A stretch of DNA of 64,000 nt from Chlamydiota bacterium (GTDB taxonomy: Bacteria > Auribacterota > Tritonobacteria > UBA1439). The stretch covers positions 1 to 64,000 of the forward strand of contig JAAYCL010000021.1 in assembly GCA_012729785.1 (NCBI GenBank). The letters are read 5' to 3'. This document shows, in pieces, positions 1 to 64,000 of the stretch. Under the pieces are notes generated by a model that saw only the letters and a program-made list of their open reading frames with translations, made no database searches and was not told the DNA's origin. Position 1 is the stretch's first letter, and every line of letters begins with the position of its first letter. Position numbers and translations under genes: made by a program.

Positions 1-2211
1 GCGGCATCCGCAGCGGATTCTCGGAGCTTGAGGCGGAGATTCCAGAAGTCAGACCAGGAGCATGAGGGCAGCGGCATCCGCAGCGGATTCTCGGAGCTTG
101 AGGCGGATACTGGCGGCCTTGCGTTTGTCCTTCAAAAGATGCGGCATCCGCAGCGGATTCTCGGAGCTTGAGGCGGCAGAGCGGATCATCCGGGATGATA
201 AGGTTTTCGGCGGCATCCGCAGCGGATTCTCGGAGCTTGAGGCGGTCTACTCCACCGTTGCAGTGGGGGCAGACGGAGGGCGGCATCCGCAGCGGATTCT
301 CGGAGCTTGAGGCGGAGCTATCGCGGCTCCGTATTCGGGGTATATCTTCGCGGCATCCGCAGCGGATTCTCGGAGCTTGAGGCGGGCCCTGGCCCTCGCG
401 ATGAGCGCATCGATATTGAGCGGCATCCGCAGCGGATTCTCGGAGCTTGAGGCGGCTGTAGCCCTGTACCCATCGCGGTAGTAAAACCAGGCGGCATCCG
501 CAGCGGATTCTCGGAGCTTGAGGCGGGCAGCGCATCCAGCAACACCACGACAGGATGATGCGGCATCCGCAGCGGATTCTCGGAGCTTGAGGCGGGAGCA
601 ATGAGAGAGCATGTGGTCAAGGGGAAGGCGCGGCATCCGCAGCGGATTCTCGGAGCTTGAGGCGGCTGAAGGTTCTCGGTCTCTTGGCCGAGTTTGATGG
701 GCGGCATCCGCAGCGGATTCTCGGAGCTTGAGGCGGGCATTGCTTCTTGCGGTCCACGGTGATGAGTTCAGCGGCATCCGCAGCGGATTCTCGGAGCTTG
801 AGGCGGAGGAGCCCGACGCCGTTCACGAGCCGTTCGATCCGCGGCATCCGCAGCGGATTCTCGGAGCTTGAGGCGGTTGCATAGGGTGAAGGGAGATTTT
901 GCATGCCGACGCGGCATCCGCAGCGGATTCTCGGAGCTTGAGGCGGTCCGGCGTGTATCCGACGAGGAGACGTTCGACCTGCGGCATCCGCAGCGGATTC
1001 TCGGAGCTTGAGGCGGAGCAGGGCGGCAGCGTTCAGGTCGACGCCGATTGCGCGGCATCCGCAGCGGATTCTCGGAGCTTGAGGCGGTACATCAGCACGG
1101 ACGGCGAGTACAAGGAGACGCGCGGCATCCGCAGCGGATTCTCGGAGCTTGAGGCGGCAGTCGACCGTGATGCCGCGCCACTGCCGCCAGAGCGGCATCC
1201 GCAGCGGATTCTCGGAGCTTGAGGCGGCGTAAAGTGCGGCGAGGAGGAGAAGGAGAACGTGGCGGCATCCGCAGCGGATTCTCGGAGCTTGAGGCGGAAT
1301 GCTGGTCGCGCCTCGTCTACGACGGCGACAAGCGGCATCCGCAGCGGATTCTCGGAGCTTGAGGCGGGTCCGGCGTTGCGGCAGTCCGTCTTGGGAAGAC
1401 GCGCGGCATCCGCAGCGGATTCTCGGAGCTTGAGGCGGCCTGTAGCATATCGGCATATTGTAGCAGGAGTTATGCGGCATCCGCAGCGGATTCTCGGAGC
1501 TTGAGGCGGGCACGAAGGATCGCCCAGGACGAGGCGGCCGAGAGCGGCATCCGCAGCGGATTCTCGGAGCTTGAGGCGGGAAACTGAAGGCGATCCAGTT
1601 GCGTTGCTAACAGAGCGGCATCCGCAGCGGATTCTCGGAGCTTGAGGCGGAAACGCCGGGTTGCGCAGATCGCCGCGCGTATTGGCGGCATCCGCAGCGG
1701 ATTCTCGGAGCTTGAGGCGGACTTGCCTCCCTTCTTCTCAATCCTGTTCCCATGCGGCATCCGCAGCGGATTCTCGGAGCTTGAGGCGGTACCGCTTCTG
1801 CCGCTGCTCGCAATATCGCTCTCGCGGCATCCGCAGCGGATTCTCGGAGCTTGAGGCGGAAAGGCTACCAGGCCGCCCGCACGAGATGGATCAGCGGCAT
1901 CCGCAGCGGATTCTCGGAGCTTGAGGCGGTACGCCGGGCCTACAGAGGCGAATCTGAAGTGGAGCGGCATCCGCAGCGGATTCTCGGAGCTTGAGGCGGT
2001 GCTCCTCGTACGTCGGCGCGCATACCCGGATCCGCGGCATCCGCAGCGGATTCTCGGAGCTTGAGGCGGAATAAGAACGATGATACTACCCGCACATTCG
2101 CGTTCGCGGCATCCGCAGCGGATTCTCGGAGCTTGAGGCGGGACGTACTCCTTCATCGCGTCGAGCTTGTTTTTCGCGGCATCCGCAGCGGATTCTCGGA
2201 GCTTGAGGCGG
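1..2211. CRISPR. CRISPR array, 32 identical 36-nt repeats, 31 spacers
   Basis: A 36-nt unit starting GCGGCATCCGCAGCGG and ending GAGCTTGAGGCGG occurs 32 times at a 69-72 nt period, first at 1-36 and last at 2176-2211, with no base change seen between copies. The 31 spacers are 33-36 nt, mostly 34, and all differ. Repeat positions 6-18 hold the inverted repeat ATCCGC-A-GCGGAT, able to form a short hairpin. Neither strand of the repeat ends in the common GAAAC/GAAAG tail, so I cannot assign a subtype. The array runs off the left edge. The intact right-most copy suggests the leader may lie on the right, because leader-distal repeats usually decay. No cas gene lies in the window. The repeat length is divisible by three and open in several frames, which produces spurious long reading frames here. 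Confidence 0.95.
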
Positions 2212-2292
2212 TAATCAAGACAGCACAATTATGCGTCTGAGGGAACATCAGGTTATTACGTCCGACTGCCGGATCAGGTTAAATGTCATATT
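2212..2292. other. AT-rich flank of CRISPR array (possible leader)
   Basis: These 81 bases follow the last perfect repeat and are clearly more AT-rich than the array. They contain no reading frame and end at the start of the next gene. AT-rich sequence beside intact repeats is what a CRISPR leader looks like, but 81 bp is short, and the promoter of the next gene must also lie here. No repeat remnant is visible. Confidence 0.35.
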
Positions 2293-3045
2293 ATGAAAGT
2301 GAAAAGATATCGAAACTCGATCCGGACTATTCCTGCATATGCGCTTCGCAAAAAATGGAGAAGATGGTTGCCCAGGTTAAAGGACGATATTTCTAACCTT
2401 TATCACGACTTGCAGATATATAAAGATTTAGTCGAGATCATAAAGGCTAATCCAGAGACTCTTAACCCGCCAGTATTTTTCAACTGGGCGGAAAACAATT
2501 TCCTCGCCATTTTTTGTGTCGGGATTCGCCGTCTTGCTGATACAGACTTACGATCCATATCCCTCTATCGCCTTCTACAAGAGATTTCTTGGCGACCTGA
2601 TATAGTTAGCCGTCGTAGTTATGTGATGCTACAAAGCCGGCGCGGAATCAATGCGTCTAGGTACAAAGATATCCTCAACCCCTTTAATGCTTTTGATGAG
2701 GTTGCTGTTAAGGATAAGTCGCGAATATCAGAGAAGCTGGTGAAAAGAGATCTGGATGATCTCAAGAAGGTTGAAGACAGAATCAAACTTTTGGTGGATA
2801 AGCGTATTGCTCATCATGCCCCGTTAAGCCAGATAAGGAAGTTCCCTAAAAAACGGCAGATCGAGGAAGCTCTTGAATTCTATGACCACCTTCTGGCCAA
2901 GTATTATACGTTACTCACCGGGGAGGGGTATTCTACCTTCTACGCAACTCCCCAATACGATTGGCGCATTGTGTTTCAAAGGCCGTGGATGAGCTCTGAT
3001 CCGCGAAAAAAACCACCGCATTACAATGGACCTAAGCTGGTCTAG
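2293..3045 (+). CDS. AT-rich hypothetical protein, HEPN/AbiU2-like
   Basis: A 250-residue protein, rich in Lys/Arg at the N-terminus (residues 1-30) and largely helical in appearance. Residues 169-175 (DKRIAHH) resemble the basic-His signature of AbiU2-like HEPN proteins, many of which are RNases; the leading Arg of the canonical RX4-6H motif is not obvious, so the family call is tentative. It has no signal peptide or membrane segment. Codon use is much more AT-rich than in the rest of the window, which points to horizontal acquisition. It begins 81 bp after the CRISPR array and reads away from it. It could be an abortive-infection or defence effector, or simply island cargo. No good Shine-Dalgarno sequence precedes the ATG. 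Confidence 0.7.
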   Translation: MKVKRYRNSIRTIPAYALRKKWRRWLPRLKDDISNLYHDLQIYKDLVEIIKANPETLNPPVFFNWAENNFLAIFCVGIRRLADTDLRSISLYRLLQEISWRPDIVSRRSYVMLQSRRGINASRYKDILNPFNAFDEVAVKDKSRISEKLVKRDLDDLKKVEDRIKLLVDKRIAHHAPLSQIRKFPKKRQIEEALEFYDHLLAKYYTLLTGEGYSTFYATPQYDWRIVFQRPWMSSDPRKKPPHYNGPKLV

Positions 3046-3376
3046 ATTTAGGCACAAGGTGAAAAACCGGGGTCACCTCGACTATTGACTGAGCGCCGGA
3101 TACTACACTGCTATTGTTGTTGTGGGGGCAGGAGGCGGGTAGAGTAGTTCCAGAAGCAGTTCAGTCACTAGTCGAGGTGACCCTTGCGCTGTTCGTGGGC
3201 AAGATAACGCCGGAGGTATGGAACCGTCTTGACTTGCCCCCCGAAAACTGGGCCAGTTGCATTTAGAGCAAAGCGATCAGGGCGAGGAAGCAAAGAGGAC
3301 GTTAGTGCCGTCTGAGCCGGAACCCATCATTGGCCGCGGGGTGAGCCAAAGGTTTTGATCTCGAAAGGAGGCCATC
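3046..3376. other. Intergenic stretch with mobile-element relics
   Basis: These 331 bases hold no supported gene. They contain the inverted-repeat element at 3070-3183 and, at about 3229-3268, a stretch with TTGACTTGCCCCCCGAAAAC and a following AACTGG-GC-CAGTT inverted repeat that resembles an IS3-family terminus. No transposase is present. Confidence 0.45.
3070..3183. repeat. MITE-like element with 23-bp terminal inverted repeats
   Basis: The left arm (3070-3092, starting GGGTCACCTCGACTA) and the right arm (3161-3183, ending TAGTCGAGGTGACCC) are reverse complements with a single mismatch over 23 bp. They enclose about 68 bp of non-coding sequence. Size and structure fit a miniature inverted-repeat element. 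The right end plus 10 bp of flank (GAGGTGACCC...GCTGTT, 3174-3193) recurs with 18 of 20 bases identical at 3717-3736, so the end sequence is present at least twice in the island. I could not see a clear target-site duplication. Confidence 0.6.
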
Positions 3377-3718
3377 ATGCACGCAGCAAAGATGTCGGCA
3401 GTCGTGGCGTGTCTGCTGCTGATGCTCTCCTTATCCACTGTCAGCGCACAGACATACACCCAATACGGCAACACGTATTACGGTTCCGACGGCAGTTCCT
3501 ATAGCCGGTATGGGAACACCCTGTACGGGAGCGATGGAAGTACGTACAGCACGTACGGCAATACCACCTATGGGAATGACGGCAGTTCATACACCAGGTA
3601 TGGAAACACGATTTACGACAATAGAGGCAAGAACTGGACGACGTACGGCAACACCACGTATGGTTCGGACGGCTCTACCTGGTCTCGATACGGGAATCAG
3701 ATTTATCGCAACAATTGA
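3377..3718 (+). CDS. Secreted YGNT-repeat protein
   Basis: A 113-residue protein with a clean Sec signal peptide (residues 1-24, cleavage near VSA|QT) followed almost entirely by tandem 15-residue units beginning YGNT. Five full units (residues 30-104) carry the pattern YGNTxYGSDGSSYSR and a sixth is partial (105-113). Such Gly/Asn/Ser/Tyr repeats are known from small exported proteins of unknown function; they may form a beta-rich or adhesive structure. The start is fixed by a strong GAAAGGAGG ribosome site at about 3364-3372. Its stop codon abuts the second copy of the GAGGTGACCC motif. Function not established. Confidence 0.8.
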   Translation: MHAAKMSAVVACLLLMLSLSTVSAQTYTQYGNTYYGSDGSSYSRYGNTLYGSDGSTYSTYGNTTYGNDGSSYTRYGNTIYDNRGKNWTTYGNTTYGSDGSTWSRYGNQIYRNN

Positions 3719-3937
3719 GGTGACCCTGGTGCTGTTACCAGTCGGCAGCCCGAGCAATACGCGAACGAACTGCATCTGGACAACATCGGCGAGGGCCCCT
3801 TCTCGCCGGCGCTGAAGGGCCAGGAACTGCTCCTGGAGGTCCGGGGTTTCGTGGGAGCAGAACGGCGCGGGAAGGGGAGAGCCATGGGCCTTCGGGACGA
3901 CACGGAGAAGTACGTCCGGAAGCTCCAAGGAACTTAG
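3719..3937 (+). pseudogene. Unrecognised open fragment without a start codon
   Basis: After the repeat protein's stop, the same strand stays open for about 72 codons to TAG at 3935-3937. It has no ATG until 22 codons from the end. The predicted residues (for example NELHLDNIGEGPFSPALKGQ) look like genuine protein, in contrast to the surrounding sequence. The absence of a start and the GAGGTGACCC repeat at its left edge suggest a decayed gene end carried with mobile DNA. I do not recognise the family. Confidence 0.3.
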
Positions 3938-4021
3938 GCACGGCAAGCCGGAATGGAATCTGTTGTGATGGAGTCAGTTACTTCTGAATGGCAAAGGCGA
4001 TATCAAATTCGGCCTTGACAA

Positions 4022-4046
4022 ATTCGCTATTCGCGAATAGCGTATC
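4022..4046. promoter_or_regulatory. Operator-like palindrome, copy 1
   Basis: Contains the perfect 18-bp palindrome CGCTATTCGCGAATAGCG at 4025-4042 within a 25-bp block that is repeated exactly at 4134-4158. A TTGACA hexamer lies at 4015-4020, so the palindrome would sit between -35 and -10 of a promoter reading right. It is probably a binding site for the downstream wHTH protein. Confidence 0.65.
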
Positions 4047-4133
4047 TAGTTGAGGATTAAAGTATAAGCATTGAACACTGGTTGGCGCAACGTTGTGAAG
4101 CCGGGGTGTCGTATGTTAGGTTTGACTTGAGTC

Positions 4134-4158
4134 ATTCGCTATTCGCGAATAGCGTATC
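4134..4158. promoter_or_regulatory. Operator-like palindrome, copy 2
   Basis: Exact second copy of the 25-bp block; the 18-bp palindrome is at 4137-4154. TTGACT at 4122-4127 gives a plausible -35, and the palindrome covers the expected -10 region. It ends 13 bp before the ATG at 4168, so a bound repressor would block both promoter and translation start. The two copies are 112 bp apart. Confidence 0.7.
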
Positions 4159-4167
4159 CGGGTAGCT

Positions 4168-4686
4168 ATGAAACCACAAGACATACTAGTCGTTTTGAAG
4201 TTGCTGTCGTCCTCTTGGCCAGGGAGTTATGCGGCCATGGGCGAGCAGATAGGGTTGAGTGCTTCCGAGACCCATGCGGCGTTCCGCAGGGCACGGCAGA
4301 GCGGGCTGATTCATCCGGAACAACCATCGCCCGTAAAATCGGCCCTTGCCGAATTCTTATTGCACGGACTCAAATACATATACCCCGTCAAGCCTGGCCA
4401 TAGGACTCGGGGCACACCTACGAGTTTTGCCGCATCACCCTTGGCCGCGGAGTTTGCGTCATCGTCATCGTCGGAGAACGTACCAGTCTGGCCTGACCCG
4501 GAAGGCACACAGTCTGGATATGAGTTCAAGCCGTTGTACCAATCCGTGCCGCTGGCCGCAAAAAGAGATGCGCGACTGTACGAATGGCTCGTGCTTGTTG
4601 ACGCAATCAGAGGCGGGCGTGCCCGTGAGAGGGAACTGGCGGCAAGGATGATCGCCAAACGTTTGGGCTATGGCAAACCATATTGA
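4168..4686 (+). CDS. wHTH regulator/antitoxin of an AbiE-type pair
   Basis: A 172-residue protein whose N-terminal 45 residues form a winged-helix DNA-binding domain (pattern DILVVLKLL...MGEQIGLSASETHAAFRRA...GLI). The rest, residues 50-172, is of unknown fold with a Ser-rich stretch near 95-105. This arrangement is typical of the HTH partner found next to AbiEii/AbiGii nucleotidyltransferases. Its gene overlaps the downstream nucleotidyltransferase by 17 bp, implying coupled translation. Two identical palindromes upstream suggest that it represses its own operon. No strong ribosome site is visible. Confidence 0.8.
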   Translation: MKPQDILVVLKLLSSSWPGSYAAMGEQIGLSASETHAAFRRARQSGLIHPEQPSPVKSALAEFLLHGLKYIYPVKPGHRTRGTPTSFAASPLAAEFASSSSSENVPVWPDPEGTQSGYEFKPLYQSVPLAAKRDARLYEWLVLVDAIRGGRARERELAARMIAKRLGYGKPY

Positions 4687-5365
4687 CCTTCAGGCCGTGG
4701 CGATAGTCGCCAGGCGCTTGGAGCCATTGAACACCAAATGCGTGTTCACCGGCGGCGCGATAGTCCCGCTACTGCTTGATCATCCCGGGTTGGTTGCAGC
4801 CCGAGAGACGAAGGACGTGGATGTAATCATCGAGGTCCAAACACGTCTCAAGTTGTGGGAGCTTGAGGAACGACTCCGCAAGCTCGGTTTTAAGAATGAC
4901 AGTGCCGAGGGGGCGCCGAGGTGTCGATGGATAGTCGATGGCATCCATGTGGATGTAATGCCCTCGACAGACATTCACGGTGAGTTTGGTGATAGATGGT
5001 TTGAGATTGCGATCCGGACGGCAACGCTGAAACGAATCGACGATATGCAGATATGGGTCGTGAGTGCGCCGTGTCTCATGGCGACGAAGCTGGATACTTT
5101 CCTGGACCGAGGCAATGACGATTATGCGATGAGCCACGATATTGAAGACCTCATTACCATCGTGGACGGTCGCGAGACTTTGAAGAGCGAGATCGCAGAA
5201 TCATCAGATTGCCGTCAGTTCATCGGGGATGGATTCACGCGCTTGCTCGCCAGTCCCAAGTTCCGAGACAGTATACAGGGCCACCTGCTGCCGGATGAGG
5301 CGAGCCAACGACGGCTTCCTCTTATTCTCAAGAGAATGGATGAAATTGCAGCCCTTACGAGTTGA
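4670..5365 (+). CDS. AbiEii-type nucleotidyltransferase
   Basis: A 231-residue protein of the DNA polymerase beta-like nucleotidyltransferase superfamily. The signature GG motif is in TGGAIVPLLL (about residue 27) and the metal-binding acidic pair in ETKDVDVII (about residues 46-54); a third acidic position is probably in WIVDGIHVDVMP. AbiEii relatives are toxin components of AbiE systems that block translation by modifying tRNA or similar targets; the substrate here is unknown. It overlaps the upstream wHTH gene. Base composition is lower in GC than the core genome, consistent with transfer as a defence or toxin-antitoxin module. Confidence 0.8.
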   Translation: MANHIDLQAVAIVARRLEPLNTKCVFTGGAIVPLLLDHPGLVAARETKDVDVIIEVQTRLKLWELEERLRKLGFKNDSAEGAPRCRWIVDGIHVDVMPSTDIHGEFGDRWFEIAIRTATLKRIDDMQIWVVSAPCLMATKLDTFLDRGNDDYAMSHDIEDLITIVDGRETLKSEIAESSDCRQFIGDGFTRLLASPKFRDSIQGHLLPDEASQRRLPLILKRMDEIAALTS

Positions 5366-5402
5366 TGGCCAGAGAGTTGATGCAGAGGGTGTATGACAGA
5401 CT

Positions 5403-5618
5403 ATGAGATACACATCCCCGCACAAGCCCGATAGATGCCCCGCATGCGGCTCGCGGAGGATCGCGGACATCCTCTACGGTTACCCCGCCTTCTCCAAGGA
5501 ACTGGAAGCCGACGTGGCCGCGGGGCGCGTCATGCTCGGGGGATGTTGCGTGACCGGCGACGACCCGGCATGGGAGTGTTTGGATTGCCATATCGGAATC
5601 TACGACAAAAGGAAATGA
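5403..5618 (+). CDS. Small zinc-ribbon-like conserved protein
   Basis: A 71-residue protein with two CxxC pairs (CPACG at residues 13-17, ECLDCH at 60-65) and the central GGCC pattern. Small proteins of the form CPxCG...YG...GGC...P.W.C..C are widespread and uncharacterised; the cysteines should bind zinc. It follows the nucleotidyltransferase after a 37-bp gap. Function unknown. Confidence 0.7.
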   Translation: MRYTSPHKPDRCPACGSRRIADILYGYPAFSKELEADVAAGRVMLGGCCVTGDDPAWECLDCHIGIYDKRK

Positions 5619-5770
5619 CAGGGATACTAGATACCCGCGAAGAGTCGCGAAGAGTCGGGGTCTGACGCTGCTGCTGTTCTGCTGTATGCATTGACTGCGC
5701 CGTCGATGCGTGCGATACTACTTAAAGAGGTGAGGGTAGTCTGTGGTCGTGAGGCCGCAGTCAGGAGACG

Positions 5771-7609
5771 ATGGGGCAGTACGGAGCATCTCTTCTGGCT
5801 ACGGTCTTTCTTTGTGCGCGGGCGGCGAATGCGCCGCTGCGGCCCCCGGAGCGGGATGGCGTTTACTCCCGGAAACTGGTATCACGCGCCGTCGGCGCAG
5901 ATCACCACCGCGGACAACCTGATTTTCTCGAGGGCCGTGGGCCGGAGGGCGCTCCAAGCGCAGCAAGCCCGCGCCCGTCACGCGCGTCGCCCCCTGCAGG
6001 AGGCGTGCTCACAACCGTGAAGAAGAAACATAGATCGCCAGCGCGCTCCGCCCGCGCGGGGAAGGACGCGGACGCCGTCCCTCCAGATGCCGCCCTGGAG
6101 CGCCTGCGGATGGCGCTCGATGCCGCCGGGATGGTCACCTGGGATTGGGATGTGGGCGCGCATACCATCCGCTACTCCGACAACGTCCCGGCGCTCGCCC
6201 GGGGAACGGACGTGAAGCCGTACTGCACCACCGACGGCCTGATCGCGTTGGTGCATCCCGACGACCGGGACCGCATCCGCGCCGCCATCCACCGGGCGGT
6301 GACGATGCAGGAGCCGTACGACTGCGAATACCGCGTGCGCATGCTCGACGGCCGCTACCATTGGATCCACGGGAAAGGGAAGCGCGTCATCGTCCGGGGC
6401 GGCGCGCTCGTCCGCGTGTTGGGCGTTTCGCAGGATATCACCGCGCGCAAGCAGGCCGAGCAGGAGCTCGAGAGGAGGACCCGCCAGCTCGCGGAGCTCG
6501 CCTCGGCGCTGAGCATGGCCGAGCACCGCGAGCGCCGGCGACTCGCGGACCTGATCCACGACGGGATGCAGCAGCTCCTTGTCGGCGCCCGGATGCAGGT
6601 GCAGAAGCTGCTCGCGGGGGAGCGTGGAACGTGGCGGAATCAGCTCGACGGCCTCGACAAGACGCTGGGCGAGACGCTCGACCTGGCGCGCTCCATGATG
6701 AGCAACCTCGCGCCTCCCGTCCTGCTGCACCGGGACCCCGTTTCGGCGTTTGTTTGGCTCGCGAGCATCATGCGCACGCGCCACGGCCTGTCGGTCGCGC
6801 TGCGGACGGACCGCCGCCTCCCCCGGATGCCGGAGCCGCTCCTCCTGTTCGTCTTCACCTCCGCCCGGGAGCTGCTCATAAACGTGGCGAAGCACGCCGG
6901 GGCGCGAAGGGCCGCCCTCTCCCTGCGGCGCTCCTCGGGCAATCTCCTGCTCGAGGTGCGGGACCGGGGGAAGGGGTTCGACCCCGCCGCCCTCCCGCCG
7001 CCGGGCGGCGACGGCGGGTTCGGCCTCTTCAGCATACGGGAGCGCGCCGAACTGCTCGGGGGCACGCTCTCCGTGGGGTCGGTCCCGAAGCGCGGGACAC
7101 GCGTCCTCCTCTCGCTCCCGCTGACGCGGGAGGCCCCGGCCGCCGCGCAGGGGGGCGCGGCCGAGCGCGCGCCGGGCGGCGAACGTCGCGCGGCCGGGCG
7201 GCGTCCCCGCCGGCCGCGACGGGGCTCGCCCGTCCGTATCGTCCTCGCCGACGACCACCTCACGGTGCGGGAGGGGTTGCGGCAAATGATCGAGATGGAG
7301 GACGGCTACCGGATCGTCGCCGAAGCCGACAACGGGCGCGAGGCGATCATGTGCGTGGAGCGGCACTCCCCGGACATCGTCATCATGGACGCCCGGCTGC
7401 CGGTCATGGACGGCATCGAGGCGACGCGCATCATCGCGAAGAGGTGGCCGCGCGTAAAGGTCCTCGGCCTCTCCATGCACGACAGCGATTCGCCGATCGG
7501 GGAGGGATTCCGCGCCGCGGGGGCGGTCGCCTACGTCCCGAAGGCGGCACCGCCGAAGGAGTTCCTGCGCGCGCTCCGCTCCTGCCTCCCCGGCCGTCCG
7601 CGGCGATGA
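5771..7609 (+). CDS. PAS - histidine kinase (HisKA_3) - receiver hybrid
   Basis: A 612-residue cytoplasmic hybrid sensor. The first 80 residues are low-complexity, so translation may really start at GTG 6017, which has AGGAGG 13 bp upstream; ATG 5771 also has an AGGAG. A PAS/PAC domain spans about residues 110-230. The NarL/DesK-type kinase H-box has the phosphate-accepting His near residue 263 (LIHDGMQQLL), followed by an N-box (ELLINVAKHA) and a G-box (GFGLFSIRERAELLGG). A C-terminal receiver has its acidic pair near residue 494 (LADDH) and phospho-Asp near 540 (IMDARLPVMDG). There is no HTH output, so it must pass phosphate to another protein or act through contacts. No regulator gene is adjacent. 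Confidence 0.85.
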   Translation: MGQYGASLLATVFLCARAANAPLRPPERDGVYSRKLVSRAVGADHHRGQPDFLEGRGPEGAPSAASPRPSRASPPAGGVLTTVKKKHRSPARSARAGKDADAVPPDAALERLRMALDAAGMVTWDWDVGAHTIRYSDNVPALARGTDVKPYCTTDGLIALVHPDDRDRIRAAIHRAVTMQEPYDCEYRVRMLDGRYHWIHGKGKRVIVRGGALVRVLGVSQDITARKQAEQELERRTRQLAELASALSMAEHRERRRLADLIHDGMQQLLVGARMQVQKLLAGERGTWRNQLDGLDKTLGETLDLARSMMSNLAPPVLLHRDPVSAFVWLASIMRTRHGLSVALRTDRRLPRMPEPLLLFVFTSARELLINVAKHAGARRAALSLRRSSGNLLLEVRDRGKGFDPAALPPPGGDGGFGLFSIRERAELLGGTLSVGSVPKRGTRVLLSLPLTREAPAAAQGGAAERAPGGERRAAGRRPRRPRRGSPVRIVLADDHLTVREGLRQMIEMEDGYRIVAEADNGREAIMCVERHSPDIVIMDARLPVMDGIEATRIIAKRWPRVKVLGLSMHDSDSPIGEGFRAAGAVAYVPKAAPPKEFLRALRSCLPGRPRR

Positions 7610-7741
7610 TCCGTCGTCGGGCCGGTCCCGATGGCACCCGGGCGACAGCGCCGGGGTCAAACTTTACTTCCCGGGCACAAACGCTGCGGCCGGGCTTCGC
7701 GTTAGGCATCCATGGCATACGGCTTCTCACGGAGGGGGCAG

Positions 7742-8245
7742 GTGAGCGTCACGGTCCGTGCATCAGTCCGGATCGACAGGCCTCCAGAAGACGTTGCCTC
7801 GGTCTTGCTCGACGCCGACAAGGCCGTCTTATGGACCACAGCCCTGGAAAAGTTTGAGATCCTCGCAAGGCCTCCCGGCCTGGTCGGCTCCAGGGCACGT
7901 CTCCACTACCGACAGGGCGCCAGGCGCTATGTCATGGAGGATGAACTGCTTCAGGCAGAGCCGAATCGGAGATACGTGTCCAGGGTCACAGGGGATGCGA
8001 TCGAGGCGCACGTGGAGACGATCCTTACGCCGATCAGCGGGGCCACTCGAGTCGACGTGCGATGGGCTGGTTCAGGTAAGCCCCTTCTTCTCCGTCTCCT
8101 ATTGCCGTTCATGCGCAGATCCATCGCCCGGCAAGCGCAGAAGGACCTGGTGAAGCTCAAGGCCCTGGTCGAATCAGAGTGGCGCGGAAAGGACCGGGGG
8201 CAGGGCTCGGCTGATGACCAAGCGGAACATATCGAGGCCGAATAG
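7742..8245 (+). CDS. SRPBCC (START-like) family protein
   Basis: About 167 residues with the SRPBCC opening ASVRIDRPPEDVASVLLDA, where a helix follows the first strand, and a C-terminal helix MRRSIARQAQKDLVKLKALVE. This fold binds hydrophobic ligands in many unrelated pathways, so no substrate can be named. I chose the GTG at 7742 because GGAGGGGG lies 4-11 bp upstream and because relatives begin about eight residues before the RIDRP motif; ATG 7712 is an in-frame alternative. No partner gene is evident. Confidence 0.75.
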   Translation: MSVTVRASVRIDRPPEDVASVLLDADKAVLWTTALEKFEILARPPGLVGSRARLHYRQGARRYVMEDELLQAEPNRRYVSRVTGDAIEAHVETILTPISGATRVDVRWAGSGKPLLLRLLLPFMRRSIARQAQKDLVKLKALVESEWRGKDRGQGSADDQAEHIEAE

Positions 8246-8351
8246 GATCGGGGCGCACCAGTGTTTTGTACAGCTGCGCAGCTCCCTCGCAATCGCACAT
8301 CGTGTTGTCCGGGTGACCCGTTCAAAATCCCCGGAAAATCCCCGGAAAACG

Positions 8352-8380
8352 TTGAACCCCGAGGGAAGGGATGGTATAGT
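8352..8380 (+). promoter_or_regulatory. Sigma70-type promoter for tRNA-Thr
   Basis: TTGAAC at 8352-8357 and TATAGT at 8375-8380 are separated by 17 bp. Transcription would begin near 8387, about 43 bp before the tRNA. Confidence 0.6.
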
Positions 8381-8429
8381 ATTTTAAAAGCGGCCTCCGG
8401 ACGGTTGCGGCGGAGGAATGATCTCGCGA

Positions 8430-8505
8430 GCCAACGTAGCTCAACTGGCAGAGCAGCGCATTCGTAATGCGCAGGTTATCGGTTCGATTCCGATCGTTGG
8501 CTCCA
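8430..8505 (+). tRNA. tRNA-Thr (anticodon CGT)
   Basis: A 76-nt cloverleaf. The acceptor arms GCCAACG (8430-8436) and CGTTGGC (8495-8501) pair, the anticodon stem GCGCA/TGCGC encloses TTCGTAA with anticodon CGT, and the T-arm carries GGTTCGATTCC. The discriminator is T and CCA is encoded (8503-8505). It decodes ACG. Confidence 0.97.
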
Positions 8506-8595
8506 TTACTTCAGTCGGTGGCGCGCAGTTTCTTGTTTCCAGGGACAGTCGGGAGAGCAAGGACAGTCGGGACAGTGGGGACAGTGAAAGAATAG

Positions 8596-8626
8596 GGGAG
8601 GGCCGGCGGCCCTCCCTTCGTGTTTT
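8596..8626 (+). terminator. Intrinsic terminator after tRNA-Thr
   Basis: GGGAGGGCC (8596-8604), loop GGC, GGCCCTCCC (8608-8616), then a T-rich TTCGTGTTTT run. The 9-bp GC stem and tail fit a rho-independent terminator. Just upstream lie degenerate GGACAGT repeats (8542-8585). Confidence 0.65.
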
Positions 8627-8735
8627 CCGTCCTGATCCCGGCTTCCCGCCCACCAGACGGAGGACAGGTCGGCGGGATGACGGCGATCGGCGTTTCCGGT
8701 TTCTCGTTTCGCGTTTTCAGAAATGCGGGGGAACG

Positions 8736-9158
8736 ATGAGAAGGGCGGCGGTGCTGACAACGTGCCTGGCGCTGTGCGGGTGCGCGGCGTCGCGGGGCGC
8801 GGCGCCGTTTTCGGTGGATGTCGACGTGCGGGATGCGGACGGGTCCACCCCGCTCATGAAGGCGGTCTTCATCGGGAACCGGCAGTTCGCGGAGACGCTC
8901 ATCGCGCACGGGGCGGACGTGAACGCCCGGAACGCGCACGGGAGCACGCCGCTGATGATCGCCGCGCACGCGGGGAGGAACGAGATCGCCCGGCTCCTCA
9001 TCGAGAATGGCGCGGACGTGAACGCGCGGGTGAACGGGGAGAACGTCGCCCTCGCCATCGCGAACGAGCAGGGGAACGACGAGCTCGTGCGGATGCTCGA
9101 AGAGGCGGGGGCGCGGCTGCACCCCGCATCCGGGACTCCGGCTGTTTCCACGGAATGA
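8736..9158 (+). CDS. Ankyrin-repeat lipoprotein
   Basis: A 140-residue protein with a short lipoprotein signal ending in LALCGC (the second Cys would be lipidated) and three to four ankyrin repeats over residues 30-130, for example GSTPLMIAAHAGRNEIARLL and NGADVNAR. Ankyrin repeats bind proteins. I took the ATG at 8736 rather than upstream in-frame codons because the signal peptide begins there and GGGGGAA precedes it. It probably sits in the periplasm anchored to a membrane. The partner is unknown. Confidence 0.8.
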   Translation: MRRAAVLTTCLALCGCAASRGAAPFSVDVDVRDADGSTPLMKAVFIGNRQFAETLIAHGADVNARNAHGSTPLMIAAHAGRNEIARLLIENGADVNARVNGENVALAIANEQGNDELVRMLEEAGARLHPASGTPAVSTE

Positions 9159-9517
9159 GAAGGCGAAGCGCGTCCCCCCGCCCGCCCGCGAGAGGGGGGC
9201 CCGGATGACGAACCCCGATTCGAACGCATCCGCGAGGCGCGGATAGCCGGGCGCGCGAAGAGCGTCCCGTGGCTGTCGGGGGGGATCGGGACGCCGTCGC
9301 GGCGGCGGATCGCACGGCAGCGGAGCGATCCCCTGGAAGATCCGCGGCGCGCGGGACGGCGCGATCCCCGCACGCAGCGGCGGGAAGCGGCCCCGACGCG
9401 GCGCGCCGGAGGGGGGCATTCTCCGCGACCCTGCGCCGCGGGGAAGCGGAGCTTCCGCCGGCCGCGCGGAAAAGGAGCCCCGACGCGGCGTCTTCGGGTA
9501 TACTATCGGCGCACCCG
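9159..9517. other. Gene-free GC-rich interval
   Basis: These 359 bp show no convincing gene. Reading frames on both strands are low-complexity by-products of GC richness. A C6/G6 inverted pair just after the ankyrin gene (about 9172-9200) and a GGAAGC/GCTTCC hairpin near 9451-9465 could act in termination. TATACT at 9499-9504, 13 bp before the next ATG, could be a -10, but I see no matching -35. Confidence 0.4.
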
Positions 9518-11266
9518 ATGAAACGCGCCCTTGAATGGCTATCCGTCGCCGCGGTGATCTCGCTCGCGGCGGTCCTCCGCTTCACGGACGCATCCTCCCT
9601 GCGCGATCTCGCCATCGTGCCCGACAACGCGCAGTACGCCGTCGGCGGCTGGAACCTCGCCCGCGGCCGCGGGCTCTGGATCTACATCAACGACCTGAAG
9701 CTTCCGCTCCAGTACCCGTGCGGCTTCCCGCTGATTTTGGCCGTCTTTTACCTCGCGACAAACGCCGCGCTGCACCAGGCGGTCCACCTGGTGCACCTGT
9801 TCGCTCTCGCGACGATTCTCCTGGTCTACCTCTTCGCCCGGAGCGTGTTCGGGAGGAGGATCGCCCTTCTCGCGTCGCTCCTCCTCGCCGTCGCGCCTTC
9901 CTCAGTCGGGTACAGCCAGGTCCTGATCAGCGACATGGTCTCCAACGCGTTCATCGTCGCCGGGCTCTGGCTGGCCTGGCAGGCGGCGGCGCGAAATGAC
10001 ACGCGGCCGGGGCCCTGGGCCGCGGCGGGGGCGCTGTGCGGCTTTTCAGCCGCGGTGCACCTGCTGAGCGGTCTCACCGTTGTCCCGCTCGCCGCGGCGT
10101 CCCTCTGCGGCGCCTGCGGCGGCCGGCGGCGTTTCCCCGCGCCGCTTCTCTGGGCGCTCGCGGGGTTCGCGGCCGGTTTCTCCCCCGTGCTTGTCTGCAA
10201 CGCCGTCGCCTTCGGGAATCCGTTCCGCAGCGGCTACGACTACTGGGCGCGATGGGGTCAGGGGCAGCGCAACTTCTCCCTTGCCTACGCCTGGAGGAAC
10301 ACGGCGGTCTCGGAGCGCGGGGACGGGAGGGGGAACCTCGGGTTCTTCGTCTGGCATTTCCTCGGCAGGAGCTGGCCCACGCTCTTCGCGCCGTATTTCT
10401 TGACCGTTCTTCCCTTCGCTGCCGCGGGGGCGGCGGCCGGGATCGTTCCGACGCGCCGGTGGGCGGCGTTGCCGATCGGCGTTCTGGCGGCCGCGGCAAC
10501 GGCATGCGCGCTCCTCTTCCCCCTCGCCCCGTGGGTGAACGCGCCGCTCCTCGCCGCCGCGGCCGCGGCGCTTTTCTTCCCCGCCGCACGAGCGGCCGGG
10601 CGCGGTGCGCGCCTCTTCGCGCTCATCGCGTCGACGCTTGCCGGATCGGTGGTCCTCGTCCTCCTCTTCTACAGTTTCCAGATGTCCAAGTTCCTCCTCC
10701 CGATCGTGCCGCTCGTCTGCATCCTTGCCGCGCGCGGCGTCCTCCTTCTCGCGGAGGCATGCCGAGGCCCCGGCGCCTTCCCGGTGCTGCTGCGCCTTCC
10801 CGCGGCGGCGCTGTTCGCCCTCACCGCCTGGGGATGCGCCTTGCCGTTCGCAGGCGGACACTTCTCCCGCCCGGAATTTCCGTGGGGCTGGCACGAGGGG
10901 ATCGAGCTGCTCGACCGCATCGCCCCGCCTGATGCCATCCTGATCTCCGGGATCGACGGGGTGTTCGTGACGCACTACTTCGTCAAGGAGACGCAGCGGG
11001 TCTACGTCCCGACGTCCCGGGATATCGAGTACGTCAGGCACCGGAAGCTCCCGCTCTCGACGGCCATGGATGATCCGGCGTATCTGGCGGCCGCGGCGGC
11101 GAAGGGGAGAAGAATCTTCATGGACGGGTTCACCTATCACCAATGGGCCGGAGTGCGGGTGGCGATGGAGAAGCAATTCATCTTCGTCCCGGTGGCGTCG
11201 TACCGCGGGGGCGCGCTGCGCCTCTTCGAGCTTCGCCCGCGAGTCGTGCACGGTCCAACCACGTAG
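9518..11266 (+). CDS. GT-C family membrane glycosyltransferase (ArnT/PMT-like)
   Basis: A 582-residue integral membrane protein with about 11-12 hydrophobic segments. The first periplasmic loop, after the first membrane helix, carries an acidic motif (VPDNAQYAVGGWNLARGRG), as in the ArnT/PMT (GT39/GT83) enzymes that move a sugar from a polyprenyl-phosphate donor. A soluble C-terminal tail follows the last membrane helix. The start at 9518 is chosen because the 83 upstream in-frame codons are low-complexity. It heads a group with an SGNH hydrolase and another GT-C protein, suggesting cell-envelope glycan modification. Donor and acceptor are unknown. Confidence 0.8.
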   Translation: MKRALEWLSVAAVISLAAVLRFTDASSLRDLAIVPDNAQYAVGGWNLARGRGLWIYINDLKLPLQYPCGFPLILAVFYLATNAALHQAVHLVHLFALATILLVYLFARSVFGRRIALLASLLLAVAPSSVGYSQVLISDMVSNAFIVAGLWLAWQAAARNDTRPGPWAAAGALCGFSAAVHLLSGLTVVPLAAASLCGACGGRRRFPAPLLWALAGFAAGFSPVLVCNAVAFGNPFRSGYDYWARWGQGQRNFSLAYAWRNTAVSERGDGRGNLGFFVWHFLGRSWPTLFAPYFLTVLPFAAAGAAAGIVPTRRWAALPIGVLAAAATACALLFPLAPWVNAPLLAAAAAALFFPAARAAGRGARLFALIASTLAGSVVLVLLFYSFQMSKFLLPIVPLVCILAARGVLLLAEACRGPGAFPVLLRLPAAALFALTAWGCALPFAGGHFSRPEFPWGWHEGIELLDRIAPPDAILISGIDGVFVTHYFVKETQRVYVPTSRDIEYVRHRKLPLSTAMDDPAYLAAAAAKGRRIFMDGFTYHQWAGVRVAMEKQFIFVPVASYRGGALRLFELRPRVVHGPTT

Positions 11267-11315
11267 GCCGCCTTTCCTGGCACCCGGCGAGGCTTGAATA
11301 CACAAGGGGGGAACG

Positions 11316-12503
11316 GTGAGCGGGGGAAGGACGGGCGCGGCGGTTAAGAGAGCAGGCGCCGTTCTGGGGGCGCTGGCGGTGTGCGCCTTCGCCGGGGAGG
11401 CCGCGTTGCGCCTGCTGGCCCCGTTCCCCGAGCACGGTTCCCGGGCCATCCACTCGTTCCCCGACACCTACCACCCGCTCCTCGGCTGGACGGGCGTTCC
11501 GAATCTCGACACCGTCTTCACGCTCCCGGATTTCAGCCACCGGATCCGCAACAACCAACGCGGCTTCCGGGACCGGGATCACGCGAGGGAGAAGGCCGGG
11601 AAGCGCCGGATCGTCGTTTTGGGCGATTCCACCGCGTGGGGGTGGGGCGTCGAGGCGGAGGAGCGGTTCTCCGACCGCATGGAAAGGATGCTCCCGGGTT
11701 GGGAGGTGCTCAACCTCGCGCAGGCGGGCTACTCGACGGACCAGGAGCTCCTCGTCCTGGAGACGGAGGGGCTCGCCTATGGCCCCGAGCTCGTCCTGCT
11801 CCTCTTCGACCGGAACGACGTGGCGGAGGGGAACAACGCGCGTCTCATCGACAGGATGCAGCCGAAGCCGTGGTTCGAGGAGCGTGACGGCGCGCTGGAA
11901 CTCCGCGGCGTCCCCGTCCCGCGCGACGCCGTCTACTGGGCCCGGAAGGCGGCGCTCGCCAAGACCTACGGCGGCCCGCCGCCGCGCGGGGGGTGGGAGG
12001 GATTCCGCGACCGGGTCCTCGCCCGGTCGCACCTTCACAACTGGATCTCGTTCCGGCTCACGCACCCGGCGCGGAGGGGGGGAGGGGAAGAAGGACGGGA
12101 GGACGAGGAGGTCCTCGATGCGAGGATGGGCCTCACGAAACGACTCCTCTCCCGGATGCACCGCCTCTGCGCGGAACACGGGGCGCGCTTCGTCATCGCC
12201 GACGTCCCGTCGGAATACTCCCCGTTCCTGGCGCGCTTCTGCCGCCGCGAGGGGATACCGCACCTCGACCTCCGCCCCGCGCTCACGGACGGGCTGCGGC
12301 CGGTGCAGCACCGGCGGGTGGGGCACTGGAACCGGCTCGGGCACCGCCTCGTCGCCGGGGCGGCGGTCGACTTTCTGGAGAGGGAGGGGCTTCTGGAGGG
12401 ACGGGCGGAGAGGCAGGGGGCGCGGAGAGGACCGAGTGAAGGTGTGAAGGCGGGAAGGTGTGAAGGCGCAGGGGTGCGAGAATGCGAGGGTATGAGGGTA
12501 TGA
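11316..12503 (+). CDS. SGNH/GDSL-family hydrolase
   Basis: A 395-residue protein with an N-terminal membrane anchor or signal (residues 8-35). It shows the SGNH block I motif VVLGDSTAWGWGV (nucleophile Ser), block III-like FDRNDVAEGNN and a C-terminal His block GHWNRLGHRLVAG. Such enzymes are esterases or O-acetyl hydrolases; next to GT-C genes a role in glycan O-acylation or deacylation is plausible. GTG start after AAGGGGGGAAC. The last 30 residues are encoded by short GAAGGTG/GAGGGTATG repeats and are probably not part of the fold. Its end overlaps the next gene. Confidence 0.8.
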   Translation: MSGGRTGAAVKRAGAVLGALAVCAFAGEAALRLLAPFPEHGSRAIHSFPDTYHPLLGWTGVPNLDTVFTLPDFSHRIRNNQRGFRDRDHAREKAGKRRIVVLGDSTAWGWGVEAEERFSDRMERMLPGWEVLNLAQAGYSTDQELLVLETEGLAYGPELVLLLFDRNDVAEGNNARLIDRMQPKPWFEERDGALELRGVPVPRDAVYWARKAALAKTYGGPPPRGGWEGFRDRVLARSHLHNWISFRLTHPARRGGGEEGREDEEVLDARMGLTKRLLSRMHRLCAEHGARFVIADVPSEYSPFLARFCRREGIPHLDLRPALTDGLRPVQHRRVGHWNRLGHRLVAGAAVDFLEREGLLEGRAERQGARRGPSEGVKAGRCEGAGVRECEGMRV

Positions 12504-12510
12504 GGGTGGA
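12436..12510. repeat. Degenerate micro-repeats at a gene junction
   Basis: Tandem degenerate units of 7-14 bp (GGTGTGAAGGCG, twice; GAGGGTAT, twice) cross the end of the SGNH gene and the start of the following GT-C gene. They encode the tail of one protein and the first residues of the other. Confidence 0.6.
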
Positions 12511-14185
12511 CGTGAAAACGGATCCGGACGGGCGAGGGAAGGCGACGGGGGGCGCGCCGGCGGCGCGCGACCGCACGGCACTCGCGGCGCGGCTGATCGC
12601 CGCGGCGACGCTGGCGCTCGTCTTCGCCCCGTACATCTGGGGGTACCTCAACGCGCCGCCGGGGATGGTCTTCATGGGCTTCGCCGACCACCCGTACGAC
12701 CAGAACGTCTACCTCTCCTACATTCAGCAGGCGGCGGAGGGCAAGCTCCATACCTGCCGCGACCACACGCTCGAGCCCCAGGCGCGCGCCTGGTTCAACC
12801 CCTTCACGTTGATCCTCGGCCGGGCCGCGCGCATCACCGGGGCGACGCCGCTCCAGGTCTACTACGCGGCCATCGCCCTTTACGCCATTCTCCTCCTGCG
12901 CGTCGTCTATTGGTTCGCCTCGCTCTTCACCGCGGACCGGCGCGCGCGCCTCTTCGCCTTCGCGCTCTGCGCCCTCTCGTCGGGCTTCTGCTGGCTGATG
13001 CCCTACCGGCGCTGGCTCGCCCTCGCCTCGCGCTCGCCGGTCGAGAGCCGGAACATCATCCCGATCGACTACTGGATCGGCGAGACGATCACCTTCGAGA
13101 CGATGCTCTCCGTGCCGCAGAAGGCCGCGACCGCGCTGCTGATGCTGCTGGCGTTCGGCCTGTTCATCAGGGCGTGCGAGGGCCGCACGGTTTTGCGCGG
13201 GATCGGCGCCGGCCTCGCCGCCCTCGCCCTCAGTCTCGTCCACCCGGTCGAGGTCGTCGTCGTCGCGGCGGTCGTCGCCGCCTGCGCCCTCGCCGCCGTC
13301 CTGCGCTTCCGGGAGGCGGCCGGCCGAGCCGTCGCGGCGGGAGCGCTTACCGCGGCCACGGCGCTCCCCGCCTTCGCCTATATGGTCTGGCTGTTCAGGA
13401 CGGAGCCGGTGTTCGTCGAGTGGTCCAAGGAGCGGTTCATCTCGCCGCACCCGCTGAGCTATCTGATCGGGTACGGCCTGCCCCTCCTCCTCGCCCTCCC
13501 CGAGATCGTTTGGATCGCGCGCCGGGGGGGGCTCCGCGAGTGGCTCCCCGCCTTGTGGACGATCGCCGTCGCGGCGCTCCTCTACGCCCCGCTCTCGTTC
13601 CAGCGGCGCCTCTCCACCGGCGTGCACGTCGCCGTCTGCCTTCTCGCAACGCTCTTTGTCTTCCGCGCCGTCCTCCCGGCGCTCCGGCGGCGGTGCGCGG
13701 CCTGGTGGGGGCCGCGGGTCGAGGCGGCCTTCCTCGCGGCGATCGTCATCGCGACCGCGCCGGCCAACCTTGTGAAGATCGCCATCTGCGTCCACGAGAT
13801 GCGGACGAACCCGCTTGAATTCCACCTCTACCGGGGCGACGTCGAGGCGATGCGGTGGATGATGGAACGGCACAACGAGGACGCCGCCGTGCTCTCCTCC
13901 TACAAGAGCGGCCTCTACATCCCGGCCTACACCGGCAACCGGACCTACGTCGGGCACTGGTCCGAGACGCTGCGTTTCGAGGAGAAACGCCGGATCGCCG
14001 ACTGGGTCCTCCACGCGCCCGGGCGCATGGAGGAGAAGAAAGAATTCCTGAAGGCGCAGGGGATCCGGTACGTCTACTACGGGACCTTCGAGCGGATGCG
14101 GGGGCCGTTCGCGCTCGAGGAAGCGCCGTTCCTCGAGACGATCTACGACCGCGGCGGGGTGGCGATCCGGCGCGTCGTCCCCTGA
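12482..14185 (+). CDS. Multi-pass membrane protein, GT-C glycosyltransferase-like
   Basis: A 567-residue polytopic membrane protein with an N-terminal helix (about residues 35-55), a long loop containing FMGFADHPYDQNVYLSYI, and at least ten further hydrophobic segments before a soluble C-terminal domain (about 440-567). The topology and the acidic first loop are those of GT-C enzymes, though I cannot place it in a named family. The start is uncertain: ATG 12482 has AGGGG upstream, while ATG 12500 would give a 4-bp ATGA overlap with the SGNH gene. Co-location with the SGNH and GT39-like genes suggests one envelope-glycan unit. Confidence 0.75.
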   Translation: MRGYEGMRVDVKTDPDGRGKATGGAPAARDRTALAARLIAAATLALVFAPYIWGYLNAPPGMVFMGFADHPYDQNVYLSYIQQAAEGKLHTCRDHTLEPQARAWFNPFTLILGRAARITGATPLQVYYAAIALYAILLLRVVYWFASLFTADRRARLFAFALCALSSGFCWLMPYRRWLALASRSPVESRNIIPIDYWIGETITFETMLSVPQKAATALLMLLAFGLFIRACEGRTVLRGIGAGLAALALSLVHPVEVVVVAAVVAACALAAVLRFREAAGRAVAAGALTAATALPAFAYMVWLFRTEPVFVEWSKERFISPHPLSYLIGYGLPLLLALPEIVWIARRGGLREWLPALWTIAVAALLYAPLSFQRRLSTGVHVAVCLLATLFVFRAVLPALRRRCAAWWGPRVEAAFLAAIVIATAPANLVKIAICVHEMRTNPLEFHLYRGDVEAMRWMMERHNEDAAVLSSYKSGLYIPAYTGNRTYVGHWSETLRFEEKRRIADWVLHAPGRMEEKKEFLKAQGIRYVYYGTFERMRGPFALEEAPFLETIYDRGGVAIRRVVP

Positions 14186-14279
14186 CCCCGCCTTTCGTCC
14201 GCCTCGGGCCGATTCCGCTTGCGCGCCGCCTCCCGCCGTGCGAGACTGCCGGCGGGGTTGGCGACGGGGGAGCGGCGGC

Positions 14280-15026
14280 ATGAACTCGGCGGGGAGGGGG
14301 AACGGGTGGGGCATGGCGCTCCTCGGCGCGATGCTCGCGGCGGGAATGACGGCGTCCGCGATCACGGCGTCGAGAAGCTTCGAGCGGGTGCGGTCCGCGG
14401 ACCGCACCATCCGGGTGAAAGGCGCGTCGGAGAGAAGGATCGTCTCCGACTGGGCGGTCTGGGAGGCGCGCTTCACGGCGCGGGCGCCGGGGCTCACCGC
14501 CGCCTACGAGAAGATCCGCGCGGACCTGGACGCGGTCCTCGCCTACCTCGAACGCGGCGGCGTCCCGCGGGAGGGGGTGGCGGTCTCCTCCGTCTCCACC
14601 GATATCAGGTACGGCATGACCGAGAAGGGGGCGGTCACGAACCGCATCGAGGGGTTCGTGTTGGAGCAGACGGTGCGGGTGAGTTCCGGCGACATCCCGC
14701 TCGTCACGCGCCTCGCGCGGGACTCCACCGGCCTCATCAAGGACGGGATCGAGTTCTCCTCCCTGCCGCCGAGCTACTACTACACCAAGCTGAACGACCT
14801 GAAGATCGCCATGCTCGGCGAGGCCACGAAAGACGCGAAGACGAGAGCAGAGCAGCTCGCCCTACACAGCGGGTGCGAGGTCGGCGCGCTCCGTTCCGCG
14901 AGCCAGGGGGTCTTCCAGATCACCCCGGAGTACTCCACCGCGGTGTCGGACTACGGGGTCTACGACACCGGATCGGTCGTCAAGTGCGTCAAGGCGCTCG
15001 TCACCGCGGAGTTCTCGATCCGGTGA
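14280..15026 (+). CDS. SIMPL-domain (YggE-like) exported protein
   Basis: A 248-residue protein with an N-terminal signal or anchor (residues 10-30) followed by a SIMPL/DUF541 domain: RTIRVKGASERRIVSDWAVW at the start, YTKLNDLKIAMLGEATKDA in the middle, and a closing KALVTAEFSIR. YggE relatives are periplasmic or outer-membrane proteins linked to oxidative stress, with unknown biochemistry. ATG 14280 is favoured over 14238 because it places the hydrophobic segment correctly. The gene ends convergently with the next one, and a GGAGGG/CCCTCC hairpin (15038-15053) lies at the junction. Confidence 0.85.
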   Translation: MNSAGRGNGWGMALLGAMLAAGMTASAITASRSFERVRSADRTIRVKGASERRIVSDWAVWEARFTARAPGLTAAYEKIRADLDAVLAYLERGGVPREGVAVSSVSTDIRYGMTEKGAVTNRIEGFVLEQTVRVSSGDIPLVTRLARDSTGLIKDGIEFSSLPPSYYYTKLNDLKIAMLGEATKDAKTRAEQLALHSGCEVGALRSASQGVFQITPEYSTAVSDYGVYDTGSVVKCVKALVTAEFSIR

Positions 15027-15043
15027 CGGGTTGACCTGGAGGG

Positions 15044-15244
15044 TCACCCCTCCACGACCTCGATCTCGAGATCCTCATCCTTGACGCTGCTGCACGGGCA
15101 GTACTCGAGCCGGTACCGGATCTCCTCCCTGACCTTGTCGAGGGCCTCCTGGCGTGTCGGGGCCCCGGCGCTGCATCTGGGTTCATCGCAGTAGGCGATG
15201 AACCTCCCCGAACTCACCTGCACAACCCTGACGGGATAGGGCAT
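15044..15244 (-). CDS. Small HicB-like protein
   Basis: A 66-residue acidic protein whose central pattern (SSGRFIAYCDEP...APTRQEALDKVREEIRYRLEY) is like the small HicB antitoxin fold, which has a beta-hairpin, a helix, and the ALDKVREEI signature. Residues Cys19, Cys24, Cys49 and Cys51 are unusual for HicB. No hicA toxin is adjacent and there is no C-terminal DNA-binding domain, so it may be a stand-alone HicB-like protein rather than an antitoxin. The 3' end converges with the SIMPL gene. Confidence 0.6.
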   Translation of the reverse strand: MPYPVRVVQVSSGRFIAYCDEPRCSAGAPTRQEALDKVREEIRYRLEYCPCSSVKDEDLEIEVVEG

Positions 15245-15263
15245 CGGATCCGCCTCCTTCTCG

Positions 15264-16382
15264 CTACCGCAGCAGGAACGGCTGCGACCGGTACCGTCTT
15301 CCCTTCCAGCGCACGCCCCTCCCCCCGATCTTCTTCCAAAACGCCCCCGCGAGGATCCCGATGAGCACCGCGGCGCCGAGCGGATGGACGAACACGAAAC
15401 GCCGGTCCGCGCCGATGAAGGCGTACCCGCGTTCGGCGGCCAGGTGCATCGCCACGAGCTGGGCGAGGGCGAGGCGGGGCCACCGCGGGAGGGCGAGGTA
15501 GGGGAGGAACGAGAGGAGGGCGGCCGCCAGTGCCACGACCGGCAGCGCCCAGATGAGGTCGCTGAAGACGAGGAAGAAGATCCGCTCCCAGCCGGCGCGG
15601 AGGGAGCGGAGCGAGGAGTACATCCGGCACCGCAGCAGGGCGCGGCCGGGGAGGAGGCGGAACCGGACCCCGGCGCGCTTGGCGTTCTGCGCCAGGGCGA
15701 TATCCTCGAGCGGGAAGGAGAGCACCGCCGCGTGCCCCCCGATGCGTTCGTAGGCGGCGCGTTCGAAGAGGAAATACTGGCCGTTGGCGAACGCCATCCT
15801 CGAGCGGTCGCGGTTGATCCGCCGGAGCGGGAAGAGCAGGAACAGGGCGATGCCGATGACCGGCTGGACGGTCTTTTCCCAGAACCCCTCGCAGGCGGGG
15901 GCGGGGAGGAGGGAGAGCGCCCCGACGCCCTCGCGGATCGCCCAGGCGAGGGGGACGCCGATCGAGTGGGGGCCGTGCTCCGTATCGGCGTCCGTGAAGA
16001 GGAGCCAGTCGCCGCGCGCCGCGCCCGCCGCGACGGCGAGCGCGTGGCTCTTGCCCGCGCAACCGTCCGGCGGGGGCGGCACCCGCACCGTGTGCACCGA
16101 CGGGAACCGGGCGCGGAGGATCTCCGGCGTCGAGTCCTCGGACCCGTCGTCGGCGACGATGATCTCGGTGCGCGGGTGCCTCTGGGCGAGGAGGGAATCC
16201 AGGCAGCGGCCTATGCAGCGATCCTCGTTGCGCGCCGCCACGAGCACCGAGACGAGCGGCGGGTCCGCGAGCGGCTCCCGCAGCGCCGGGTCGCGCAACA
16301 GGTCCTGGCGCGGCGCGAGGAGGGCGGCGAGGTACCGCCGCACCCAGACCGCGAGCACCAGGAGCATCAGAAGCCGCGCCAT
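15264..16382 (-). CDS. CrtQ-like family 2 glycosyltransferase
   Basis: A 372-residue membrane-associated GT2 enzyme: N-terminal membrane helix, GT-A domain with VSVLVAARNEDRCIGRCLDS, IIVADDGSEDSTPE and the DxD motif FTDADTEHG, then RMAFANGQYFLF, ED motif FPLEDIALAQNAKRAG and MYSSLRSLRAGW, and two to three C-terminal membrane helices. These motifs match the CrtQ/HpnB-like branch that glycosylates lipids such as carotenoids or hopanoids; the acceptor is not known here. I started at ATG 16382 because the 51 upstream in-frame codons run through the promoter region. Confidence 0.82.
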   Translation of the reverse strand: MARLLMLLVLAVWVRRYLAALLAPRQDLLRDPALREPLADPPLVSVLVAARNEDRCIGRCLDSLLAQRHPRTEIIVADDGSEDSTPEILRARFPSVHTVRVPPPPDGCAGKSHALAVAAGAARGDWLLFTDADTEHGPHSIGVPLAWAIREGVGALSLLPAPACEGFWEKTVQPVIGIALFLLFPLRRINRDRSRMAFANGQYFLFERAAYERIGGHAAVLSFPLEDIALAQNAKRAGVRFRLLPGRALLRCRMYSSLRSLRAGWERIFFLVFSDLIWALPVVALAAALLSFLPYLALPRWPRLALAQLVAMHLAAERGYAFIGADRRFVFVHPLGAAVLIGILAGAFWKKIGGRGVRWKGRRYRSQPFLLR

Positions 16383-16449
16383 GGGCCCATTGTAACAGGG
16401 CGGCGGGGGGGCGGGGAGGGAAACCGCGCCCGGTCGGGCCGTGTCCCCC

Positions 16450-16478
16450 TTGAAGGCATACCCCTGTTCATATATCAT
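16450..16478 (+). promoter_or_regulatory. Promoter for the histone-like DUF2934 gene
   Basis: TTGAAG (16450-16455) and TATCAT (16473-16478) are 17 bp apart. The 5' leader contains a CGCGGCG/CGCCGCG hairpin before the ATG at 16529. Confidence 0.5.
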
Positions 16479-16528
16479 GGCGAAAAAGGCGCGGCGGGAA
16501 ACGCCGCGACCGGAAAGGAACGGCCACA

Positions 16529-16789
16529 ATGGCAAGGAAGATTGCGGCGGTGAAGAAGGCGGCGAAGCGTACGGTCCGTGCGAAGGCCCCCGCGAAGGCC
16601 CCGAAGAAGAAGGCGGCGAAGGCCCCGAAGAAGAAGGCGCCCGCGCGCCCGCGGCTCAGCCCGCGTGAACTGGAGCGGGAGATACAGAAGATCGCGTACG
16701 AGCTCTACGCGCGGAGGGGGTACTTCCACGGCCGCGACATGGCCGACTGGCTGGAAGCGGAGCGGATCGTTCTGTCGAAACTGCGCTGA
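16529..16789 (+). CDS. Histone H1-like DUF2934 protein
   Basis: An 86-residue protein. Residues 1-42 are a Lys/Ala/Pro-rich tail with KAPKKKA-type repeats like eukaryotic H1 or bacterial Hc1/AlgP tails; residues 44-86 are a DUF2934 domain (EREIQKIAYELYARRGYFHG, then DMADWLEAERIVL). DUF2934 is common in environmental bacteria and of unknown function. The basic tail suggests nucleic-acid binding. AAAGGAACGG precedes the start. Confidence 0.85.
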   Translation: MARKIAAVKKAAKRTVRAKAPAKAPKKKAAKAPKKKAPARPRLSPRELEREIQKIAYELYARRGYFHGRDMADWLEAERIVLSKLR

Positions 16790-17355
16790 ACAGGCCGCGG
16801 GGGCGGAAGAGGCCGGGGCCCGTCGATGTGGCCCGAAACGCAGCCCCGTAGCATCTCCCCGCCGATCCCCGTCGGCGCCGTGGAGACGATCGGCCCCGTT
16901 CCCGTTTGAAAGGCCGACGCGATCCGGCTCGACCGTTTCCGCGAGACCCCCGTCGCCTGCGCCTCCTCCGCCGCGATGCGCATCGAAGGCGATCGGCAGG
17001 CCGGCCTCTCCGCACCCCGATGCCTTGCCCGGACAGATCCGCCGATTCATGCCGATCGCCCGCGCATTTCCGAGATCTGCGCGATGGCCCCTCCGTTTCG
17101 CCCGGGCCGCCGCCGCTTCGCGGTCGGCGCATCCCCCCCGCGACAAGGACGGCGTCGGCGTCTTCACCGCCTCCGGGGAGTGGGGCGGCCCCCCTTCCGC
17201 CGAGGCGGTGCGTCGCGCACACGAGGCGCTCCGACCCGTCAAGACCTGCGAAAGGAACAGGGTCGAGGTTCGGGCGGCCTGCGCGGCGCCCCCTTCCATC
17301 GAACGCCGCTTCCGTGGTACACTACGCCGAAACGAAGGCCGGAGGGCGCCGGGAA
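16790..17355. other. Gene-free GC-rich interval upstream of ndk
   Basis: About 566 bp with no supported gene. Long reading frames exist on both strands, but their predicted proteins are Arg/Pro/Gly-rich and look like frame shadows. A -10-like TACACT at 17318-17323 with a weak -35 (TTCCAT) probably drives ndk. Confidence 0.4.
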
Positions 17356-17793
17356 ATGGGCAGGACGCTTCTTATCATCAAGCCGGATGCGGTGCAGCGC
17401 GGGCTCGGAGAGGAGATCCTCGGCAGGGTCGTCGCGGCGGGGTTCACCGTCACCCGCCGAGAACAGCGGCGGCTCAGCCGCGCCGAGGTCGAGGAGCTGT
17501 ACCGGGAGCACCGAGGCAAGCCGTTCTTCGAACGGAACGCGGCGTTCATCGCCAGCGGGGAGTTGATCCTCTGCCTCATCGAGGGAAACGGCGACATCGT
17601 GGGTCGCGTGCGGGCGTTTATCGGCGACAAGAACCCGGCGCGGGCCCGAAAGGGGACGGTGCGCGGGGACTACGGGATCGACCCCGCGCACGTCGAGCGC
17701 AACCTGGTCCACGGCTCCTCGAGCGCCGAGGACGCGGAGCGGGAGACGGCGCTGTTCTTCGGCGAGGCGGGGGCCTCCCGCACCGATCGCTGA
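17356..17793 (+). CDS. ndk: Nucleoside diphosphate kinase
   Basis: A 145-residue NDK, close to the usual length. It transfers the gamma-phosphate between nucleoside triphosphates and diphosphates through a phospho-histidine. The start RTLLIIKPDAVQRGL and the active-site NLVHGSSSAEDAERE, with catalytic His, are diagnostic. Canonical NxxHGSDS has Asp where this protein has Ser (HGSSS). ATG 17356 lies 13 bp after GGAGG. The in-frame extension upstream is rejected because the family starts here. Confidence 0.95.
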   Translation: MGRTLLIIKPDAVQRGLGEEILGRVVAAGFTVTRREQRRLSRAEVEELYREHRGKPFFERNAAFIASGELILCLIEGNGDIVGRVRAFIGDKNPARARKGTVRGDYGIDPAHVERNLVHGSSSAEDAERETALFFGEAGASRTDR

Positions 17794-17822
17794 CGCGCCG
17801 CCTCGCGGTCAACGGAGGGGAT

Positions 17823-17924
17823 ATGTCGAAGCCACATCGTGTTTCGGAAAAACGGCAGCGCAGGCGGAAGTATCTGAAGCGGGCGGCCAAGAAGCGCAAG
17901 GCCGCCTCAGCGAAGGCGGTGTAG
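17823..17924 (+). CDS. Very small basic protein
   Basis: A 33-residue ORF, about half Lys/Arg (MSKPHRVSEKRQRRRKYLKR...), 29 bp after ndk with a clear GGAGGGG ribosome site at 17814-17820. Composition suggests RNA or ribosome binding, like other tiny basic proteins, but I do not recognise it. The strong ribosome site is the main evidence that it is real. Confidence 0.5.
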   Translation: MSKPHRVSEKRQRRRKYLKRAAKKRKAASAKAV

Positions 17925-17985
17925 CGGCGCGGGACCGTCCGCAGAGCCGGGCCCGTGCCGCGCGAGCGGCTTTCGGGGGGCTCCG

Positions 17986-18177
17986 ATGAGGCGGACCCGG
18001 GTCCGGCGGTGCGCCGCGGCGCTTTTCGGCGCGGCGTGGACGCTCGCCTTTCTCTCCCCGCGCGCGGAGCACGGGCCGCACGCCGTCGCTCTCCCGGCTT
18101 CTCACCCGGCCGCGGCCGATGCCGGCCCGCCGCCGAGGGGCAATTGCCCTGCCCTAAATCCGATTAATGATAATTAG
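17986..18177 (+). CDS. Possible small secreted protein
   Basis: A 63-residue ORF with basic N-terminus, a hydrophobic core (AAALFGAAWTLAFL) and a likely cleavage region, then a Pro/Ala/His-rich tail. GGGGGG lies 5 bp before the ATG. No family recognised. Its last codons overlap the Fur/PerR-like site of the catalase gene, so it may be spurious. Confidence 0.3.
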   Translation: MRRTRVRRCAAALFGAAWTLAFLSPRAEHGPHAVALPASHPAAADAGPPPRGNCPALNPINDN

Positions 18178-18217
18178 TACATGACAGCTTGCCTGCGGAT
18201 ATTTCTTCCGCTATACT
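18162..18217 (+). promoter_or_regulatory. Catalase promoter with Fur/PerR-like site
   Basis: GATTAATGATAATTAG (18162-18177) shares the core AATGATAAT of Fur-family boxes. It stands directly upstream of TTGCCT (18189-18194) and TATACT (18212-18217), spaced 17 bp. It is an AT-rich patch in GC-rich DNA. PerR or Fur control of catalase is known in other bacteria; binding here is inferred. Confidence 0.5.
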
Positions 18218-18276
18218 GACCCCATCGAGATGCTTTACAGGGCCCGTGTGCGGCCCGGCAGAGGAAAGGGGGGATC

Positions 18277-19749
18277 GTGAAGAAGCCCGCGAAGAGACAA
18301 AAAGCCCGGCTCACCACCAACGCGGGGGCGCCGGTCGTCGACAACCAGAACATCATGACCGCCGGTCCGCGCGGTCCCGCCCTGCTGCAGGATGTCTGGT
18401 ACCTGGAGAAGCTCGGACACTTCGACAGGGAGGTCATTCCCGAGCGGCGCATGCACGCCAAGGGGTGGGGGGCCTACGGGACCTTCACCGTCACCCGCGA
18501 CATCACCGGCTACACGAAGGCGAAGCTCTTCTCCAAGGTCGGGAAGAAGACCGAGCTGTTCGTCCGATTCTCCACGGTGGCGGGGGAACGGGGCGCGGCG
18601 GACGCGGAGCGGGACATCAGGGGGTTCGCCGTCAGGTTCTACACCGAGCAGGGGAACTGGGATCTCGTCGGGAACAACACCCCGGTCTTCTTCCTGCGCG
18701 ACCCGATGAAGTTCCCCGACCTCAACCACGCCGTCAAGCGCGACCCGCGCACCGGCCTGCGCAGCGCGAAGAACAACTGGGACTTCTGGACCTCGCTCCC
18801 GGAGGCGCTGCACCAGGTCACCATCACCATGAGCGACAGGGGGCTCCCCGCCTCATTCCGGCACATGCACGGCTTCGGCAGCCACACCTTCAGTTTCATC
18901 AACGCCCGAAACGAGCGCCACTGGGTCAAGTTCCACTGGGTCTGCCAGCAGGGGATCAAGAATCTGACCGACGCGGAGGCGGAGGCGCTCGTCGGCAAGG
19001 ACCGCGAGAGCCACGGGCGGGACCTGTACGAGGCGATCGAGAACAAGCGGTTCCCCCGCTGGAAGCTCTGCATCCAGCTGATGCCCGAGAAGGACGCGGC
19101 GACGTTCCCCTACAACCCGTTCGACCTGACCAAGGTCTGGTTCCACAAGGACTACCCGCTGAAGGAGGTCGGGGTGATGGAGCTGAATCGCAATCCCGAG
19201 AACTACTTCGCCGAGGTCGAGCAGGCGGCGTTCAACCCCGCCAACATCGTCCCCGGCATCGGGTTCTCGCCGGACAAGATGCTCCAGGGGCGCCTCTTCT
19301 CCTACCACGACGCGCAGCTCTACCGGCTCGGCGCGAACCACCACCTGATCCCGGTCAACAAGCCGCGCTGTCCGTTCCACAGTTACCACCGGGACGGCGC
19401 GATGCGGGTGGACGGCAATCACGGCGGCACGCTCGCCTACGAGCCCAACAGCTACGGCGAGTGGCGCGAGCAGCCGGAGTTCGCCGAGCCGCCGCTGAGT
19501 CTCGAGGGGGCCGCCGACCATTGGAACCACCGGACCGACGAGGACTACTTCAGCCAGCCGGGGAAGCTGTTCCGCCTGATGAGCCCCGCGCAGCAGAGGG
19601 CCCTCTTCGGCAACACGGCCCGGGCGATGGCCGACGCCCCGATGGAGATCAAGGTGCGGCATATCGGCCACTGCCTGAAGGCCGATCCGGCCTACGGCAA
19701 GGGGGTGGCGAAGGCGCTCGGGATACCGCTGAACAAGGTCCCGAAATAA
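18277..19749 (+). CDS. katA: Heme catalase (monofunctional, small-subunit clade)
   Basis: A 490-residue catalase that disproportionates hydrogen peroxide. The distal His60 is in [13 protein letters not shown], the distal Asn in GNNTPVFF, and the proximal heme Tyr in [14 protein letters not shown]. Length and lack of a C-terminal flavodoxin-like domain place it with the small-subunit clade. GTG start with AAAGGGGGGATC upstream; the family's N-terminal TTNAGAPV begins about 12 residues in. It is monocistronic, with its own promoter and a large hairpin after the stop. Confidence 0.95.
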
Positions 19750-19758
19750 CCGCCTCGC

Positions 19759-19814
19759 GCCCCGGTGCCTTCTTCGGGAGGGGCTTTTCGAAGCCCCTCC
19801 CGGAAGACCGGGGC
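19759..19814 (+). terminator. Large hairpin after catalase
   Basis: Nested inverted repeats: GCCCCGGT (19759-19766) with ACCGGGGC (19807-19814), and CGGGAGGGGCTT (19775-19786), loop TTCG, AAGCCCCTCCCG (19791-19802). No T tract follows, so it may work as a weak terminator or an RNA-stabilising 3' end. Confidence 0.6.
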
Positions 19815-19981
19815 CGCGCCTCCTCGAACCGAACTCCGGCGCGCCGCCTCTCGCCGGCGTGGCGGAATCCTCTCTCCTCCTTGCGCGATCGAACCGGAGA
19901 GGGTCCCCTTCCGCATGCCCGCGTCCTGTACGACCCCCCCGCGCCGCGCACACCGCAGGGTACGCCAATCCTTTTCCGCCC

Positions 19982-20011
19982 TTGTCCCCCCGGGCGGCGA
20001 TCTGGTATACT
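19982..20011 (+). promoter_or_regulatory. Promoter of the riboflavin operon
   Basis: TTGTCC (19982-19987) and TATACT (20006-20011) are 18 bp apart. Transcription would start right at the riboswitch. Confidence 0.6.
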
Positions 20012-20017
20012 CCTTTT

Positions 20018-20137
20018 GATCTTCAGGGCGGGGTGCGATTCCCCACCGGCGGTACAGCCCGCAAGTCCGTCCCGCATGGACGGGCCGACCCGGTGAAACT
20101 CCGGGGCCGACGGTGACAGTCCGGATGGAAGAGGATC
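20018..20137 (+). promoter_or_regulatory. FMN riboswitch (RFN element)
   Basis: Shows the conserved RFN blocks: AGGGCGGGGTGCGATTCCCC, ACCGGCGGTA, AGCCCGC, GACCCGGTG, CCGACGGTGACAGTCCGGAT and GGAAGAG. P1 closes GATCTTC (20018-20024) with GAGGATC (20131-20137). It senses FMN and controls the rib genes that follow, through the terminator at 20164-20193. Confidence 0.97.
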
Positions 20138-20163
20138 GGAGAGGGGCTCGCGCCCCCGCATGT

Positions 20164-20193
20164 CCTGAAGACGTATGTCTTCGGGATTTTTTT
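20164..20193 (+). terminator. Riboswitch expression-platform terminator
   Basis: CCTGAAGAC (20164-20172), loop GTAT, GTCTTCGGG (20177-20185), A, then seven T. The 9-bp stem and U tract are a classical intrinsic terminator just before ribBA, so FMN binding should stop transcription. Confidence 0.9.
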
Positions 20194-20217
20194 GTGCCGT
20201 GCGGGAGGGGGACGGAG

Positions 20218-21408
20218 ATGTTGGGCACCGTTGAGGACGCGCTGCGGGCGATCGCCGACGGACGGATCGTCATCGTCACCGACGACGAGGACCGGGAGAA
20301 CGAGGGCGACTTCGTCATGGCCGCGGAGAAGGCCACGCCGGAGGCGGTGAATCTGATGGCCACGCACGGCCGCGGGCTGATCTGCGTCTCCGCGCCGGGG
20401 GAACGCATCGACGCCCTCGGTTTGAAGCCGATGGCGCAGCACAACACCTCGCTCTTCGGCACGCCGTTCACGGAGTCGATCGATCTCAAACACGGGACGA
20501 CGACCGGCATCTCCGCCTTCGACAGGGCGGCGACCGTCCGCGCCTTCGCCGACCCGGAGCGGGGCCCGGACGAGTTCGCCCGCCCCGGCCATATCTTCCC
20601 GCTCAGGGCCAGGGACGGAGGGGTGCTCCGGCGCGCGGGGCACACCGAGGCGAGCGTCGACCTCGCGCGCCTGGCCGGGCTGTATCCGGCCGGGATGCTC
20701 TGCGAGATACTGGCCGAGGACGGCACGATGGCCAAGCTGCCCGTCCTGCTGCGGATCGCGGAGCGCTTCAAGATGACGGTGGTGACCGTCGACGCGCTGA
20801 TCCGCTACCGGATGCGGCGCGAGAAGCAGGTGCAGTGCACCACCCGCACCCCCCTCCCCACGCCGTGGGGGCCGTTCGATCTCCGCCTCTACGAGTGCGT
20901 CCTGGACGGCGCGCACCACCTCGCCCTGGTGCGGGGCGAGGTGTCGGGGCGGCGCGACGTGCTCGTCCGCGTGCACTCGGAATGCCTCACCGGCGACGTC
21001 TTCAACTCCCTCCGCTGCGACTGCGGCGCGCAGCTGCGCGCCGCCTTGCAGCGGATCGCGGGGGAGGAGTGCGGCGTGCTCCTGTACATGCGGCAGGAGG
21101 GGCGCGGGATAGGCCTCGTCAACAAGCTCAAGGCGTACGCGCTCCAGGACGGGGGGCTCGACACGGTCGAGGCGAACGAGCACCTCGGGTTCGCGCCCGA
21201 TCCGCGCGACTACGGGATCGGGGCGCAGATCCTCGCGGATTTGGGCCTCGGGCGGATCCGGCTCCTCACGAACAACCCGCGTAAGATCGTGGGGCTCGAA
21301 GGGTACGGGCTGGAGGTGTCGGAGCGGGTCCCGATCAGGGTGGGGGCCACCGCCCACAACGAGGAGTACCTGCGCACGAAGCGGGACAAGATGGGACACA
21401 TGCTCTGA
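20218..21408 (+). CDS. ribBA: Bifunctional 3,4-DHBP synthase / GTP cyclohydrolase II
   Basis: A 396-residue RibBA fusion, first in the FMN-controlled operon. The N-terminal RibB domain (about 1-200) converts ribulose 5-phosphate to dihydroxybutanone phosphate and carries [16 protein letters not shown] and THGRGLICV. The C-terminal RibA domain (about 205-396) opens the GTP ring; its zinc cysteines are in SECLTGD...LRCDCGAQL and the substrate motif is [12 protein letters not shown] 20218 follows GGGAGGGGGACGGAG; in-frame codons upstream lie inside the riboswitch and are rejected. Confidence 0.97.
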
Positions 21409-21482
21409 CGCCGGTTCGGGGAGGGCGAACGACGCGTCGGCGGGCGCCCGGCGCGGCGCACGGGGGAGGGAAGGAGGAGGAG

Positions 21483-21947
21483 ATGCCGAAGGTCTACAGC
21501 GGCGACCTGGTGAGCAAGGGGGCGCGGTACGCGATCGTGGTGAGCCGGTTCAACGAGTTCATCACCTCGAAGCTTCTCGAGGGGTGCACGGACACGCTCC
21601 TGCGCCACGGGGTCAAGGACGAGGAGCTCTCGGTCGTCTGGGTGCCGGGGGCGTTCGAGATCCCCTTCGCGGCCGCCCGGCTCGCGCGCGGCAAGAAGCA
21701 CGACGCGGTGATATGCCTCGGGGCGCTGATCCGGGGCGCCACCCCGCACTTCGACTATGTGAGCGCCGAGGTCTCCAAGGGGATCGCGGCGGCGGGGATC
21801 GAGTCGGGGCTTCCCGTCATCTACGGAATCATCACCGCCGACACGATCGAACAGGCGGTCGAGCGCGCGGGCACCAAGGCGGGCAACAGGGGCAAGGACG
21901 CGGCGGAGGCCGCCGTGGAGATGGTGAACCTGTGCAAGAGACTGTAA
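21483..21947 (+). CDS. ribH: 6,7-dimethyl-8-ribityllumazine synthase
   Basis: A 154-residue RibH, normal length. It condenses dihydroxybutanone phosphate with the ribityl-amino-uracil. Motifs: [43 protein letters not shown] and [24 protein letters not shown], including the active-site His near residue 89. GGGAGGGAAGGAGGAG precedes the ATG. It usually forms a 60-subunit shell with riboflavin synthase inside. Confidence 0.97.
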
Positions 21948-22000
21948 GCGGCGGCGGGTGCCGGCGCGGCGTGCGCCCGCGGCGGGAGGAGGGCTGACCG

Positions 22001-22420
22001 ATGGGTTCCCGCCGACGATCGCGCGAGTTCGCGCTCCAGTGCCTCTACGGGATAGAGATCTCCCACGAGGATCCCGAGCGGGCGCTGGCGGAGTTCTGGG
22101 CCGAGCACCCGGCGGATGAGGAGGTGCGCCGCTACGCGTCCGGCCTTGTCAAGGGGGCCTGCGCGGCGCGGGGGGAGATCGACCGGCTGATCGCCGGCTG
22201 CGCGAAGAACTGGACGCTGGAGCGGATGGCGGCCGTCGACAGGAACATCCTCAGGCTCGCCGTCTACGAGATGCGGTCCGGCGGCGAGCCGCCCCCGGCC
22301 GTGATCATCAACGAGGCGGTCGACATCGCCAAGAAGTACTCCACCCCCGACTCGGGCGCGTTCGTCAACGGCATCCTCGACCGCATCCACAAGGACGCGT
22401 TGCGCGATGGGAATCCCTGA
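22001..22420 (+). CDS. nusB: Transcription antitermination factor NusB
   Basis: A 139-residue all-helical RNA-binding protein with the NusB pattern SRRRSREFALQCLYGIEIS at the start and AVDRNILRLAVYEM plus NEAVDIAKKYSTPDSGAFVNGILDRI at the end. It acts with NusE on boxA RNA in rRNA antitermination. Placement inside riboflavin operons after ribH is common in bacteria. It overlaps ribD by 14 bp. Confidence 0.95.
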   Translation: MGSRRRSREFALQCLYGIEISHEDPERALAEFWAEHPADEEVRRYASGLVKGACAARGEIDRLIAGCAKNWTLERMAAVDRNILRLAVYEMRSGGEPPPAVIINEAVDIAKKYSTPDSGAFVNGILDRIHKDALRDGNP

Positions 22421-23555
22421 GCCGCCGCCCCGGGACGCCGCGCGCGGCCCTGAGCGGCATATGCGGAGGGCGCTCGCCCTGGCGCGCCGGGGCAAGGGAT
22501 TCACGAGCCCGAACCCCGCGGTCGGCGCGGTGATCGTGCGGCGCGGGGCGGTCGTCGGAGAGGGGTGGCACCGCCGGCCGGGGGCGCCGCACGCCGAGGT
22601 CGTGGCGCTGCGGAAGGCCGGCGCCGCGGCCCGCGGCGCCACGATGTACGTCACCCTGGAACCGTGCTGCACCTGGGGGCGCACCCCTCCGTGCACCGAC
22701 GCGATCAGCCGCGCCGGCATCGCGGCGGTCGTCGCGGCGGGTCGCGACCCGAACCCGCGCCACCGCGGGCGGGGGTTCCGGCTGCTCCGGCGCCGGGGGA
22801 TACGGGTGGCGGTGGGGCTCCTCGCGGCGGAGGCGGCCGCGCTCAACGAGGATTTCGCCTCCTACGTCGCCACCGGGCTCCCGTTCACCGTCGTCAAGTG
22901 CGCGATGAGCCTCGACGGCAAGATCGCCGCGGTCGGCGGCCGGGCCCGCTGGATCAGCGGGCCCGCGGCGAGGGCCCGCGCCCACGACCTGCGGATGGAG
23001 GCCGATGCGGTCCTGGTCGGGAGGACGACCGTCGCGCGCGACGATCCCTCCCTGACTGCGCGCCCCGCGGGCCGGCGGGGAAAAATCCCCTGGAGGGTGA
23101 TCCTGGACTCGGGGGCGAACATCCCGCTCCACTCCCGCGTGCTGAGGCCCGCGGCGGCGGAGAAGACCATCGTGGCGGTGACCCGCGCCGCGTCTCCCGC
23201 GCGCGTCGCGAAAATCGAGGCGCGCGGCGCGCGGGTGCTGCGGTGCCCGGCCAAAGGCGGGCGGGTTTCCATACGGGCGCTCTGGCGCCTGCTCGGCCGG
23301 ATGGGGATCATGTCCGTGCTGGTGGAGGGAGGCGGCGAGACCATCGCCTCGGTGATCGAGGCGGGGGTCGCCGACCGGTACGTCGCGTTCGTCGCCCCCC
23401 TGCTCATCGGGGGGCGCGGCGCCCCGACGCCCGTGGGCGGCAGGGGGGTCAGGCGGATCGCCGACGCCCTGCGCCTCGGGCGCATCGAGGCGACGCCTGT
23501 CGGACTCGACCTGATGCTCGAGGCGCGCCTGCATCCGCCGCGCGCCTGGCGCTGA
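22407..23555 (+). CDS. ribD: Bifunctional riboflavin deaminase/reductase RibD
   Basis: A 382-residue protein with an N-terminal cytidine-deaminase-like domain (about 15-150; zinc motif HAEV and PCCTWGRTPPC) and a C-terminal DHFR-like reductase (about 155-380; SLDGKIA, WISGP, DAVLVGRTTV, VEGGGETI). It deaminates and reduces the pyrimidine intermediate of riboflavin synthesis. The ATG lies inside the 3' end of nusB, implying coupled translation. Confidence 0.96.
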   Translation: MGIPEPPPRDAARGPERHMRRALALARRGKGFTSPNPAVGAVIVRRGAVVGEGWHRRPGAPHAEVVALRKAGAAARGATMYVTLEPCCTWGRTPPCTDAISRAGIAAVVAAGRDPNPRHRGRGFRLLRRRGIRVAVGLLAAEAAALNEDFASYVATGLPFTVVKCAMSLDGKIAAVGGRARWISGPAARARAHDLRMEADAVLVGRTTVARDDPSLTARPAGRRGKIPWRVILDSGANIPLHSRVLRPAAAEKTIVAVTRAASPARVAKIEARGARVLRCPAKGGRVSIRALWRLLGRMGIMSVLVEGGGETIASVIEAGVADRYVAFVAPLLIGGRGAPTPVGGRGVRRIADALRLGRIEATPVGLDLMLEARLHPPRAWR

Positions 23556-23581
23556 ACGAGGCACCTGCAAGGGGCGATGCC

Positions 23582-24226
23582 GTGTTTACCGGACTGGTCG
23601 AGGAGATCGGCGTCGTGGAGCGGATCGAGTCCGCCCCCGCGGGGCGGCGTATCGCCATCCGCGCCCGTCTGACGCTCGAGGGGATCGCGCCGGGGGCGAG
23701 CATCGCCGTGAACGGCGTCTGCCTCACCGTGGTCCACATCGACGCCCCTCCGGCGAAATCCACGCGGGGGCGGCTGGTCGCGGATCTGCTCGGGAGGACG
23801 TGGGAGGTGACGACGCTCGGCGCCCTTACGCCGGGATCGGCCGTCAACCTCGAGCGGGCCCTGCGGGCGGGGGATAGGATGGGGGGGCACTTCGTGCTCG
23901 GCCACGTCGACGGCACGGGAGTCGTCGAATCGCGCCGGACCGAGGGGGGCGATCTGGTGCTGCGCATCGCGGCGCCCCCGGGACTCGCCCCGGGCCTCGT
24001 GCCGAGGGGATCCGTCGCGGTGGACGGGGTGAGCCTCACCGTCGCCCGGGTCCGCGGCCGCCGCTTCGACGTCCACTGCATCCCCGCGACGCTCGAGCGC
24101 ACCACGCTCGGACGGCTCCGGCCCGGCGCGAAAGTCAACCTCGAAACCGACATCCTCGGGAAATACGCGCAGCCGCCTTCCGGCGGCGGTCTCACCGCCG
24201 CGTCTCTCGAGGAGAAGGGGTTTTGA
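23582..24226 (+). CDS. ribE: Riboflavin synthase, alpha subunit
   Basis: A 214-residue protein with two similar lumazine-binding barrels, starting FTGLVEEIGVVERIE and GHVDGTGVVESRR. NGVCLTVV and DGVSLTVA are the paired substrate sites. It dismutates two lumazines to riboflavin. The start is GTG 23582, because the family begins (M)FTGLVE. It lies 26 bp after ribD and ends the operon. Confidence 0.96.
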   Translation: MFTGLVEEIGVVERIESAPAGRRIAIRARLTLEGIAPGASIAVNGVCLTVVHIDAPPAKSTRGRLVADLLGRTWEVTTLGALTPGSAVNLERALRAGDRMGGHFVLGHVDGTGVVESRRTEGGDLVLRIAAPPGLAPGLVPRGSVAVDGVSLTVARVRGRRFDVHCIPATLERTTLGRLRPGAKVNLETDILGKYAQPPSGGGLTAASLEEKGF

Positions 24227-24300
24227 GAGGCCGGTTGCCGCCTCCTCGGGGCGCGTCGCGGCGTCGCGGCGTCCCCCGCATTTCCACGTTCCGTTTTTGA

Positions 24301-24330
24301 TTGCCTTTCCCGCGCAGCTTCTTGTACACT
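24301..24330 (+). promoter_or_regulatory. Promoter upstream of the TonB-like gene
   Basis: TTGCCT (24301-24306) and TACACT (24325-24330) are 18 bp apart; the GTG start is 60 bp downstream. Confidence 0.5.
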
Positions 24331-24390
24331 GCTGTCGGCGTGCGGGGTGCGGCGTTCGCCCGCCGGCCGTCGCGAGCGGGGGGAGGAACG

Positions 24391-25038
24391 GTGGATAGGT
24401 TTTTTCTCTTGGGACTGCTGCTCTCCGCGGGGCTGCACACGGCGGTCGTCGCGCATGTCGGCATCCCCGGCGCGGGGGGGAGCGACTGTTCGCTCCCGCC
24501 CGGGCTCGAGCTCCGCTACGTGGAGGCGGTGACGCGGTTGTCGCCGGCCGCCGCGACGGGGGAGATCGAAACGGAGGCGCTGGCTGCCCTGACCGTTCCG
24601 GCGGAGGAACAGGTCGCCGCGCGGGAGCCGGCGCGGCCGGTGGCGTCGGCGATGCGGGGGACCGGCGAGGTGTTGCGCGCCTCGGTGCAGGAGACGCTGC
24701 GTCCGCTGCTCGACGAGGGCGATTCGCCGGACGCCGAGTTCTCCGAGGCGGTCTGCCGCTACAAGGCGCGGCTCGAGGCGATACTCGACCGGGAGAGTCG
24801 GATCGCGTACCCGGACCCCGCGCGGATGGGCGGGCGAGAGGCGAGGCTGCAGATCCGCTTCAGCCTGCGCAAGGACGGCAGCCTCGAGTCGGTCGAGCTG
24901 CCCCCCCGCTGCGGCGGCTTCGAGCAGGAACTGGTCGCGGGGCTGCGGAAGGCGGCGAGGCACTTTCCCGCCTTCCCGGAGGAGATCGACTGCGTGCGGC
25001 TCACATTCTGCTGGCCGGTCAGTTTCAACCTGTACTGA
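24391..25038 (+). CDS. TonB-like energy transducer
   Basis: A 215-residue protein with one N-terminal membrane helix (FFLLGLLLSAGLHTAVVAH), a linker of about 90 residues that is not notably Pro-rich, and a C-terminal TonB-like domain (about 135-215; YPDPARMGGREARLQIRFSL, SLESVELP). TonB proteins couple the proton-motive force to outer-membrane transporters. No exbBD or receptor gene is adjacent. GTG 24391 follows GGGGGGAGGAAC. The closest alternatives are other proteins with the same C-terminal fold. Confidence 0.7.
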   Translation: MDRFFLLGLLLSAGLHTAVVAHVGIPGAGGSDCSLPPGLELRYVEAVTRLSPAAATGEIETEALAALTVPAEEQVAAREPARPVASAMRGTGEVLRASVQETLRPLLDEGDSPDAEFSEAVCRYKARLEAILDRESRIAYPDPARMGGREARLQIRFSLRKDGSLESVELPPRCGGFEQELVAGLRKAARHFPAFPEEIDCVRLTFCWPVSFNLY

Positions 25039-25056
25039 GGACAAGGAGGATTGCAT

Positions 25057-25224
25057 TTGCCAAAGATCATACTCAGGGCGAACGAGTCGGTGGAGAAGGC
25101 CCTCAAACGCCTCAAGAAGAAGGTGGATAAAGAGGGCATCATGAAGCAGGTCAAAAAGCACCGGCACTACGAGAAGCCCAGCCAGAAGCGGCGCAGGAAG
25201 GCGCAAGAGGCGCGGCGGCGCTGA
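25057..25224 (+). CDS. rpsU: 30S ribosomal protein S21
   Basis: A 55-residue basic protein matching bS21 throughout: PKIILRANESVEKALKRLKK, then GIMKQVKKHRHYEKPS and a basic tail. It is part of the 30S subunit near the anti-Shine-Dalgarno region. The start is TTG at 25057, seven bases after AGGAGG (25044-25049); no ATG is available until residue 29, so an ATG-only search would miss the gene. Confidence 0.93.
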   Translation: MPKIILRANESVEKALKRLKKKVDKEGIMKQVKKHRHYEKPSQKRRRKAQEARRR

Positions 25225-25245
25225 CGGCGCAGCCGCTCCCGGACC

Positions 25246-26193
25246 ATGCCGGCCCTGTCCACCGCGTGGAACGCGGACGGGAGGTACACCGCGAGGGGCC
25301 TGCTCGCTACGCTGGCGAGGATGGGGCTGCGGGAGATCGAGCTCAGCTACCAGTGCGGCCCCGTGGAGGTGCGCGACTACGCGTCCGCCTGCCGCGCGAT
25401 GGGGTTCCGGGTGGTGAGCGTCCACAACTTCTGCCCGGTCCCCGAGAACGCCCCCGCGGGGCGGGCGCGGTCGGAGGCGCTCCTGCTCTCGTCCCTCGAT
25501 GAGGGCGAGCGGAGGCGCGCCGTGGAGGCGACCCGGCGGTCGATCGAGACCGCGGCGGGGCTGGGGGCGGGGACGCTCATACTTCACCTGGGCAGGGTGG
25601 AGGTTTCCTGCCGGACGCGGGAGCTGATCGGGCTGTACCGGGCCGGGCTGCGGGGCACGCCCCGATGGGAGTCGATCCTCGGCCGGATGCGCGCGCAGCG
25701 CGCGGCGAAGAGGGGGCCGCATTTCAGCGCCGCCCTCCGGAGCCTCGACGAGTTGTGCGGGGCGGCCTCGGACGCGGCCCTGGCGCTGGCGGTCGAGAAC
25801 AGGTTTTACCATCGGGAGATCCCGTCGTACGGCGAGCTTCGCGAAATCCTTCGCAGGTTCGCCGGTGGCCCCGTGGGCTACTGGCACGATATCGGGCACG
25901 CGCAGGTGATGGAGAACCTCGGCTTCTGTCGGCACGAGGAGTATCTCGATGCGGCCGGAGCGGTGTTGAGGGGATTCCACGTGCACGACGTGCTCCTGTG
26001 CCGGGACCATCTCCCGCCCCCGCGCGGGATGGTCGACTTCTCGCGGTTCGCAGGACGCGCAGGGGCGCGGGTCATCGAGCTGTCGCCGGTCCACGGGGCG
26101 GCGGCGGTTGAGCGGTGCGTGCGTTTTCTGGAGCGGACGTTCGGAGAGCCGCCGGCGACGGCGAGGGGTGCGTCGAATGGCGCGCAGGCATAG
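25246..26193 (+). CDS. Sugar phosphate isomerase/epimerase-like TIM barrel
   Basis: A 315-residue protein of the xylose isomerase-like/AP endonuclease-2 TIM-barrel superfamily: LSTAWNADGRYTARGLLATL at the start, LILHLGRVEV, ALAVENRFYH, VGYWHDIGHAQVMENLG and FHVHDVLLCRDHLPP, with His and Glu positions suited to metal binding. The substrate is not predictable. It ends 17 bp inside the next gene and follows rpsU by 21 bp. Confidence 0.75.
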   Translation: MPALSTAWNADGRYTARGLLATLARMGLREIELSYQCGPVEVRDYASACRAMGFRVVSVHNFCPVPENAPAGRARSEALLLSSLDEGERRRAVEATRRSIETAAGLGAGTLILHLGRVEVSCRTRELIGLYRAGLRGTPRWESILGRMRAQRAAKRGPHFSAALRSLDELCGAASDAALALAVENRFYHREIPSYGELREILRRFAGGPVGYWHDIGHAQVMENLGFCRHEEYLDAAGAVLRGFHVHDVLLCRDHLPPPRGMVDFSRFAGRAGARVIELSPVHGAAAVERCVRFLERTFGEPPATARGASNGAQA

Positions 26194-27760
26194 GGTCTAC
26201 CGGCAGATCGAGGGGAAGAAGCGCTACGAGCACCGCGCCAAAACCATCGTCTCGGCCGCCATCCTTGTGATCATCCTCGCCTTTCCCATCTCTGTTTACA
26301 AGGCGAGAAACCCCGCGGCGATTAATCTCCCCGCCGCAATGGACGTGGCACAGGTGGCCCGCAATCTCGCCAGGGGGGGTGGGTTCACCACCAATATCCT
26401 GCGTCCCGGCCTGTACGCGTCGCTGCCGCGGTTAACCAAGCCTCCGGACATCGTGAATCCGCCGCTCCACGTCTGGCTGCTGGCGCGGCTCCCGGGGATG
26501 AAGCGGGGTACGATCCTCTCCACCCCCGACAGCACCGTCACCAATTTCTCCTCATTTTTCTACCTGCTCACGGCGCTGCTCCTGTTCCTGCTCGAGCGCA
26601 GGTTGTCGGGCGGCCAGACCCTCGCCATCGCCTCGTTGATCTACCTCTTCAGCGTCCCGATGTTGCACAGTGCGGTGTCCGGCACCGGCGAGACCCTGTC
26701 GGCGGCGATGGTCACCCTTCTCATGCTCATGATCTCCGTGGACAGCAACAAGTCGTTCCTCTACTCGTTCGTCGTGGGGGCGGTCCTGGGCGCCTGTTAT
26801 CTGACCTCCTACGTTTTCCTGGTCCTCCTCCTCCCCCTCATCATCCACAAGAATGCGGTGGGGGAGGAGGGGCGTTTCAGGCACATCGCGGCGATGCTGG
26901 TGGGGCTTTCCGCCGTGTCGGTGCCCTGGATGGTGCGCAATCTGCATTTCGGCGCCAATGCCCTCATCGCCCAGCCTTTTTCCTCGATTTTCCTCGGCGG
27001 CGAGCGGCCGCCGCAGGGCCCCGCCGCCGGGGGGGGAGTTTATTTGCACATGGCGAACTATTATGGTAAGCTTATTAATAATTACAGTGCGTCGTGTGTG
27101 CTTGGGTTTTTCCTGATTTCGCCCGTTGTGCAAAGCCACGGCCAAGGGATTGGCAGGGTCAAGCATTTCCTATGGTACGGCTTGGGGGCGGTCATACTCT
27201 TTTCGCTGCTCGGGCAGGGCGATACGGAAGCGATGGGGGCGTTTCTGCCCGGCGCCATACTCGTCGGCAGCCTCACGTTCCAGGAGCTTATTCAGAGGTA
27301 CCGCTCCGATTCGCCACTGGTGAAAAGCAGGCTGACGGTTTTGTTCATCGCGCTTAACGTTCTTCCGTTCGTATCCGCGCTGATGGCGACGCCGCCGAGC
27401 GCGGCTGCGTATCGATGGCACGAGAATCGACTGCGCACCATGGCTGACATGCACAGCAGGATGCATGCCGGAGAGATCCTGATGACGAACGCGCCGGAGT
27501 GGATGGCGTACTACGGGGAGTTCAATACCCTTCCGCTCCCGGCCGACGGCGCCGAGCTCAGTCGATGGGAGCAGGCGTTCGGCCAGTTGCGCTTTGCGGC
27601 GGTGTGCCCGTACGGTTCGGTCGAAGGCGTGGCCAAGATGATACTCAAACAGCACGTTGTCCCCGCCTGGTTCCTTAGCGAAAAGGCGCAGGTCTATCCG
27701 GGCAAGGAGGTCTTCTTCTCCGCCGCCGATAACGATGAGGCTATGGTCGTCACACGTTGA
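26177..27760 (+). CDS. Polytopic membrane protein, GT-C-like
   Basis: A 527-residue protein with a basic N-terminus, first membrane helix at about residues 24-44, a large first loop with AAMDVAQVARNLARGGGFTT resembling the D-x-A-N-L-A loop of ArnT/PMT enzymes, some ten hydrophobic segments, and a soluble C-terminal part (about 410-527). I started at ATG 26177, which overlaps the isomerase-like gene by 17 bp. It sits directly before the polysaccharide export genes, so transfer or polymerisation of polysaccharide units is plausible. Base composition is slightly lower in GC over 27,050-27,300. Confidence 0.75.
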   Translation: MARRHRVYRQIEGKKRYEHRAKTIVSAAILVIILAFPISVYKARNPAAINLPAAMDVAQVARNLARGGGFTTNILRPGLYASLPRLTKPPDIVNPPLHVWLLARLPGMKRGTILSTPDSTVTNFSSFFYLLTALLLFLLERRLSGGQTLAIASLIYLFSVPMLHSAVSGTGETLSAAMVTLLMLMISVDSNKSFLYSFVVGAVLGACYLTSYVFLVLLLPLIIHKNAVGEEGRFRHIAAMLVGLSAVSVPWMVRNLHFGANALIAQPFSSIFLGGERPPQGPAAGGGVYLHMANYYGKLINNYSASCVLGFFLISPVVQSHGQGIGRVKHFLWYGLGAVILFSLLGQGDTEAMGAFLPGAILVGSLTFQELIQRYRSDSPLVKSRLTVLFIALNVLPFVSALMATPPSAAAYRWHENRLRTMADMHSRMHAGEILMTNAPEWMAYYGEFNTLPLPADGAELSRWEQAFGQLRFAAVCPYGSVEGVAKMILKQHVVPAWFLSEKAQVYPGKEVFFSAADNDEAMVVTR

Positions 27761-27782
27761 TTATCAAATAGGGGGTGGTCTA

Positions 27783-28769
27783 ATGCGCGCGAGGCTTGTG
27801 TCCCTGATCATATGCACCGGTGTTCTCTGTTCGGCAATGTGCCTCGGACAGACGCCCGGCGAACAGGCGGCCCGGAGGAACGAGCTCGAACAGAAATACC
27901 CGGACATCAAATTCAACTGGCCCAAGACCCCCGGGGCGGGGGAGGCGGAGGGGGGCGAGGCCGTGCCGGTCGATCCGTCCGTATCGACACCGGACCTTGA
28001 GGAAACGGCGTCGACGGCGTTGTATCAGGACGCCTCCGAGATCGCCCAGGAGGAGGTGCTGATGCGCCAGAAGCAGCGCAGGGCCTATATGCTCGGCCCC
28101 GGCGATGTCATCAGCATCAACGTCCGCGATCATCCGGAGTTCAGCAGTTACGGCGTGCGGGTCGGCTACGCGGGGGAGGTCATCCTTCCGCTCACGAACG
28201 AGGTCGTCTACGCGGAAGGTCTCACCGTGGAGGAGGTGCGGCTGGCGATCGAGGAGAAGCTCAAGGCCTACATCGAGCGCCCCTTCGTGAGCGTCTTCAT
28301 CACCGAATTCAACAGCAAGAAGTTCTACGTCCTCGGCGAGATCGGAGCGGGGATCTACCCGATCGGAGCCACGAATATCAGCCTGATGGAAGCGATGTAC
28401 GCCGCCGGGCTCCCCTCGGAAGGGATCGCGGCGATGCGCCGTGTGCAGATCATCACCCCGCACGAGACCGATCCGATCAACCGCTGGGTGAATGTCTACG
28501 CCATCCTCTACAAGGGCCGGATGGAGCACAACATCACCATCGAGCCGGGGACCATCATCTACGTGCCCACCACGATCTTCACCAAGTTCTCCAGGGTGAT
28601 CAGGCAGGTCTCGGTGACGATCGAGGACCTCTCCAAGATACCGAACGACCTCGCCTCGTTCGACTCGGGGCTCATCGCATGGGACACGTCCTGGAACATG
28701 AACATATTCCCCAAGGGTATCGATCTGCACGGCGGCAACAAGGCCAGCCGCTGGTATGACGGGGACTAA
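27783..28769 (+). CDS. Wza-like polysaccharide export protein
   Basis: A 328-residue exported protein: signal peptide (residues 1-22, CLGQ), a charged linker, a polysaccharide-biosynthesis/export domain beginning YMLGPGDVISINVRDHPEF (about 105-180), and an SLBB domain (about 190-270; KKFYVLGEIGAGIYPIGAT). It would form the periplasmic and outer-membrane channel for polysaccharide. It is followed by the chain-length protein and the BY-kinase, the usual trio. GGGGGTGGTCTA precedes ATG 27783. There is no lipobox at the cleavage site. Confidence 0.9.
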   Translation: MRARLVSLIICTGVLCSAMCLGQTPGEQAARRNELEQKYPDIKFNWPKTPGAGEAEGGEAVPVDPSVSTPDLEETASTALYQDASEIAQEEVLMRQKQRRAYMLGPGDVISINVRDHPEFSSYGVRVGYAGEVILPLTNEVVYAEGLTVEEVRLAIEEKLKAYIERPFVSVFITEFNSKKFYVLGEIGAGIYPIGATNISLMEAMYAAGLPSEGIAAMRRVQIITPHETDPINRWVNVYAILYKGRMEHNITIEPGTIIYVPTTIFTKFSRVIRQVSVTIEDLSKIPNDLASFDSGLIAWDTSWNMNIFPKGIDLHGGNKASRWYDGD

Positions 28770-28866
28770 CTCCGCATCGATCGTCGGCGGTCACGTGCAG
28801 CCCCCCGCCCGCGGCGGGACGCGGGTCGGGGTTTTCGCTATCCCCCCCGCCTAGAGGTTCGGCAGT

Positions 28867-30450
28867 ATGGTCGTCAACGCTGCGGCGATTACCGGCGCCG
28901 CGAGAAGCTACATCGAGGTCGTCTTCAGGCGCAAGTGGCTCTTCCTGGTGCCGGTGATCGTCTTCCTCTCCGTCGCAGTCGGCCTCGGCTTCGTGCTCCC
29001 CCCGCGGTACCGTTCCGAGGCCATCCTCGGCCTGAAGGAAGAACAGAGCGACAACCCCCACCTGAAGGGGGTTACCGCGATCACCCCTGTCAAGGAACGT
29101 CTCCCGATGATCCGCGAGAAGCTCACCAGCCGCTCGCGACTGATCTCGGTGATCCGGAGCCTCGGCCTCGATGCCCAACTCAAGAACGAGTGGGGGATGG
29201 AGGAACTCATCGGTTCTTTGCGCAGGTCGATCGGCGTCGAGATGCGGCAGGGGGGGAACTTCTTCAGCATCTGGTGCGAGCACTTCGATCCGGTCACCTG
29301 CCAGAAGATCGCGGAACTGTTGACCGATCTGTTCATCAAGGAGAACCTCGACATCGAGAAGCGCGAGACGAGCATCGGTATCGAGTTCCTCGAGAGCCAG
29401 CGGTCGATCTACCGGCAGAAGCTCGAGGAGTCCGAGAAGAACCTCACCACCTTTAAACAGGAAAACCAGCGCGTCCTCTCCATCGCCGCCGCGCGGGAGC
29501 TTGGCGAGAAGCTCGGCGTGAGCGATGCCGCGAACATCAACGTGCTGCGCTTCACCAACTACCAGGTGAACCTGATCGAGTCGCGAATCAAGCTCCAGGA
29601 GCTCACCACGCACAGGGAGCAGCTCGTGCGGGAGCTCAAGCGGACGGACAAGTACGTCGTCGCGGAGCGGATCCAGGAGATCAACCCGATCGTCCGCGAG
29701 CTGAAGAAGACCCTCGTGGACAAGCGCATCGAGCTCCATAAGCTCAAGCTCGACTCCACGGAGAACCATCCGCTCGTCCAGCAGCTCCAGCAGCAGATAG
29801 AGAAGACGCAGGAGGAGCTGGAGAAGATGACCGAGGAGACGGTCAAGCAGGAGACGCGCGCCATCAACCCCAACTACCAGCAGATCGAGCGCGAGATCGG
29901 CCAGACGGAGGCCGAGATCGCCTCCCTGAAGAAGCGCCTCGAGATCACCGAGCTGTACATGAAGGACTTCCACCGGGAGATCCAGCAGATCCCCGAGACG
30001 GAGCGCAAGATGACCGATCTGCAGCGGAGCTACGGCATCTACAACAAGCGCTTCCTCGACCTGACCGAGCGCCTCGAGACGGCCAGGATCACCGAACGGC
30101 TCGAGACGATCGAGAAGGGGGTGCGCTTCGAGATCTACGAGCGGCCCCGTGTGCCGATCCAGCCGTTCAAGCCGAATCGCAAGGCGATCTCCCTCATCGG
30201 GCTCGTCTCGGGGATCTTCTTCGGGGGCGCCCTGGTCTTCATCGCCGAGGCGACCGACCACTCGTTCAGCGAGATATCGCAGCTGCGGGCGGCGATCGAT
30301 CTCCCGGTCATCGGTTCGGTGAGCAGGATCCTGACCGTGGAGGAGGACGAGTTCAACAAGTCCAAGAAGCGGCTCGGCCTCGTGAGCCTGCTGGTCTTCA
30401 TCATCTTTATTTTCCTCGGCGTGGTGGCGAAGTACATCCTCACCGCCTGA
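28867..30450 (+). CDS. Wzz/GNVR chain-length determinant protein
   Basis: A 527-residue inner-membrane protein with two membrane helices (about 18-40 and 500-525) and a long periplasmic coiled-coil (about 170-420). It has the Wzz entry motif and a GNVR-like region ahead of the second helix, including ERPRVPIQPFKPNRKAI with the conserved Pro-rich stretch. It controls polymer length and works with the BY-kinase. No kinase domain is fused. It lies 97 bp after the exporter; that gap carries a GC-rich hairpin. Confidence 0.88.
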   Translation: MVVNAAAITGAARSYIEVVFRRKWLFLVPVIVFLSVAVGLGFVLPPRYRSEAILGLKEEQSDNPHLKGVTAITPVKERLPMIREKLTSRSRLISVIRSLGLDAQLKNEWGMEELIGSLRRSIGVEMRQGGNFFSIWCEHFDPVTCQKIAELLTDLFIKENLDIEKRETSIGIEFLESQRSIYRQKLEESEKNLTTFKQENQRVLSIAAARELGEKLGVSDAANINVLRFTNYQVNLIESRIKLQELTTHREQLVRELKRTDKYVVAERIQEINPIVRELKKTLVDKRIELHKLKLDSTENHPLVQQLQQQIEKTQEELEKMTEETVKQETRAINPNYQQIEREIGQTEAEIASLKKRLEITELYMKDFHREIQQIPETERKMTDLQRSYGIYNKRFLDLTERLETARITERLETIEKGVRFEIYERPRVPIQPFKPNRKAISLIGLVSGIFFGGALVFIAEATDHSFSEISQLRAAIDLPVIGSVSRILTVEEDEFNKSKKRLGLVSLLVFIIFIFLGVVAKYILTA

Positions 30451-30474
30451 CGCCGTCCGGGGGGGGGTAGCGCG

Positions 30475-31302
30475 ATGCCCGACACATTCGATCTCGGGAA
30501 GATCAAGTCGTTCTTCCTTGAGAAGAAGAAGAGTCTCCAGGAGGAGATCACCACCCGGTCGTACGTCGCCGACCCCGACCCGACCGACGAGGGGATCGAC
30601 TCGCGGATCGTGGTCTTCTCGGACCCGTCCTGCCATGTCGCCGAGCAGTACCGGACCATCCGGACGAATCTCCTCTCGCTCTCCCCCGACAAGCCGCTCC
30701 AGGCGATCCAGCTCACCAGCGCGCTGCACTCGGAGGGGAAGACGATCACCAGCTGCAACCTCGCCTTCGCCCTGGCCCAGGAACCGGAAAAGAAGACCAT
30801 CCTGATCGACTCCGACATGCGGAAGCCCGCGATCCACAAGCTGCTGGGGATCCCGAAGGAGCCGGGCCTCTCGGAGATCCTCACCAAGGACTTCGACCTC
30901 GAACATTTTCTCCAGCGTCCGATCGCGGGGGGGCTCTACGCCATCCCCGCGGGCAAGGGGCCCGCGAACCCGTCCGAGCTCCTCTCCTCCTCGCGCCTGA
31001 GGAGGATGGTGACGCGCCTCAGGTCGGAGTTCGACTACATCGTCTTCGACGTCTCCCCGATCATCCCGGTGACGGACGCGAGCGTGCTCGGGAAGCAGCT
31101 CGACGGGACCCTGCTCATCGTGCGGGCCGGCTGGACGCAGGCGATCGACATCGAACGCGCCTACTCGCTCCTCACGGAGGCGCAGGCCAAGCCGATCGGG
31201 TCGGTGCTCACCTGCGTGGTGAGCTATATCCCGTACTACCTCTATCGCTACCGGTACATCTACTCGCACTACGCGCGCCCCTACGTCTACTACGGCCCGT
31301 GA
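30475..31302 (+). CDS. BY-kinase (CpsD/CapB family) with tyrosine-rich tail
   Basis: A 275-residue cytoplasmic tyrosine autokinase. Walker A-like SALHSEGKT (about residue 83), Walker A' ILIDSDMRKP (about 107-116) and Walker B FDYIVFDVSPI are present. The last 26 residues contain 11 Tyr in runs such as IPYYLYRYRYIY, the autophosphorylation cluster that tunes polysaccharide export. It is the separate kinase partner of the upstream Wzz-like protein. ATG 30475 follows GGGGGGGGTAGCGCG. Confidence 0.9.
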   Translation: MPDTFDLGKIKSFFLEKKKSLQEEITTRSYVADPDPTDEGIDSRIVVFSDPSCHVAEQYRTIRTNLLSLSPDKPLQAIQLTSALHSEGKTITSCNLAFALAQEPEKKTILIDSDMRKPAIHKLLGIPKEPGLSEILTKDFDLEHFLQRPIAGGLYAIPAGKGPANPSELLSSSRLRRMVTRLRSEFDYIVFDVSPIIPVTDASVLGKQLDGTLLIVRAGWTQAIDIERAYSLLTEAQAKPIGSVLTCVVSYIPYYLYRYRYIYSHYARPYVYYGP

Positions 31303-31346
31303 CCGGCGGCGCCTGTCCCGCGCGGCGGGCGGGGGGAGGAGGACGA

Positions 31347-31727
31347 ATGACGCACACGATCGTCGGCACGGACAAGGCGCCGCGTCCGTCGGGGCCGTAT
31401 TCCCAGGCGGTGCGCGTCGGCAACCTGCTCTTCATCTCCGGACAGATCCCCCTCGATCCCCGGAGCGGGGAGGTCGTGGCCGGGGGGATCGATATCCAGG
31501 CCAGGAGGGCGCTCGAGAATCTGGGGGCGATCCTCCACGCGCAGGGGCTCGATTACCCGTCGGTCGTCAAGACGACCGTCTTTCTCAGGAGGATGGAGGA
31601 GTTCAAGGAGTTCAACGAGATCTACGCGCGCTACTTCGCCTCCGGCCCTCCCGCACGATCGTGCATCGAGGTGTCGCGCCTTCCCGGGGGGGTCGACGTG
31701 GAGATCGAGGCGGTCGCCGCCTACTGA
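31347..31727 (+). CDS. ridA: RidA family enamine/imine deaminase
   Basis: A 126-residue RidA/YjgF protein that hydrolyses reactive 2-aminoacrylate-type enamines. It has the entry GPYSQAVRVGNLLFISGQIP, ENLGAILHAQGLDYPSVVKT, and the catalytic Arg in ARSCIEVSRLP. It normally forms trimers. GGAGGAGGAC precedes ATG 31347; the 16 in-frame codons upstream are rejected for lack of family match. Confidence 0.93.
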   Translation: MTHTIVGTDKAPRPSGPYSQAVRVGNLLFISGQIPLDPRSGEVVAGGIDIQARRALENLGAILHAQGLDYPSVVKTTVFLRRMEEFKEFNEIYARYFASGPPARSCIEVSRLPGGVDVEIEAVAAY

Positions 31728-31753
31728 CGGCGGCGGGGGCGGGGAGGGGAACG

Positions 31754-33175
31754 ATGCGCACCTGCGGGATTCAGATCGACTACACGAAGATGATGGCGGC
31801 GTGCATCGGTCCCGAGCACGGCATCCGGCCGGCGGAGCTGCGCGGGATCGCGCGCCGCGGCCGGACCGCGGCGCTGTCGGTCGCCGCGGCGGTGCGCACC
31901 GGCGGCCTGGGCTTCTCGAAGCTCCCGTTCGCGGGCGCGGTCGCCGACGAGGTGCGGCGCGTCGCCGACGAGATCGCCGGCGAGGTCGACACCTTCGTCG
32001 TCCTCGGGATCGGCGGTTCCGCGCTGGGCGCCGCCGCCTTGCACGCCGCACTGGCCCATCCGTTTCACAACCTCCTCCCCCGGGAGAAACGGAACAGGCG
32101 TCCCCGCGTCTTCGTCCTCGACAACGTCGACCCCGAGTTCGTCGCGGGGGCGATCGATCTGCTCGACTTCAAGAAGACCGCCGTGAGCGTCGTGACGAAG
32201 TCGGGGGGGACCGCCGAGACGCTGGCGCAGTGCCTCGTCTTCCTCAAGGAGATGCGCAGGCGGCTCGGGACGCGCCTGACCCGGCGGCGTGTCGTGGTCA
32301 CGACGGACCCCGAGCGCGGGGCCCTGCGGGCGTTCGCCCTCCGCGAGGGATACCGGCTCTTCAGCGTGCCGCCGGACGTGGGCGGGAGGTTCTCGGTGCT
32401 GAGCCCGGTCGGCCTTCTCCCCGCCGCGGTCTCCGGGATCGACATCGGGGCCCTCCTCGACGGCGCGCGCGCCGCGCACGATGCCTGTCTCGCCCCGGGG
32501 CTCGCCTACAACCCCGCTCTCCTCCTCGCCGCGCTCCAGCATATCTCCTGCGTCGAGCGGGGGAAGACGATCGCCGTGATGATGCCGTACAGCAACGCCC
32601 TGGCCGGCGTCGCGGACTGGTTCCGTCAGCTCTGGGCCGAGAGCCTCGGCAAGCGCCTCGACCGCGCGGGGGCGGTGGTGCACGCCGGGCAGACGCCGGT
32701 GCGGGCGCTCGGCGCCACCGACCAGCACTCGCAGATCCAGCTCTACATGGAGGGGCCCGCAGACAAGGTGATCACCTTCCTGGGCGTGCGCGGGTACCGG
32801 AGGACCGTCCGGATCCCCGCGGCGCCGCCCGGCGACGACGCCCTCGACTACCTCGGCGGCGCGACGATGGACGACCTCATAGGCGCCGAGCAGCGCGCCA
32901 CCGCCCTCGCCCTCGCGGAGGCGGGCCGCCCCTCGATGACGATCACCCTCGACCGGATCTCGCCGCGCGCGCTGGGGGCGCTCCTGTATCTGTTCCAGAT
33001 GCAGACCGTCTTCGCCGCGGAACTCAGGGGGATCAACGCCTTCGACCAGCCGGGGGTGGAGCAGGGGAAGCGTCTGACCTGCGCGATGATGGGGCGCCCG
33101 GGGTATGGCGCCCTCCGCCGCGGGATCGCCAGGTCGGATCGGCGATGCGCGTCGCGCTGCGCGCTTTCTCTCTGA
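31754..33175 (+). CDS. pgi: Glucose-6-phosphate isomerase
   Basis: A 473-residue GPI interconverting glucose 6-phosphate and fructose 6-phosphate. The sugar-binding motifs are VLGIGGSALGAAAL, TKSGGTAETLAQ, VGGRFSVLSPVGL and the C-terminal LRGINAFDQPGVEQGK. It supplies hexose phosphates for glycolysis and for the neighbouring polysaccharide genes. ATG 31754 follows GGGGAGGGGAACG. Confidence 0.95.
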   Translation: MRTCGIQIDYTKMMAACIGPEHGIRPAELRGIARRGRTAALSVAAAVRTGGLGFSKLPFAGAVADEVRRVADEIAGEVDTFVVLGIGGSALGAAALHAALAHPFHNLLPREKRNRRPRVFVLDNVDPEFVAGAIDLLDFKKTAVSVVTKSGGTAETLAQCLVFLKEMRRRLGTRLTRRRVVVTTDPERGALRAFALREGYRLFSVPPDVGGRFSVLSPVGLLPAAVSGIDIGALLDGARAAHDACLAPGLAYNPALLLAALQHISCVERGKTIAVMMPYSNALAGVADWFRQLWAESLGKRLDRAGAVVHAGQTPVRALGATDQHSQIQLYMEGPADKVITFLGVRGYRRTVRIPAAPPGDDALDYLGGATMDDLIGAEQRATALALAEAGRPSMTITLDRISPRALGALLYLFQMQTVFAAELRGINAFDQPGVEQGKRLTCAMMGRPGYGALRRGIARSDRRCASRCALSL

Positions 33176-33209
33176 GGCCCGGGGCGCGTTGCACGAACGC
33201 AACAACCGA

Positions 33210-33238
33210 TTGACCGCCGCGGCGGATCGGGATACACT
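33210..33238 (+). promoter_or_regulatory. Promoter before the secreted 614-residue protein
   Basis: TTGACC (33210-33215) and TACACT (33233-33238), 17 bp apart, 22 bp before ATG 33260. One of the best sigma70-type matches in the window. Confidence 0.65.
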
Positions 33239-33259
33239 AACAGGCAGGGGAAAGTTGCC

Positions 33260-35104
33260 ATGGCCTTCCTGAAGAGAGGTGCGTGTCTTGCCGCCGTTCT
33301 GCTCGCCCTCGGCGCGGGCGTCGCGTTCCCGCTGAGTCTCCTCAGGCCGGGGGAGCCGCGCTTCAAGTTCAACCGGATCGTCGCCCCCGCCAAGGCGGAG
33401 GCGGGCGACCAGTTCAGGGTCCTCGCCTTTGTCACGCCTCTCCAGAACATCTGGGACGAGGAGCGGATCTTCTTGCACCTGCTCGAGTCCGACGCGGTGA
33501 TGGACGAGTACCCCGCGGACGGGTGGGACCAGAAGGGGATCCTGGTAAACGCCAACGCCGCCCCGCAGATCCCCTCGCAGCGCTGGGTCGTGGGAGAGGA
33601 CGTGCAGCTGGGGCCCGTGACCTTCGAGATCCCCCGCGGGCTCGCCCCCGGCACCTACCTGATCCAGATGGGGCTGTTTCATGTCGTCGATCCCGTCAAG
33701 CGGGTCTTCATGCGCGAACCGTACGCCAATCGGGAGATCAAGGACTGGATCGTCGGTTCGGTGGAGGTGACCGCCCCGCGGCGGATCGAGAACGGGAGCC
33801 GGGTCGAACTGCTGCTGAGCGACTTCGAGACCCTCGGGGACGTGAAGAAATGGGAGTCGGGCAGGCGCGGCGAGCTCGGACTCGTGGGCGGGGCGGAGGC
33901 CCTCAGCGGGGACTACTCGGGCTGCCTCGCGTTTCCGTCGAACACCTACCTCCCCATCGTGATGATGCAGAGCTTCTTCGAGAGCGCCCCTCCCGAGTAC
34001 ACCGACTGGGGGCAGTACGACTACCTCGAGTTTCTTTTCCAGGGCCAGTTCTCCCCCCGCGCCTACGACGGAAGCCACGTGTCGATCCAGATCAAGGACG
34101 CGGGCGGCGGAAGGTTCCAGCGCAGGCTCGACGAACTCGAGAGGGTGAACGTCGAGAGGGGGGCGCACGGCGACTGGGCGTCCGCGACGGAAAACGGCCC
34201 TACGCCTGTCGCCGGCCCGCAGACGCCCGTGCCCGCGCGCCGCGAAAACGCCTCCGCCCCCAACGGTTCGAACGGTTCCGCGTTCCGGATGCGTCTGCCG
34301 GTCGTCGATATCGCCACCCGGATCGATATCGGCAACATCGCCCACCTCGGATTCTGGGCGTCGGGGCTCCCCGAACGGGAGGACTGGTTTCTCACCGCGG
34401 TCGTCGACGACATCAAGCTGGTGGCGGAGGAGGGGAGGAAGCCGGGCTGGTTCGACGAGCCGTTTGTGGTCTTCGAGAAGCTCAAATGCCCCGCGACCGC
34501 CGTCCCCGGAACGGCGATCAGGATGGAGGCCGCCTTCAGCCTCGCGCGCAAGTTCCGCCAGGATTACTCGCTCTTCATCCATGTCATCGGTGAGGAACCC
34601 CCGCACTACGCGATGCACGTCGAGCGCAGGCCGTTCCGCTCCACGACCACCTGGGAGGTCGGGCGCATGCACACGGAGGGCCCCCTCCACGTCCCCGTGC
34701 CGCAGGACGTTCCGCCGGGGAACTACTTCGTCAATGTCGGGCTCTTCAAGGTGCGCGATGAGTTGAACACGAATGCGCGCTACGTCAACACCTACCGCTG
34801 GTCCGACGGGGTCTACACCGAGGAGCAGCCGACACTCCCGGTGGACTACATCAAACAGCCGTACCTCAACCGCGACTCCGCGCAGCAGTGGAGGGTGGGG
34901 AAGATCGCCATCGTTTCGCGGAAGGCGGAGAAATCCGCGCCGGCGATGGCCGCGGAGTCGCAGGAGATGGAGGACCTCGTCAAGAGCACCGCATCCGGGA
35001 TCCTCACGAAACCCGCCCCGAAGGGCGACAAGACACGCAACGTTCCGAGGCCGGTGAGGATCCCGCTCCGGAACGCCGGGCGAGAGGGGCCCGACGGTGA
35101 CTAG
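33260..35104 (+). CDS. Secreted protein with duplicated beta-sandwich domain, function unknown
   Basis: A 614-residue protein with signal peptide (residues 1-24). Two similar domains, about 28-175 and 405-560, each run from a loop with A-x-A-x-x-G (AKAEAGDQFRV; TAVPGTAIRMEAAF) through IFLHLLES/LFIHVIGEE to PGTYLIQMGLFHVVD/PGNYFVNVGLFKVRD. Between them (about 185-395) is a carbohydrate-binding-like sandwich that ends in AVVDDIKLVAEEG. No catalytic motif is visible. A glycan-binding or surface scaffold role is inference from neighbours. I do not recognise a named family. It overlaps the next gene by 8 bp. Confidence 0.8.
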   Translation: MAFLKRGACLAAVLLALGAGVAFPLSLLRPGEPRFKFNRIVAPAKAEAGDQFRVLAFVTPLQNIWDEERIFLHLLESDAVMDEYPADGWDQKGILVNANAAPQIPSQRWVVGEDVQLGPVTFEIPRGLAPGTYLIQMGLFHVVDPVKRVFMREPYANREIKDWIVGSVEVTAPRRIENGSRVELLLSDFETLGDVKKWESGRRGELGLVGGAEALSGDYSGCLAFPSNTYLPIVMMQSFFESAPPEYTDWGQYDYLEFLFQGQFSPRAYDGSHVSIQIKDAGGGRFQRRLDELERVNVERGAHGDWASATENGPTPVAGPQTPVPARRENASAPNGSNGSAFRMRLPVVDIATRIDIGNIAHLGFWASGLPEREDWFLTAVVDDIKLVAEEGRKPGWFDEPFVVFEKLKCPATAVPGTAIRMEAAFSLARKFRQDYSLFIHVIGEEPPHYAMHVERRPFRSTTTWEVGRMHTEGPLHVPVPQDVPPGNYFVNVGLFKVRDELNTNARYVNTYRWSDGVYTEEQPTLPVDYIKQPYLNRDSAQQWRVGKIAIVSRKAEKSAPAMAAESQEMEDLVKSTASGILTKPAPKGDKTRNVPRPVRIPLRNAGREGPDGD

Positions 35105-35393
35105 GGACGAGCAGGGGCGCCCGCTGGTCAGGATACGCGTCAAGGAGCGGATCGGTTCCTCCTCCGAGCGGGCGGTTTCGAAATCCCACGGCCCGGAGAA
35201 GATCATTTTGCTCGTCGTCGGCGCGTGTCTCGGCCTCGGTCTCGGGTACCTCCTCGCCGGCAGGCTGGCGGCACTGTTCCGTCCGTCGTTCGGCTCGGTG
35301 CGGGCGGACGCGCCGGCGGCGCGGGAGCGCGGGGATGCGCCCGCCCCCGCGGCGCCCGCCCTCGAGTTCGATCTGCCCTCCGAAGGGGAGTGA
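35097..35393 (+). CDS. Single-pass membrane protein, unknown
   Basis: A 98-residue protein with a charged cytoplasmic N-terminus (1-33), one membrane helix with Gly zipper character (IILLVVGACLGLGLGYLLAG, about 36-55), and an Ala/Pro-rich tail. GTG start within the end of the preceding gene; its TGA shares a base with the ATG of the next. Unrecognised; its position suggests a small partner of the flanking proteins. Confidence 0.65.
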   Translation: MTRDEQGRPLVRIRVKERIGSSSERAVSKSHGPEKIILLVVGACLGLGLGYLLAGRLAALFRPSFGSVRADAPAARERGDAPAPAAPALEFDLPSEGE

Positions 35394-36256
35394 TGCGCAA
35401 GCTGCTCCTCGCCGTCTCCGCATTCACCGCATATCTGTGCGCGGCGCTGGGAGCGGGGTTTGTCGACGCGTTCGTGCTCGAGCCGAACTGGCTCAAGATG
35501 GAACGCGTCACGGTCGCCAGCCCCGCCCTCGCCGCGTCGCTGGGCCCCCTCACCATCGCCCAGCTCTCCGACCTCCATCTCCGCGGCGCGTGCGGGTTTC
35601 TCGAGGAGCAGATCCTACGGACGCTCGCCCGCATCCGCCCCGACGTCTTGTTCTACACCGGCGACCTCGTGTCGCGCAGGGAGGCGCTCGAGGAGTTCTG
35701 GCGGTTCGCCCGTCGCGCCGCCCCCCGTCTCTGGAGTTACGCGATCCCGGGCGACGACGACGAGGCCCTCATCAACGACCGGTGGCGCGACCCCGCATGG
35801 CGGAAGGCGGGGGTGGCGCTGTTGGTGAACGAGGTCGTGCCGCTGCGGCTTCCGGGCGGGGGAGACCGCGCCCTCTGGCTCGTCGGCGCGGGGCCCGACT
35901 TCCCCTGGGGGTCGTACCGCGACAAGATCCCCGAGGGGGAGGCGGTCCTCGTGCTCGCCCACCGTCCCGCCGAGATAAAGCATGCGGCGATCCGCGGGGC
36001 GGGGATGGTCCTCTCCGGGGATACGCACGGGACCCAGCTCGGCATTCCGGCGCTGCGCCGGTTTTCGGCCTACGCGCGCCGGGGACCGTACATGGCCGGG
36101 CTCTACCGCGTCAAGGAAACCCTGCTCTACGTGAGCAGGGGGACGGGCTGGAAGGCCCGCCCGATCCGGTTCTTCTGCAGGCCCGAGCTCACCGTGTTCC
36201 GTTTCGTCTCCTCGGGCGCGACGAGCGAAATCACGGTCCTTCCCGGCGATGAATAG
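35393..36256 (+). CDS. Membrane-anchored metallophosphoesterase with altered motifs
   Basis: A 287-residue calcineurin-like protein with an N-terminal membrane anchor. Metal motifs: QLSDLHLRGA (DxH), YTGDLVS (GD), then GDDDE where GNHD/E is usual, LAHRP, and SGDTHGTQLG where GHTHGGQ is usual. The missing Asn and first His are catalytic or metal ligands in relatives such as YkuE and LpxH/LpxG, so activity may be altered. It overlaps its neighbours by 1 and 8 bp, suggesting one operon with the polysaccharide deacetylase. Confidence 0.8.
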   Translation: MRKLLLAVSAFTAYLCAALGAGFVDAFVLEPNWLKMERVTVASPALAASLGPLTIAQLSDLHLRGACGFLEEQILRTLARIRPDVLFYTGDLVSRREALEEFWRFARRAAPRLWSYAIPGDDDEALINDRWRDPAWRKAGVALLVNEVVPLRLPGGGDRALWLVGAGPDFPWGSYRDKIPEGEAVLVLAHRPAEIKHAAIRGAGMVLSGDTHGTQLGIPALRRFSAYARRGPYMAGLYRVKETLLYVSRGTGWKARPIRFFCRPELTVFRFVSSGATSEITVLPGDE

Positions 36257-37052
36257 GCGCGCCAGTCCCATACTGCTCTACCATGGCGCCGAGGAGAGCG
36301 GCGACGCCATCCGCGACCCGCTTTACTCCCTCCCCCCCGCGCGTATCCGCGCGCAGATCGCCGCACTCCGGGAGGCCGGGTTCCGTTCCGTGACGCTCGG
36401 CGAATTCCTCGCCCGCGGCGGATACTGCGCCGGCGGCTGCGTGATCACCATCGACGACGGGCTCCTGAGCGCCGCCACGGTTCTCTTCCCGGCGCTTGCG
36501 GGAGCGGATCTCACGGCTGTCATCTTCCCGGTGGCGGGGATGGTCGGCCGCAAGGGATGGGTGGACTGGACCGCGCTCGCCGAGATGCGGCAGGCCGGAT
36601 TCGAGGTGGGGTCGCACGGGATGACGCACGCCAGCCTGGCCGCCGCCTCGGCCCGCGAGGAACTCGCCGCGTCGAAACGGCGCATCGAGGACCGCCTCGG
36701 CGCGCCGGTGCAGTACCTCGCCCTGCCCGGGGGGTACCGGAGCCGCGCGACGGCGTCGTACGCCGCGGAGGCCGGCTACACGGCGATCTGCGGCTCCCGC
36801 TTCGGCTACAACAAGGTCCCCGCGGAGCCGATGGATCTGAAAAGGATCTGCCTGAAACGCGGGGACGGCCCCGAGGCTGCGGCGGTCTTCGCGGCGGGCA
36901 GACCAGGCAGGATCGCGGGGCGTTTCATGCGGGAACGGGGGAAGGAGATCGGCCGGGCGATCCTCGGCCCCAGGATCTACGCTGCGCTGCGCGGGCGGCT
37001 CGTCCCCGAGGGCGCCTGCCGGTCGCTGCCGCGCTTCCCCCAAGACACGTGA
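36249..37052 (+). CDS. Polysaccharide deacetylase (NodB fold)
   Basis: A 267-residue protein with NodB motifs: ITIDDGLLSA (catalytic Asp and metal Asp), GSHGMTHASL (metal His pair) and LALPGGYRS. Such enzymes remove N- or O-acetyl groups from glycans, often during export. No signal peptide is evident, so it may act in the cytoplasm or need another route. It overlaps the phosphoesterase gene by 8 bp and converges on the sugar transferase operon. Confidence 0.87.
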   Translation: MNRRASPILLYHGAEESGDAIRDPLYSLPPARIRAQIAALREAGFRSVTLGEFLARGGYCAGGCVITIDDGLLSAATVLFPALAGADLTAVIFPVAGMVGRKGWVDWTALAEMRQAGFEVGSHGMTHASLAAASAREELAASKRRIEDRLGAPVQYLALPGGYRSRATASYAAEAGYTAICGSRFGYNKVPAEPMDLKRICLKRGDGPEAAAVFAAGRPGRIAGRFMRERGKEIGRAILGPRIYAALRGRLVPEGACRSLPRFPQDT

Positions 37053-37077
37053 GGCCGGCGTGTGGAGATGCCGGCGT

Positions 37078-38532
37078 TCAGATGCCGCGCCCGCCGAGCA
37101 TCACGACGATCGTCCTGAGCATGATCCAGAGATCGAGCAGGAGCGACATGTTCTCTATGTAGTAGAGGTCGCTCACGAGCTTCTCGGCGTTGGATTCGAT
37201 GGTCGATGCGTACTGCAGATTCACCTGCGACCAGCCGGTGATGCCCGGCTTCACCTCGAGGCGTTCGGTGTAGAACGGCATGCACCGGATGAGCGAGCGC
37301 ACGAAGTGCGGGCGCTCCGGCCGCGGCCCCACGATGCTCATCTCCCCCTTCAGCACGTTGAAGAACTGCGGAAGCTCGTCGAGGTGCGTCCGGCGGAGGA
37401 ACCGTCCGAAACCGTTCACGCGGGCGTCGTCGGGCGCGGCCCAGACCGGGCCGGTGTTCTTCTCGGAGTCGACGGTCATCGTGCGGAACTTGAGCATCGT
37501 GAACGGCCGGCAGTGGAGTCCCGCGCGCTCCTGCATGTGCAGGATCGGGCCTCGCGAGGTGAGGCGTACGATCAGGGCGATCGGCAGCATCAGCAGCGGA
37601 CCGGCGACGGCGATCACGGCGAGCGAGAAGGCGATGTCGAGCACCCGCTTGAAGCCGTGGTACCAGCCGCGCCCATAGCGCGCGAAGGTGAGTTCGATGA
37701 GCGGGATGTTTTTCGCGGCGGCGGTCGCGGCCACCCTGCCGACCACCGCCTCGTACAGGTCGGGGACCGTTTTGAATATGATGTCGGTGTTGATGAAGTA
37801 GGAGAATATCTCCGCCACCCGCTCGCGCGGAAGGTCCGGCGACGAGATGACCGCCTCGTCCACCGGCCGGCTGGATATGATCGAGGGGAGGTCCTCCACC
37901 GTCCCCAGGATCATCTCCCGGTCGACCTCCGGTTCGTTCCCGTCGGTGGCGATGTAGCCGACGAGTTCGGTCTTGATCCCCGCCCGGCGGGTCATCTGGA
38001 GCATCAGCCGCAGGGCGCTCCGGTCGGTGCCGACGATGAGGAGGTGGGAGACGAAGTAGTTGTGGCCCACCAGGATATTGATCGCGCGCCGGACCAGCAG
38101 CCGCCAGCCGGTGATGAACGCGGCGGTGAGCAGCCAGGATATGAGGATGACCGTGCGCGGGTAGGCGAACGACTGGGAGAAATAGGCGACGGCGATGATG
38201 AACAGGGTGCTCACCGTCATCGCCTTCGCGATGTTCGTGACATTCTCGAAAACGGTTTTGTACTTGGGCTTCTCGTACAGGCCGAAGACGTAGAGGCAGA
38301 TCAGGCGGAGCAGCACCACGAACACCGCGATCCGCCAGTAGGCCTTGAAGTTCTCCTCGCGCACGTCGATGCCGTAGCGCAAGGAGAAGGAGAGAAGATC
38401 GGCGAGGACGATCAGGGTGGCGTCGATCACCACCGCGGCGCCCACGATGGATCTCAGGGGAAGCACACGTCTCGCGGAAGCCCCCCCCCCGCCAGCCACG
38501 GCCCGGGATTCCACAGGAGGCGCGATGTTCAT
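37078..38532 (-). CDS. Polyprenyl-phosphate sugar-1-phosphate transferase
   Basis: A 484-residue WbaP/WcaJ-type initiating enzyme. Four or five N-terminal membrane helices are followed by a Rossmann-like CoA_binding_3 domain (about 150-270), then a membrane segment and the catalytic bacterial sugar transferase domain (about 280-484) with KRVLDIAFSLAVIAV, LKFRTM, THLDELPQFFNVLKG, MSIVGPRPERP and KPGITGWSQVN. It puts the first sugar phosphate on undecaprenyl phosphate. ATGA overlap with the upstream coiled-coil gene. Confidence 0.92.
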   Translation of the reverse strand: MNIAPPVESRAVAGGGGASARRVLPLRSIVGAAVVIDATLIVLADLLSFSLRYGIDVREENFKAYWRIAVFVVLLRLICLYVFGLYEKPKYKTVFENVTNIAKAMTVSTLFIIAVAYFSQSFAYPRTVILISWLLTAAFITGWRLLVRRAINILVGHNYFVSHLLIVGTDRSALRLMLQMTRRAGIKTELVGYIATDGNEPEVDREMILGTVEDLPSIISSRPVDEAVISSPDLPRERVAEIFSYFINTDIIFKTVPDLYEAVVGRVAATAAAKNIPLIELTFARYGRGWYHGFKRVLDIAFSLAVIAVAGPLLMLPIALIVRLTSRGPILHMQERAGLHCRPFTMLKFRTMTVDSEKNTGPVWAAPDDARVNGFGRFLRRTHLDELPQFFNVLKGEMSIVGPRPERPHFVRSLIRCMPFYTERLEVKPGITGWSQVNLQYASTIESNAEKLVSDLYYIENMSLLLDLWIMLRTIVVMLGGRGI

Positions 38533-39533
38533 GCGCCGCCGTCTTGGGGGAGACGGGAGAACTTTATGACCGCGTTCTTCTCAATTTTCTGATCCGGGGA
38601 GGAGACGGCGACGTCCGCGAGGCACATCCGCGGGTAGAGCTTCTTGACCTTGGCGGTCCCCACGCGGACGCCCTGCGCCTCGATGACCCCCGTGTCTCCC
38701 AGGGCGATGCCGTCCTCGCTTCCGAGGTTCACGATGACGAAGTTGTACTTCTCGTGGGAGACGAGCACCTGCCCGGCGATCTCACGGGGCCCCCCCGCGC
38801 TGTCGGTCACGACGGTCTCTTTCAGTGAGATCTCCCCGGCCGCACCGGGATCCGGTTCGCCGTCCCGCGCGCGGGCGAGTTTGGCGACGAGGTCGGCCTT
38901 CTCCCGCGCGGCCGCCTCGAGCCGCTCGATCAGCTGGAGTTCGGTGCTCTTGCTCTCCTTCAGCCGCGTGCGGAGGTAGGAGGCGATCTGCTCCTGGCGC
39001 GCGAGGCCCGCCGCCGTGGCCGCCGCCTTCTCGGAGGCCAGCTTCAGGCGCGACTGAAACTCCGCGAGGATCTTCTGCCGCTCCTCGATGCGCGTGCGCA
39101 GCACGCGCCGCTCCCCGTCAACCTTCAAGAACTCGCTCTTCAGGGCCGCGAGCATCTCCGCCTGCCGGGAGATCTCGGCGGTTTGGGTCTGCGCGGCAAC
39201 CGCCGCCTCCTCGATCTGTTTCTGCAGGGAGCTGGAGAGGAGGCTCTGGGAGTAGAACCGCGAGTAGAAGTAGAGCGCCGCCGCGAGTTCGGCGACGGCG
39301 AGAACACAGAGGACGACGGTGATGAGGCGGGAGCCGGACGCCGGGGCGGAAGGCTCCGGCGGATCGGGCACCGGACCGGCGGCGGCCGGGCGCGGCGCGG
39401 AGGGGGGGACGCGGGGCTCCAGACGAGACGAAGGCGCGGGCTTCCCGACGTTCGCGGGGGACGCCGCGGAGGCGGTCCCGTCCGTCAGTCCCTTCAGGTC
39501 GGGCCGTTTCTCTCCGGATCCGTTCTGTTTCAT
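38529..39533 (-). CDS. Membrane-anchored coiled-coil protein
   Basis: A 334-residue protein: disordered Pro/Ala-rich N-terminus (1-72), one membrane helix (VVLCVLAVAELAAALYF, about 75-92), a long coiled coil (about 105-230), and a compact C-terminal domain (about 250-334) with VLVSHEKYNFVIVNLGSEDG, like the small beta-barrel of cell-wall or secretion scaffolds. First gene of a two-gene operon with the sugar transferase. ATG 39533 was preferred because 51 upstream in-frame codons run over the promoter. Function unknown. Confidence 0.75.
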   Translation of the reverse strand: MKQNGSGEKRPDLKGLTDGTASAASPANVGKPAPSSRLEPRVPPSAPRPAAAGPVPDPPEPSAPASGSRLITVVLCVLAVAELAAALYFYSRFYSQSLLSSSLQKQIEEAAVAAQTQTAEISRQAEMLAALKSEFLKVDGERRVLRTRIEERQKILAEFQSRLKLASEKAAATAAGLARQEQIASYLRTRLKESKSTELQLIERLEAAAREKADLVAKLARARDGEPDPGAAGEISLKETVVTDSAGGPREIAGQVLVSHEKYNFVIVNLGSEDGIALGDTGVIEAQGVRVGTAKVKKLYPRMCLADVAVSSPDQKIEKNAVIKFSRLPQDGGA

Positions 39534-39581
39534 CGGCAGCCGGGCGGTTTCTTCAGGTTGCGCTGCGAGCAGTATTCGGCT

Positions 39582-39611
39582 ATTATAGGGCTCCCGCCGC
39601 GTTCCTGTCAA
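39582..39611 (-). promoter_or_regulatory. Near-consensus promoter of the sugar transferase operon
   Basis: On the minus strand, TTGACA (complement of 39606-39611) and TATAAT (complement of 39582-39587) are 18 bp apart. Both hexamers are exact consensus, unique in this window. The leader to ATG 39533 is about 40 nt. Confidence 0.8.
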
Positions 39612-39654
39612 CGGCGCGGGGCCGTTTTTTTGCGGCGGAAGGAGAGGAGGGGGA

Positions 39655-40638
39655 GTGGCGGACTGGGGCGGGATACGCGGGATCATCGACGCCGGCCGGC
39701 GTTTCGTCGTGACCAGCCACGTCTACCCCGACGGGGACGCGATCGGGTCCACGCTCGCCATGCTCCGGCTTCTCCGGGCCATGGGCCGGAGCGCGACGGG
39801 CGTCATGCCGTCCCCGGTCCCGGACACCTACCGGTTTCTCCCCGGCGCGCAGGCGCTGCGGAGCTACCGGCCCGTCCACGACGCCGTCCTCGGCGCCGCC
39901 GACGCCCTCTTCGTGCTCGACGCCAGCACCAACGACCGGCTCGGGGCGCTCGACGAGGCGTCGCGCCGTCTCCGGGTGCCGAGGGTCTGCATCGATCACC
40001 ACCCCGGCAATACCGTCGACGCGGAGACGCGCCTGGTGGATACCGGAGCCTGCTCGACCGCGCAGCTCATCTACGAGCTCTACGAAGCGTGCGGGCAGAC
40101 GATCGACCGGTCCTCGGCGCTCGCCCTCTACACCGGCATCCACACCGACACGGTGTCGTTCAATTTCCTCGGGACCGACGCCGTCACGCACGAGATCGCT
40201 GCGGTGCTCCTCCGGCAAGGGGTCGACCCGAAATCGGCGTGGCTGAAGATCTACGGGAACGAATCCCCGGCGCTCCTGAGGCTCGCGGGAGCCACCCTGT
40301 CGGGGCTCCAAACCGCCGCGGGGGGGCGTATCGCATGGATGGCAATCCGCGAGCGGGATTGGCGGCGGCTGCGCGTCGACCCCAGGGCCACCGAGTCGTT
40401 CACTCGCTACCCGCTCACGATACGCGGGGTGGGGGTCATCGTCGTCTTCTGCGAGGAGGAGAGGACGCGCGTGCGGGTCAGCCTCCGGGCGCTCGACCGG
40501 ACCGACGTGGGTGCCGTCGCGCGTCTGTTCGACGGGGGGGGGCACCGGACCTCGGCGGGGGCGCTGATCTATGCCCCGCTCGGCACGGTGGTTCGGAGGG
40601 TCATCGGCGCGCTCCGCCGGAGCAAGGGGGGACGATGA
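39655..40638 (+). CDS. nrnA: DHH/DHHA1 phosphoesterase (NrnA-like)
   Basis: A 327-residue protein with SHVYPDGDAIGS (DHH motif I), VLDASTNDR, CIDHHPGNT (DHH) and the C-terminal DHHA1 signature GGGHRTSAGA. NrnA relatives degrade short oligoribonucleotides and pAp. The first motif begins HVYPDGD rather than the usual HxxPDGD with Asp-His spacing intact. GTG start after GGAGAGGAGGGG. It overlaps the next ATG by 4 bp. Confidence 0.87.
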   Translation: MADWGGIRGIIDAGRRFVVTSHVYPDGDAIGSTLAMLRLLRAMGRSATGVMPSPVPDTYRFLPGAQALRSYRPVHDAVLGAADALFVLDASTNDRLGALDEASRRLRVPRVCIDHHPGNTVDAETRLVDTGACSTAQLIYELYEACGQTIDRSSALALYTGIHTDTVSFNFLGTDAVTHEIAAVLLRQGVDPKSAWLKIYGNESPALLRLAGATLSGLQTAAGGRIAWMAIRERDWRRLRVDPRATESFTRYPLTIRGVGVIVVFCEEERTRVRVSLRALDRTDVGAVARLFDGGGHRTSAGALIYAPLGTVVRRVIGALRRSKGGR

Positions 40639-42395
40639 TGCGCGTGCGCGGCGGCAAGGCGGCTTCCTCGGAAACCGCCCGTTGGGAACGCCTGATCTTG
40701 TGGGGGATCGTCGTGTTGGCGGTCGTCCTCCGCGCCTGGGGGCTCTCCCATCAGCTGCCCGACAAGACCTATATCGAGGAGGACGAGTTCATCTATACCG
40801 CCTTGAAATACGGGTCGGGGGATCCCAACCCGCACTGGTTCTTCCATCCCCCGCTTTACAGCTACCTCCTCTTCGCCCTGTACGGTGCCTACTATCTCCT
40901 CGGCGCGGCGGCGGGCTGGTTCCGCGGCGCGGAGGAGTTCATCCTTCAGTACCTGGTCGACCCGAGCGCCTTCTACATCATCGCGCGCGGCCTGAGCGTC
41001 CTCCTCTCCGTCCCCGCGGTGCTGCTCCTCCACCGGTTCGGCAGAAACGTCTGCTCGCCGCGTGTCGGCCTCGCCGCCTGCCTCCTCTTCGCCGTGATGC
41101 CCCTCGGCGTCAAGTACGCGCACTACGGCTGCACCGAGCCGCTGCTCCTGTGCCTTGTCCTCGCCGCCGCCGTCTGCGCGGCGCGGGCCCTCCAGACGGG
41201 CCGGGTCCGCCCGCTGCTCGCCGCGGGGGCGTTCGCGGGCGCGGCGATGGGGACGAAGTACACCGGGGCCTTCGCACTCGCCCTCGTCGCCGCGGCGGTC
41301 CCGCCCCCGACGCGGGTCTCCTCCTGGGCCGCCCTGCTCGGGGCCTTCGCCGCGGCGGGCGCCGCCTTCCTCCTCGTCTGCCCCTTCCCGATCCTCGCGC
41401 CGCAGGAGTTCGCGGCGAACGTCTCCCTCCTCGCGTCCCAGCCGCTCCAGGTGGGCGAGTACAGCTGGCAGCGGATCCCGAACCTGTATCTGGAGTTCGC
41501 CCGCCGCCATATGCCCGTCGGGATGACCGCGCCGCTCGCCTGGATCTCCCTCGCGGGCACCGTGTTCCTCTGGCTGCGGCACCGGCGCGAGGATATCCTG
41601 GTCGCGGCCCTCCCGACGGCCTTCTACCTCGTCATCGGGCGCTCGCGCCTTTTCTACGACCGGTATATGCTCGTCTGCTACCCGTTCTTCGCCCTCGCGG
41701 CCGCGGCGCTGCTCGACGCGGCGGCTGCGCGCGCCGCCGGACTCCTCGCCCCGGCAGCGGCCCGGCCGCGGCGGGCGGCGGCCCTCCTCGCGGCGGCGGC
41801 CGTCGCGCTTGCCCTCGGCGGCGCCGGGGCCAGCGCCCGTCTCGTCCGGCTGATGGTCCTGCCCGAGACCCGGTTCCTCGCGGCGCGCTGGATCGAGGAG
41901 CACCTCCCCGCGGAGGCGAGAATCCTCGCCGACGACGCCCCCGTGCCCCAGACGGAGGAGAGCGTCCGGCGCGAGCAGCGCCTGAAGGAGCGGGAGCCCC
42001 GGCAGGAGTTCGGCTACCGGGAAAAGACGGGGCTCTACTTCGATCTGCAACGGCGCGCGGCCCGCGGGCGCCGCGGGTTCGACGTCACGCGGATACTGCA
42101 CCCCCGCGGCTTCCATATGCTCGGCGGGGGCAGGGGGTACGAGGAGGAGTGGATGACGCCGGAGCGGATGAAGGCGCAGCTCGAGTCGATCGACGACTAC
42201 GACTACGTGCTCGCCTCCTCGACCGGCGCCTACCGCTACCGGGCGCGTGAAATCCTCCCGGAGCGGTTCAGGTTTTTACACGACTTCTACGCCGGGCTGG
42301 CGGGGAGGGGGACGGTCGTGAAGGTCTTCCGGCCCGAGCCGTCGCGTTCCACGGGGCCCGAGTACACGCTCTACCGGGTGGGGGAGGGGCGCTGA
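40635..42395 (+). CDS. GT-C membrane glycosyltransferase (ArnT/PMT-like)
   Basis: A 586-residue protein with about 11 hydrophobic segments. The first loop after helix 1 carries IEEDEFIYTALKYGSGDPNP and HWFFHPPLYSYLLF, with the acidic pair and PPL motif typical of the PMT_2/ArnT family. A soluble C-terminal domain begins near residue 420. It should use a polyprenyl-linked sugar in the periplasm. ATG 40635 overlaps the TGA of the DHH gene. It ends 10 bp before the convergent lipoprotein gene. Confidence 0.83.
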   Translation: MMRVRGGKAASSETARWERLILWGIVVLAVVLRAWGLSHQLPDKTYIEEDEFIYTALKYGSGDPNPHWFFHPPLYSYLLFALYGAYYLLGAAAGWFRGAEEFILQYLVDPSAFYIIARGLSVLLSVPAVLLLHRFGRNVCSPRVGLAACLLFAVMPLGVKYAHYGCTEPLLLCLVLAAAVCAARALQTGRVRPLLAAGAFAGAAMGTKYTGAFALALVAAAVPPPTRVSSWAALLGAFAAAGAAFLLVCPFPILAPQEFAANVSLLASQPLQVGEYSWQRIPNLYLEFARRHMPVGMTAPLAWISLAGTVFLWLRHRREDILVAALPTAFYLVIGRSRLFYDRYMLVCYPFFALAAAALLDAAAARAAGLLAPAAARPRRAAALLAAAAVALALGGAGASARLVRLMVLPETRFLAARWIEEHLPAEARILADDAPVPQTEESVRREQRLKEREPRQEFGYREKTGLYFDLQRRAARGRRGFDVTRILHPRGFHMLGGGRGYEEEWMTPERMKAQLESIDDYDYVLASSTGAYRYRAREILPERFRFLHDFYAGLAGRGTVVKVFRPEPSRSTGPEYTLYRVGEGR

Positions 42396-42405
42396 GGCGG
42401 GCGGC

Positions 42406-45400
42406 TCACTCCGCCGGGACGGGCGCCGGTTCAGGCGCATCGCCGCGCGCCCCCCGCTCCCACGGCACGCCCGGCAATCCCCAGCCCGACCCCTCGTCTG
42501 AACGGATCGTTGCCGATGCCGCGTCGGACCTGTCGCTGACGAGCCCCGCAGCGTCGATCGCGGAGACGCGGTAGGTGCAGGAGGTTCCCGCCGCCGCGGT
42601 GCGGTCCTCGAACGAGGTGCCGGAGACCCTGCCCACCTTCTCCTCTCCGGCGAGCGGGTTCCACCCGCTCCTGCGGTAGATCTCGTAGCCGGCGATGTCG
42701 GGTTCCGGGCTGGGGGTCCAGGAGAGCGCGATCAGGTCGCCGCGGGCCTCGGCGTTGAGGTTCACGGGAGCGGACGGCCGCGGCTTCGTCGCCGCCTCGA
42801 CCTGCTCAGAGGGGGGGCTGACCAGCCCCTCCACGTCGACCGCGCAAACCTCGTACCGGTAGGGTACGCCGTCTTCCAGGCCGCTGTCGGTGTAGCCGGG
42901 TGTTCGAACCTCTCCCGCAACCGAGGACGCCCCGCGGCGGAGGCGGCGGACCGTGTAACGCGCGATGTCGGGTTCGGGGTTGGGGGCCCATACGAGCCGA
43001 ACGCTCCGAGGGAGCCCCGACTCGGCCTTCAGGCCCTGCGGCCTGGAGGGGAGGGGCCTCGTGGCGGCGGAAACGGTCTCCGAGAAGCCGCTCAGAAGCC
43101 CGTCCCGGTCGACTGCGCGGACCCGGTAGAAGCGGACGGTCCTGTCCCCGAGGCCCGCGTGAACGAATGAGGGCGGGGCGGTTTCGGCGATCTGCCTGAA
43201 CGGTCCATCCCCGCTCTCCGAGACGAAGACGCGGTAGGCGGCGATGTCGGCCTCGGGATTGCGGTCCCAGACGAGCGGCACGCGGCGCGCCCTGCCCCCC
43301 TCGGCCGCGAGGCCCCGCGGCGCGGACGGGGCGCGCTTGGTGACCGCCTTCACGGGCGCGGTCATGGCGCTCGAGAGCTTGTCGGCGTCGATTGCCTCGA
43401 TCGTGTAGTAGTAGGCGGTGTCGTCCTCCAGCCCGGTGTCGGTGTGGGAGGGACCCGTGAGCCATCCCGGTTTCACGCTGGCGATCTCCCGGTAGGGGCC
43501 CGACTCCGAGCCGCTGCGGTGGATGCGGTACTCCCGGATATCCTTCTCCTTCGGCGGGCCCCACTCGAGCCGCACCCTGCGTGCGAGCCCCCCCTGGGCG
43601 CAGAACCCCGCCGGCGGCGAGGGGGGCGGCTTCGCGCCGGCGGCGAATTCGACCGACGGCTCGCTTTCGAGCCCGTTGCGGTACCGCTTGACGACCCGGT
43701 AGTAGCGCGTCTCCCCGTTCGCGAGCCCCTTCTCAAAGAAGCCGGGCGTGCGGCTTTCGCCCGCCCGCACGTACTCCCCGCCGGGCGAGGCGGCGCGGTA
43801 GATCGCGTAGCCGACGACGCCCTCCTCTTCCTCCGCCCACGAGAAGGAGCTGGCCCCGACCGCGGTCTGCCGCCGCACGCGGAGCTCGCCGATCGCCGGC
43901 CTGCCGCGGGTGCGGACGGGGGCGGCGGCGCACGGCGGCGATTCCCTCCCGTCCGTGTCGACGGCCGTCAGTCGATAGAAGAGGGCGGCGCCGTCGGCGA
44001 GGCCGCGGTCGATCCAGTCCGTCTTCTCCGTCTCTCCGACGACGGCGTACGGCCCCCCCTCTGCCTCGGCGCGGTGGATGCGGTACCCTTTGAGGTCGGG
44101 TTCGGCGTTGGGACGCCAAGAGAGCGACGCCTCGCGCACGCCGCCGGTGGTCGCGAGGCCGGCCGGGGGCGCCGGCGCGTGGAATTGGATGAGGTAGGCG
44201 CCCTCGATCCTGCGCACCTCCCGCTCGACCGCCTCCCGGAGGCGGGCCTCCGCGACGACCTTGAGGGCGTCGGGGAGGATCACCTTCCCCGTCTCGACGT
44301 CGAGCAGCCTCAGATCGACCTCGATGGCGCCCCCGAAGAAGGAGACCCCGCCCGCGAGGGCGACGTCGACCCCGAGCACCCTCCCCAGCTTCTTGGTCGT
44401 CTCCTCGTCCACCGCGCCGGACTGGCCGAAGTAGAGCTCGTCGAGGAGCTTCCGGATCTGCTTTCGCTCCACCACCTCGAAGTTGGGCCTCCGGGCGAAG
44501 GCGGTGATGAACATCTCGGAGATCGTCTCGCCGTAGCCGCGTTCCCTCGCCGGGGGGTTGTTGTTCTTGAAGTCGAAGACCGCGATCCGGAGCGGCTTCT
44601 CGAGGCGGGCGACCGGGGCCTCCTCGACCCTCGGGACGGCGAGGGAGAAGATCTGCACGCGGCGGTTGCCGCGATCCGCCACGCAGACGAGGCCGTTGGG
44701 GCCGGTCCCGACGCCCTGCGGTTCCCTGAACTGTCCGCGCCCCTTCCCTCGCCCCCCGACGGCGGCGAGGAAGCGGCCCTGGGGGTCGAAGAACTGGACC
44801 GCGTTGTTCTTCTCGTCCGAGACGCAGACGATCCCCATCGCCCCCACGGCGATCCCGGACGGTTTCTCGAATCTCCCGGGCCCTTTGCCGCGCCCGCCGA
44901 AACTGAACAGGTAGGCCTGCTGGGGGGTGTAGGCGTGCACGGCGCGCGTCCCCGAGTCGAGGACGTAGATGAGGCCGTCGACTCCGACGGCGACATCCTC
45001 GATGCGCGTGAACCGGGGCCAGGCGACGAATCGGATGGGGCCGCTCGTGCGCGAGATGTCGATCTTGTCGACGGCCTTGGGGCCCGAGACGATCTGCCCG
45101 ATGAACGTCCCGTCGGCGTCGAATCTCTGCACGCGGTTGTTGCCCCGATCGGCCGCGTAGACCCTCCCGGCGTCGTCGACGGCGACCCCGACGGGGTCGC
45201 GGAAGCGGCCCGGGGCGCTCCCCTTGCCGCCTATCTTCGCCGCGAGGGTGCCGGTTTGGTCGTGGATGCAGATCGAACGGTTCCGTGAGTCCGAGATGTA
45301 GAGGCGCCCCGCCCTGTCCGTCGCCACCGCCGAGGGGCGGGGGAAGGTGCTGCTCCAGAACCGTTTCTCCCCGATGGAGAGGATCGGTCTCCCTTCGGCG

Positions 45401-45636
45401 TCGAACAGATATGCCTTGTGCGTGGATGCGTCGAGGACACAGATATTCCCGGCGGCGTCCGCCGCGGCGTCCACGAGCGATTTCCACGCCGGGTCGGAGA
45501 GCTCGCGCTGGTAGACCACCCCCCGGAGCGTCACCGGGTAGGCGGGCGGGCCGGGGAGGAGATGGAACTGCGGCGTGGAGCATCCTGCGGCGAGGAGGGC
45601 GATACCGACACCGGCGCCGAGAAGTCGGTTTTTCAT
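42406..45636 (-). CDS. NHL propeller - CsgG/FlgO - FN3 lipoprotein
   Basis: A 1,076-residue protein with lipoprotein signal ending LAAGCS. Residues about 45-325 hold six NHL repeats (FRDPVGVAVDDAGRVYAADR and like units), making a six-bladed propeller. Residues about 340-470 resemble CsgG/FlgO family domains (LRIAVFDFKNNNPP, FEVVERKQIRKLLDEL, LGVDVALAGGVSFF), which bind the outer membrane or form pores. Six fibronectin type III repeats follow (about 480-1040), each with EPDIxGYxIYR and a linker Pro-rich start. The architecture suggests a surface binding or secretion component. ATG 45636 is preferred over 45648 because the signal peptide starts there. Confidence 0.85.
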   Translation of the reverse strand: MKNRLLGAGVGIALLAAGCSTPQFHLLPGPPAYPVTLRGVVYQRELSDPAWKSLVDAAADAAGNICVLDASTHKAYLFDAEGRPILSIGEKRFWSSTFPRPSAVATDRAGRLYISDSRNRSICIHDQTGTLAAKIGGKGSAPGRFRDPVGVAVDDAGRVYAADRGNNRVQRFDADGTFIGQIVSGPKAVDKIDISRTSGPIRFVAWPRFTRIEDVAVGVDGLIYVLDSGTRAVHAYTPQQAYLFSFGGRGKGPGRFEKPSGIAVGAMGIVCVSDEKNNAVQFFDPQGRFLAAVGGRGKGRGQFREPQGVGTGPNGLVCVADRGNRRVQIFSLAVPRVEEAPVARLEKPLRIAVFDFKNNNPPARERGYGETISEMFITAFARRPNFEVVERKQIRKLLDELYFGQSGAVDEETTKKLGRVLGVDVALAGGVSFFGGAIEVDLRLLDVETGKVILPDALKVVAEARLREAVEREVRRIEGAYLIQFHAPAPPAGLATTGGVREASLSWRPNAEPDLKGYRIHRAEAEGGPYAVVGETEKTDWIDRGLADGAALFYRLTAVDTDGRESPPCAAAPVRTRGRPAIGELRVRRQTAVGASSFSWAEEEEGVVGYAIYRAASPGGEYVRAGESRTPGFFEKGLANGETRYYRVVKRYRNGLESEPSVEFAAGAKPPPSPPAGFCAQGGLARRVRLEWGPPKEKDIREYRIHRSGSESGPYREIASVKPGWLTGPSHTDTGLEDDTAYYYTIEAIDADKLSSAMTAPVKAVTKRAPSAPRGLAAEGGRARRVPLVWDRNPEADIAAYRVFVSESGDGPFRQIAETAPPSFVHAGLGDRTVRFYRVRAVDRDGLLSGFSETVSAATRPLPSRPQGLKAESGLPRSVRLVWAPNPEPDIARYTVRRLRRGASSVAGEVRTPGYTDSGLEDGVPYRYEVCAVDVEGLVSPPSEQVEAATKPRPSAPVNLNAEARGDLIALSWTPSPEPDIAGYEIYRRSGWNPLAGEEKVGRVSGTSFEDRTAAAGTSCTYRVSAIDAAGLVSDRSDAASATIRSDEGSGWGLPGVPWERGARGDAPEPAPVPAE

Positions 45637-45775
45637 CCGCACAAGCATACACCGTCGGAACAGGGCCGGTCAATTCCGTTGTCGAAACGCCGTCGAAGCG
45701 GCGGGGCGCGGGAGGAGGCGCACGCGGGGCCGCTGCACACGGGCCGGGATGCCCCCGCCGCGGCGCTCCTCCGTC

Positions 45776-45805
45776 TTGCGGCGGCGCCGGGCGGTGTGCT
45801 ATCAT
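45776..45805 (+). promoter_or_regulatory. Promoter of thrS
   Basis: TTGCGG (45776-45781) and TATCAT (45800-45805) with an 18-bp spacer, 49 bp before the ATG. No T-box structure is apparent. Confidence 0.45.
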
Positions 45806-45853
45806 CCGTCCGCCCCGGAGCAGGTCGCACCGTACGGGGAAAGGAGTCATGCA

Positions 45854-47605
45854 ATGGACGCACCAGTAGATCTGTCGACCGAGCAGGGGCTGGAGACCTA
45901 CCGCCACTCGGCCTCGCACCTGATGGCGCATGCGGTGAAGCGTCTCTTCCCGCAGGCCCGCCTCGCCATCGGCCCTGCCATCGCCGACGGCTTCTATTAC
46001 GACTTCGACCTCGACGCGCGCCTCACCCCGGAGGACCTCGAGAAGATCGAGGAGGAGATGCGGAGGATCGCCGCCGAGGACCACCCGTTCGTCCGGGAGG
46101 AGGTTGACCGGGCGGAGGCGATCGACCTGTTCAGGAAGGCGGGGGAGCGGTACAAGGTCGAGATACTCGAGGAACTTCCCGAGGGGAAGGTGAGCCTCTA
46201 CCGCAACGGGGAGTTCGCCGACCTGTGCCGGGGGCCGCACGTCGCCAGGACCGGACTCCTCAGGGCGTTCCGCCTCCTCAACGTCGCCGGCGCCTACTGG
46301 CGCGGGAACGAGAAGAACGCGATGCTCCAGCGGATCTACGGCACCGCGTGGGGGAGCGATGCGGAGCTCGAGGCGTATCTGTCGAGGCTCGAGGAGGCCA
46401 AGGCGCGCGATCACCGGCGCCTCGGCCGGGAGCTGGGCCTGTTCGACGTCTACGAGGAGGCGGGCGCGGGGCTCGTCTACTGGCACCCGCGCGGGACGGT
46501 GCTCCGACGCATCATCCGGAACTACTGGGAGGAGATGCACCTCGGGCGGGGGTACCAGCTCGTCACGATTCCGCACATCGCCCACGCCCACCTCTGGAAA
46601 ACCTCCGGGCACTTCGACTTCTACCGGGAGCATATGTACACGATGAAGGTGGAGGACGAGGAGTACGTCCTCAAGCCGATGAACTGCCCGGGGCATATCC
46701 TCATCTACAAGTCGGCGGTGCGGAGCTACCGCGACCTGCCGATCCGTTTCGCCGAGATGGGGACGGTCTACCGGCACGAGCGCTCCGGCGTCCTCCACGG
46801 GATGCTCAGGGTGCGCGGCTTCACGCAGGACGACGCCCACATATTCTGCACCCCCGAGCAGCTCCCCGGAGAGATCCTCTCGGTCCTCGACCTGGTGCTC
46901 GAGGTGCTGCGGAAGTTCGGCTTCGCGGGGTTCGAGATCGATCTGAGCGTCCGCGACCCGAACAGGCCGCAGGACTACGCCGGCTCCCCGGAGTCGTGGG
47001 AGACGGCGGAGCGGGTGCTGGCCGACGCACTCAAGGCGCGGAACCTCGCCTACCGGCGGATCGAGGGGGAGGCGGTCTTCTACGGCCCCAAGATCGACAT
47101 CAAGCTCCTCGACGCCCTCGGGCGGCGGTGGCAGTGCTCCACCATCCAGTTCGACTTCAACCTGCCCGGCCGGTTCAACGCCTGCTACGTCGGCAGGGAC
47201 AACGCCAGGCACCACGTCGTGATGGTGCACCGGGCCCTCTTCGGGTCTCTCGAGCGGTTCGTCGGCGCGCTCATCGAGCAGTACAAGGGGGCGTTCCCGG
47301 TCTGGCTCGCGCCGGTCCAGACCGTCGTCATCCCGGTCTCCGAGAAGTTCCTCGACTACGCGGAGTCGGTGCGCGAAACGCTCGCCGCGGGAGGGATCCG
47401 GGCGGAGATTGACCGCCGCAACGAGAAGATGGGGTTGAAGATACGCGACGCGCAGCTCCAGAAGATCCCCTACATGCTGATCGTCGGCGGGAGGGAGCGC
47501 GACGCCGGCGCGGTCGCCGTCCGTTCGCGCGAGGCGGGCGACCAGGGGACGATGCCGCTGGCCGGCTTCATCTCCAAGATCCACGCCGAGGCGAAGGAGG
47601 GATGA
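45854..47605 (+). CDS. thrS: Threonyl-tRNA synthetase lacking the TGS domain
   Basis: A 583-residue ThrRS, about 55-60 residues shorter than usual. It begins at the editing domain (YRHSASHLMAHAVKRLFP; His of HxxxH and the C...SxxH site) with no TGS/N1 domain. The catalytic core has MNCPGHILIYKS (zinc Cys), YRHERSGVLHGMLRVRGFTQDD and FYGPKID, then the anticodon-binding domain (about 475-583). In-frame codons upstream (45575-45853) are unrelated, so the lack of TGS is real. AAGGAGTC precedes the ATG. Confidence 0.95.
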   Translation: MDAPVDLSTEQGLETYRHSASHLMAHAVKRLFPQARLAIGPAIADGFYYDFDLDARLTPEDLEKIEEEMRRIAAEDHPFVREEVDRAEAIDLFRKAGERYKVEILEELPEGKVSLYRNGEFADLCRGPHVARTGLLRAFRLLNVAGAYWRGNEKNAMLQRIYGTAWGSDAELEAYLSRLEEAKARDHRRLGRELGLFDVYEEAGAGLVYWHPRGTVLRRIIRNYWEEMHLGRGYQLVTIPHIAHAHLWKTSGHFDFYREHMYTMKVEDEEYVLKPMNCPGHILIYKSAVRSYRDLPIRFAEMGTVYRHERSGVLHGMLRVRGFTQDDAHIFCTPEQLPGEILSVLDLVLEVLRKFGFAGFEIDLSVRDPNRPQDYAGSPESWETAERVLADALKARNLAYRRIEGEAVFYGPKIDIKLLDALGRRWQCSTIQFDFNLPGRFNACYVGRDNARHHVVMVHRALFGSLERFVGALIEQYKGAFPVWLAPVQTVVIPVSEKFLDYAESVRETLAAGGIRAEIDRRNEKMGLKIRDAQLQKIPYMLIVGGRERDAGAVAVRSREAGDQGTMPLAGFISKIHAEAKEG

Positions 47606-47645
47606 CCGGCGGTCCCGGTTCCCCTCGCCCCGAAGCGCCCGGCCC

Positions 47646-48062
47646 TCAGCCGATCGCCTTCCCCGTGGAGCTCATCGACAGACACGCGTGCTTTACGCCG
47701 CGGCTCGCCCGCAGCAGGTCCGCGAGGCGCGTGATCTCCTTCGGGTTCCCGCGCGCGACGATCACCTCGATGCAGGTGTCGTGGTCCAGGTGGATGTGCT
47801 GCGATGAGAGGACGCGCGTGTAGTGTCGGTGCTGGAGCTCGATCAGGCGCTTGGAGAGCTCGCGCTGCCGGTGGTCGTAGAGCAGGCTGATGACCCCGAT
47901 CACCTCGTCCCCCTCCGCCCATTCGTCCTCCACGAGGCACGCCCGCACCAGATCGGCGATCGCCTTCGAGCGGTTGGTGTGCCCCGTCTTCCGCGCGCGG
48001 CGGTCGAACCGCGCGAGCAACTCCCTCTCGAGCGAGACCCCGAAGCGGATAAGCCTGTCCAT
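47646..48062 (-). CDS. nikR: Nickel-responsive regulator NikR
   Basis: A 138-residue NikR: N-terminal ribbon-helix-helix (MDRLIRFGVSLERELLARFD) and C-terminal ACT-like domain with nickel ligands in HIHLDHDTCIEVIVARG (His, His, Cys) plus an upstream His (DHRQRELSKRLIELQHRH). It represses nickel transport genes when nickel-bound; no nik genes are nearby. AGGAGGGGGTGCGGG precedes ATG 48062. It is transcribed away from infC. Confidence 0.9.
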   Translation of the reverse strand: MDRLIRFGVSLERELLARFDRRARKTGHTNRSKAIADLVRACLVEDEWAEGDEVIGVISLLYDHRQRELSKRLIELQHRHYTRVLSSQHIHLDHDTCIEVIVARGNPKEITRLADLLRASRGVKHACLSMSSTGKAIG

Positions 48063-48155
48063 CCCGCACCCCCTCCTTGTGCGCCGTGGCACCAGTATAG
48101 CACCGCCCCCGCGGACAGGTACACCCCCCCGCCCGGAGCGGCGGGAAATTTTGCC

Positions 48156-48185
48156 TTGTGCGGCGCGCCGCGTGATTGCTATACT
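48156..48185 (+). promoter_or_regulatory. Promoter of the infC-rpmI-rplT cluster
   Basis: TTGTGC (48156-48161) and TATACT (48180-48185) are 18 bp apart, leaving a leader of about 120 nt before infC. On the other strand AGTATA at 48094-48099 gives a TATACT -10 for nikR. Confidence 0.5.
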
Positions 48186-48297
48186 ACGCCCCGTAGCCTC
48201 CGCGGTGCGCCCGACGCGCGCCGCGGGGCAGGGGTGAGGTTCGTTGATGCAGGGTCCCGGCCGGCAGACGCCGGCGCGGGCCGGGCGCGGCGCACGG

Positions 48298-48306
48298 GGA
48301 GGTGAT
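48298..48306 (+). promoter_or_regulatory. Perfect 9-nt ribosome site of infC
   Basis: GGAGGTGAT is fully complementary to the 16S anti-Shine-Dalgarno sequence. It is 8 nt (from GGAGG) before the ATT at 48311 and overlaps the GTG at 48302, which therefore cannot be the start. Confidence 0.75.
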
Positions 48307-48310
48307 ACGC

Positions 48311-48934
48311 ATTCGGTCTCTCATACGGGTCAACAATCAGATCAGGGCCAGGGCGGTGCGCACCATCGACAAGGACGGCAAGCAGGCGGGGATCATGACC
48401 GCCGAGCAGGCCCTTGCGCTTGCGCGGTCGTGCAAGCTCGACCTCGTGGAGGTGGCGCCGAACCTCGACCCGCCCGTCTGCAGGATAATGGATTTCGGGA
48501 AGTACCAGTACCAGCAGATGAAGAAGAGCCGCGTCGCCAAGAAGAAGTCCATGGGCGGCAAGCTCAAGGAGATCAAGCTCAGGCCCCGCATCGAGGCGCA
48601 CGACTACCAGGTGAAGCTCCGGCACGCCCGGGACTTCCTCGAGAAGGGGTGCAAGCTCAGGTTCCGGCTGGTCTACCGCGGAAGGGAACTCGCCCACATG
48701 GAGATGGGCATCAACCTGCTCAAGCGGATCGAGGAGGACGTGAAGGACCTCGGGCAGGTGGAGATGTATCCCAAGACCTTCGGCAGAAACGTGATCATGA
48801 TGTTCGCGCCGCGTCCCGGGGCCTCGAAGCCCCGGCCCGCGGACGGGCAGAAAAAGGACGGCGGCGATGCCAAGGCTGAAAACGAACCGCTCGGCGGCCA
48901 AGCGGTTCAGCAAGACGGCGCGCGGCAGGTTTAA
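48311..48934 (+). CDS. infC: Translation initiation factor IF-3
   Basis: A 207-residue IF-3. N-terminal domain RVNNQIRARAVRTID and C-terminal domain GKYQYQQMKKSR, IKLRPRIEAHDYQVKL and LGQVEMYPKTFGRNVIMMF are all present. It prevents subunit joining and checks initiator pairing. The best start is ATT (AUU) at 48311, as in enterobacterial infC, where AUU gives self-regulation. A charged C-terminal extension of about 30 residues overlaps rpmI by 68 bp in another frame. Confidence 0.93.
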   Translation: MRSLIRVNNQIRARAVRTIDKDGKQAGIMTAEQALALARSCKLDLVEVAPNLDPPVCRIMDFGKYQYQQMKKSRVAKKKSMGGKLKEIKLRPRIEAHDYQVKLRHARDFLEKGCKLRFRLVYRGRELAHMEMGINLLKRIEEDVKDLGQVEMYPKTFGRNVIMMFAPRPGASKPRPADGQKKDGGDAKAENEPLGGQAVQQDGARQV

Positions 48935-49064
48935 GAAGAAGCTCGCCTGCACGAGCCATATCATGACGAAGAAGAGCCGCAATCGAAAAAGAAAACTCCG
49001 GGGGACCAGCGTTGTCAGCCCCGTGGAGCAATCGATGCTCAGGAAGGTTTTGCCGTACGCCTGA
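48867..49064 (+). CDS. rpmI: 50S ribosomal protein L35
   Basis: A 65-residue basic bL35: PRLKTNRSAAKRFSKTARG...ACTSHIMTKKSRNRKRKLRG. It starts inside infC (68 bp overlap), with AAAAAGGACGGCGG upstream. The order infC-rpmI-rplT is classical. Confidence 0.97.
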   Translation: MPRLKTNRSAAKRFSKTARGRFKKKLACTSHIMTKKSRNRKRKLRGTSVVSPVEQSMLRKVLPYA

Positions 49065-49086
49065 GATGGTGTGAGAGGAGGGTCAC

Positions 49087-49446
49087 GTGGTCAAGGCCAG
49101 CAACGCCCCCGCTTCCAGGAAGAGGAGGAGGAGGGTCCTCAAGCGCGCGAAAGGGTACCGGAGCGCGCGCGGGAGCCTCATCCGTCTCGCGACGGAAGCC
49201 GTCGAGCGGGGGCTCGCATACGCATACAGGGACCGCAAGGCGCGGAAGCGCGATTTCCGCGGGCTCTGGATCACCCGGATAGGGGCGGCCTGCAAGGCCG
49301 AGGGGCTTTCCTATTCGCGGTTCATCGCCGGGCTCAAGAAGGCCCGGGTCGCGCTCGACAGGAAGGTCCTGGCGGACCTCGCGGTGCGCGACAAAGACGT
49401 CTTCGTGGAACTGGTGAAGGTCGCCCGGGGAGCGGCGGCCGAATAA
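49087..49446 (+). CDS. rplT: 50S ribosomal protein L20
   Basis: A 119-residue bL20: [40 protein letters not shown] and [20 protein letters not shown]. It assembles on 23S rRNA and in other bacteria represses rpmI-rplT translation. GTG start after GAGAGGAGGGTCAC. Confidence 0.97.
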
Positions 49447-49487
49447 GGCGGGAGAGCGGCGCAGAGAGACCATCGACGAGGGAGCGC

Positions 49488-49565
49488 ATGCGATTCGTTT
49501 ACCATACAGACCGGAACACCGGACGCGCGGCCGAAGAGACCACCGGCGGCGCGTTTCCCGGGTAG
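49488..49565 (+). CDS. Possible 25-codon leader ORF before pheS
   Basis: ATG 49488 to TAG 49565 encodes [20 protein letters not shown] plus GAFPG, with GAGGGAGC 3-10 bp upstream. It lies in the 204-bp rplT-pheS gap. Only two Phe codons occur, so evidence for a Phe attenuator is weak, and no clear terminator/antiterminator pair was found. Confidence 0.25.
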
Positions 49566-49650
49566 CGGCGCGCCGGTCTGCCGCGCACGTTCCGCCCCCG
49601 CCGTTCCTCTCCGCCCGCGTACCCCGCGTCACAGGGGTGTTCGGCTCCGG

Positions 49651-50670
49651 ATGAAAGACAGGATCGAAGCCCTCCGCGGAGAAGCCGTCCGTCTCATCGC
49701 CGCGTGCCCGTCGCGCGACGCCCTCGATGCGCTGCGGGTCAGATTCCTCGGGCGGAAGGGCGCCGTCACCGCGATGCTGCGGGGGCTCAAGGATCTGCCC
49801 CCCGGCGAGCGGCCCGCCGCCGGCCAGGCGGTCAACGGCCTCAGGGATTCGATCGCCGCCCTCCTCGACGAACGCCTCGCGGGGCTCCGCGGGCGCGAGG
49901 AGGAGGCCGGCTTCAGGCGCGAAACAATCGACGTCACCCTTCCCGGCGTTCCGGTGCGCGTCGGCGCGCGCCACCCGATCCCCCGCGTCATGGAGCGGAT
50001 CACGGGGATATTCGCGGGCTTGGGCTTCGACGTCGAGGAGGGCCCCGAGGTCGAGACCGACCGGTATAACTTCGCGGCGCTGAACTTCCCCGCGGACCAC
50101 CCCGCGCGGGACATGCAGGCGACCCTCTACGTCGACGACTCCCTGCTGCTGCGCACCCACACCTCCCCCGTCCAGGTGCGGGTGATGGAACGCCGGAAGC
50201 CGCCGCTCCGGTGCATCATGCCCGGCCGCGTCTACCGCTGCGACAGCGACGTCTCCCACTCCCCGATGTTCCACCAGGTCGAGGGGCTGGCGGTCGGGGA
50301 GGGGATCGGTTTCGGGGAGCTGAAGGGGCTGCTCGGCTTCTTCGTGCGGCAGATCTTCGGCCCCGACACGGCCCTCCGGTTCCGCCCGAGCTTCTTCCCG
50401 TTCACCGAGCCGAGCGCGGAGATCGACATCTCCTGCGTCATCTGCGCCGGGCGGGGGTGCCGCGTCTGCAAAGGCTCCGGCTGGATCGAGATACTCGGCG
50501 CCGGGATGGTCCACCCGGCGGTCTTCGAGGCGGTCGGCTACGACCCGGAGCGGTACAGCGGCTATGCGTTCGGGATGGGGGTCGAGCGGGTCGCGATGCT
50601 CATCTACGGGATCGACGACATACGGCTTTTCTTCGAGAACGACGCGAGGTTCCTGGAGCAGTTCAGGTAA
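49651..50670 (+). CDS. pheS: Phenylalanyl-tRNA synthetase, alpha subunit
   Basis: A 339-residue PheS: N-terminal coiled-coil tRNA arm (about 1-90), then class II core with [54 protein letters not shown] and the motif 3 [15 protein letters not shown]. An inserted [14 protein letters not shown] includes a Cys cluster typical of bacterial PheS. It forms an alpha2-beta2 enzyme with PheT. Confidence 0.96.
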
Positions 50671-50729
50671 GGCGGCGCGGGGATCGCGGGAGGGCGGAAA
50701 CCGGGGGAGGGTGACCCGGCGGCGACGAG

Positions 50730-53126
50730 ATGAAGATCCTGTACCGGTGGCTTGCGGAATTCGTGGAGTGCCCGCTTCCCGCGGAGGAGCTCGCCGGCCG
50801 CCTCACCGGCGCCGGCCTCGAGGTCGAGGGGGTGACCCGGCTCGACCCCGGCCCGCCGGGGCTCGTCACGGCGCGGATCCTCTCCGTCGAGCCGCATCCC
50901 GCCGCCGACCGCCTCACCGTCTGCCGGGTGAGCGACGGCGCGCGCGACTACACGGTCGTCTGCGGCGCGCCGAACGTCCGTGCCGGCGAAACCGCACCGT
51001 TCGCCGCGGTCGGGACCCGGCTCCCGGGCGGGATCGCGATCAGGAAGGCGAAGCTGCGCGGCGTCGTCTCGGAGGGGATGCTCTGCTCGGAGCGCGAGCT
51101 CGGCCTCGGCGAGGACGCCGCGGGGATACTGCTCCTCGGCCCCGACTGCCGGGCGGGCATTTCGCTCGCCGAGGCGCTCGGGCTCGACGACTGGCTGCTC
51201 GACGTCAACGTGCCCCCGAACCGTCCCGACTGCCTCGGCGTCATCGGCATCGCGCGGGAGGTCTCGGCGCTCCTGCGCGTCCCGCTCCGCGTCGCCCCCC
51301 CGCATGTCGCGGAGGGCCCCGAGCCGACCGCCGCCCGCGCCCGGGTGTCCGTCGAGCGCTTCGACCTGTGCCCCCGCTACACGGCGCGTCTCGTCGTCGG
51401 CGCGCGGCCGGTCCCGTCCCCGTTCCCCGTGCGGCGGCGGCTCGCCCTCTCGGGCGTGCGGGCGATCAACGCGATCGTGGACGCGACGAACTACGTGATG
51501 CTCGAATACGGCCAGCCGCTCCACGCATTCGATTTCGCGAGGATCGAGGGGGGGGGCGTCGAGGCGCGCGCGGCGAGGCCCGGCGAGAGGATCGTCACGA
51601 TCGACGGGAGGGAGCGGGAGCTCCCCGGGGGGACGCTCGTCATCGCCGATGCCCGGGGGCCGGTCGCCGTCGCGGGGCTGATGGGCGGCGCGGGGAGCGA
51701 GGTGGGGCCGGACACCGCCGAGGTGCTGCTCGAGAGCGCCTGCTTCGACCCGGCGACGGTGCGGCGGGCATCGAAGGCGCTCGGGCTCTCCAGCGATTCG
51801 TCGTACCGGTTCGAGCGGGGGACCGACGTCGAGGGCGTCGCGTGCGCGCTCGACCGGGCGGCGCAGCTTGTCGCCGCGCATGCGGGGGGGGTCGTCAGCG
51901 CGGGCATCCTCGAATGCCGTCGCCCGACCCCCCCTCCGCGGGCGATCGCGCTTCGCCTCGGCAGGGCGGGCGCCCTCCTGAGCGGGGCGGTGACGCGCGG
52001 GGAGGCCGCCGACTGCCTGACGCGCCTCGGCTTCTCGGTCCGAGAGGGGGAGGGGGACGTCGTCGAGGTCGTCCCCCCCTCCTTCAGGGTGGACGCGCGG
52101 CGGGAGGTCGACCTGATCGAGGAGATCGCCCGGCTGCGCGGCTACGACGCCGTCCCCTCCGTCGCCGTGTCGGCGGTCGACAGCGGGGCGGACGGGTCCG
52201 CCCGGCACACGGGGCGTGCGCGGGTCAGGGAGGCGCTCCGGGCGCGCGGCTTCTCCGAGGCGGTCACGCTGAGCTTCATGGGGGGCGCGGAGATGGACCG
52301 GCTGATGTGGGGCGCGTCGGATCCGCGCCGCGCGGCGGTCCGGCTCAGGAACCCGGTCAGCGAGGAGTTCGCCTACCTGAGGACGAGTCTGCTCCCGCCG
52401 CTGGCGCGATGCCTCGGTCTCAACGCGTCCCGCGGCGCGCACGATCTCCTCCTCTTCGAGCTCGGCTCCGTCTTCGCCGCCGCCGGCGGCGGCGCCCCGC
52501 CGATCGAGGAGGAGCGGCTCGCGCTCATCGCGACCGGCCTGGCGGCCCCCGCGTCCTGGTGCGCGCCCGGCAGGGACGCGGACTATTTCTTCGTGAAGGG
52601 GGTCCTCGAGTCGCTCGCCGGACACGCCGGCCTGCGCCTCCGCGCTGAGGCGGCCCCGCTCGACGGCTTCCACCCCGGCCGCGCAGCGGCGCTGCGGCTG
52701 AACGACGAGCCGTGGGGAATCCTCGGCGAGCTGCACCCGCGGGCGGCGGAGGCGTACGGGATCCGCGGGCGGGTCGTCTTCGCCGAGATGAACGCCGCGC
52801 CGCTTTTCGCGGCGCTCGCCCCCGCGCCGCGCTGCCGCCCGATCCCCCCCTCCGCCGCGGTGCGGAGGGATATCGCGGTCGTCGCCGCGGAGGCGACTCC
52901 CGCGCAGCGCCTCCTCGATCGGCTAGGCGAGGCGCTGCCCGGCGGGGCGGTGGAGTCGGTGGCGCTCTTCGACCTGTTCACGGGCCCCCCGATCCCGCCG
53001 GGGAGGAAGGGGCTCGCCTTCTCGGTGCGGCTGCGTCTGCCGGAGGAGGGGGGGGAGGCGGGCATCGACGCCGCCGTCGAACGGCTCCGCGCGGCGCTGC
53101 GCGAAGAGGGGTGCGAGATCAGGTAG
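50730..53126 (+). CDS. pheT: Phenylalanyl-tRNA synthetase, beta subunit
   Basis: A 798-residue PheT with the usual order: N-terminal WLAEFVECPL, tRNA-binding OB domain (about 40-155), B3/B4 editing domain (about 210-385), B5 domain with DLIEEIARLRGYDAVP, catalytic-like core (about 475-680), and C-terminal FDX-ACB anticodon domain (about 705-798; FPPSAAVRRDIAVV-like start). It edits Tyr-tRNA. Normal length. It lies 59 bp after pheS and is codirectional. Confidence 0.96.
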   Translation: MKILYRWLAEFVECPLPAEELAGRLTGAGLEVEGVTRLDPGPPGLVTARILSVEPHPAADRLTVCRVSDGARDYTVVCGAPNVRAGETAPFAAVGTRLPGGIAIRKAKLRGVVSEGMLCSERELGLGEDAAGILLLGPDCRAGISLAEALGLDDWLLDVNVPPNRPDCLGVIGIAREVSALLRVPLRVAPPHVAEGPEPTAARARVSVERFDLCPRYTARLVVGARPVPSPFPVRRRLALSGVRAINAIVDATNYVMLEYGQPLHAFDFARIEGGGVEARAARPGERIVTIDGRERELPGGTLVIADARGPVAVAGLMGGAGSEVGPDTAEVLLESACFDPATVRRASKALGLSSDSSYRFERGTDVEGVACALDRAAQLVAAHAGGVVSAGILECRRPTPPPRAIALRLGRAGALLSGAVTRGEAADCLTRLGFSVREGEGDVVEVVPPSFRVDARREVDLIEEIARLRGYDAVPSVAVSAVDSGADGSARHTGRARVREALRARGFSEAVTLSFMGGAEMDRLMWGASDPRRAAVRLRNPVSEEFAYLRTSLLPPLARCLGLNASRGAHDLLLFELGSVFAAAGGGAPPIEEERLALIATGLAAPASWCAPGRDADYFFVKGVLESLAGHAGLRLRAEAAPLDGFHPGRAAALRLNDEPWGILGELHPRAAEAYGIRGRVVFAEMNAAPLFAALAPAPRCRPIPPSAAVRRDIAVVAAEATPAQRLLDRLGEALPGGAVESVALFDLFTGPPIPPGRKGLAFSVRLRLPEEGGEAGIDAAVERLRAALREEGCEIR

Positions 53127-53215
53127 CGCCCGGCATCCGCCCGGCGCGGAGGGGATCGGATCGCCGGTTCGTCGACGCGGCCGGCGCCGCCGCGGCGTAT
53201 CGACGGGGGATCCGC

Positions 53216-54559
53216 ATGGATCTGTTCGACGCGCAGGAGAGGGATATCCCGGCGGAGGCCGAGCCGCTGGCGGCGCGGATGCGGCCGCGGACGCTCGACG
53301 AGTTCCAGGGGCAGCGGCACATCCTCGGCGAGGGGAGGCTCCTCTCCCGGGCGATCGCGTCGGACCGGATCGGTTCGCTGATCCTCTGGGGGCCGCCGGG
53401 GTCGGGGAAGACGACGCTCGCCGAGGTGATCGCCCGGGCGACCCACAGCCGCTTCGAGCGCATCAGCGCGGTGATGGCCAACGTAGAGATCCTGCGCAAG
53501 GCGATCTACGCCGCGCGGAACCGCCTTCGGGAGAAGGGGGAGAAGACCACCCTCTTCATCGACGAGATTCACCGTTTCAACAAGGCGCAGCAGGACGTGC
53601 TGCTGCCGCACGTCGAGCGCGGGGGGATCGCCCTGATCGGCGCCACGACGCACAACCCGTGCTTCTACGTCAACGCGCCGCTGCTGTCGCGCTCGCTCCT
53701 GTTCGAGCTCAAGCCGCTCGAGAAGGAGGATCTGCGCGCCATCGTCGCCCGCGCGCTCGCGGACCGGGAGCGCGGCCTCGGGGCGATGCGGGTCGCGGTG
53801 GACGACGACGCGCTCGAGCATCTCCTCAACGCCTGCGAGGGGGACGCGCGGCGCGCCCTGAACTCGATCGAGCGGGCGGCGCTCACGACCCCGCCCGGTC
53901 CCGACGGCGCGGTGCGCATCACGCTCCGCCAGGCGGAGGAGTCGGTCCAGTCGAAGGCGGTCGTCTACGATCGCGACGAGGACGGGCACTACGACACGAT
54001 ATCCGCGTTCATCAAGAGCATGCGGGGCTGCGACCCCGACGCCGCCCTCTACTGGATGGCGAAGATGCTCCACGCGGGCGAGGACCCGCGCTTCATCGCG
54101 CGGCGGATCATCATCTGCGCCGCGGAGGACGTCGGCAACGCGGATCCGCACGCGCTCCTTGTCGCGACCGCCGCGATGCAGTCCCTCGAGTTCGTCGGGA
54201 TGCCCGAGGCCCGCATCCCGCTGGCGCAGGCGGCGGTCTACGTCGCCTGCGCCCCCAAGAGCAACGCCTCCTTCCTCGGGATCGAGAAGGCGCTCGAGGC
54301 GGTGCGCAGCCGCCCGGTGATGGAGGTCCCCGACGCCGTGAAGGGGACCGGCTACGCGGGCGCGGCGAAACTCGGCCGGGGGGAGGGGTACACGTACGGG
54401 CACGGCCCGAGAAGCGAGACCGGAGACCCGGCGTTCACGCCGGCCGAACTGCGCCTCTACGCACCGTGGGCAAGCGGCTACGAGAAGATCATACGGAAGC
54501 GTCTCGAGGCCTGGCGGAAGGGCCGCGGGGAGCGGAAGGAGGCGGCGGGGCCGCGATGA
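53216..54559 (+). CDS. rarA: Replication-associated recombination protein A
   Basis: A 447-residue clamp-loader-like AAA+ ATPase: [18 protein letters not shown], Walker [15 protein letters not shown], Walker [17 protein letters not shown], sensor 1 [12 protein letters not shown] and the C-terminal MgsA domain (about 270-420). It acts at stalled replication forks. ATG 53216 was chosen over earlier in-frame codons lying inside pheT. It overlaps the next gene by 4 bp. Confidence 0.95.
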
Positions 54560-55203
54560 CCGGGGAAGGCGTCGAATCCGACGAGAAGGGGAGGCTGCGC
54601 GCGGCGCTGCTGGCGCGGCGCCGGGCGATCCCGGAGGGGCTGCGGGCGGGACAGAGCGCGCGGATCGCCGCGGGCCTTCGCCTGCTCGAGGCGTACCGCC
54701 TCGCGCGGCGGATCATGTGCTACGCGGCGGTGCGGGGAGAGGTGGAGACCGCGGGGCCGGTGGCGGAGTGCCTCCGGCGCGGGGCGCTGGTCGCCCTGCC
54801 GCGTTTCGACGCCGCGGCGGGGCGCATCGAGGCGCGGTGGGTGCGCGACCCCGGCCTGGATCTCGCCCCGGGGGCGTTCGGCATCCCCGAGCCGCGGGCG
54901 GACCGGTGCCCGCCGGCCGACACGGGAACGATCGACCTCTTCCTCGTCCCCGGCGTCGGCTTCGACCCGCGGGGCAACCGCCTCGGGTGGGGGAGGGGGC
55001 TGTACGACGCCCTGCTCGCCGGGGCGGCGCCGCGCGCCGTGAAGATCGGACTCGCCTACGAGGCGCAGGTCGTCCGCCTCGTCCCCGCGGGGAGACGGGA
55101 TGTCGCCGTGGACCTGCTGGTGACCGAGGATCGGACGATCGACTGCGCGAGGATTCGAAGGATTGTCGACGGGGGAACGCGGGCGCAGCCGGTTTCGCGC
55201 TAG
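54556..55203 (+). CDS. 5-formyltetrahydrofolate cyclo-ligase
   Basis: A 215-residue enzyme of the YgfA/MTHFS family: basic N-terminal helix ([14 protein letters not shown]), [35 protein letters not shown] and the final [11 protein letters not shown]. It converts 5-formyl-THF to 5,10-methenyl-THF with ATP. ATGA overlap with rarA. Confidence 0.93.
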
Positions 55204-55247
55204 GGCGGCGATCCCGCGCCATCACGAACCAGAGGAGGGAGGCGCAT

Positions 55248-56816
55248 ATGCATTTTCTGCAGGAGCAGTTCATCGCCCTCATCCTGATCGGCACCGCCGC
55301 CGGGGTGGCCGCGGGATATCTGTTGCGCCGCCACGCGGCCGAGAAGGGGTTCTCCGACGCGGAGGCGCAGGCGAAGAAGATCGTCGAGGAGGCCCAGCGC
55401 GAGGCGTCCAACAAGGCGCGCGAGGCGGAGCTGTTCGCCAAGGACGAGCTGCACCGCTCCCGGACGGAGTTCGAACGGGAGACGAAGAATCGGCGCAAGG
55501 AGCTCCTCACCCTCGAACAGCGCGTCCTCCAGAAGGAGGAGAATGTCGAGCGCAAGGTGGGGCTCATCGAGAAGAAGGAGCAGATGCTGTCGAAAACCGA
55601 GCGGGAGCTCCAGGAGCGGGAGCGGAAGGCCGAGGCGCGGCAGGCGGAGCTCGACGGGATCATCGAGGAGGAGCGCCGGCGCCTCCAGAAGGTCGCGGGC
55701 CTGAGCCGCGACGAGGCCAAGCAGCTCCTTTTGAGCAAGCTCGAGGACGAGATCAGGCGCGACGCGGCGACGATGGCCCGGCGCATCGAGGAGGAGGCGA
55801 AGGAGAGCGCCGACAAGCAGGCGAAGAAGATCATCTCCCTCGCCATTCAACGCTACGCCGCCGACCATGTCTCCGAGACCACGGTCACGAGCGTGCCGCT
55901 CCCCAACGACGAGATGAAGGGGCGGATCATCGGCCGCGAGGGGCGCAACATCCGCGCCCTCGAGGCGGCCACGGGCGTGGACGTCATCATCGACGACACG
56001 CCGGGCGCCGTGGCCCTCTCGGGTTTCGACCCGATACGGAAGGAGGTGGCGCGGATCACCCTCGAACGGCTCATCGCCGACGGGCGCATCCACCCCGCCC
56101 GGATCGAGGAGATCGTCGAGAAGGTCAAGAAGGAGATGGACGAGACGATCCGCGAGACCGGCAAGCAGGCCGCCTTCGACCTCGGCATCCACGACCTCCA
56201 TCCGGAGCTGGTCAGGCTCCTCGGGCGCCTGAAGTTCAGGAGCAGCTACGGTCAGAACGTGCTCCAGCACTCCAAGGAGGTCGCCCGGCTGATGGGGATC
56301 ATGGCGGCGGAGCTCAAGGAGGACGTCCAGGCCGCCAAGCGGATCGGACTCCTGCACGACATCGGAAAGGCGGTGGACCACGAGGTGGAGGGGGCGCACG
56401 CGACCATCGGCGCCGACATCGCCCGGCGCTACGGCGAGGTCGCCGAGGTCGTGCACGCGATCGCCGCCCACCACAACGACGTCGAACCGGGCACGATCCA
56501 GGCGGTCCTCGCCTCTGCGGGCGACGCCATCTCCGCGGCGAGGCCGGGGGCGCGCTCCGAGTCGATCGAGGCGTATATCAAGCGCCTCGAGAACCTCGAG
56601 AAGATCGCGCTCTCCTTCCGCGGCGTCCAGCACGCCTATGCGATCCAGGCGGGGCGCGAGATCCGCGTGATGGTGGAGCCGGACAAGATCGGGGACGCCG
56701 AGGCGATCCAGGTCGCCCGCGAGGTGACCAAGAAGATCCAGGAGGAGCTCGAGTACCCGGGGCAGATCAAGGTGGTCGTGGTGCGCGAGACGCGGGCAGT
56801 GGAGTACGCCAAGTGA
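55248..56816 (+). CDS. rny: Ribonuclease Y
   Basis: A 522-residue membrane-anchored endoribonuclease: N-terminal helix ([18 protein letters not shown]), coiled coil (about 40-190), KH domain ([18 protein letters not shown]) and HD domain (ADGRIHPAR, then [12 protein letters not shown] and HHNDVEP). It initiates mRNA decay in many bacteria that lack RNase E. GAGGAGGGAGG precedes ATG 55248. It precedes ymdB, as in Bacillus and Mycoplasma relatives. Confidence 0.96.
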
Positions 56817-56956
56817 CGAACATCCACGGCAATGGTCTTGCCGCGAATGAACGCGGATCTTCGCGGATTCGGGTCTGTCTCGCAGCCGTATCCGCGGTCG
56901 AACCGTTTCCGTGCTTCACGGTGTCAACGGTATGATCTGTGGCGGGAGGGGCTGAG

Positions 56957-57796
56957 ATGATCGGCATCCTGTTCGGAGGGGACATCGTCGGGAAGCCGGG
57001 GAGGGACGCCGTCGCGAGGCTCGTCCCGCTCCTGCGGAAACGCCACGGGGTCGACTGCGTGGTCGCGAACGCGGAGAACGCCGCGGGCGGCTCCGGCGTC
57101 ACGCCGGAGATCGTGGAGGAGCTCCTCTCCGCGGGGGTGGACGTGCTCACCTCCGGCGACCATGTCTGGAGGAACAGGGCGGTGTACGGCATCATGGGGC
57201 GGGAGGACCGCCTGCTCCGGCCCGCCAACTACCCCGAGGAGGCGCCGGGGAAGGGGCGCGTCCTCGTCACCCTCCCGGGCGGCGCGAAACTCGGGGTCGT
57301 CAACGTGATGGGGAGGGTCTTCATGAAGCCGGCCGACTGCCCGTTCAAGGCGGCGGCGCGCGAGGTGGAGGCGCTGCGGGTCGAAACCCCGCTGATCCTC
57401 GTGGACATGCACGCGGAGGCGACCTCGGAGAAGATCGCCCTCGGGCGCTGGCTCGACGGGAAGGTGACGGCGGTCATCGGGACGCACACGCACGTCCAGA
57501 CGGCCGACGAGCGCCTCCTGCCCGGCGGCACCGCCTACCTCACGGAGGCGGGCATGACCGGGCCGTGCGAGTCGGTCCTGGGGCGCGAGATCGGGGCGGT
57601 GGTGCGGCACTTCGTGACGCAGCTCCCCGAGCGGTTCGAGGTGGCGCGCGAGGGGGTCGAGTTCCAGGGGGCGCTCGTGCGCGCCGACGAGAAGACGGGG
57701 AGGGCGGTGTCGATCGAGAGGATCCGGGAGAAGCTGCCCGCCTCCTCCCGGAGGCCGGCCTCCGACGGGGAGGGGGAGGAGAACGGCGGCAGGTGA
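56957..57796 (+). CDS. ymdB: YmdB family cyclic-nucleotide metallophosphoesterase
   Basis: A 279-residue protein of the TIGR00282/YmdB family: FGGDIVGKPGRDAV, VANAENAAGGSG, TSGDHVW, DMHAEATSEKIALG and GTHTHVQTADERLLPGGTAY. In Bacillus YmdB hydrolyses 2',3'-cyclic nucleotides and affects development. The C-terminal 30 residues are charged and likely flexible. ATG 56957 was chosen because the family begins there. Confidence 0.93.
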   Translation: MIGILFGGDIVGKPGRDAVARLVPLLRKRHGVDCVVANAENAAGGSGVTPEIVEELLSAGVDVLTSGDHVWRNRAVYGIMGREDRLLRPANYPEEAPGKGRVLVTLPGGAKLGVVNVMGRVFMKPADCPFKAAAREVEALRVETPLILVDMHAEATSEKIALGRWLDGKVTAVIGTHTHVQTADERLLPGGTAYLTEAGMTGPCESVLGREIGAVVRHFVTQLPERFEVAREGVEFQGALVRADEKTGRAVSIERIREKLPASSRRPASDGEGEENGGR

Positions 57797-57881
57797 GGAA
57801 GGGGCGGCGCCGCATGGAGGGCCGGGCGCCGATCCGTCCTCCCCGGCCCGCCGGGGCGCGCCGCGTCGGCACGGGGAGGCG

Positions 57882-59093
57882 ATGGTGAGGGCGCCGGGCA
57901 GGAAGATCTACCGCGTCGCGGAGCTCACCCGCAGGATCAAAATCCTGCTCGAGGGCGAGTTCCCCGGCGTGTGGGTCGGGGGGGAGGTCTCCAACGTCCG
58001 CCGCCCCGGCTCCGGGCACCTCTACTTCACCCTCAAGGACGAGGAGAGCCAGCTCCAGGCGGTGCTCTACCGCTCCCAGGCGTCGCGGCTGCGCTTCGAG
58101 CTGAAGGACGGCCTGCAGGTCGTGGCATTCGGCGACGTCTCCGTGTACGAGCGGGGCGGGCGCTACCAGCTCACGGTGTCCGAGATCGAGCCGAAGGGGG
58201 TGGGCGCGCTCCAGCTCGCCTTCGAGCAGTTGAAGGAGCGGCTGCGGGAGGAGGGGCTCTTCGACCCCGCCCGCAAGAGGCCGATCCCGCTGCTCCCGGG
58301 GAGGATCGGGATCGTCACCTCCCCGTCGGGGGCCGCGATACGCGACATCCTGAGCGTCATCGGGCGACGTTTCGCCGACGTCCGTGTGCTGATCAGCCCG
58401 GTGCGCGTGCAGGGCGAGACGGCCGCCGCCGAGATCGTCGCGGCGATCGACGAGCTGAACCGCCGGGGCGACGTGGACGTCATCATCGTGACGCGCGGCG
58501 GCGGATCCCTCGAGGACCTCTGGGCCTTCAACGAGGAGCCGGTGGCCCGCGCCATCGCCCGCTCGCGGATACCGGTGATCTCCGCCGTCGGGCACGAGAT
58601 CGACGTCACCATCGCCGATTTCGCCGCCGACCTCCGCGTCCCGACCCCGTCCGCCGCCGCCGAACTCGTGGTGGCGAAAAAGTCGGAGCTCCAGGAACGG
58701 CTCGCCGCCCTTTCCTCGCGCCTGGTCTCCTCCGCCCGGCAGCTCCTCGCGGAGCTGCGGCGGCGCCTGATCGTCTCCGCGCGGCATTACGTGCTTCAGG
58801 CGCCGGAGAACGTCGTGCGGCAGTACCAGCAGCTCCTCGACGAACTCGAGGGGCGCCTGGGGAGGTCGTTCCGGCACCGGCTCGCGCTCGGGCGCGCGCA
58901 GCTGGGGGGCATCGCCGGGAGGCTCGAGACCCTGAGCCCCGTCGCCGTCCTCTCGAGGGGCTACAGCGTCGTCTTCAGGGAAAGGGACGGCGCCGTGGTT
59001 TCGGCGCCGGCGCAGGTGCGCCCGGGCGAGGCGGTGCGGGTGAAGCTGGCCCGGGGCGGGTTCACCGCCTCGGTCAACGAAATCGTTGACTGA
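57882..59093 (+). CDS. xseA: Exodeoxyribonuclease VII, large subunit
   Basis: A 403-residue XseA: N-terminal OB fold (VGGEVSNVRRPGSGHLYFTL), catalytic domain with RIGIVTSPSGAAIRDIL and VTRGGGSLEDLWAFNEE plus AVGHEIDVTIADFAAD, and a coiled-coil C-terminus (about 265-370). It degrades single-stranded DNA with XseB. Start at ATG 57882 after ACGGGGAGGCG. Confidence 0.96.
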   Translation: MVRAPGRKIYRVAELTRRIKILLEGEFPGVWVGGEVSNVRRPGSGHLYFTLKDEESQLQAVLYRSQASRLRFELKDGLQVVAFGDVSVYERGGRYQLTVSEIEPKGVGALQLAFEQLKERLREEGLFDPARKRPIPLLPGRIGIVTSPSGAAIRDILSVIGRRFADVRVLISPVRVQGETAAAEIVAAIDELNRRGDVDVIIVTRGGGSLEDLWAFNEEPVARAIARSRIPVISAVGHEIDVTIADFAADLRVPTPSAAAELVVAKKSELQERLAALSSRLVSSARQLLAELRRRLIVSARHYVLQAPENVVRQYQQLLDELEGRLGRSFRHRLALGRAQLGGIAGRLETLSPVAVLSRGYSVVFRERDGAVVSAPAQVRPGEAVRVKLARGGFTASVNEIVD

Positions 59094-59132
59094 GGGGCCG
59101 CGCGGCGTAAAATGAAGGCGGGGAGGGGTGCG

Positions 59133-59456
59133 ATGGCGAAGGAGAGGGAGAAGGAGAAGAAACCAGGATTCGAGGAGTCCCTCGCGCGTCTCGAGCAGAT
59201 CGTGGCGGCCATGGAGAAGGGGAGTCTCCCCCTCGAGGAGGCGCTGGAGCGCTACGAGGAGGGGGTCAGGCTCGCCGGTTTGTGCGCCCGGACGCTGGAC
59301 GCGGCGGAGAGAAAGATCGAGATTCTCGCCAAGGGCGAGGGAGGGGAGACGGAGGTGAAGCCGTTCAGCCCGCCGGACGCCGCCGCCGAGGCGGGCGGCG
59401 CGGCGACGCCCTCAGCGAAACGGCGCGGACGCGAGGAGGAGCCGTTCCTCTTCTGA
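59133..59456 (+). CDS. xseB: Exodeoxyribonuclease VII, small subunit
   Basis: A 107-residue XseB: FEESLARLEQIVAAMEKGSL, EEALERYEEGVRLAGLC and a helix ending in AERKIEILAKG. A low-complexity tail of about 35 residues follows. It multimerises on the XseA coiled coil. ATG 59133 follows GGGGAGGGGTGCG. Confidence 0.93.
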   Translation: MAKEREKEKKPGFEESLARLEQIVAAMEKGSLPLEEALERYEEGVRLAGLCARTLDAAERKIEILAKGEGGETEVKPFSPPDAAAEAGGAATPSAKRRGREEEPFLF

Positions 59457-59489
59457 TCGCGCGGGGGCGGCGATGAGATTCGGAGCCGA

Positions 59490-59521
59490 GATTTGAGATC
59501 TGAGATCTGAAAGCTGAAATC
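59490..59521. repeat. Short AGATCTGA-type repeats
   Basis: Tandem degenerate TTGAGATCTGAGATCTGAAA-like units in the xseB-dxs gap. They do not encode anything and resemble the decayed micro-repeats seen elsewhere in the window (8542-8585, 12436-12510). Confidence 0.45.
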
Positions 59522-59564
59522 CGGGATCGCAGGGGGATCACCTGCCCCCCCGAAAGCAGAGACG

Positions 59565-61436
59565 ATGCGCTACCTTGACCAGATCGAGTCCCCCGAGGAC
59601 CTGCGGAAGCTTTCCGTGCGCGAGCTTCCGGAGGTCGCCCGCGAAATCCGCGAGCGCCTGATCCGGGTCGTCTCCTCCAACGGCGGGCATCTCGCCTCGA
59701 GCCTGGGCGCGGTGGATCTCACCCTTGCCCTCCACTACGTCTTCGACACGCCGCGCGACGCGATCGTCTGGGACGTGGGGCACCAGGCGTACGCCCACAA
59801 GCTCATCACCGGCCGCAACGCCTCCTTCGACACGCTGCGCCGCCTGGGCGGCGTCGCGGGGTTCCCCCGCCGGGGGGAGAGTCCGCACGATGCCTTCGGC
59901 GCGGGGCACGCCAGCACCGCGGTCTCCGCGGCGCTGGGCCTCGCCGCCGCACGGGATTTGCGCGGCGGCCTCGAGAAGATCGTCGCCGTCATCGGCGACG
60001 GCTCGCTCACCGGGGGGCTCTGCTACGAGGGGTTGAACAACGCGGGGCACCGGGCGCGGAATCTCCTCGTGATCCTCAACGACAACGCGATGTCCATCTC
60101 CCGCAACGTCGGCGCCATCTCGGCCTACCTGAACCGGATCATCAGCTCCCCGATCTACAACAGCGTCCGCACGGATCTCCAGGCGCTCGTGAAGACGATC
60201 CCCGGCGTCGGGAGCAGGGTGTTGGAGACGGCGCGGCGGATCGAGGAGAGCGTGAAGAACCTCGTCGTCCCCGGGATGCTCTTCGAGGAGATGGGGTTCC
60301 GTTACTTCGGGCCCGCGGACGGCCACGACATCCCGAAGCTCGTCGAGATGCTCCGGCGCTTGAAGAGGATGGACCAGCCGCTGCTCCTCCACCTGCGCAC
60401 CGTCAAGGGGAAAGGGTATCCGCACGCCGAGCGGCACCAGGAGTATTTCCACGGGACCAGCCCTTTCGACATCGCCACCGGCAAGCCGAAAGAGGAGAAC
60501 GGCGGGCCGTCGTGGTCGGACGAGATGGGCGGGGCGCTGGCGCGGATCGCCCGCAGCGACCCGTCGGTCATCGCCGTCACCGCGGCGATGGCGGGGGGGA
60601 CGGGGCTGTCGGGATTCGCGCAAGAGTTCCCGGACCGCTTCTTCGATGTGGGGATCGCCGAGGAGCACGCCGTCACCTTCGCCGCCGGCCTCGCCGCGGG
60701 CGGCTGCACGCCGGTGGTCGCCCTGTACGCGACATTCCTCCAGCGGGCGTACGACCAGGTGATCCACGATGTATGCCTCCAAAACCTCCCGGTGGTGCTG
60801 GCGGTCGACCACGCGGGGATCGTCGGCTCCGACGGCCCGACGCACTCCGGGCAGTTCGCCTTCTCCACCCTGAGGCACATCCCCGGTCTGACGCTCCTGG
60901 CGCCGTCCGACGCGGGGGAGCTCAAAGAGATGCTCGCCTGGGCGATCGCGGCGAGGCGCCCGTGCGCGATCGCCTACCCCAAGGGCGCGGCGATTCCCGC
61001 CCGGGCGTGTGAAGCCGCGCCGCCGCTGTCGCCCGGCAGGTCCCGCCGCCTCAGGGAGGGCCACGACGTCGTCATCTTCGCGGCCGGGGCGATGGCGGGC
61101 GTCGCAGAGGTCGCCGCGGACCTTCTCCTGCAAAAGGGCCGGAGCGCCGCGGTGATCGACGCGCGTTTCATCAAGCCGCTCGACCGGGAGGCGATCCTCG
61201 CCGCGGCCCGGAAGCCCGGGCGCATCGTGACGCTCGAGGAGAACGCCCTCGAGGGGGGGCTGGGGAGCGGCGCGCTCACCCTCCTCGCGGAGGAGGGGGC
61301 GGCGGGCGCCGAGCTGCTGCCGCTCGGGATAGGGGATCAGTACGTGGAGCAGGGGGAGAGGAGCGAGATGCTGGCGTCGCTCGGCCTGGACGCCGCATCG
61401 GTCGCCCGCCGGATCCTCGACCGCTTCCGGTTCTAA
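59565..61436 (+). CDS. dxs: 1-deoxy-D-xylulose-5-phosphate synthase
   Basis: A 623-residue DXS: RELPEVAREIRERLI, GHVxASLGAVDLT-like entry (GGHLASSLGAVDLTLA), TPP motif GDGSLTGGLCYEGLNN, HxxE-bearing DVGIAEEHAVTFAAGLA and C-terminal transketolase domains (about 315-623). It makes DXP from pyruvate and glyceraldehyde 3-phosphate, the first step of the MEP isoprenoid and thiamine pathways. Normal length. Confidence 0.97.
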   Translation: MRYLDQIESPEDLRKLSVRELPEVAREIRERLIRVVSSNGGHLASSLGAVDLTLALHYVFDTPRDAIVWDVGHQAYAHKLITGRNASFDTLRRLGGVAGFPRRGESPHDAFGAGHASTAVSAALGLAAARDLRGGLEKIVAVIGDGSLTGGLCYEGLNNAGHRARNLLVILNDNAMSISRNVGAISAYLNRIISSPIYNSVRTDLQALVKTIPGVGSRVLETARRIEESVKNLVVPGMLFEEMGFRYFGPADGHDIPKLVEMLRRLKRMDQPLLLHLRTVKGKGYPHAERHQEYFHGTSPFDIATGKPKEENGGPSWSDEMGGALARIARSDPSVIAVTAAMAGGTGLSGFAQEFPDRFFDVGIAEEHAVTFAAGLAAGGCTPVVALYATFLQRAYDQVIHDVCLQNLPVVLAVDHAGIVGSDGPTHSGQFAFSTLRHIPGLTLLAPSDAGELKEMLAWAIAARRPCAIAYPKGAAIPARACEAAPPLSPGRSRRLREGHDVVIFAAGAMAGVAEVAADLLLQKGRSAAVIDARFIKPLDREAILAAARKPGRIVTLEENALEGGLGSGALTLLAEEGAAGAELLPLGIGDQYVEQGERSEMLASLGLDAASVARRILDRFRF

Positions 61437-61476
61437 CGCCCGTCCCCCTTTCGCCAACCCAGGCACCCGATAGCCG

Positions 61477-62205
61477 ATGAAGGTCCGTCTTGATCGTCTG
61501 CTGGTGGAGCGGGGGTTCTTCGAAAGCGGCGAGAAGGCCCGGCGCGCCGTGATGGCCGGGACGGTGACCGTGGACGGCCGTCGCGCCGACAAGGCGGGGA
61601 AGGCGGTCGACGCGGGGTGCGCGCTCGCCGTCGCCGCCCCCGCGCCTTTCGTCGGGCGGGGAGGGGAGAAGCTCGACGCCGCGCTCAAAACGTTCCGCGT
61701 CCCCGTCTCGGGGAGGCACTGCCTCGACCTGGGCGCCTCCACGGGCGGTTTCACCGACTGCTTGCTCAAGGCGGGGGCAACCTCCGTGATCGCCGTCGAC
61801 GTCGGGCGCGGGCAGCTCGACCGGCGCCTGCGCGAGGACCCGCGGGTCGTCGTGCGGGAACGGACAAACGCGCGGTACCTGTCCCGCGAGGATCTCCCGC
61901 GGGATGCGGAGCTGGTCACCGTGGACCTTTCGTTCATATCGCTCGACAAGGTGCTCCCGGCGATCTCCCGCCTGATCGTCGGAGGGGGAGATCTGGTCGC
62001 CCTGGTCAAGCCGCAGTTCGAGGCGGGGCGGAGCGAGGTGCAGCGCGGCGGCGTCGTCCGAAACGGGCGGGTGCACGCGCGCGTCGTCTGGCACGCCTGC
62101 CTGGCGGCAGAGCGGTGCGGGCTCGAGATCATGGGGATCGCCGAATCCCCGCTGACGGGGCCCGCGGGCAACCGGGAGTTTTTCATCCACGCGAGGAAAC
62201 CGTGA
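61477..62205 (+). CDS. tlyA: TlyA family rRNA methyltransferase
   Basis: A 242-residue protein: N-terminal S4 RNA-binding domain (VRLDRLLVERGFFESGEKAR), FtsJ-like SAM fold with LDLGASTGGFTDCLL and the catalytic Asp/Lys residues in TVDLSFISLDKV and LVKPQFEAG. TlyA 2'-O-methylates 16S and 23S rRNA in mycobacteria; the substrate here is presumed. It overlaps nadK by 4 bp. Confidence 0.92.
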   Translation: MKVRLDRLLVERGFFESGEKARRAVMAGTVTVDGRRADKAGKAVDAGCALAVAAPAPFVGRGGEKLDAALKTFRVPVSGRHCLDLGASTGGFTDCLLKAGATSVIAVDVGRGQLDRRLREDPRVVVRERTNARYLSREDLPRDAELVTVDLSFISLDKVLPAISRLIVGGGDLVALVKPQFEAGRSEVQRGGVVRNGRVHARVVWHACLAAERCGLEIMGIAESPLTGPAGNREFFIHARKP

Positions 62206-63101
62206 AGACGAACGCGGCGAAACGGCGCGGCATCCGCACAGTCGCCCTCGTGGCCAACGCGCGCAAGAGGGGGGCGGCCGCGACGGTCGCGCGGATTGCG
62301 CGGTTCCTGCGCGGGCGCGGGATGCGCCTCGTCGCCGATCCGGAGACCGCCCGGCTCCTCGGGGAGGAGGCGATAGCCAGGGACGACGAAACCCTGCGGG
62401 GGGAGGCGGACCTTGCGGTGAGCGTCGGCGGCGACGGCACGGTCCTGAAGGCGGCGCGCATCGTGGCCGGGAGCCGGGTCCCTCTGATGGGGATCAACCT
62501 CGGCGGCCTCGGCTTCCTCACCGCCACCGCGCGCGCCGGGGCCTCCCGGTGCCTCAAGGAGGCGCTCCGGGGGAGGCTCCGCGCCGAGGAGCGGATGATG
62601 CTCAGGGTATCCCTCGTGCGCGGCGGGCGGGAGATCTGCGCGCACGTCGCCCTGAACGACGCGGTGATCGGGAAGGGGGCCCAGGCGCGCCTGATGGCGC
62701 TGGAGACGTTTATCGGGGACGAGTTCCTCGTCACCTACGTCGCCGACGGCCTGATCATCTCGAGCCCCACCGGATCCACCGCCTACTCGCTCTCCGCGGG
62801 GGGGGCCCTTGTCAGCCCCGCCTTGGATGCTATAATGGTAACGCCGATCTGCCCGCACATGCTCACGAACCGTCCGATCATCGTGCCGGGCGGGAAAGCG
62901 GTGCGGGCGCGGATCTCGACGCACGGGCGCGAAGCGACGCTCTCGATAGACGGGCAGGTGAACGAGGCGCTGGCGGACGGCGACGAGGTGTCGGTGGCGA
63001 AGGCGGAGGGGCGGCTCACGCTGCTCGCCTCCCCGCGGAGGACGCACTTCACGCTGCTCAGGGAGAAGCTCCACTGGGGAGGACGGACGCTGCATGGCTA
63101 G
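62202..63101 (+). CDS. nadK: NAD kinase
   Basis: A 299-residue NadK with VSVGGDGTVLKAARI (GGDGT), GINLGGLGFLTA, ADGLIISSPTGSTAYSLSAGG and VSPALDAIMVTPICPH. It phosphorylates NAD to NADP. GTG start overlapping tlyA. Its 3' end overlaps the ferredoxin gene by 8 bp. Confidence 0.95.
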   Translation: MKTNAAKRRGIRTVALVANARKRGAAATVARIARFLRGRGMRLVADPETARLLGEEAIARDDETLRGEADLAVSVGGDGTVLKAARIVAGSRVPLMGINLGGLGFLTATARAGASRCLKEALRGRLRAEERMMLRVSLVRGGREICAHVALNDAVIGKGAQARLMALETFIGDEFLVTYVADGLIISSPTGSTAYSLSAGGALVSPALDAIMVTPICPHMLTNRPIIVPGGKAVRARISTHGREATLSIDGQVNEALADGDEVSVAKAEGRLTLLASPRRTHFTLLREKLHWGGRTLHG

Positions 63102-63369
63102 GGTCACCATAGACATCACGCGCTGCAAGGGGTGCGAACTCTGCGTGGAGTCGTGCCCCCAGGGCGTCATCGCCATGTCGAAGTCCCTCAACGACAAGGG
63201 GGTCCACTTCGCGCAGCCGGCCCGCATCGAGGAGTGTACCGGGTGCGGCCTCTGCGCGATGATGTGCCCCGACGTCATCATCGAGGTGGACCGGGAGGAG
63301 ACCCCGGCCCCTGCGCACGCCCCCCGCCCCCCCGAACTGGACCCCGCGGGGACACCCCCGGAACCGTAG
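63094..63369 (+). CDS. Ferredoxin, 2[4Fe-4S], delta subunit of 2-oxoacid oxidoreductase
   Basis: A 91-residue protein with two clusters: CKGCELCVESCP (residues 11-22) and CTGCGLCAMMCP. It ends in a Pro-rich tail of about 20 residues. Immediately followed by the VorB-like subunit, it should be the electron-carrying subunit of a 2-oxoacid:ferredoxin oxidoreductase. Confidence 0.92.
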   Translation: MARVTIDITRCKGCELCVESCPQGVIAMSKSLNDKGVHFAQPARIEECTGCGLCAMMCPDVIIEVDREETPAPAHAPRPPELDPAGTPPEP

Positions 63370-63381
63370 CACGGTGACGTC

Positions 63382-64000
63382 ATGGCGAAAAAGAAGCTGA
63401 TGTGCGGGAACGAGGCGCTCTCGGAGGCGGCCATCGCGGCCGGGTGCCGGTGCTACTTCGGCTACCCGATCACGCCGCAGAACGAGGTGACCTCCTATAT
63501 GTCGCGGCGGATGCCGGAGGTCGGCGGGCAGTTCGTGCAGAGCGAGAGCGAGCTCGCCGCCATCAACATGGTCTTCGGCGCCTCCGCGGTCGGCGCCCGG
63601 GCGATCACCTCCTCCTCGAGCCCCGGCATCAGCCTGATGCAGGAGGGGATCTCGTACATCGCGGGGTGCGAGCTCCCCGCGGTCATCGTGAACATCATGC
63701 GCGGCGGCCCCGGTCTCGGCAACATCGGCCCGAGCCAGGCCGACTACTTCCAGGCGACCCGCGGCGGCGGCCACGGCGACTACCACGTGATCGTTCTCGC
63801 ACCCGCGAGCGTGCAGGAGCTGGTGGACCATGTCTTCCTCGCCTTCGATCTCGCCGACAGATACCGGAACCCGGTGATGATCCTCGGGGACGGCGTGCTC
63901 GGGCAGATGGTCGAACCGGTGGAGATCTCCGCCAAACGGCATGCGCGGCTCCCGGCGAAGGAGTGGGCGCTCACCGGGTGCGCGGGCAGGGAGCCCAACA
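63382..64000 (+). CDS. vorB: 2-oxoacid:ferredoxin oxidoreductase subunit (VorB-like), 3' truncated
   Basis: Only the first 206 codons are in view; the gene runs off the right edge. [59 protein letters not shown] and [20 protein letters not shown] match the VorB/KorA pyrimidine-binding subunit that oxidises branched or alpha-keto acids with ferredoxin. ATG 63382 lies 12 bp after the ferredoxin stop. It supports fermentative or anaerobic metabolism. Confidence 0.9.

Follow-up and report, generated by a model that had tools for sequence, protein, structure and literature searches.

Probable autorepression of a PDC-M21 gene pair through a four-half-site operator that is doubled in an Auribacterota genome

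Introduction

What does it mean when the promoter region of a toxin-like gene pair carries the same palindrome twice? The locus studied here lies near one end of contig JAAYCL010000021.1, of which we analysed positions 1 to 64,000 (hereafter the window, 64,000 nucleotides). A first-pass annotation had noted two identical 25-bp palindromes, 112 bp apart, ahead of a gene pair that it called AbiE-type. It had proposed that the winged helix-turn-helix (wHTH) protein encoded by the first gene regulates its own operon, with cooperative looping or double repression at the two sites. The questions are therefore whether the palindromes are the operators of this protein, which protein family it belongs to, and what the second copy does.

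Results and Discussion

Two identical palindromes precede a PDC-M21 gene pair

Scanning the whole window gave CGCTATTCGCGAATAGCG at 4025-4042 and 4137-4154, a spacing of 112 bp. There was no further match in the window with up to 3 mismatches, and none of 100 shuffles contained two copies. The stretch over which the copies are identical letter by letter is 25 bp long (ATTCGCTATTCGCGAATAGCGTATC, at 4022-4046 and 4134-4158); the perfect palindrome covers 18 bp of each copy, or 24 bp if one mismatched pair is allowed. Throughout the 2.59-Mb genome the palindrome was found at these two places only (up to 2 mismatches), and the looser core form ATTCGCNNNNNGCGAAT matched the same two sites. The two copies are thus real and not due to chance, and the possibility raised in the annotation, that the palindrome is abundant elsewhere in the genome, does not apply. 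No other promoter that uses the operator was found in this genome. The features of the locus are as follows:

4015-4020, forward strand: putative -35 element of the distal promoter P1 (TTGACA), from the sequence, 17 bp from TAGCGT
4022-4046, forward strand: distal operator O1, the 24-bp operator with its four half-sites and one further bp, identical to O2
4038-4043, forward strand: putative -10 element of P1 (TAGCGT), from the sequence and a promoter scan of homologues, overlapping O1
4127-4132, forward strand: putative -35 element of the proximal promoter P2 (TTGAGT), with a 17-bp spacing to TAGCGT
4134-4158, forward strand: proximal operator O2, which fills the P2 spacer and is the counterpart of the single operator of relatives
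4150-4155, forward strand: putative -10 element of P2 (TAGCGT), from the sequence and the promoter scan, 12 nt before the ATG
4168-4686, forward strand: PDC-M21A (M21A), wHTH protein of 172 aa (PADLOC PDLC04515, 6.1e-45), predicted autorepressor and antitoxin
4670-5365, forward strand: PDC-M21B (M21B), AbiEii/MenT-like nucleotidyltransferase of 231 aa (PADLOC PDLC04516, 5.1e-46), predicted toxin

The two reading frames share 17 bp. Being adjacent and matching both models, the genes form a PDC-M21 system, a candidate phage-defence family of PADLOC, and the first gene downstream of the palindromes does encode a wHTH protein, as annotated. The AlphaFold2 models of M21A and M21B have mean pLDDT values of 94.4 and 93.9.

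Other features lie further upstream. Around 31 copies of a repeat of 36-37 nt (GCATCCGCAGCGGATTCTCGGAGCTTGAGGCGG), with a period of ~70 bp, occupy positions ~35-2190 and are by their form a CRISPR array. The region looks like a defence island, because the array is directly followed by a gene for a HEPN_AbiU2-like protein (2293-3045; Pfam PF18734, 1.1e-7). A small protein, predicted to be secreted and consisting of YGNTxYGSDGSS-like repeats, is encoded at 3377-3718.

A predicted MenT-like toxin with a regulator outside the AbiEi family

The label "AbiE-type" fits one half of the pair. M21B matches Pfam AbiEii (1.5e-5, 25.5 bits for a cut-off of 22.5) and has the conserved GG, TxDxD and K of the AbiEii/DUF1814 nucleotidyltransferase toxins. 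Its top solved relative by fold is MenT1 (8an5, 2.8e-6), which is also the best by profile (4.3e-5). Residues T47, D49 and K140 do not vary among 51 relatives, and the AlphaFold2 model, the fold match and these 51 sequences together identify a nucleotidyltransferase fold with its catalytic residues. In 66 of 80 loci the gene after M21A is M21B, usually with an overlap of a few bases.

The regulator does not fit the label. No Pfam family matched M21A above the cut-off, and its similarity to other proteins, by profile and by Foldseek, is limited to the wHTH (Foldseek matched this part only). An assignment to AbiEi was rejected: the hhalign probability against 11 AbiEi_4-type proteins was 0.2%, AbiEi was absent from the Pfam families shown for 80 M21A proteins, and no AbiEi was among the top Foldseek matches. 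We therefore place M21A in a non-AbiEi family, since it shares only wHTH likeness and lacks AbiEi_4 profile similarity. The gene order suggests an antitoxin role for its C-terminal domain. In its workings the pair resembles the AbiE and MenAT systems, though its regulator comes from another family.

The operator is conserved upstream of M21A across phyla

The annotation had suggested looking for the same palindrome upstream of homologues. We compared 97 loci, some of them near-duplicates, with relatives of M21A from the same phylum, from plasmids, from genome contigs (80 kept of 422 detected) and from viral contigs (3). A single-sequence search of the genome contigs with M21A returned no relatives; an alignment-based search found them. 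No relatives were found in GenBank phages.

Immediately before the start codon, nearly all relatives carry a palindrome built in the same way. It is 24 bp long and made of four half-sites (nTTCnnn-nTTCnn-GAAnnnn-GAAn), with TTC in half-sites 1 and 2, 7 bp apart, and GAA in half-sites 3 and 4, also 7 bp apart; the palindrome of the window is one form of it. At least three in-register TTC/GAA half-sites were present upstream of M21A in 89% of the 97 loci, spread over many phyla, and in 0% of the controls (400 bp upstream, in-gene and shuffles), so the suggested check was passed. A palindrome score of at least 9 was reached by 69% of the loci vs 1-2% of the controls. Among 43 genomes of the window's phylum, ATTCGCNATTCGCGAAT had 6 matches, of which 5 were upstream of M21A: two in the window and one in each of three other genomes. 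The remaining match was an orphan. The same pattern written backwards had no match in these 43 genomes.

Some sites lie in other contexts. An orphan operator without an M21A match, in a genome of the same genus (L133, G024 contig C364, ~1326-1342), is directly joined to TTGACCTGCCCCCCGAAAACTG. This sequence also occurs at about 3229-3264 of the window and may be the end of an insertion sequence that removed the operon. An operator-like ATTCGCTATTCTAGAATAGCGAAT occurs around position 860 of a betaproteobacterial MAG (L079), upstream of a Fic-like gene (1040-2206), and another defence-type gene may thus use this kind of site. In L036 a second operator (1413-1436) lies ~1.1 kb further upstream, and an intact M21B could not be recognised (3017-3560); this is possibly a decayed duplicate of the system.

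The operator overlaps the promoter

Both copies in the window fill a promoter spacer and overlap the -10 element, as had been proposed. The TTGAC[AT] motif said to lie left of each copy is a plausible -35 element for the first only (TTGACA). The motif left of the second copy, TTGACT (4122-4127), is 22 bp from TAGCGT, which is too far, and TTGAGT is preferred. One relative (L007) has a single promoter with the same TTGACA-17-TAGCGT layout as P1.

A sigma-70-like promoter scan around the operator (pattern TTGnnn-17-TAnnnT) gave a score of at least 7 in 48% of the loci vs 5.8% of shuffles, with TTGACA-17-TAAAAT in L024 and TTGCGC-17-TATAAT in L036 as examples. The -10 element starts most often 4 bp to the right of the operator centre, and its most frequent distance to the start codon is 6 nt. 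Such a short distance suggests that the mRNA is leaderless or nearly so. From this geometry, a bound repressor would cover the site of the RNA polymerase.

Operator types change with the recognition helix

The majority of operators belong to the ATTCGC type; other types are ATTCTA, GTTCAT, ATTCCA and GTCC. Of the alignment columns of M21A, residue 34 shows the strongest association with operator type, followed by 33 and 37, and E34 falls within the recognition helix predicted by AlphaFold2 (residues 32-44). We built a tree from the M21A columns outside the HTH, which was poorly resolved. It contained seven changes of operator-centre type and four changes of E34, and all four coincided with a change of operator type. 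This coincidence (p=7e-5, branch-length weighted) ranked first of all columns, the next best being 0.0125. Only seven operator-type changes were available, and a stricter test by independent pairs lacked power, the pairs being too few.

Plasmid loci added after the co-variation analysis provide a partial out-of-sample check (one of them, L016, had been fetched earlier and left out of the co-variation set). All six whose helix starts with SK[ST] (L016, L135, L136, L139, L143 and L144) have GTCC-type half-sites, the sites of L016 and L143 being weaker; the half-sites of L015 and L017 are of this type too. Residue 34 is T or V in two cyanobacterial loci (L142 and L145), which nonetheless retain some ATTCGC-like half-sites. 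Because these two break the pattern, the E34 rule is not strict. By these sequence comparisons, the association between helix and operator is real, but it does not follow a one-residue rule.

M21A very probably represses its own operon

Our reading is that M21A very probably represses the M21A-M21B operon through this operator. We base it on the comparison of sequences: the site precedes nearly every relative and co-varies with the recognition helix, it lies in the promoter, and it is exclusive to this locus in the genome. The autoregulation proposed at first pass is thus strongly supported. M21A, probably in the form of two dimers, would bind the four half-sites (two direct, two inverted) of the 24-bp site and would thereby cover the promoter spacer and the -10 element. 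The operon would be repressed when M21A is plentiful and open when it is depleted. M21B, the toxin-like nucleotidyltransferase of the operon, would be toxic and neutralised by M21A. With the promoter-operator unit doubled at a distance of 112 bp, P1 and P2 would both be repressed.

Control may also act on the protein. As a working hypothesis, M21A may exert part of its control over M21B by promoting T47 phosphorylation, in analogy to MenA1 and its toxin MenT1 (PMC11375011). In several proteobacterial plasmids the M21 pair is followed by a gene whose Pfam match or annotation is that of a phosphatase (PP2C or metallophosphatase):

L016, 3180-3851: phosphatase third gene
L135, 2471-3208: phosphatase third gene
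L138, 2483-3301: phosphatase third gene
L143, 2987-3670: phosphatase third gene

It is possible that these act on the phosphorylation of the toxin, which would be compatible with the T47 hypothesis.

Number and spacing of the operators

A single operator is present in most loci, and two in nine of the 97. The distances in these nine range between 23 and 187 bp and show no shared helical phase: 112 bp in the window, 77-78 bp in L028 and L062, 23 bp in L049 and L063, 43-44 bp in L101 and L102, 169 bp in L075 and 187 bp in L016. An obligate loop is unlikely because the distances share no helical phase, and the cooperative looping of the first-pass annotation finds no support among relatives, most of which have one operator. 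M21A bridging O1 and O2 into a repression loop is a rather improbable explanation of the window itself: identical sites are separated by a distance at which some loops form, such as those between GalR operators in E. coli, but 112 bp is ~10.7 turns, which puts the sites out of phase. A doubled site that may widen the range of repression, as shown for Rv2827c (see below), is more economical than looping. The second site might instead be idle, with only O2 regulating the operon and O1 a relic of an ancestral promoter displaced by a rearrangement. This is conceivable, if doubtful. It would suit the single operator of most relatives, the TTGACA of O1, which makes this copy resemble the single promoter of L007 more than O2 does, and the 87 bp between the copies, which are unique in the genome and encode nothing obvious. 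Against it, no decay is visible in either copy: the two are identical over 25 bp, and both have -35 and -10 elements 17 bp apart. Eight other loci also have two operators.

Two further explanations were considered. The palindromes could be bound by something else, such as a host regulator or an integrase, or could mark the end of a mobile element; integrases are often near M21 loci, and the orphan copy in the same genus is flanked by an integrase-like frame on one side and by a repeat resembling an element end on the other. We consider this very unlikely, given that the site tracks M21A across many phyla, changes its letters with the M21A helix, sits at the promoter and has no copy elsewhere in this genome. 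Least probable of all is an RNA hairpin in the leader, an attenuator or a terminator. O2 would belong to the leader of a P1 transcript and could pair with itself, but the predicted fold of this leader is no more stable than that of shuffles (z 0.31), and in many relatives the operator is upstream of the likely transcription start. Autorepression by M21A is the explanation that we prefer, and it may act at both operators, the double repression of the first-pass annotation.

Comparison with known systems

Repression of an operon by its own antitoxin, bound at inverted repeats, is a well-known kind of mechanism. AbiEi negatively autoregulates via inverted repeats in its promoter (PMC7319586). Like AbiE, a type IV toxin-antitoxin system, the M21 operon has two genes, for a DNA-binding protein and then a DUF1814-type nucleotidyltransferase. 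It differs in its regulator, which lacks profile similarity to AbiEi_4-type proteins, and in its operator, a 24-bp site with four half-sites instead of a pair of 23-bp inverted repeats separated by 3 bp (PMC7319586).

The doubled operator has a published precedent of multi-repeat autoregulation in the antitoxin Rv2827c of M. tuberculosis (Rv2827c-Rv2826c, i.e., MenA4-MenT4), which represses its operon from an upstream site with two pairs of inverted repeats, to which it binds; the two pairs can widen the range of concentrations over which it does so (PMC7319586). The repeats of Rv2827c are 23 bp long, in tandem and bound with negative cooperativity, whereas the window has two compact identical 24-bp sites 112 bp apart, and the two families of regulators have no detectable sequence similarity.

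The toxin is closest to MenT1 (8an4/8an5), whose T39, D41 and K137 were tested experimentally (PMC11375011). They correspond to T47, D49 and K140 of M21B, the first two by profile alignment of the TxDxD motif and the lysine by its place in the motif. The antitoxin MenA1 is different from M21A, and MenAT1 is reported to be controlled mainly post-transcriptionally (PMC11375011).

The PADLOC model of PDC-M21, matched by both genes, includes neither operator nor mechanism. We found no literature naming PDC-M21 in the library searched, outside which most subscription journals lie, and nothing resembling a bacterial operator for the core ATTCGCGAAT in titles and abstracts. The M21 family, its four-half-site operator and the helix-linked variation thus appear not to have been described previously.

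A broader proposal, which we advance tentatively as more likely wrong than right, is that M21A and its operator form an evolving DNA-recognition code across phyla. Residues 32-37 would dictate the half-sites (ATTCGC, ATTCTA, GTTCAT or GTCC), MenT-like toxins would be held by a non-AbiEi antitoxin, and the third-gene phosphatase of some proteobacterial plasmids may reverse the phosphorylation of the toxin threonine. If the code is real, M21A with the substitution E34Q would match the operator TTCTAGAA.

These results give a widespread and uncharacterised family of defence candidates a testable control mechanism and a DNA motif that marks its members. The natural pairs of changed helices and changed operators are a good set for learning how wHTH proteins switch DNA specificity. 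They would also mean that AbiEii/MenT-type toxins have autoregulating antitoxins of at least two unrelated kinds.
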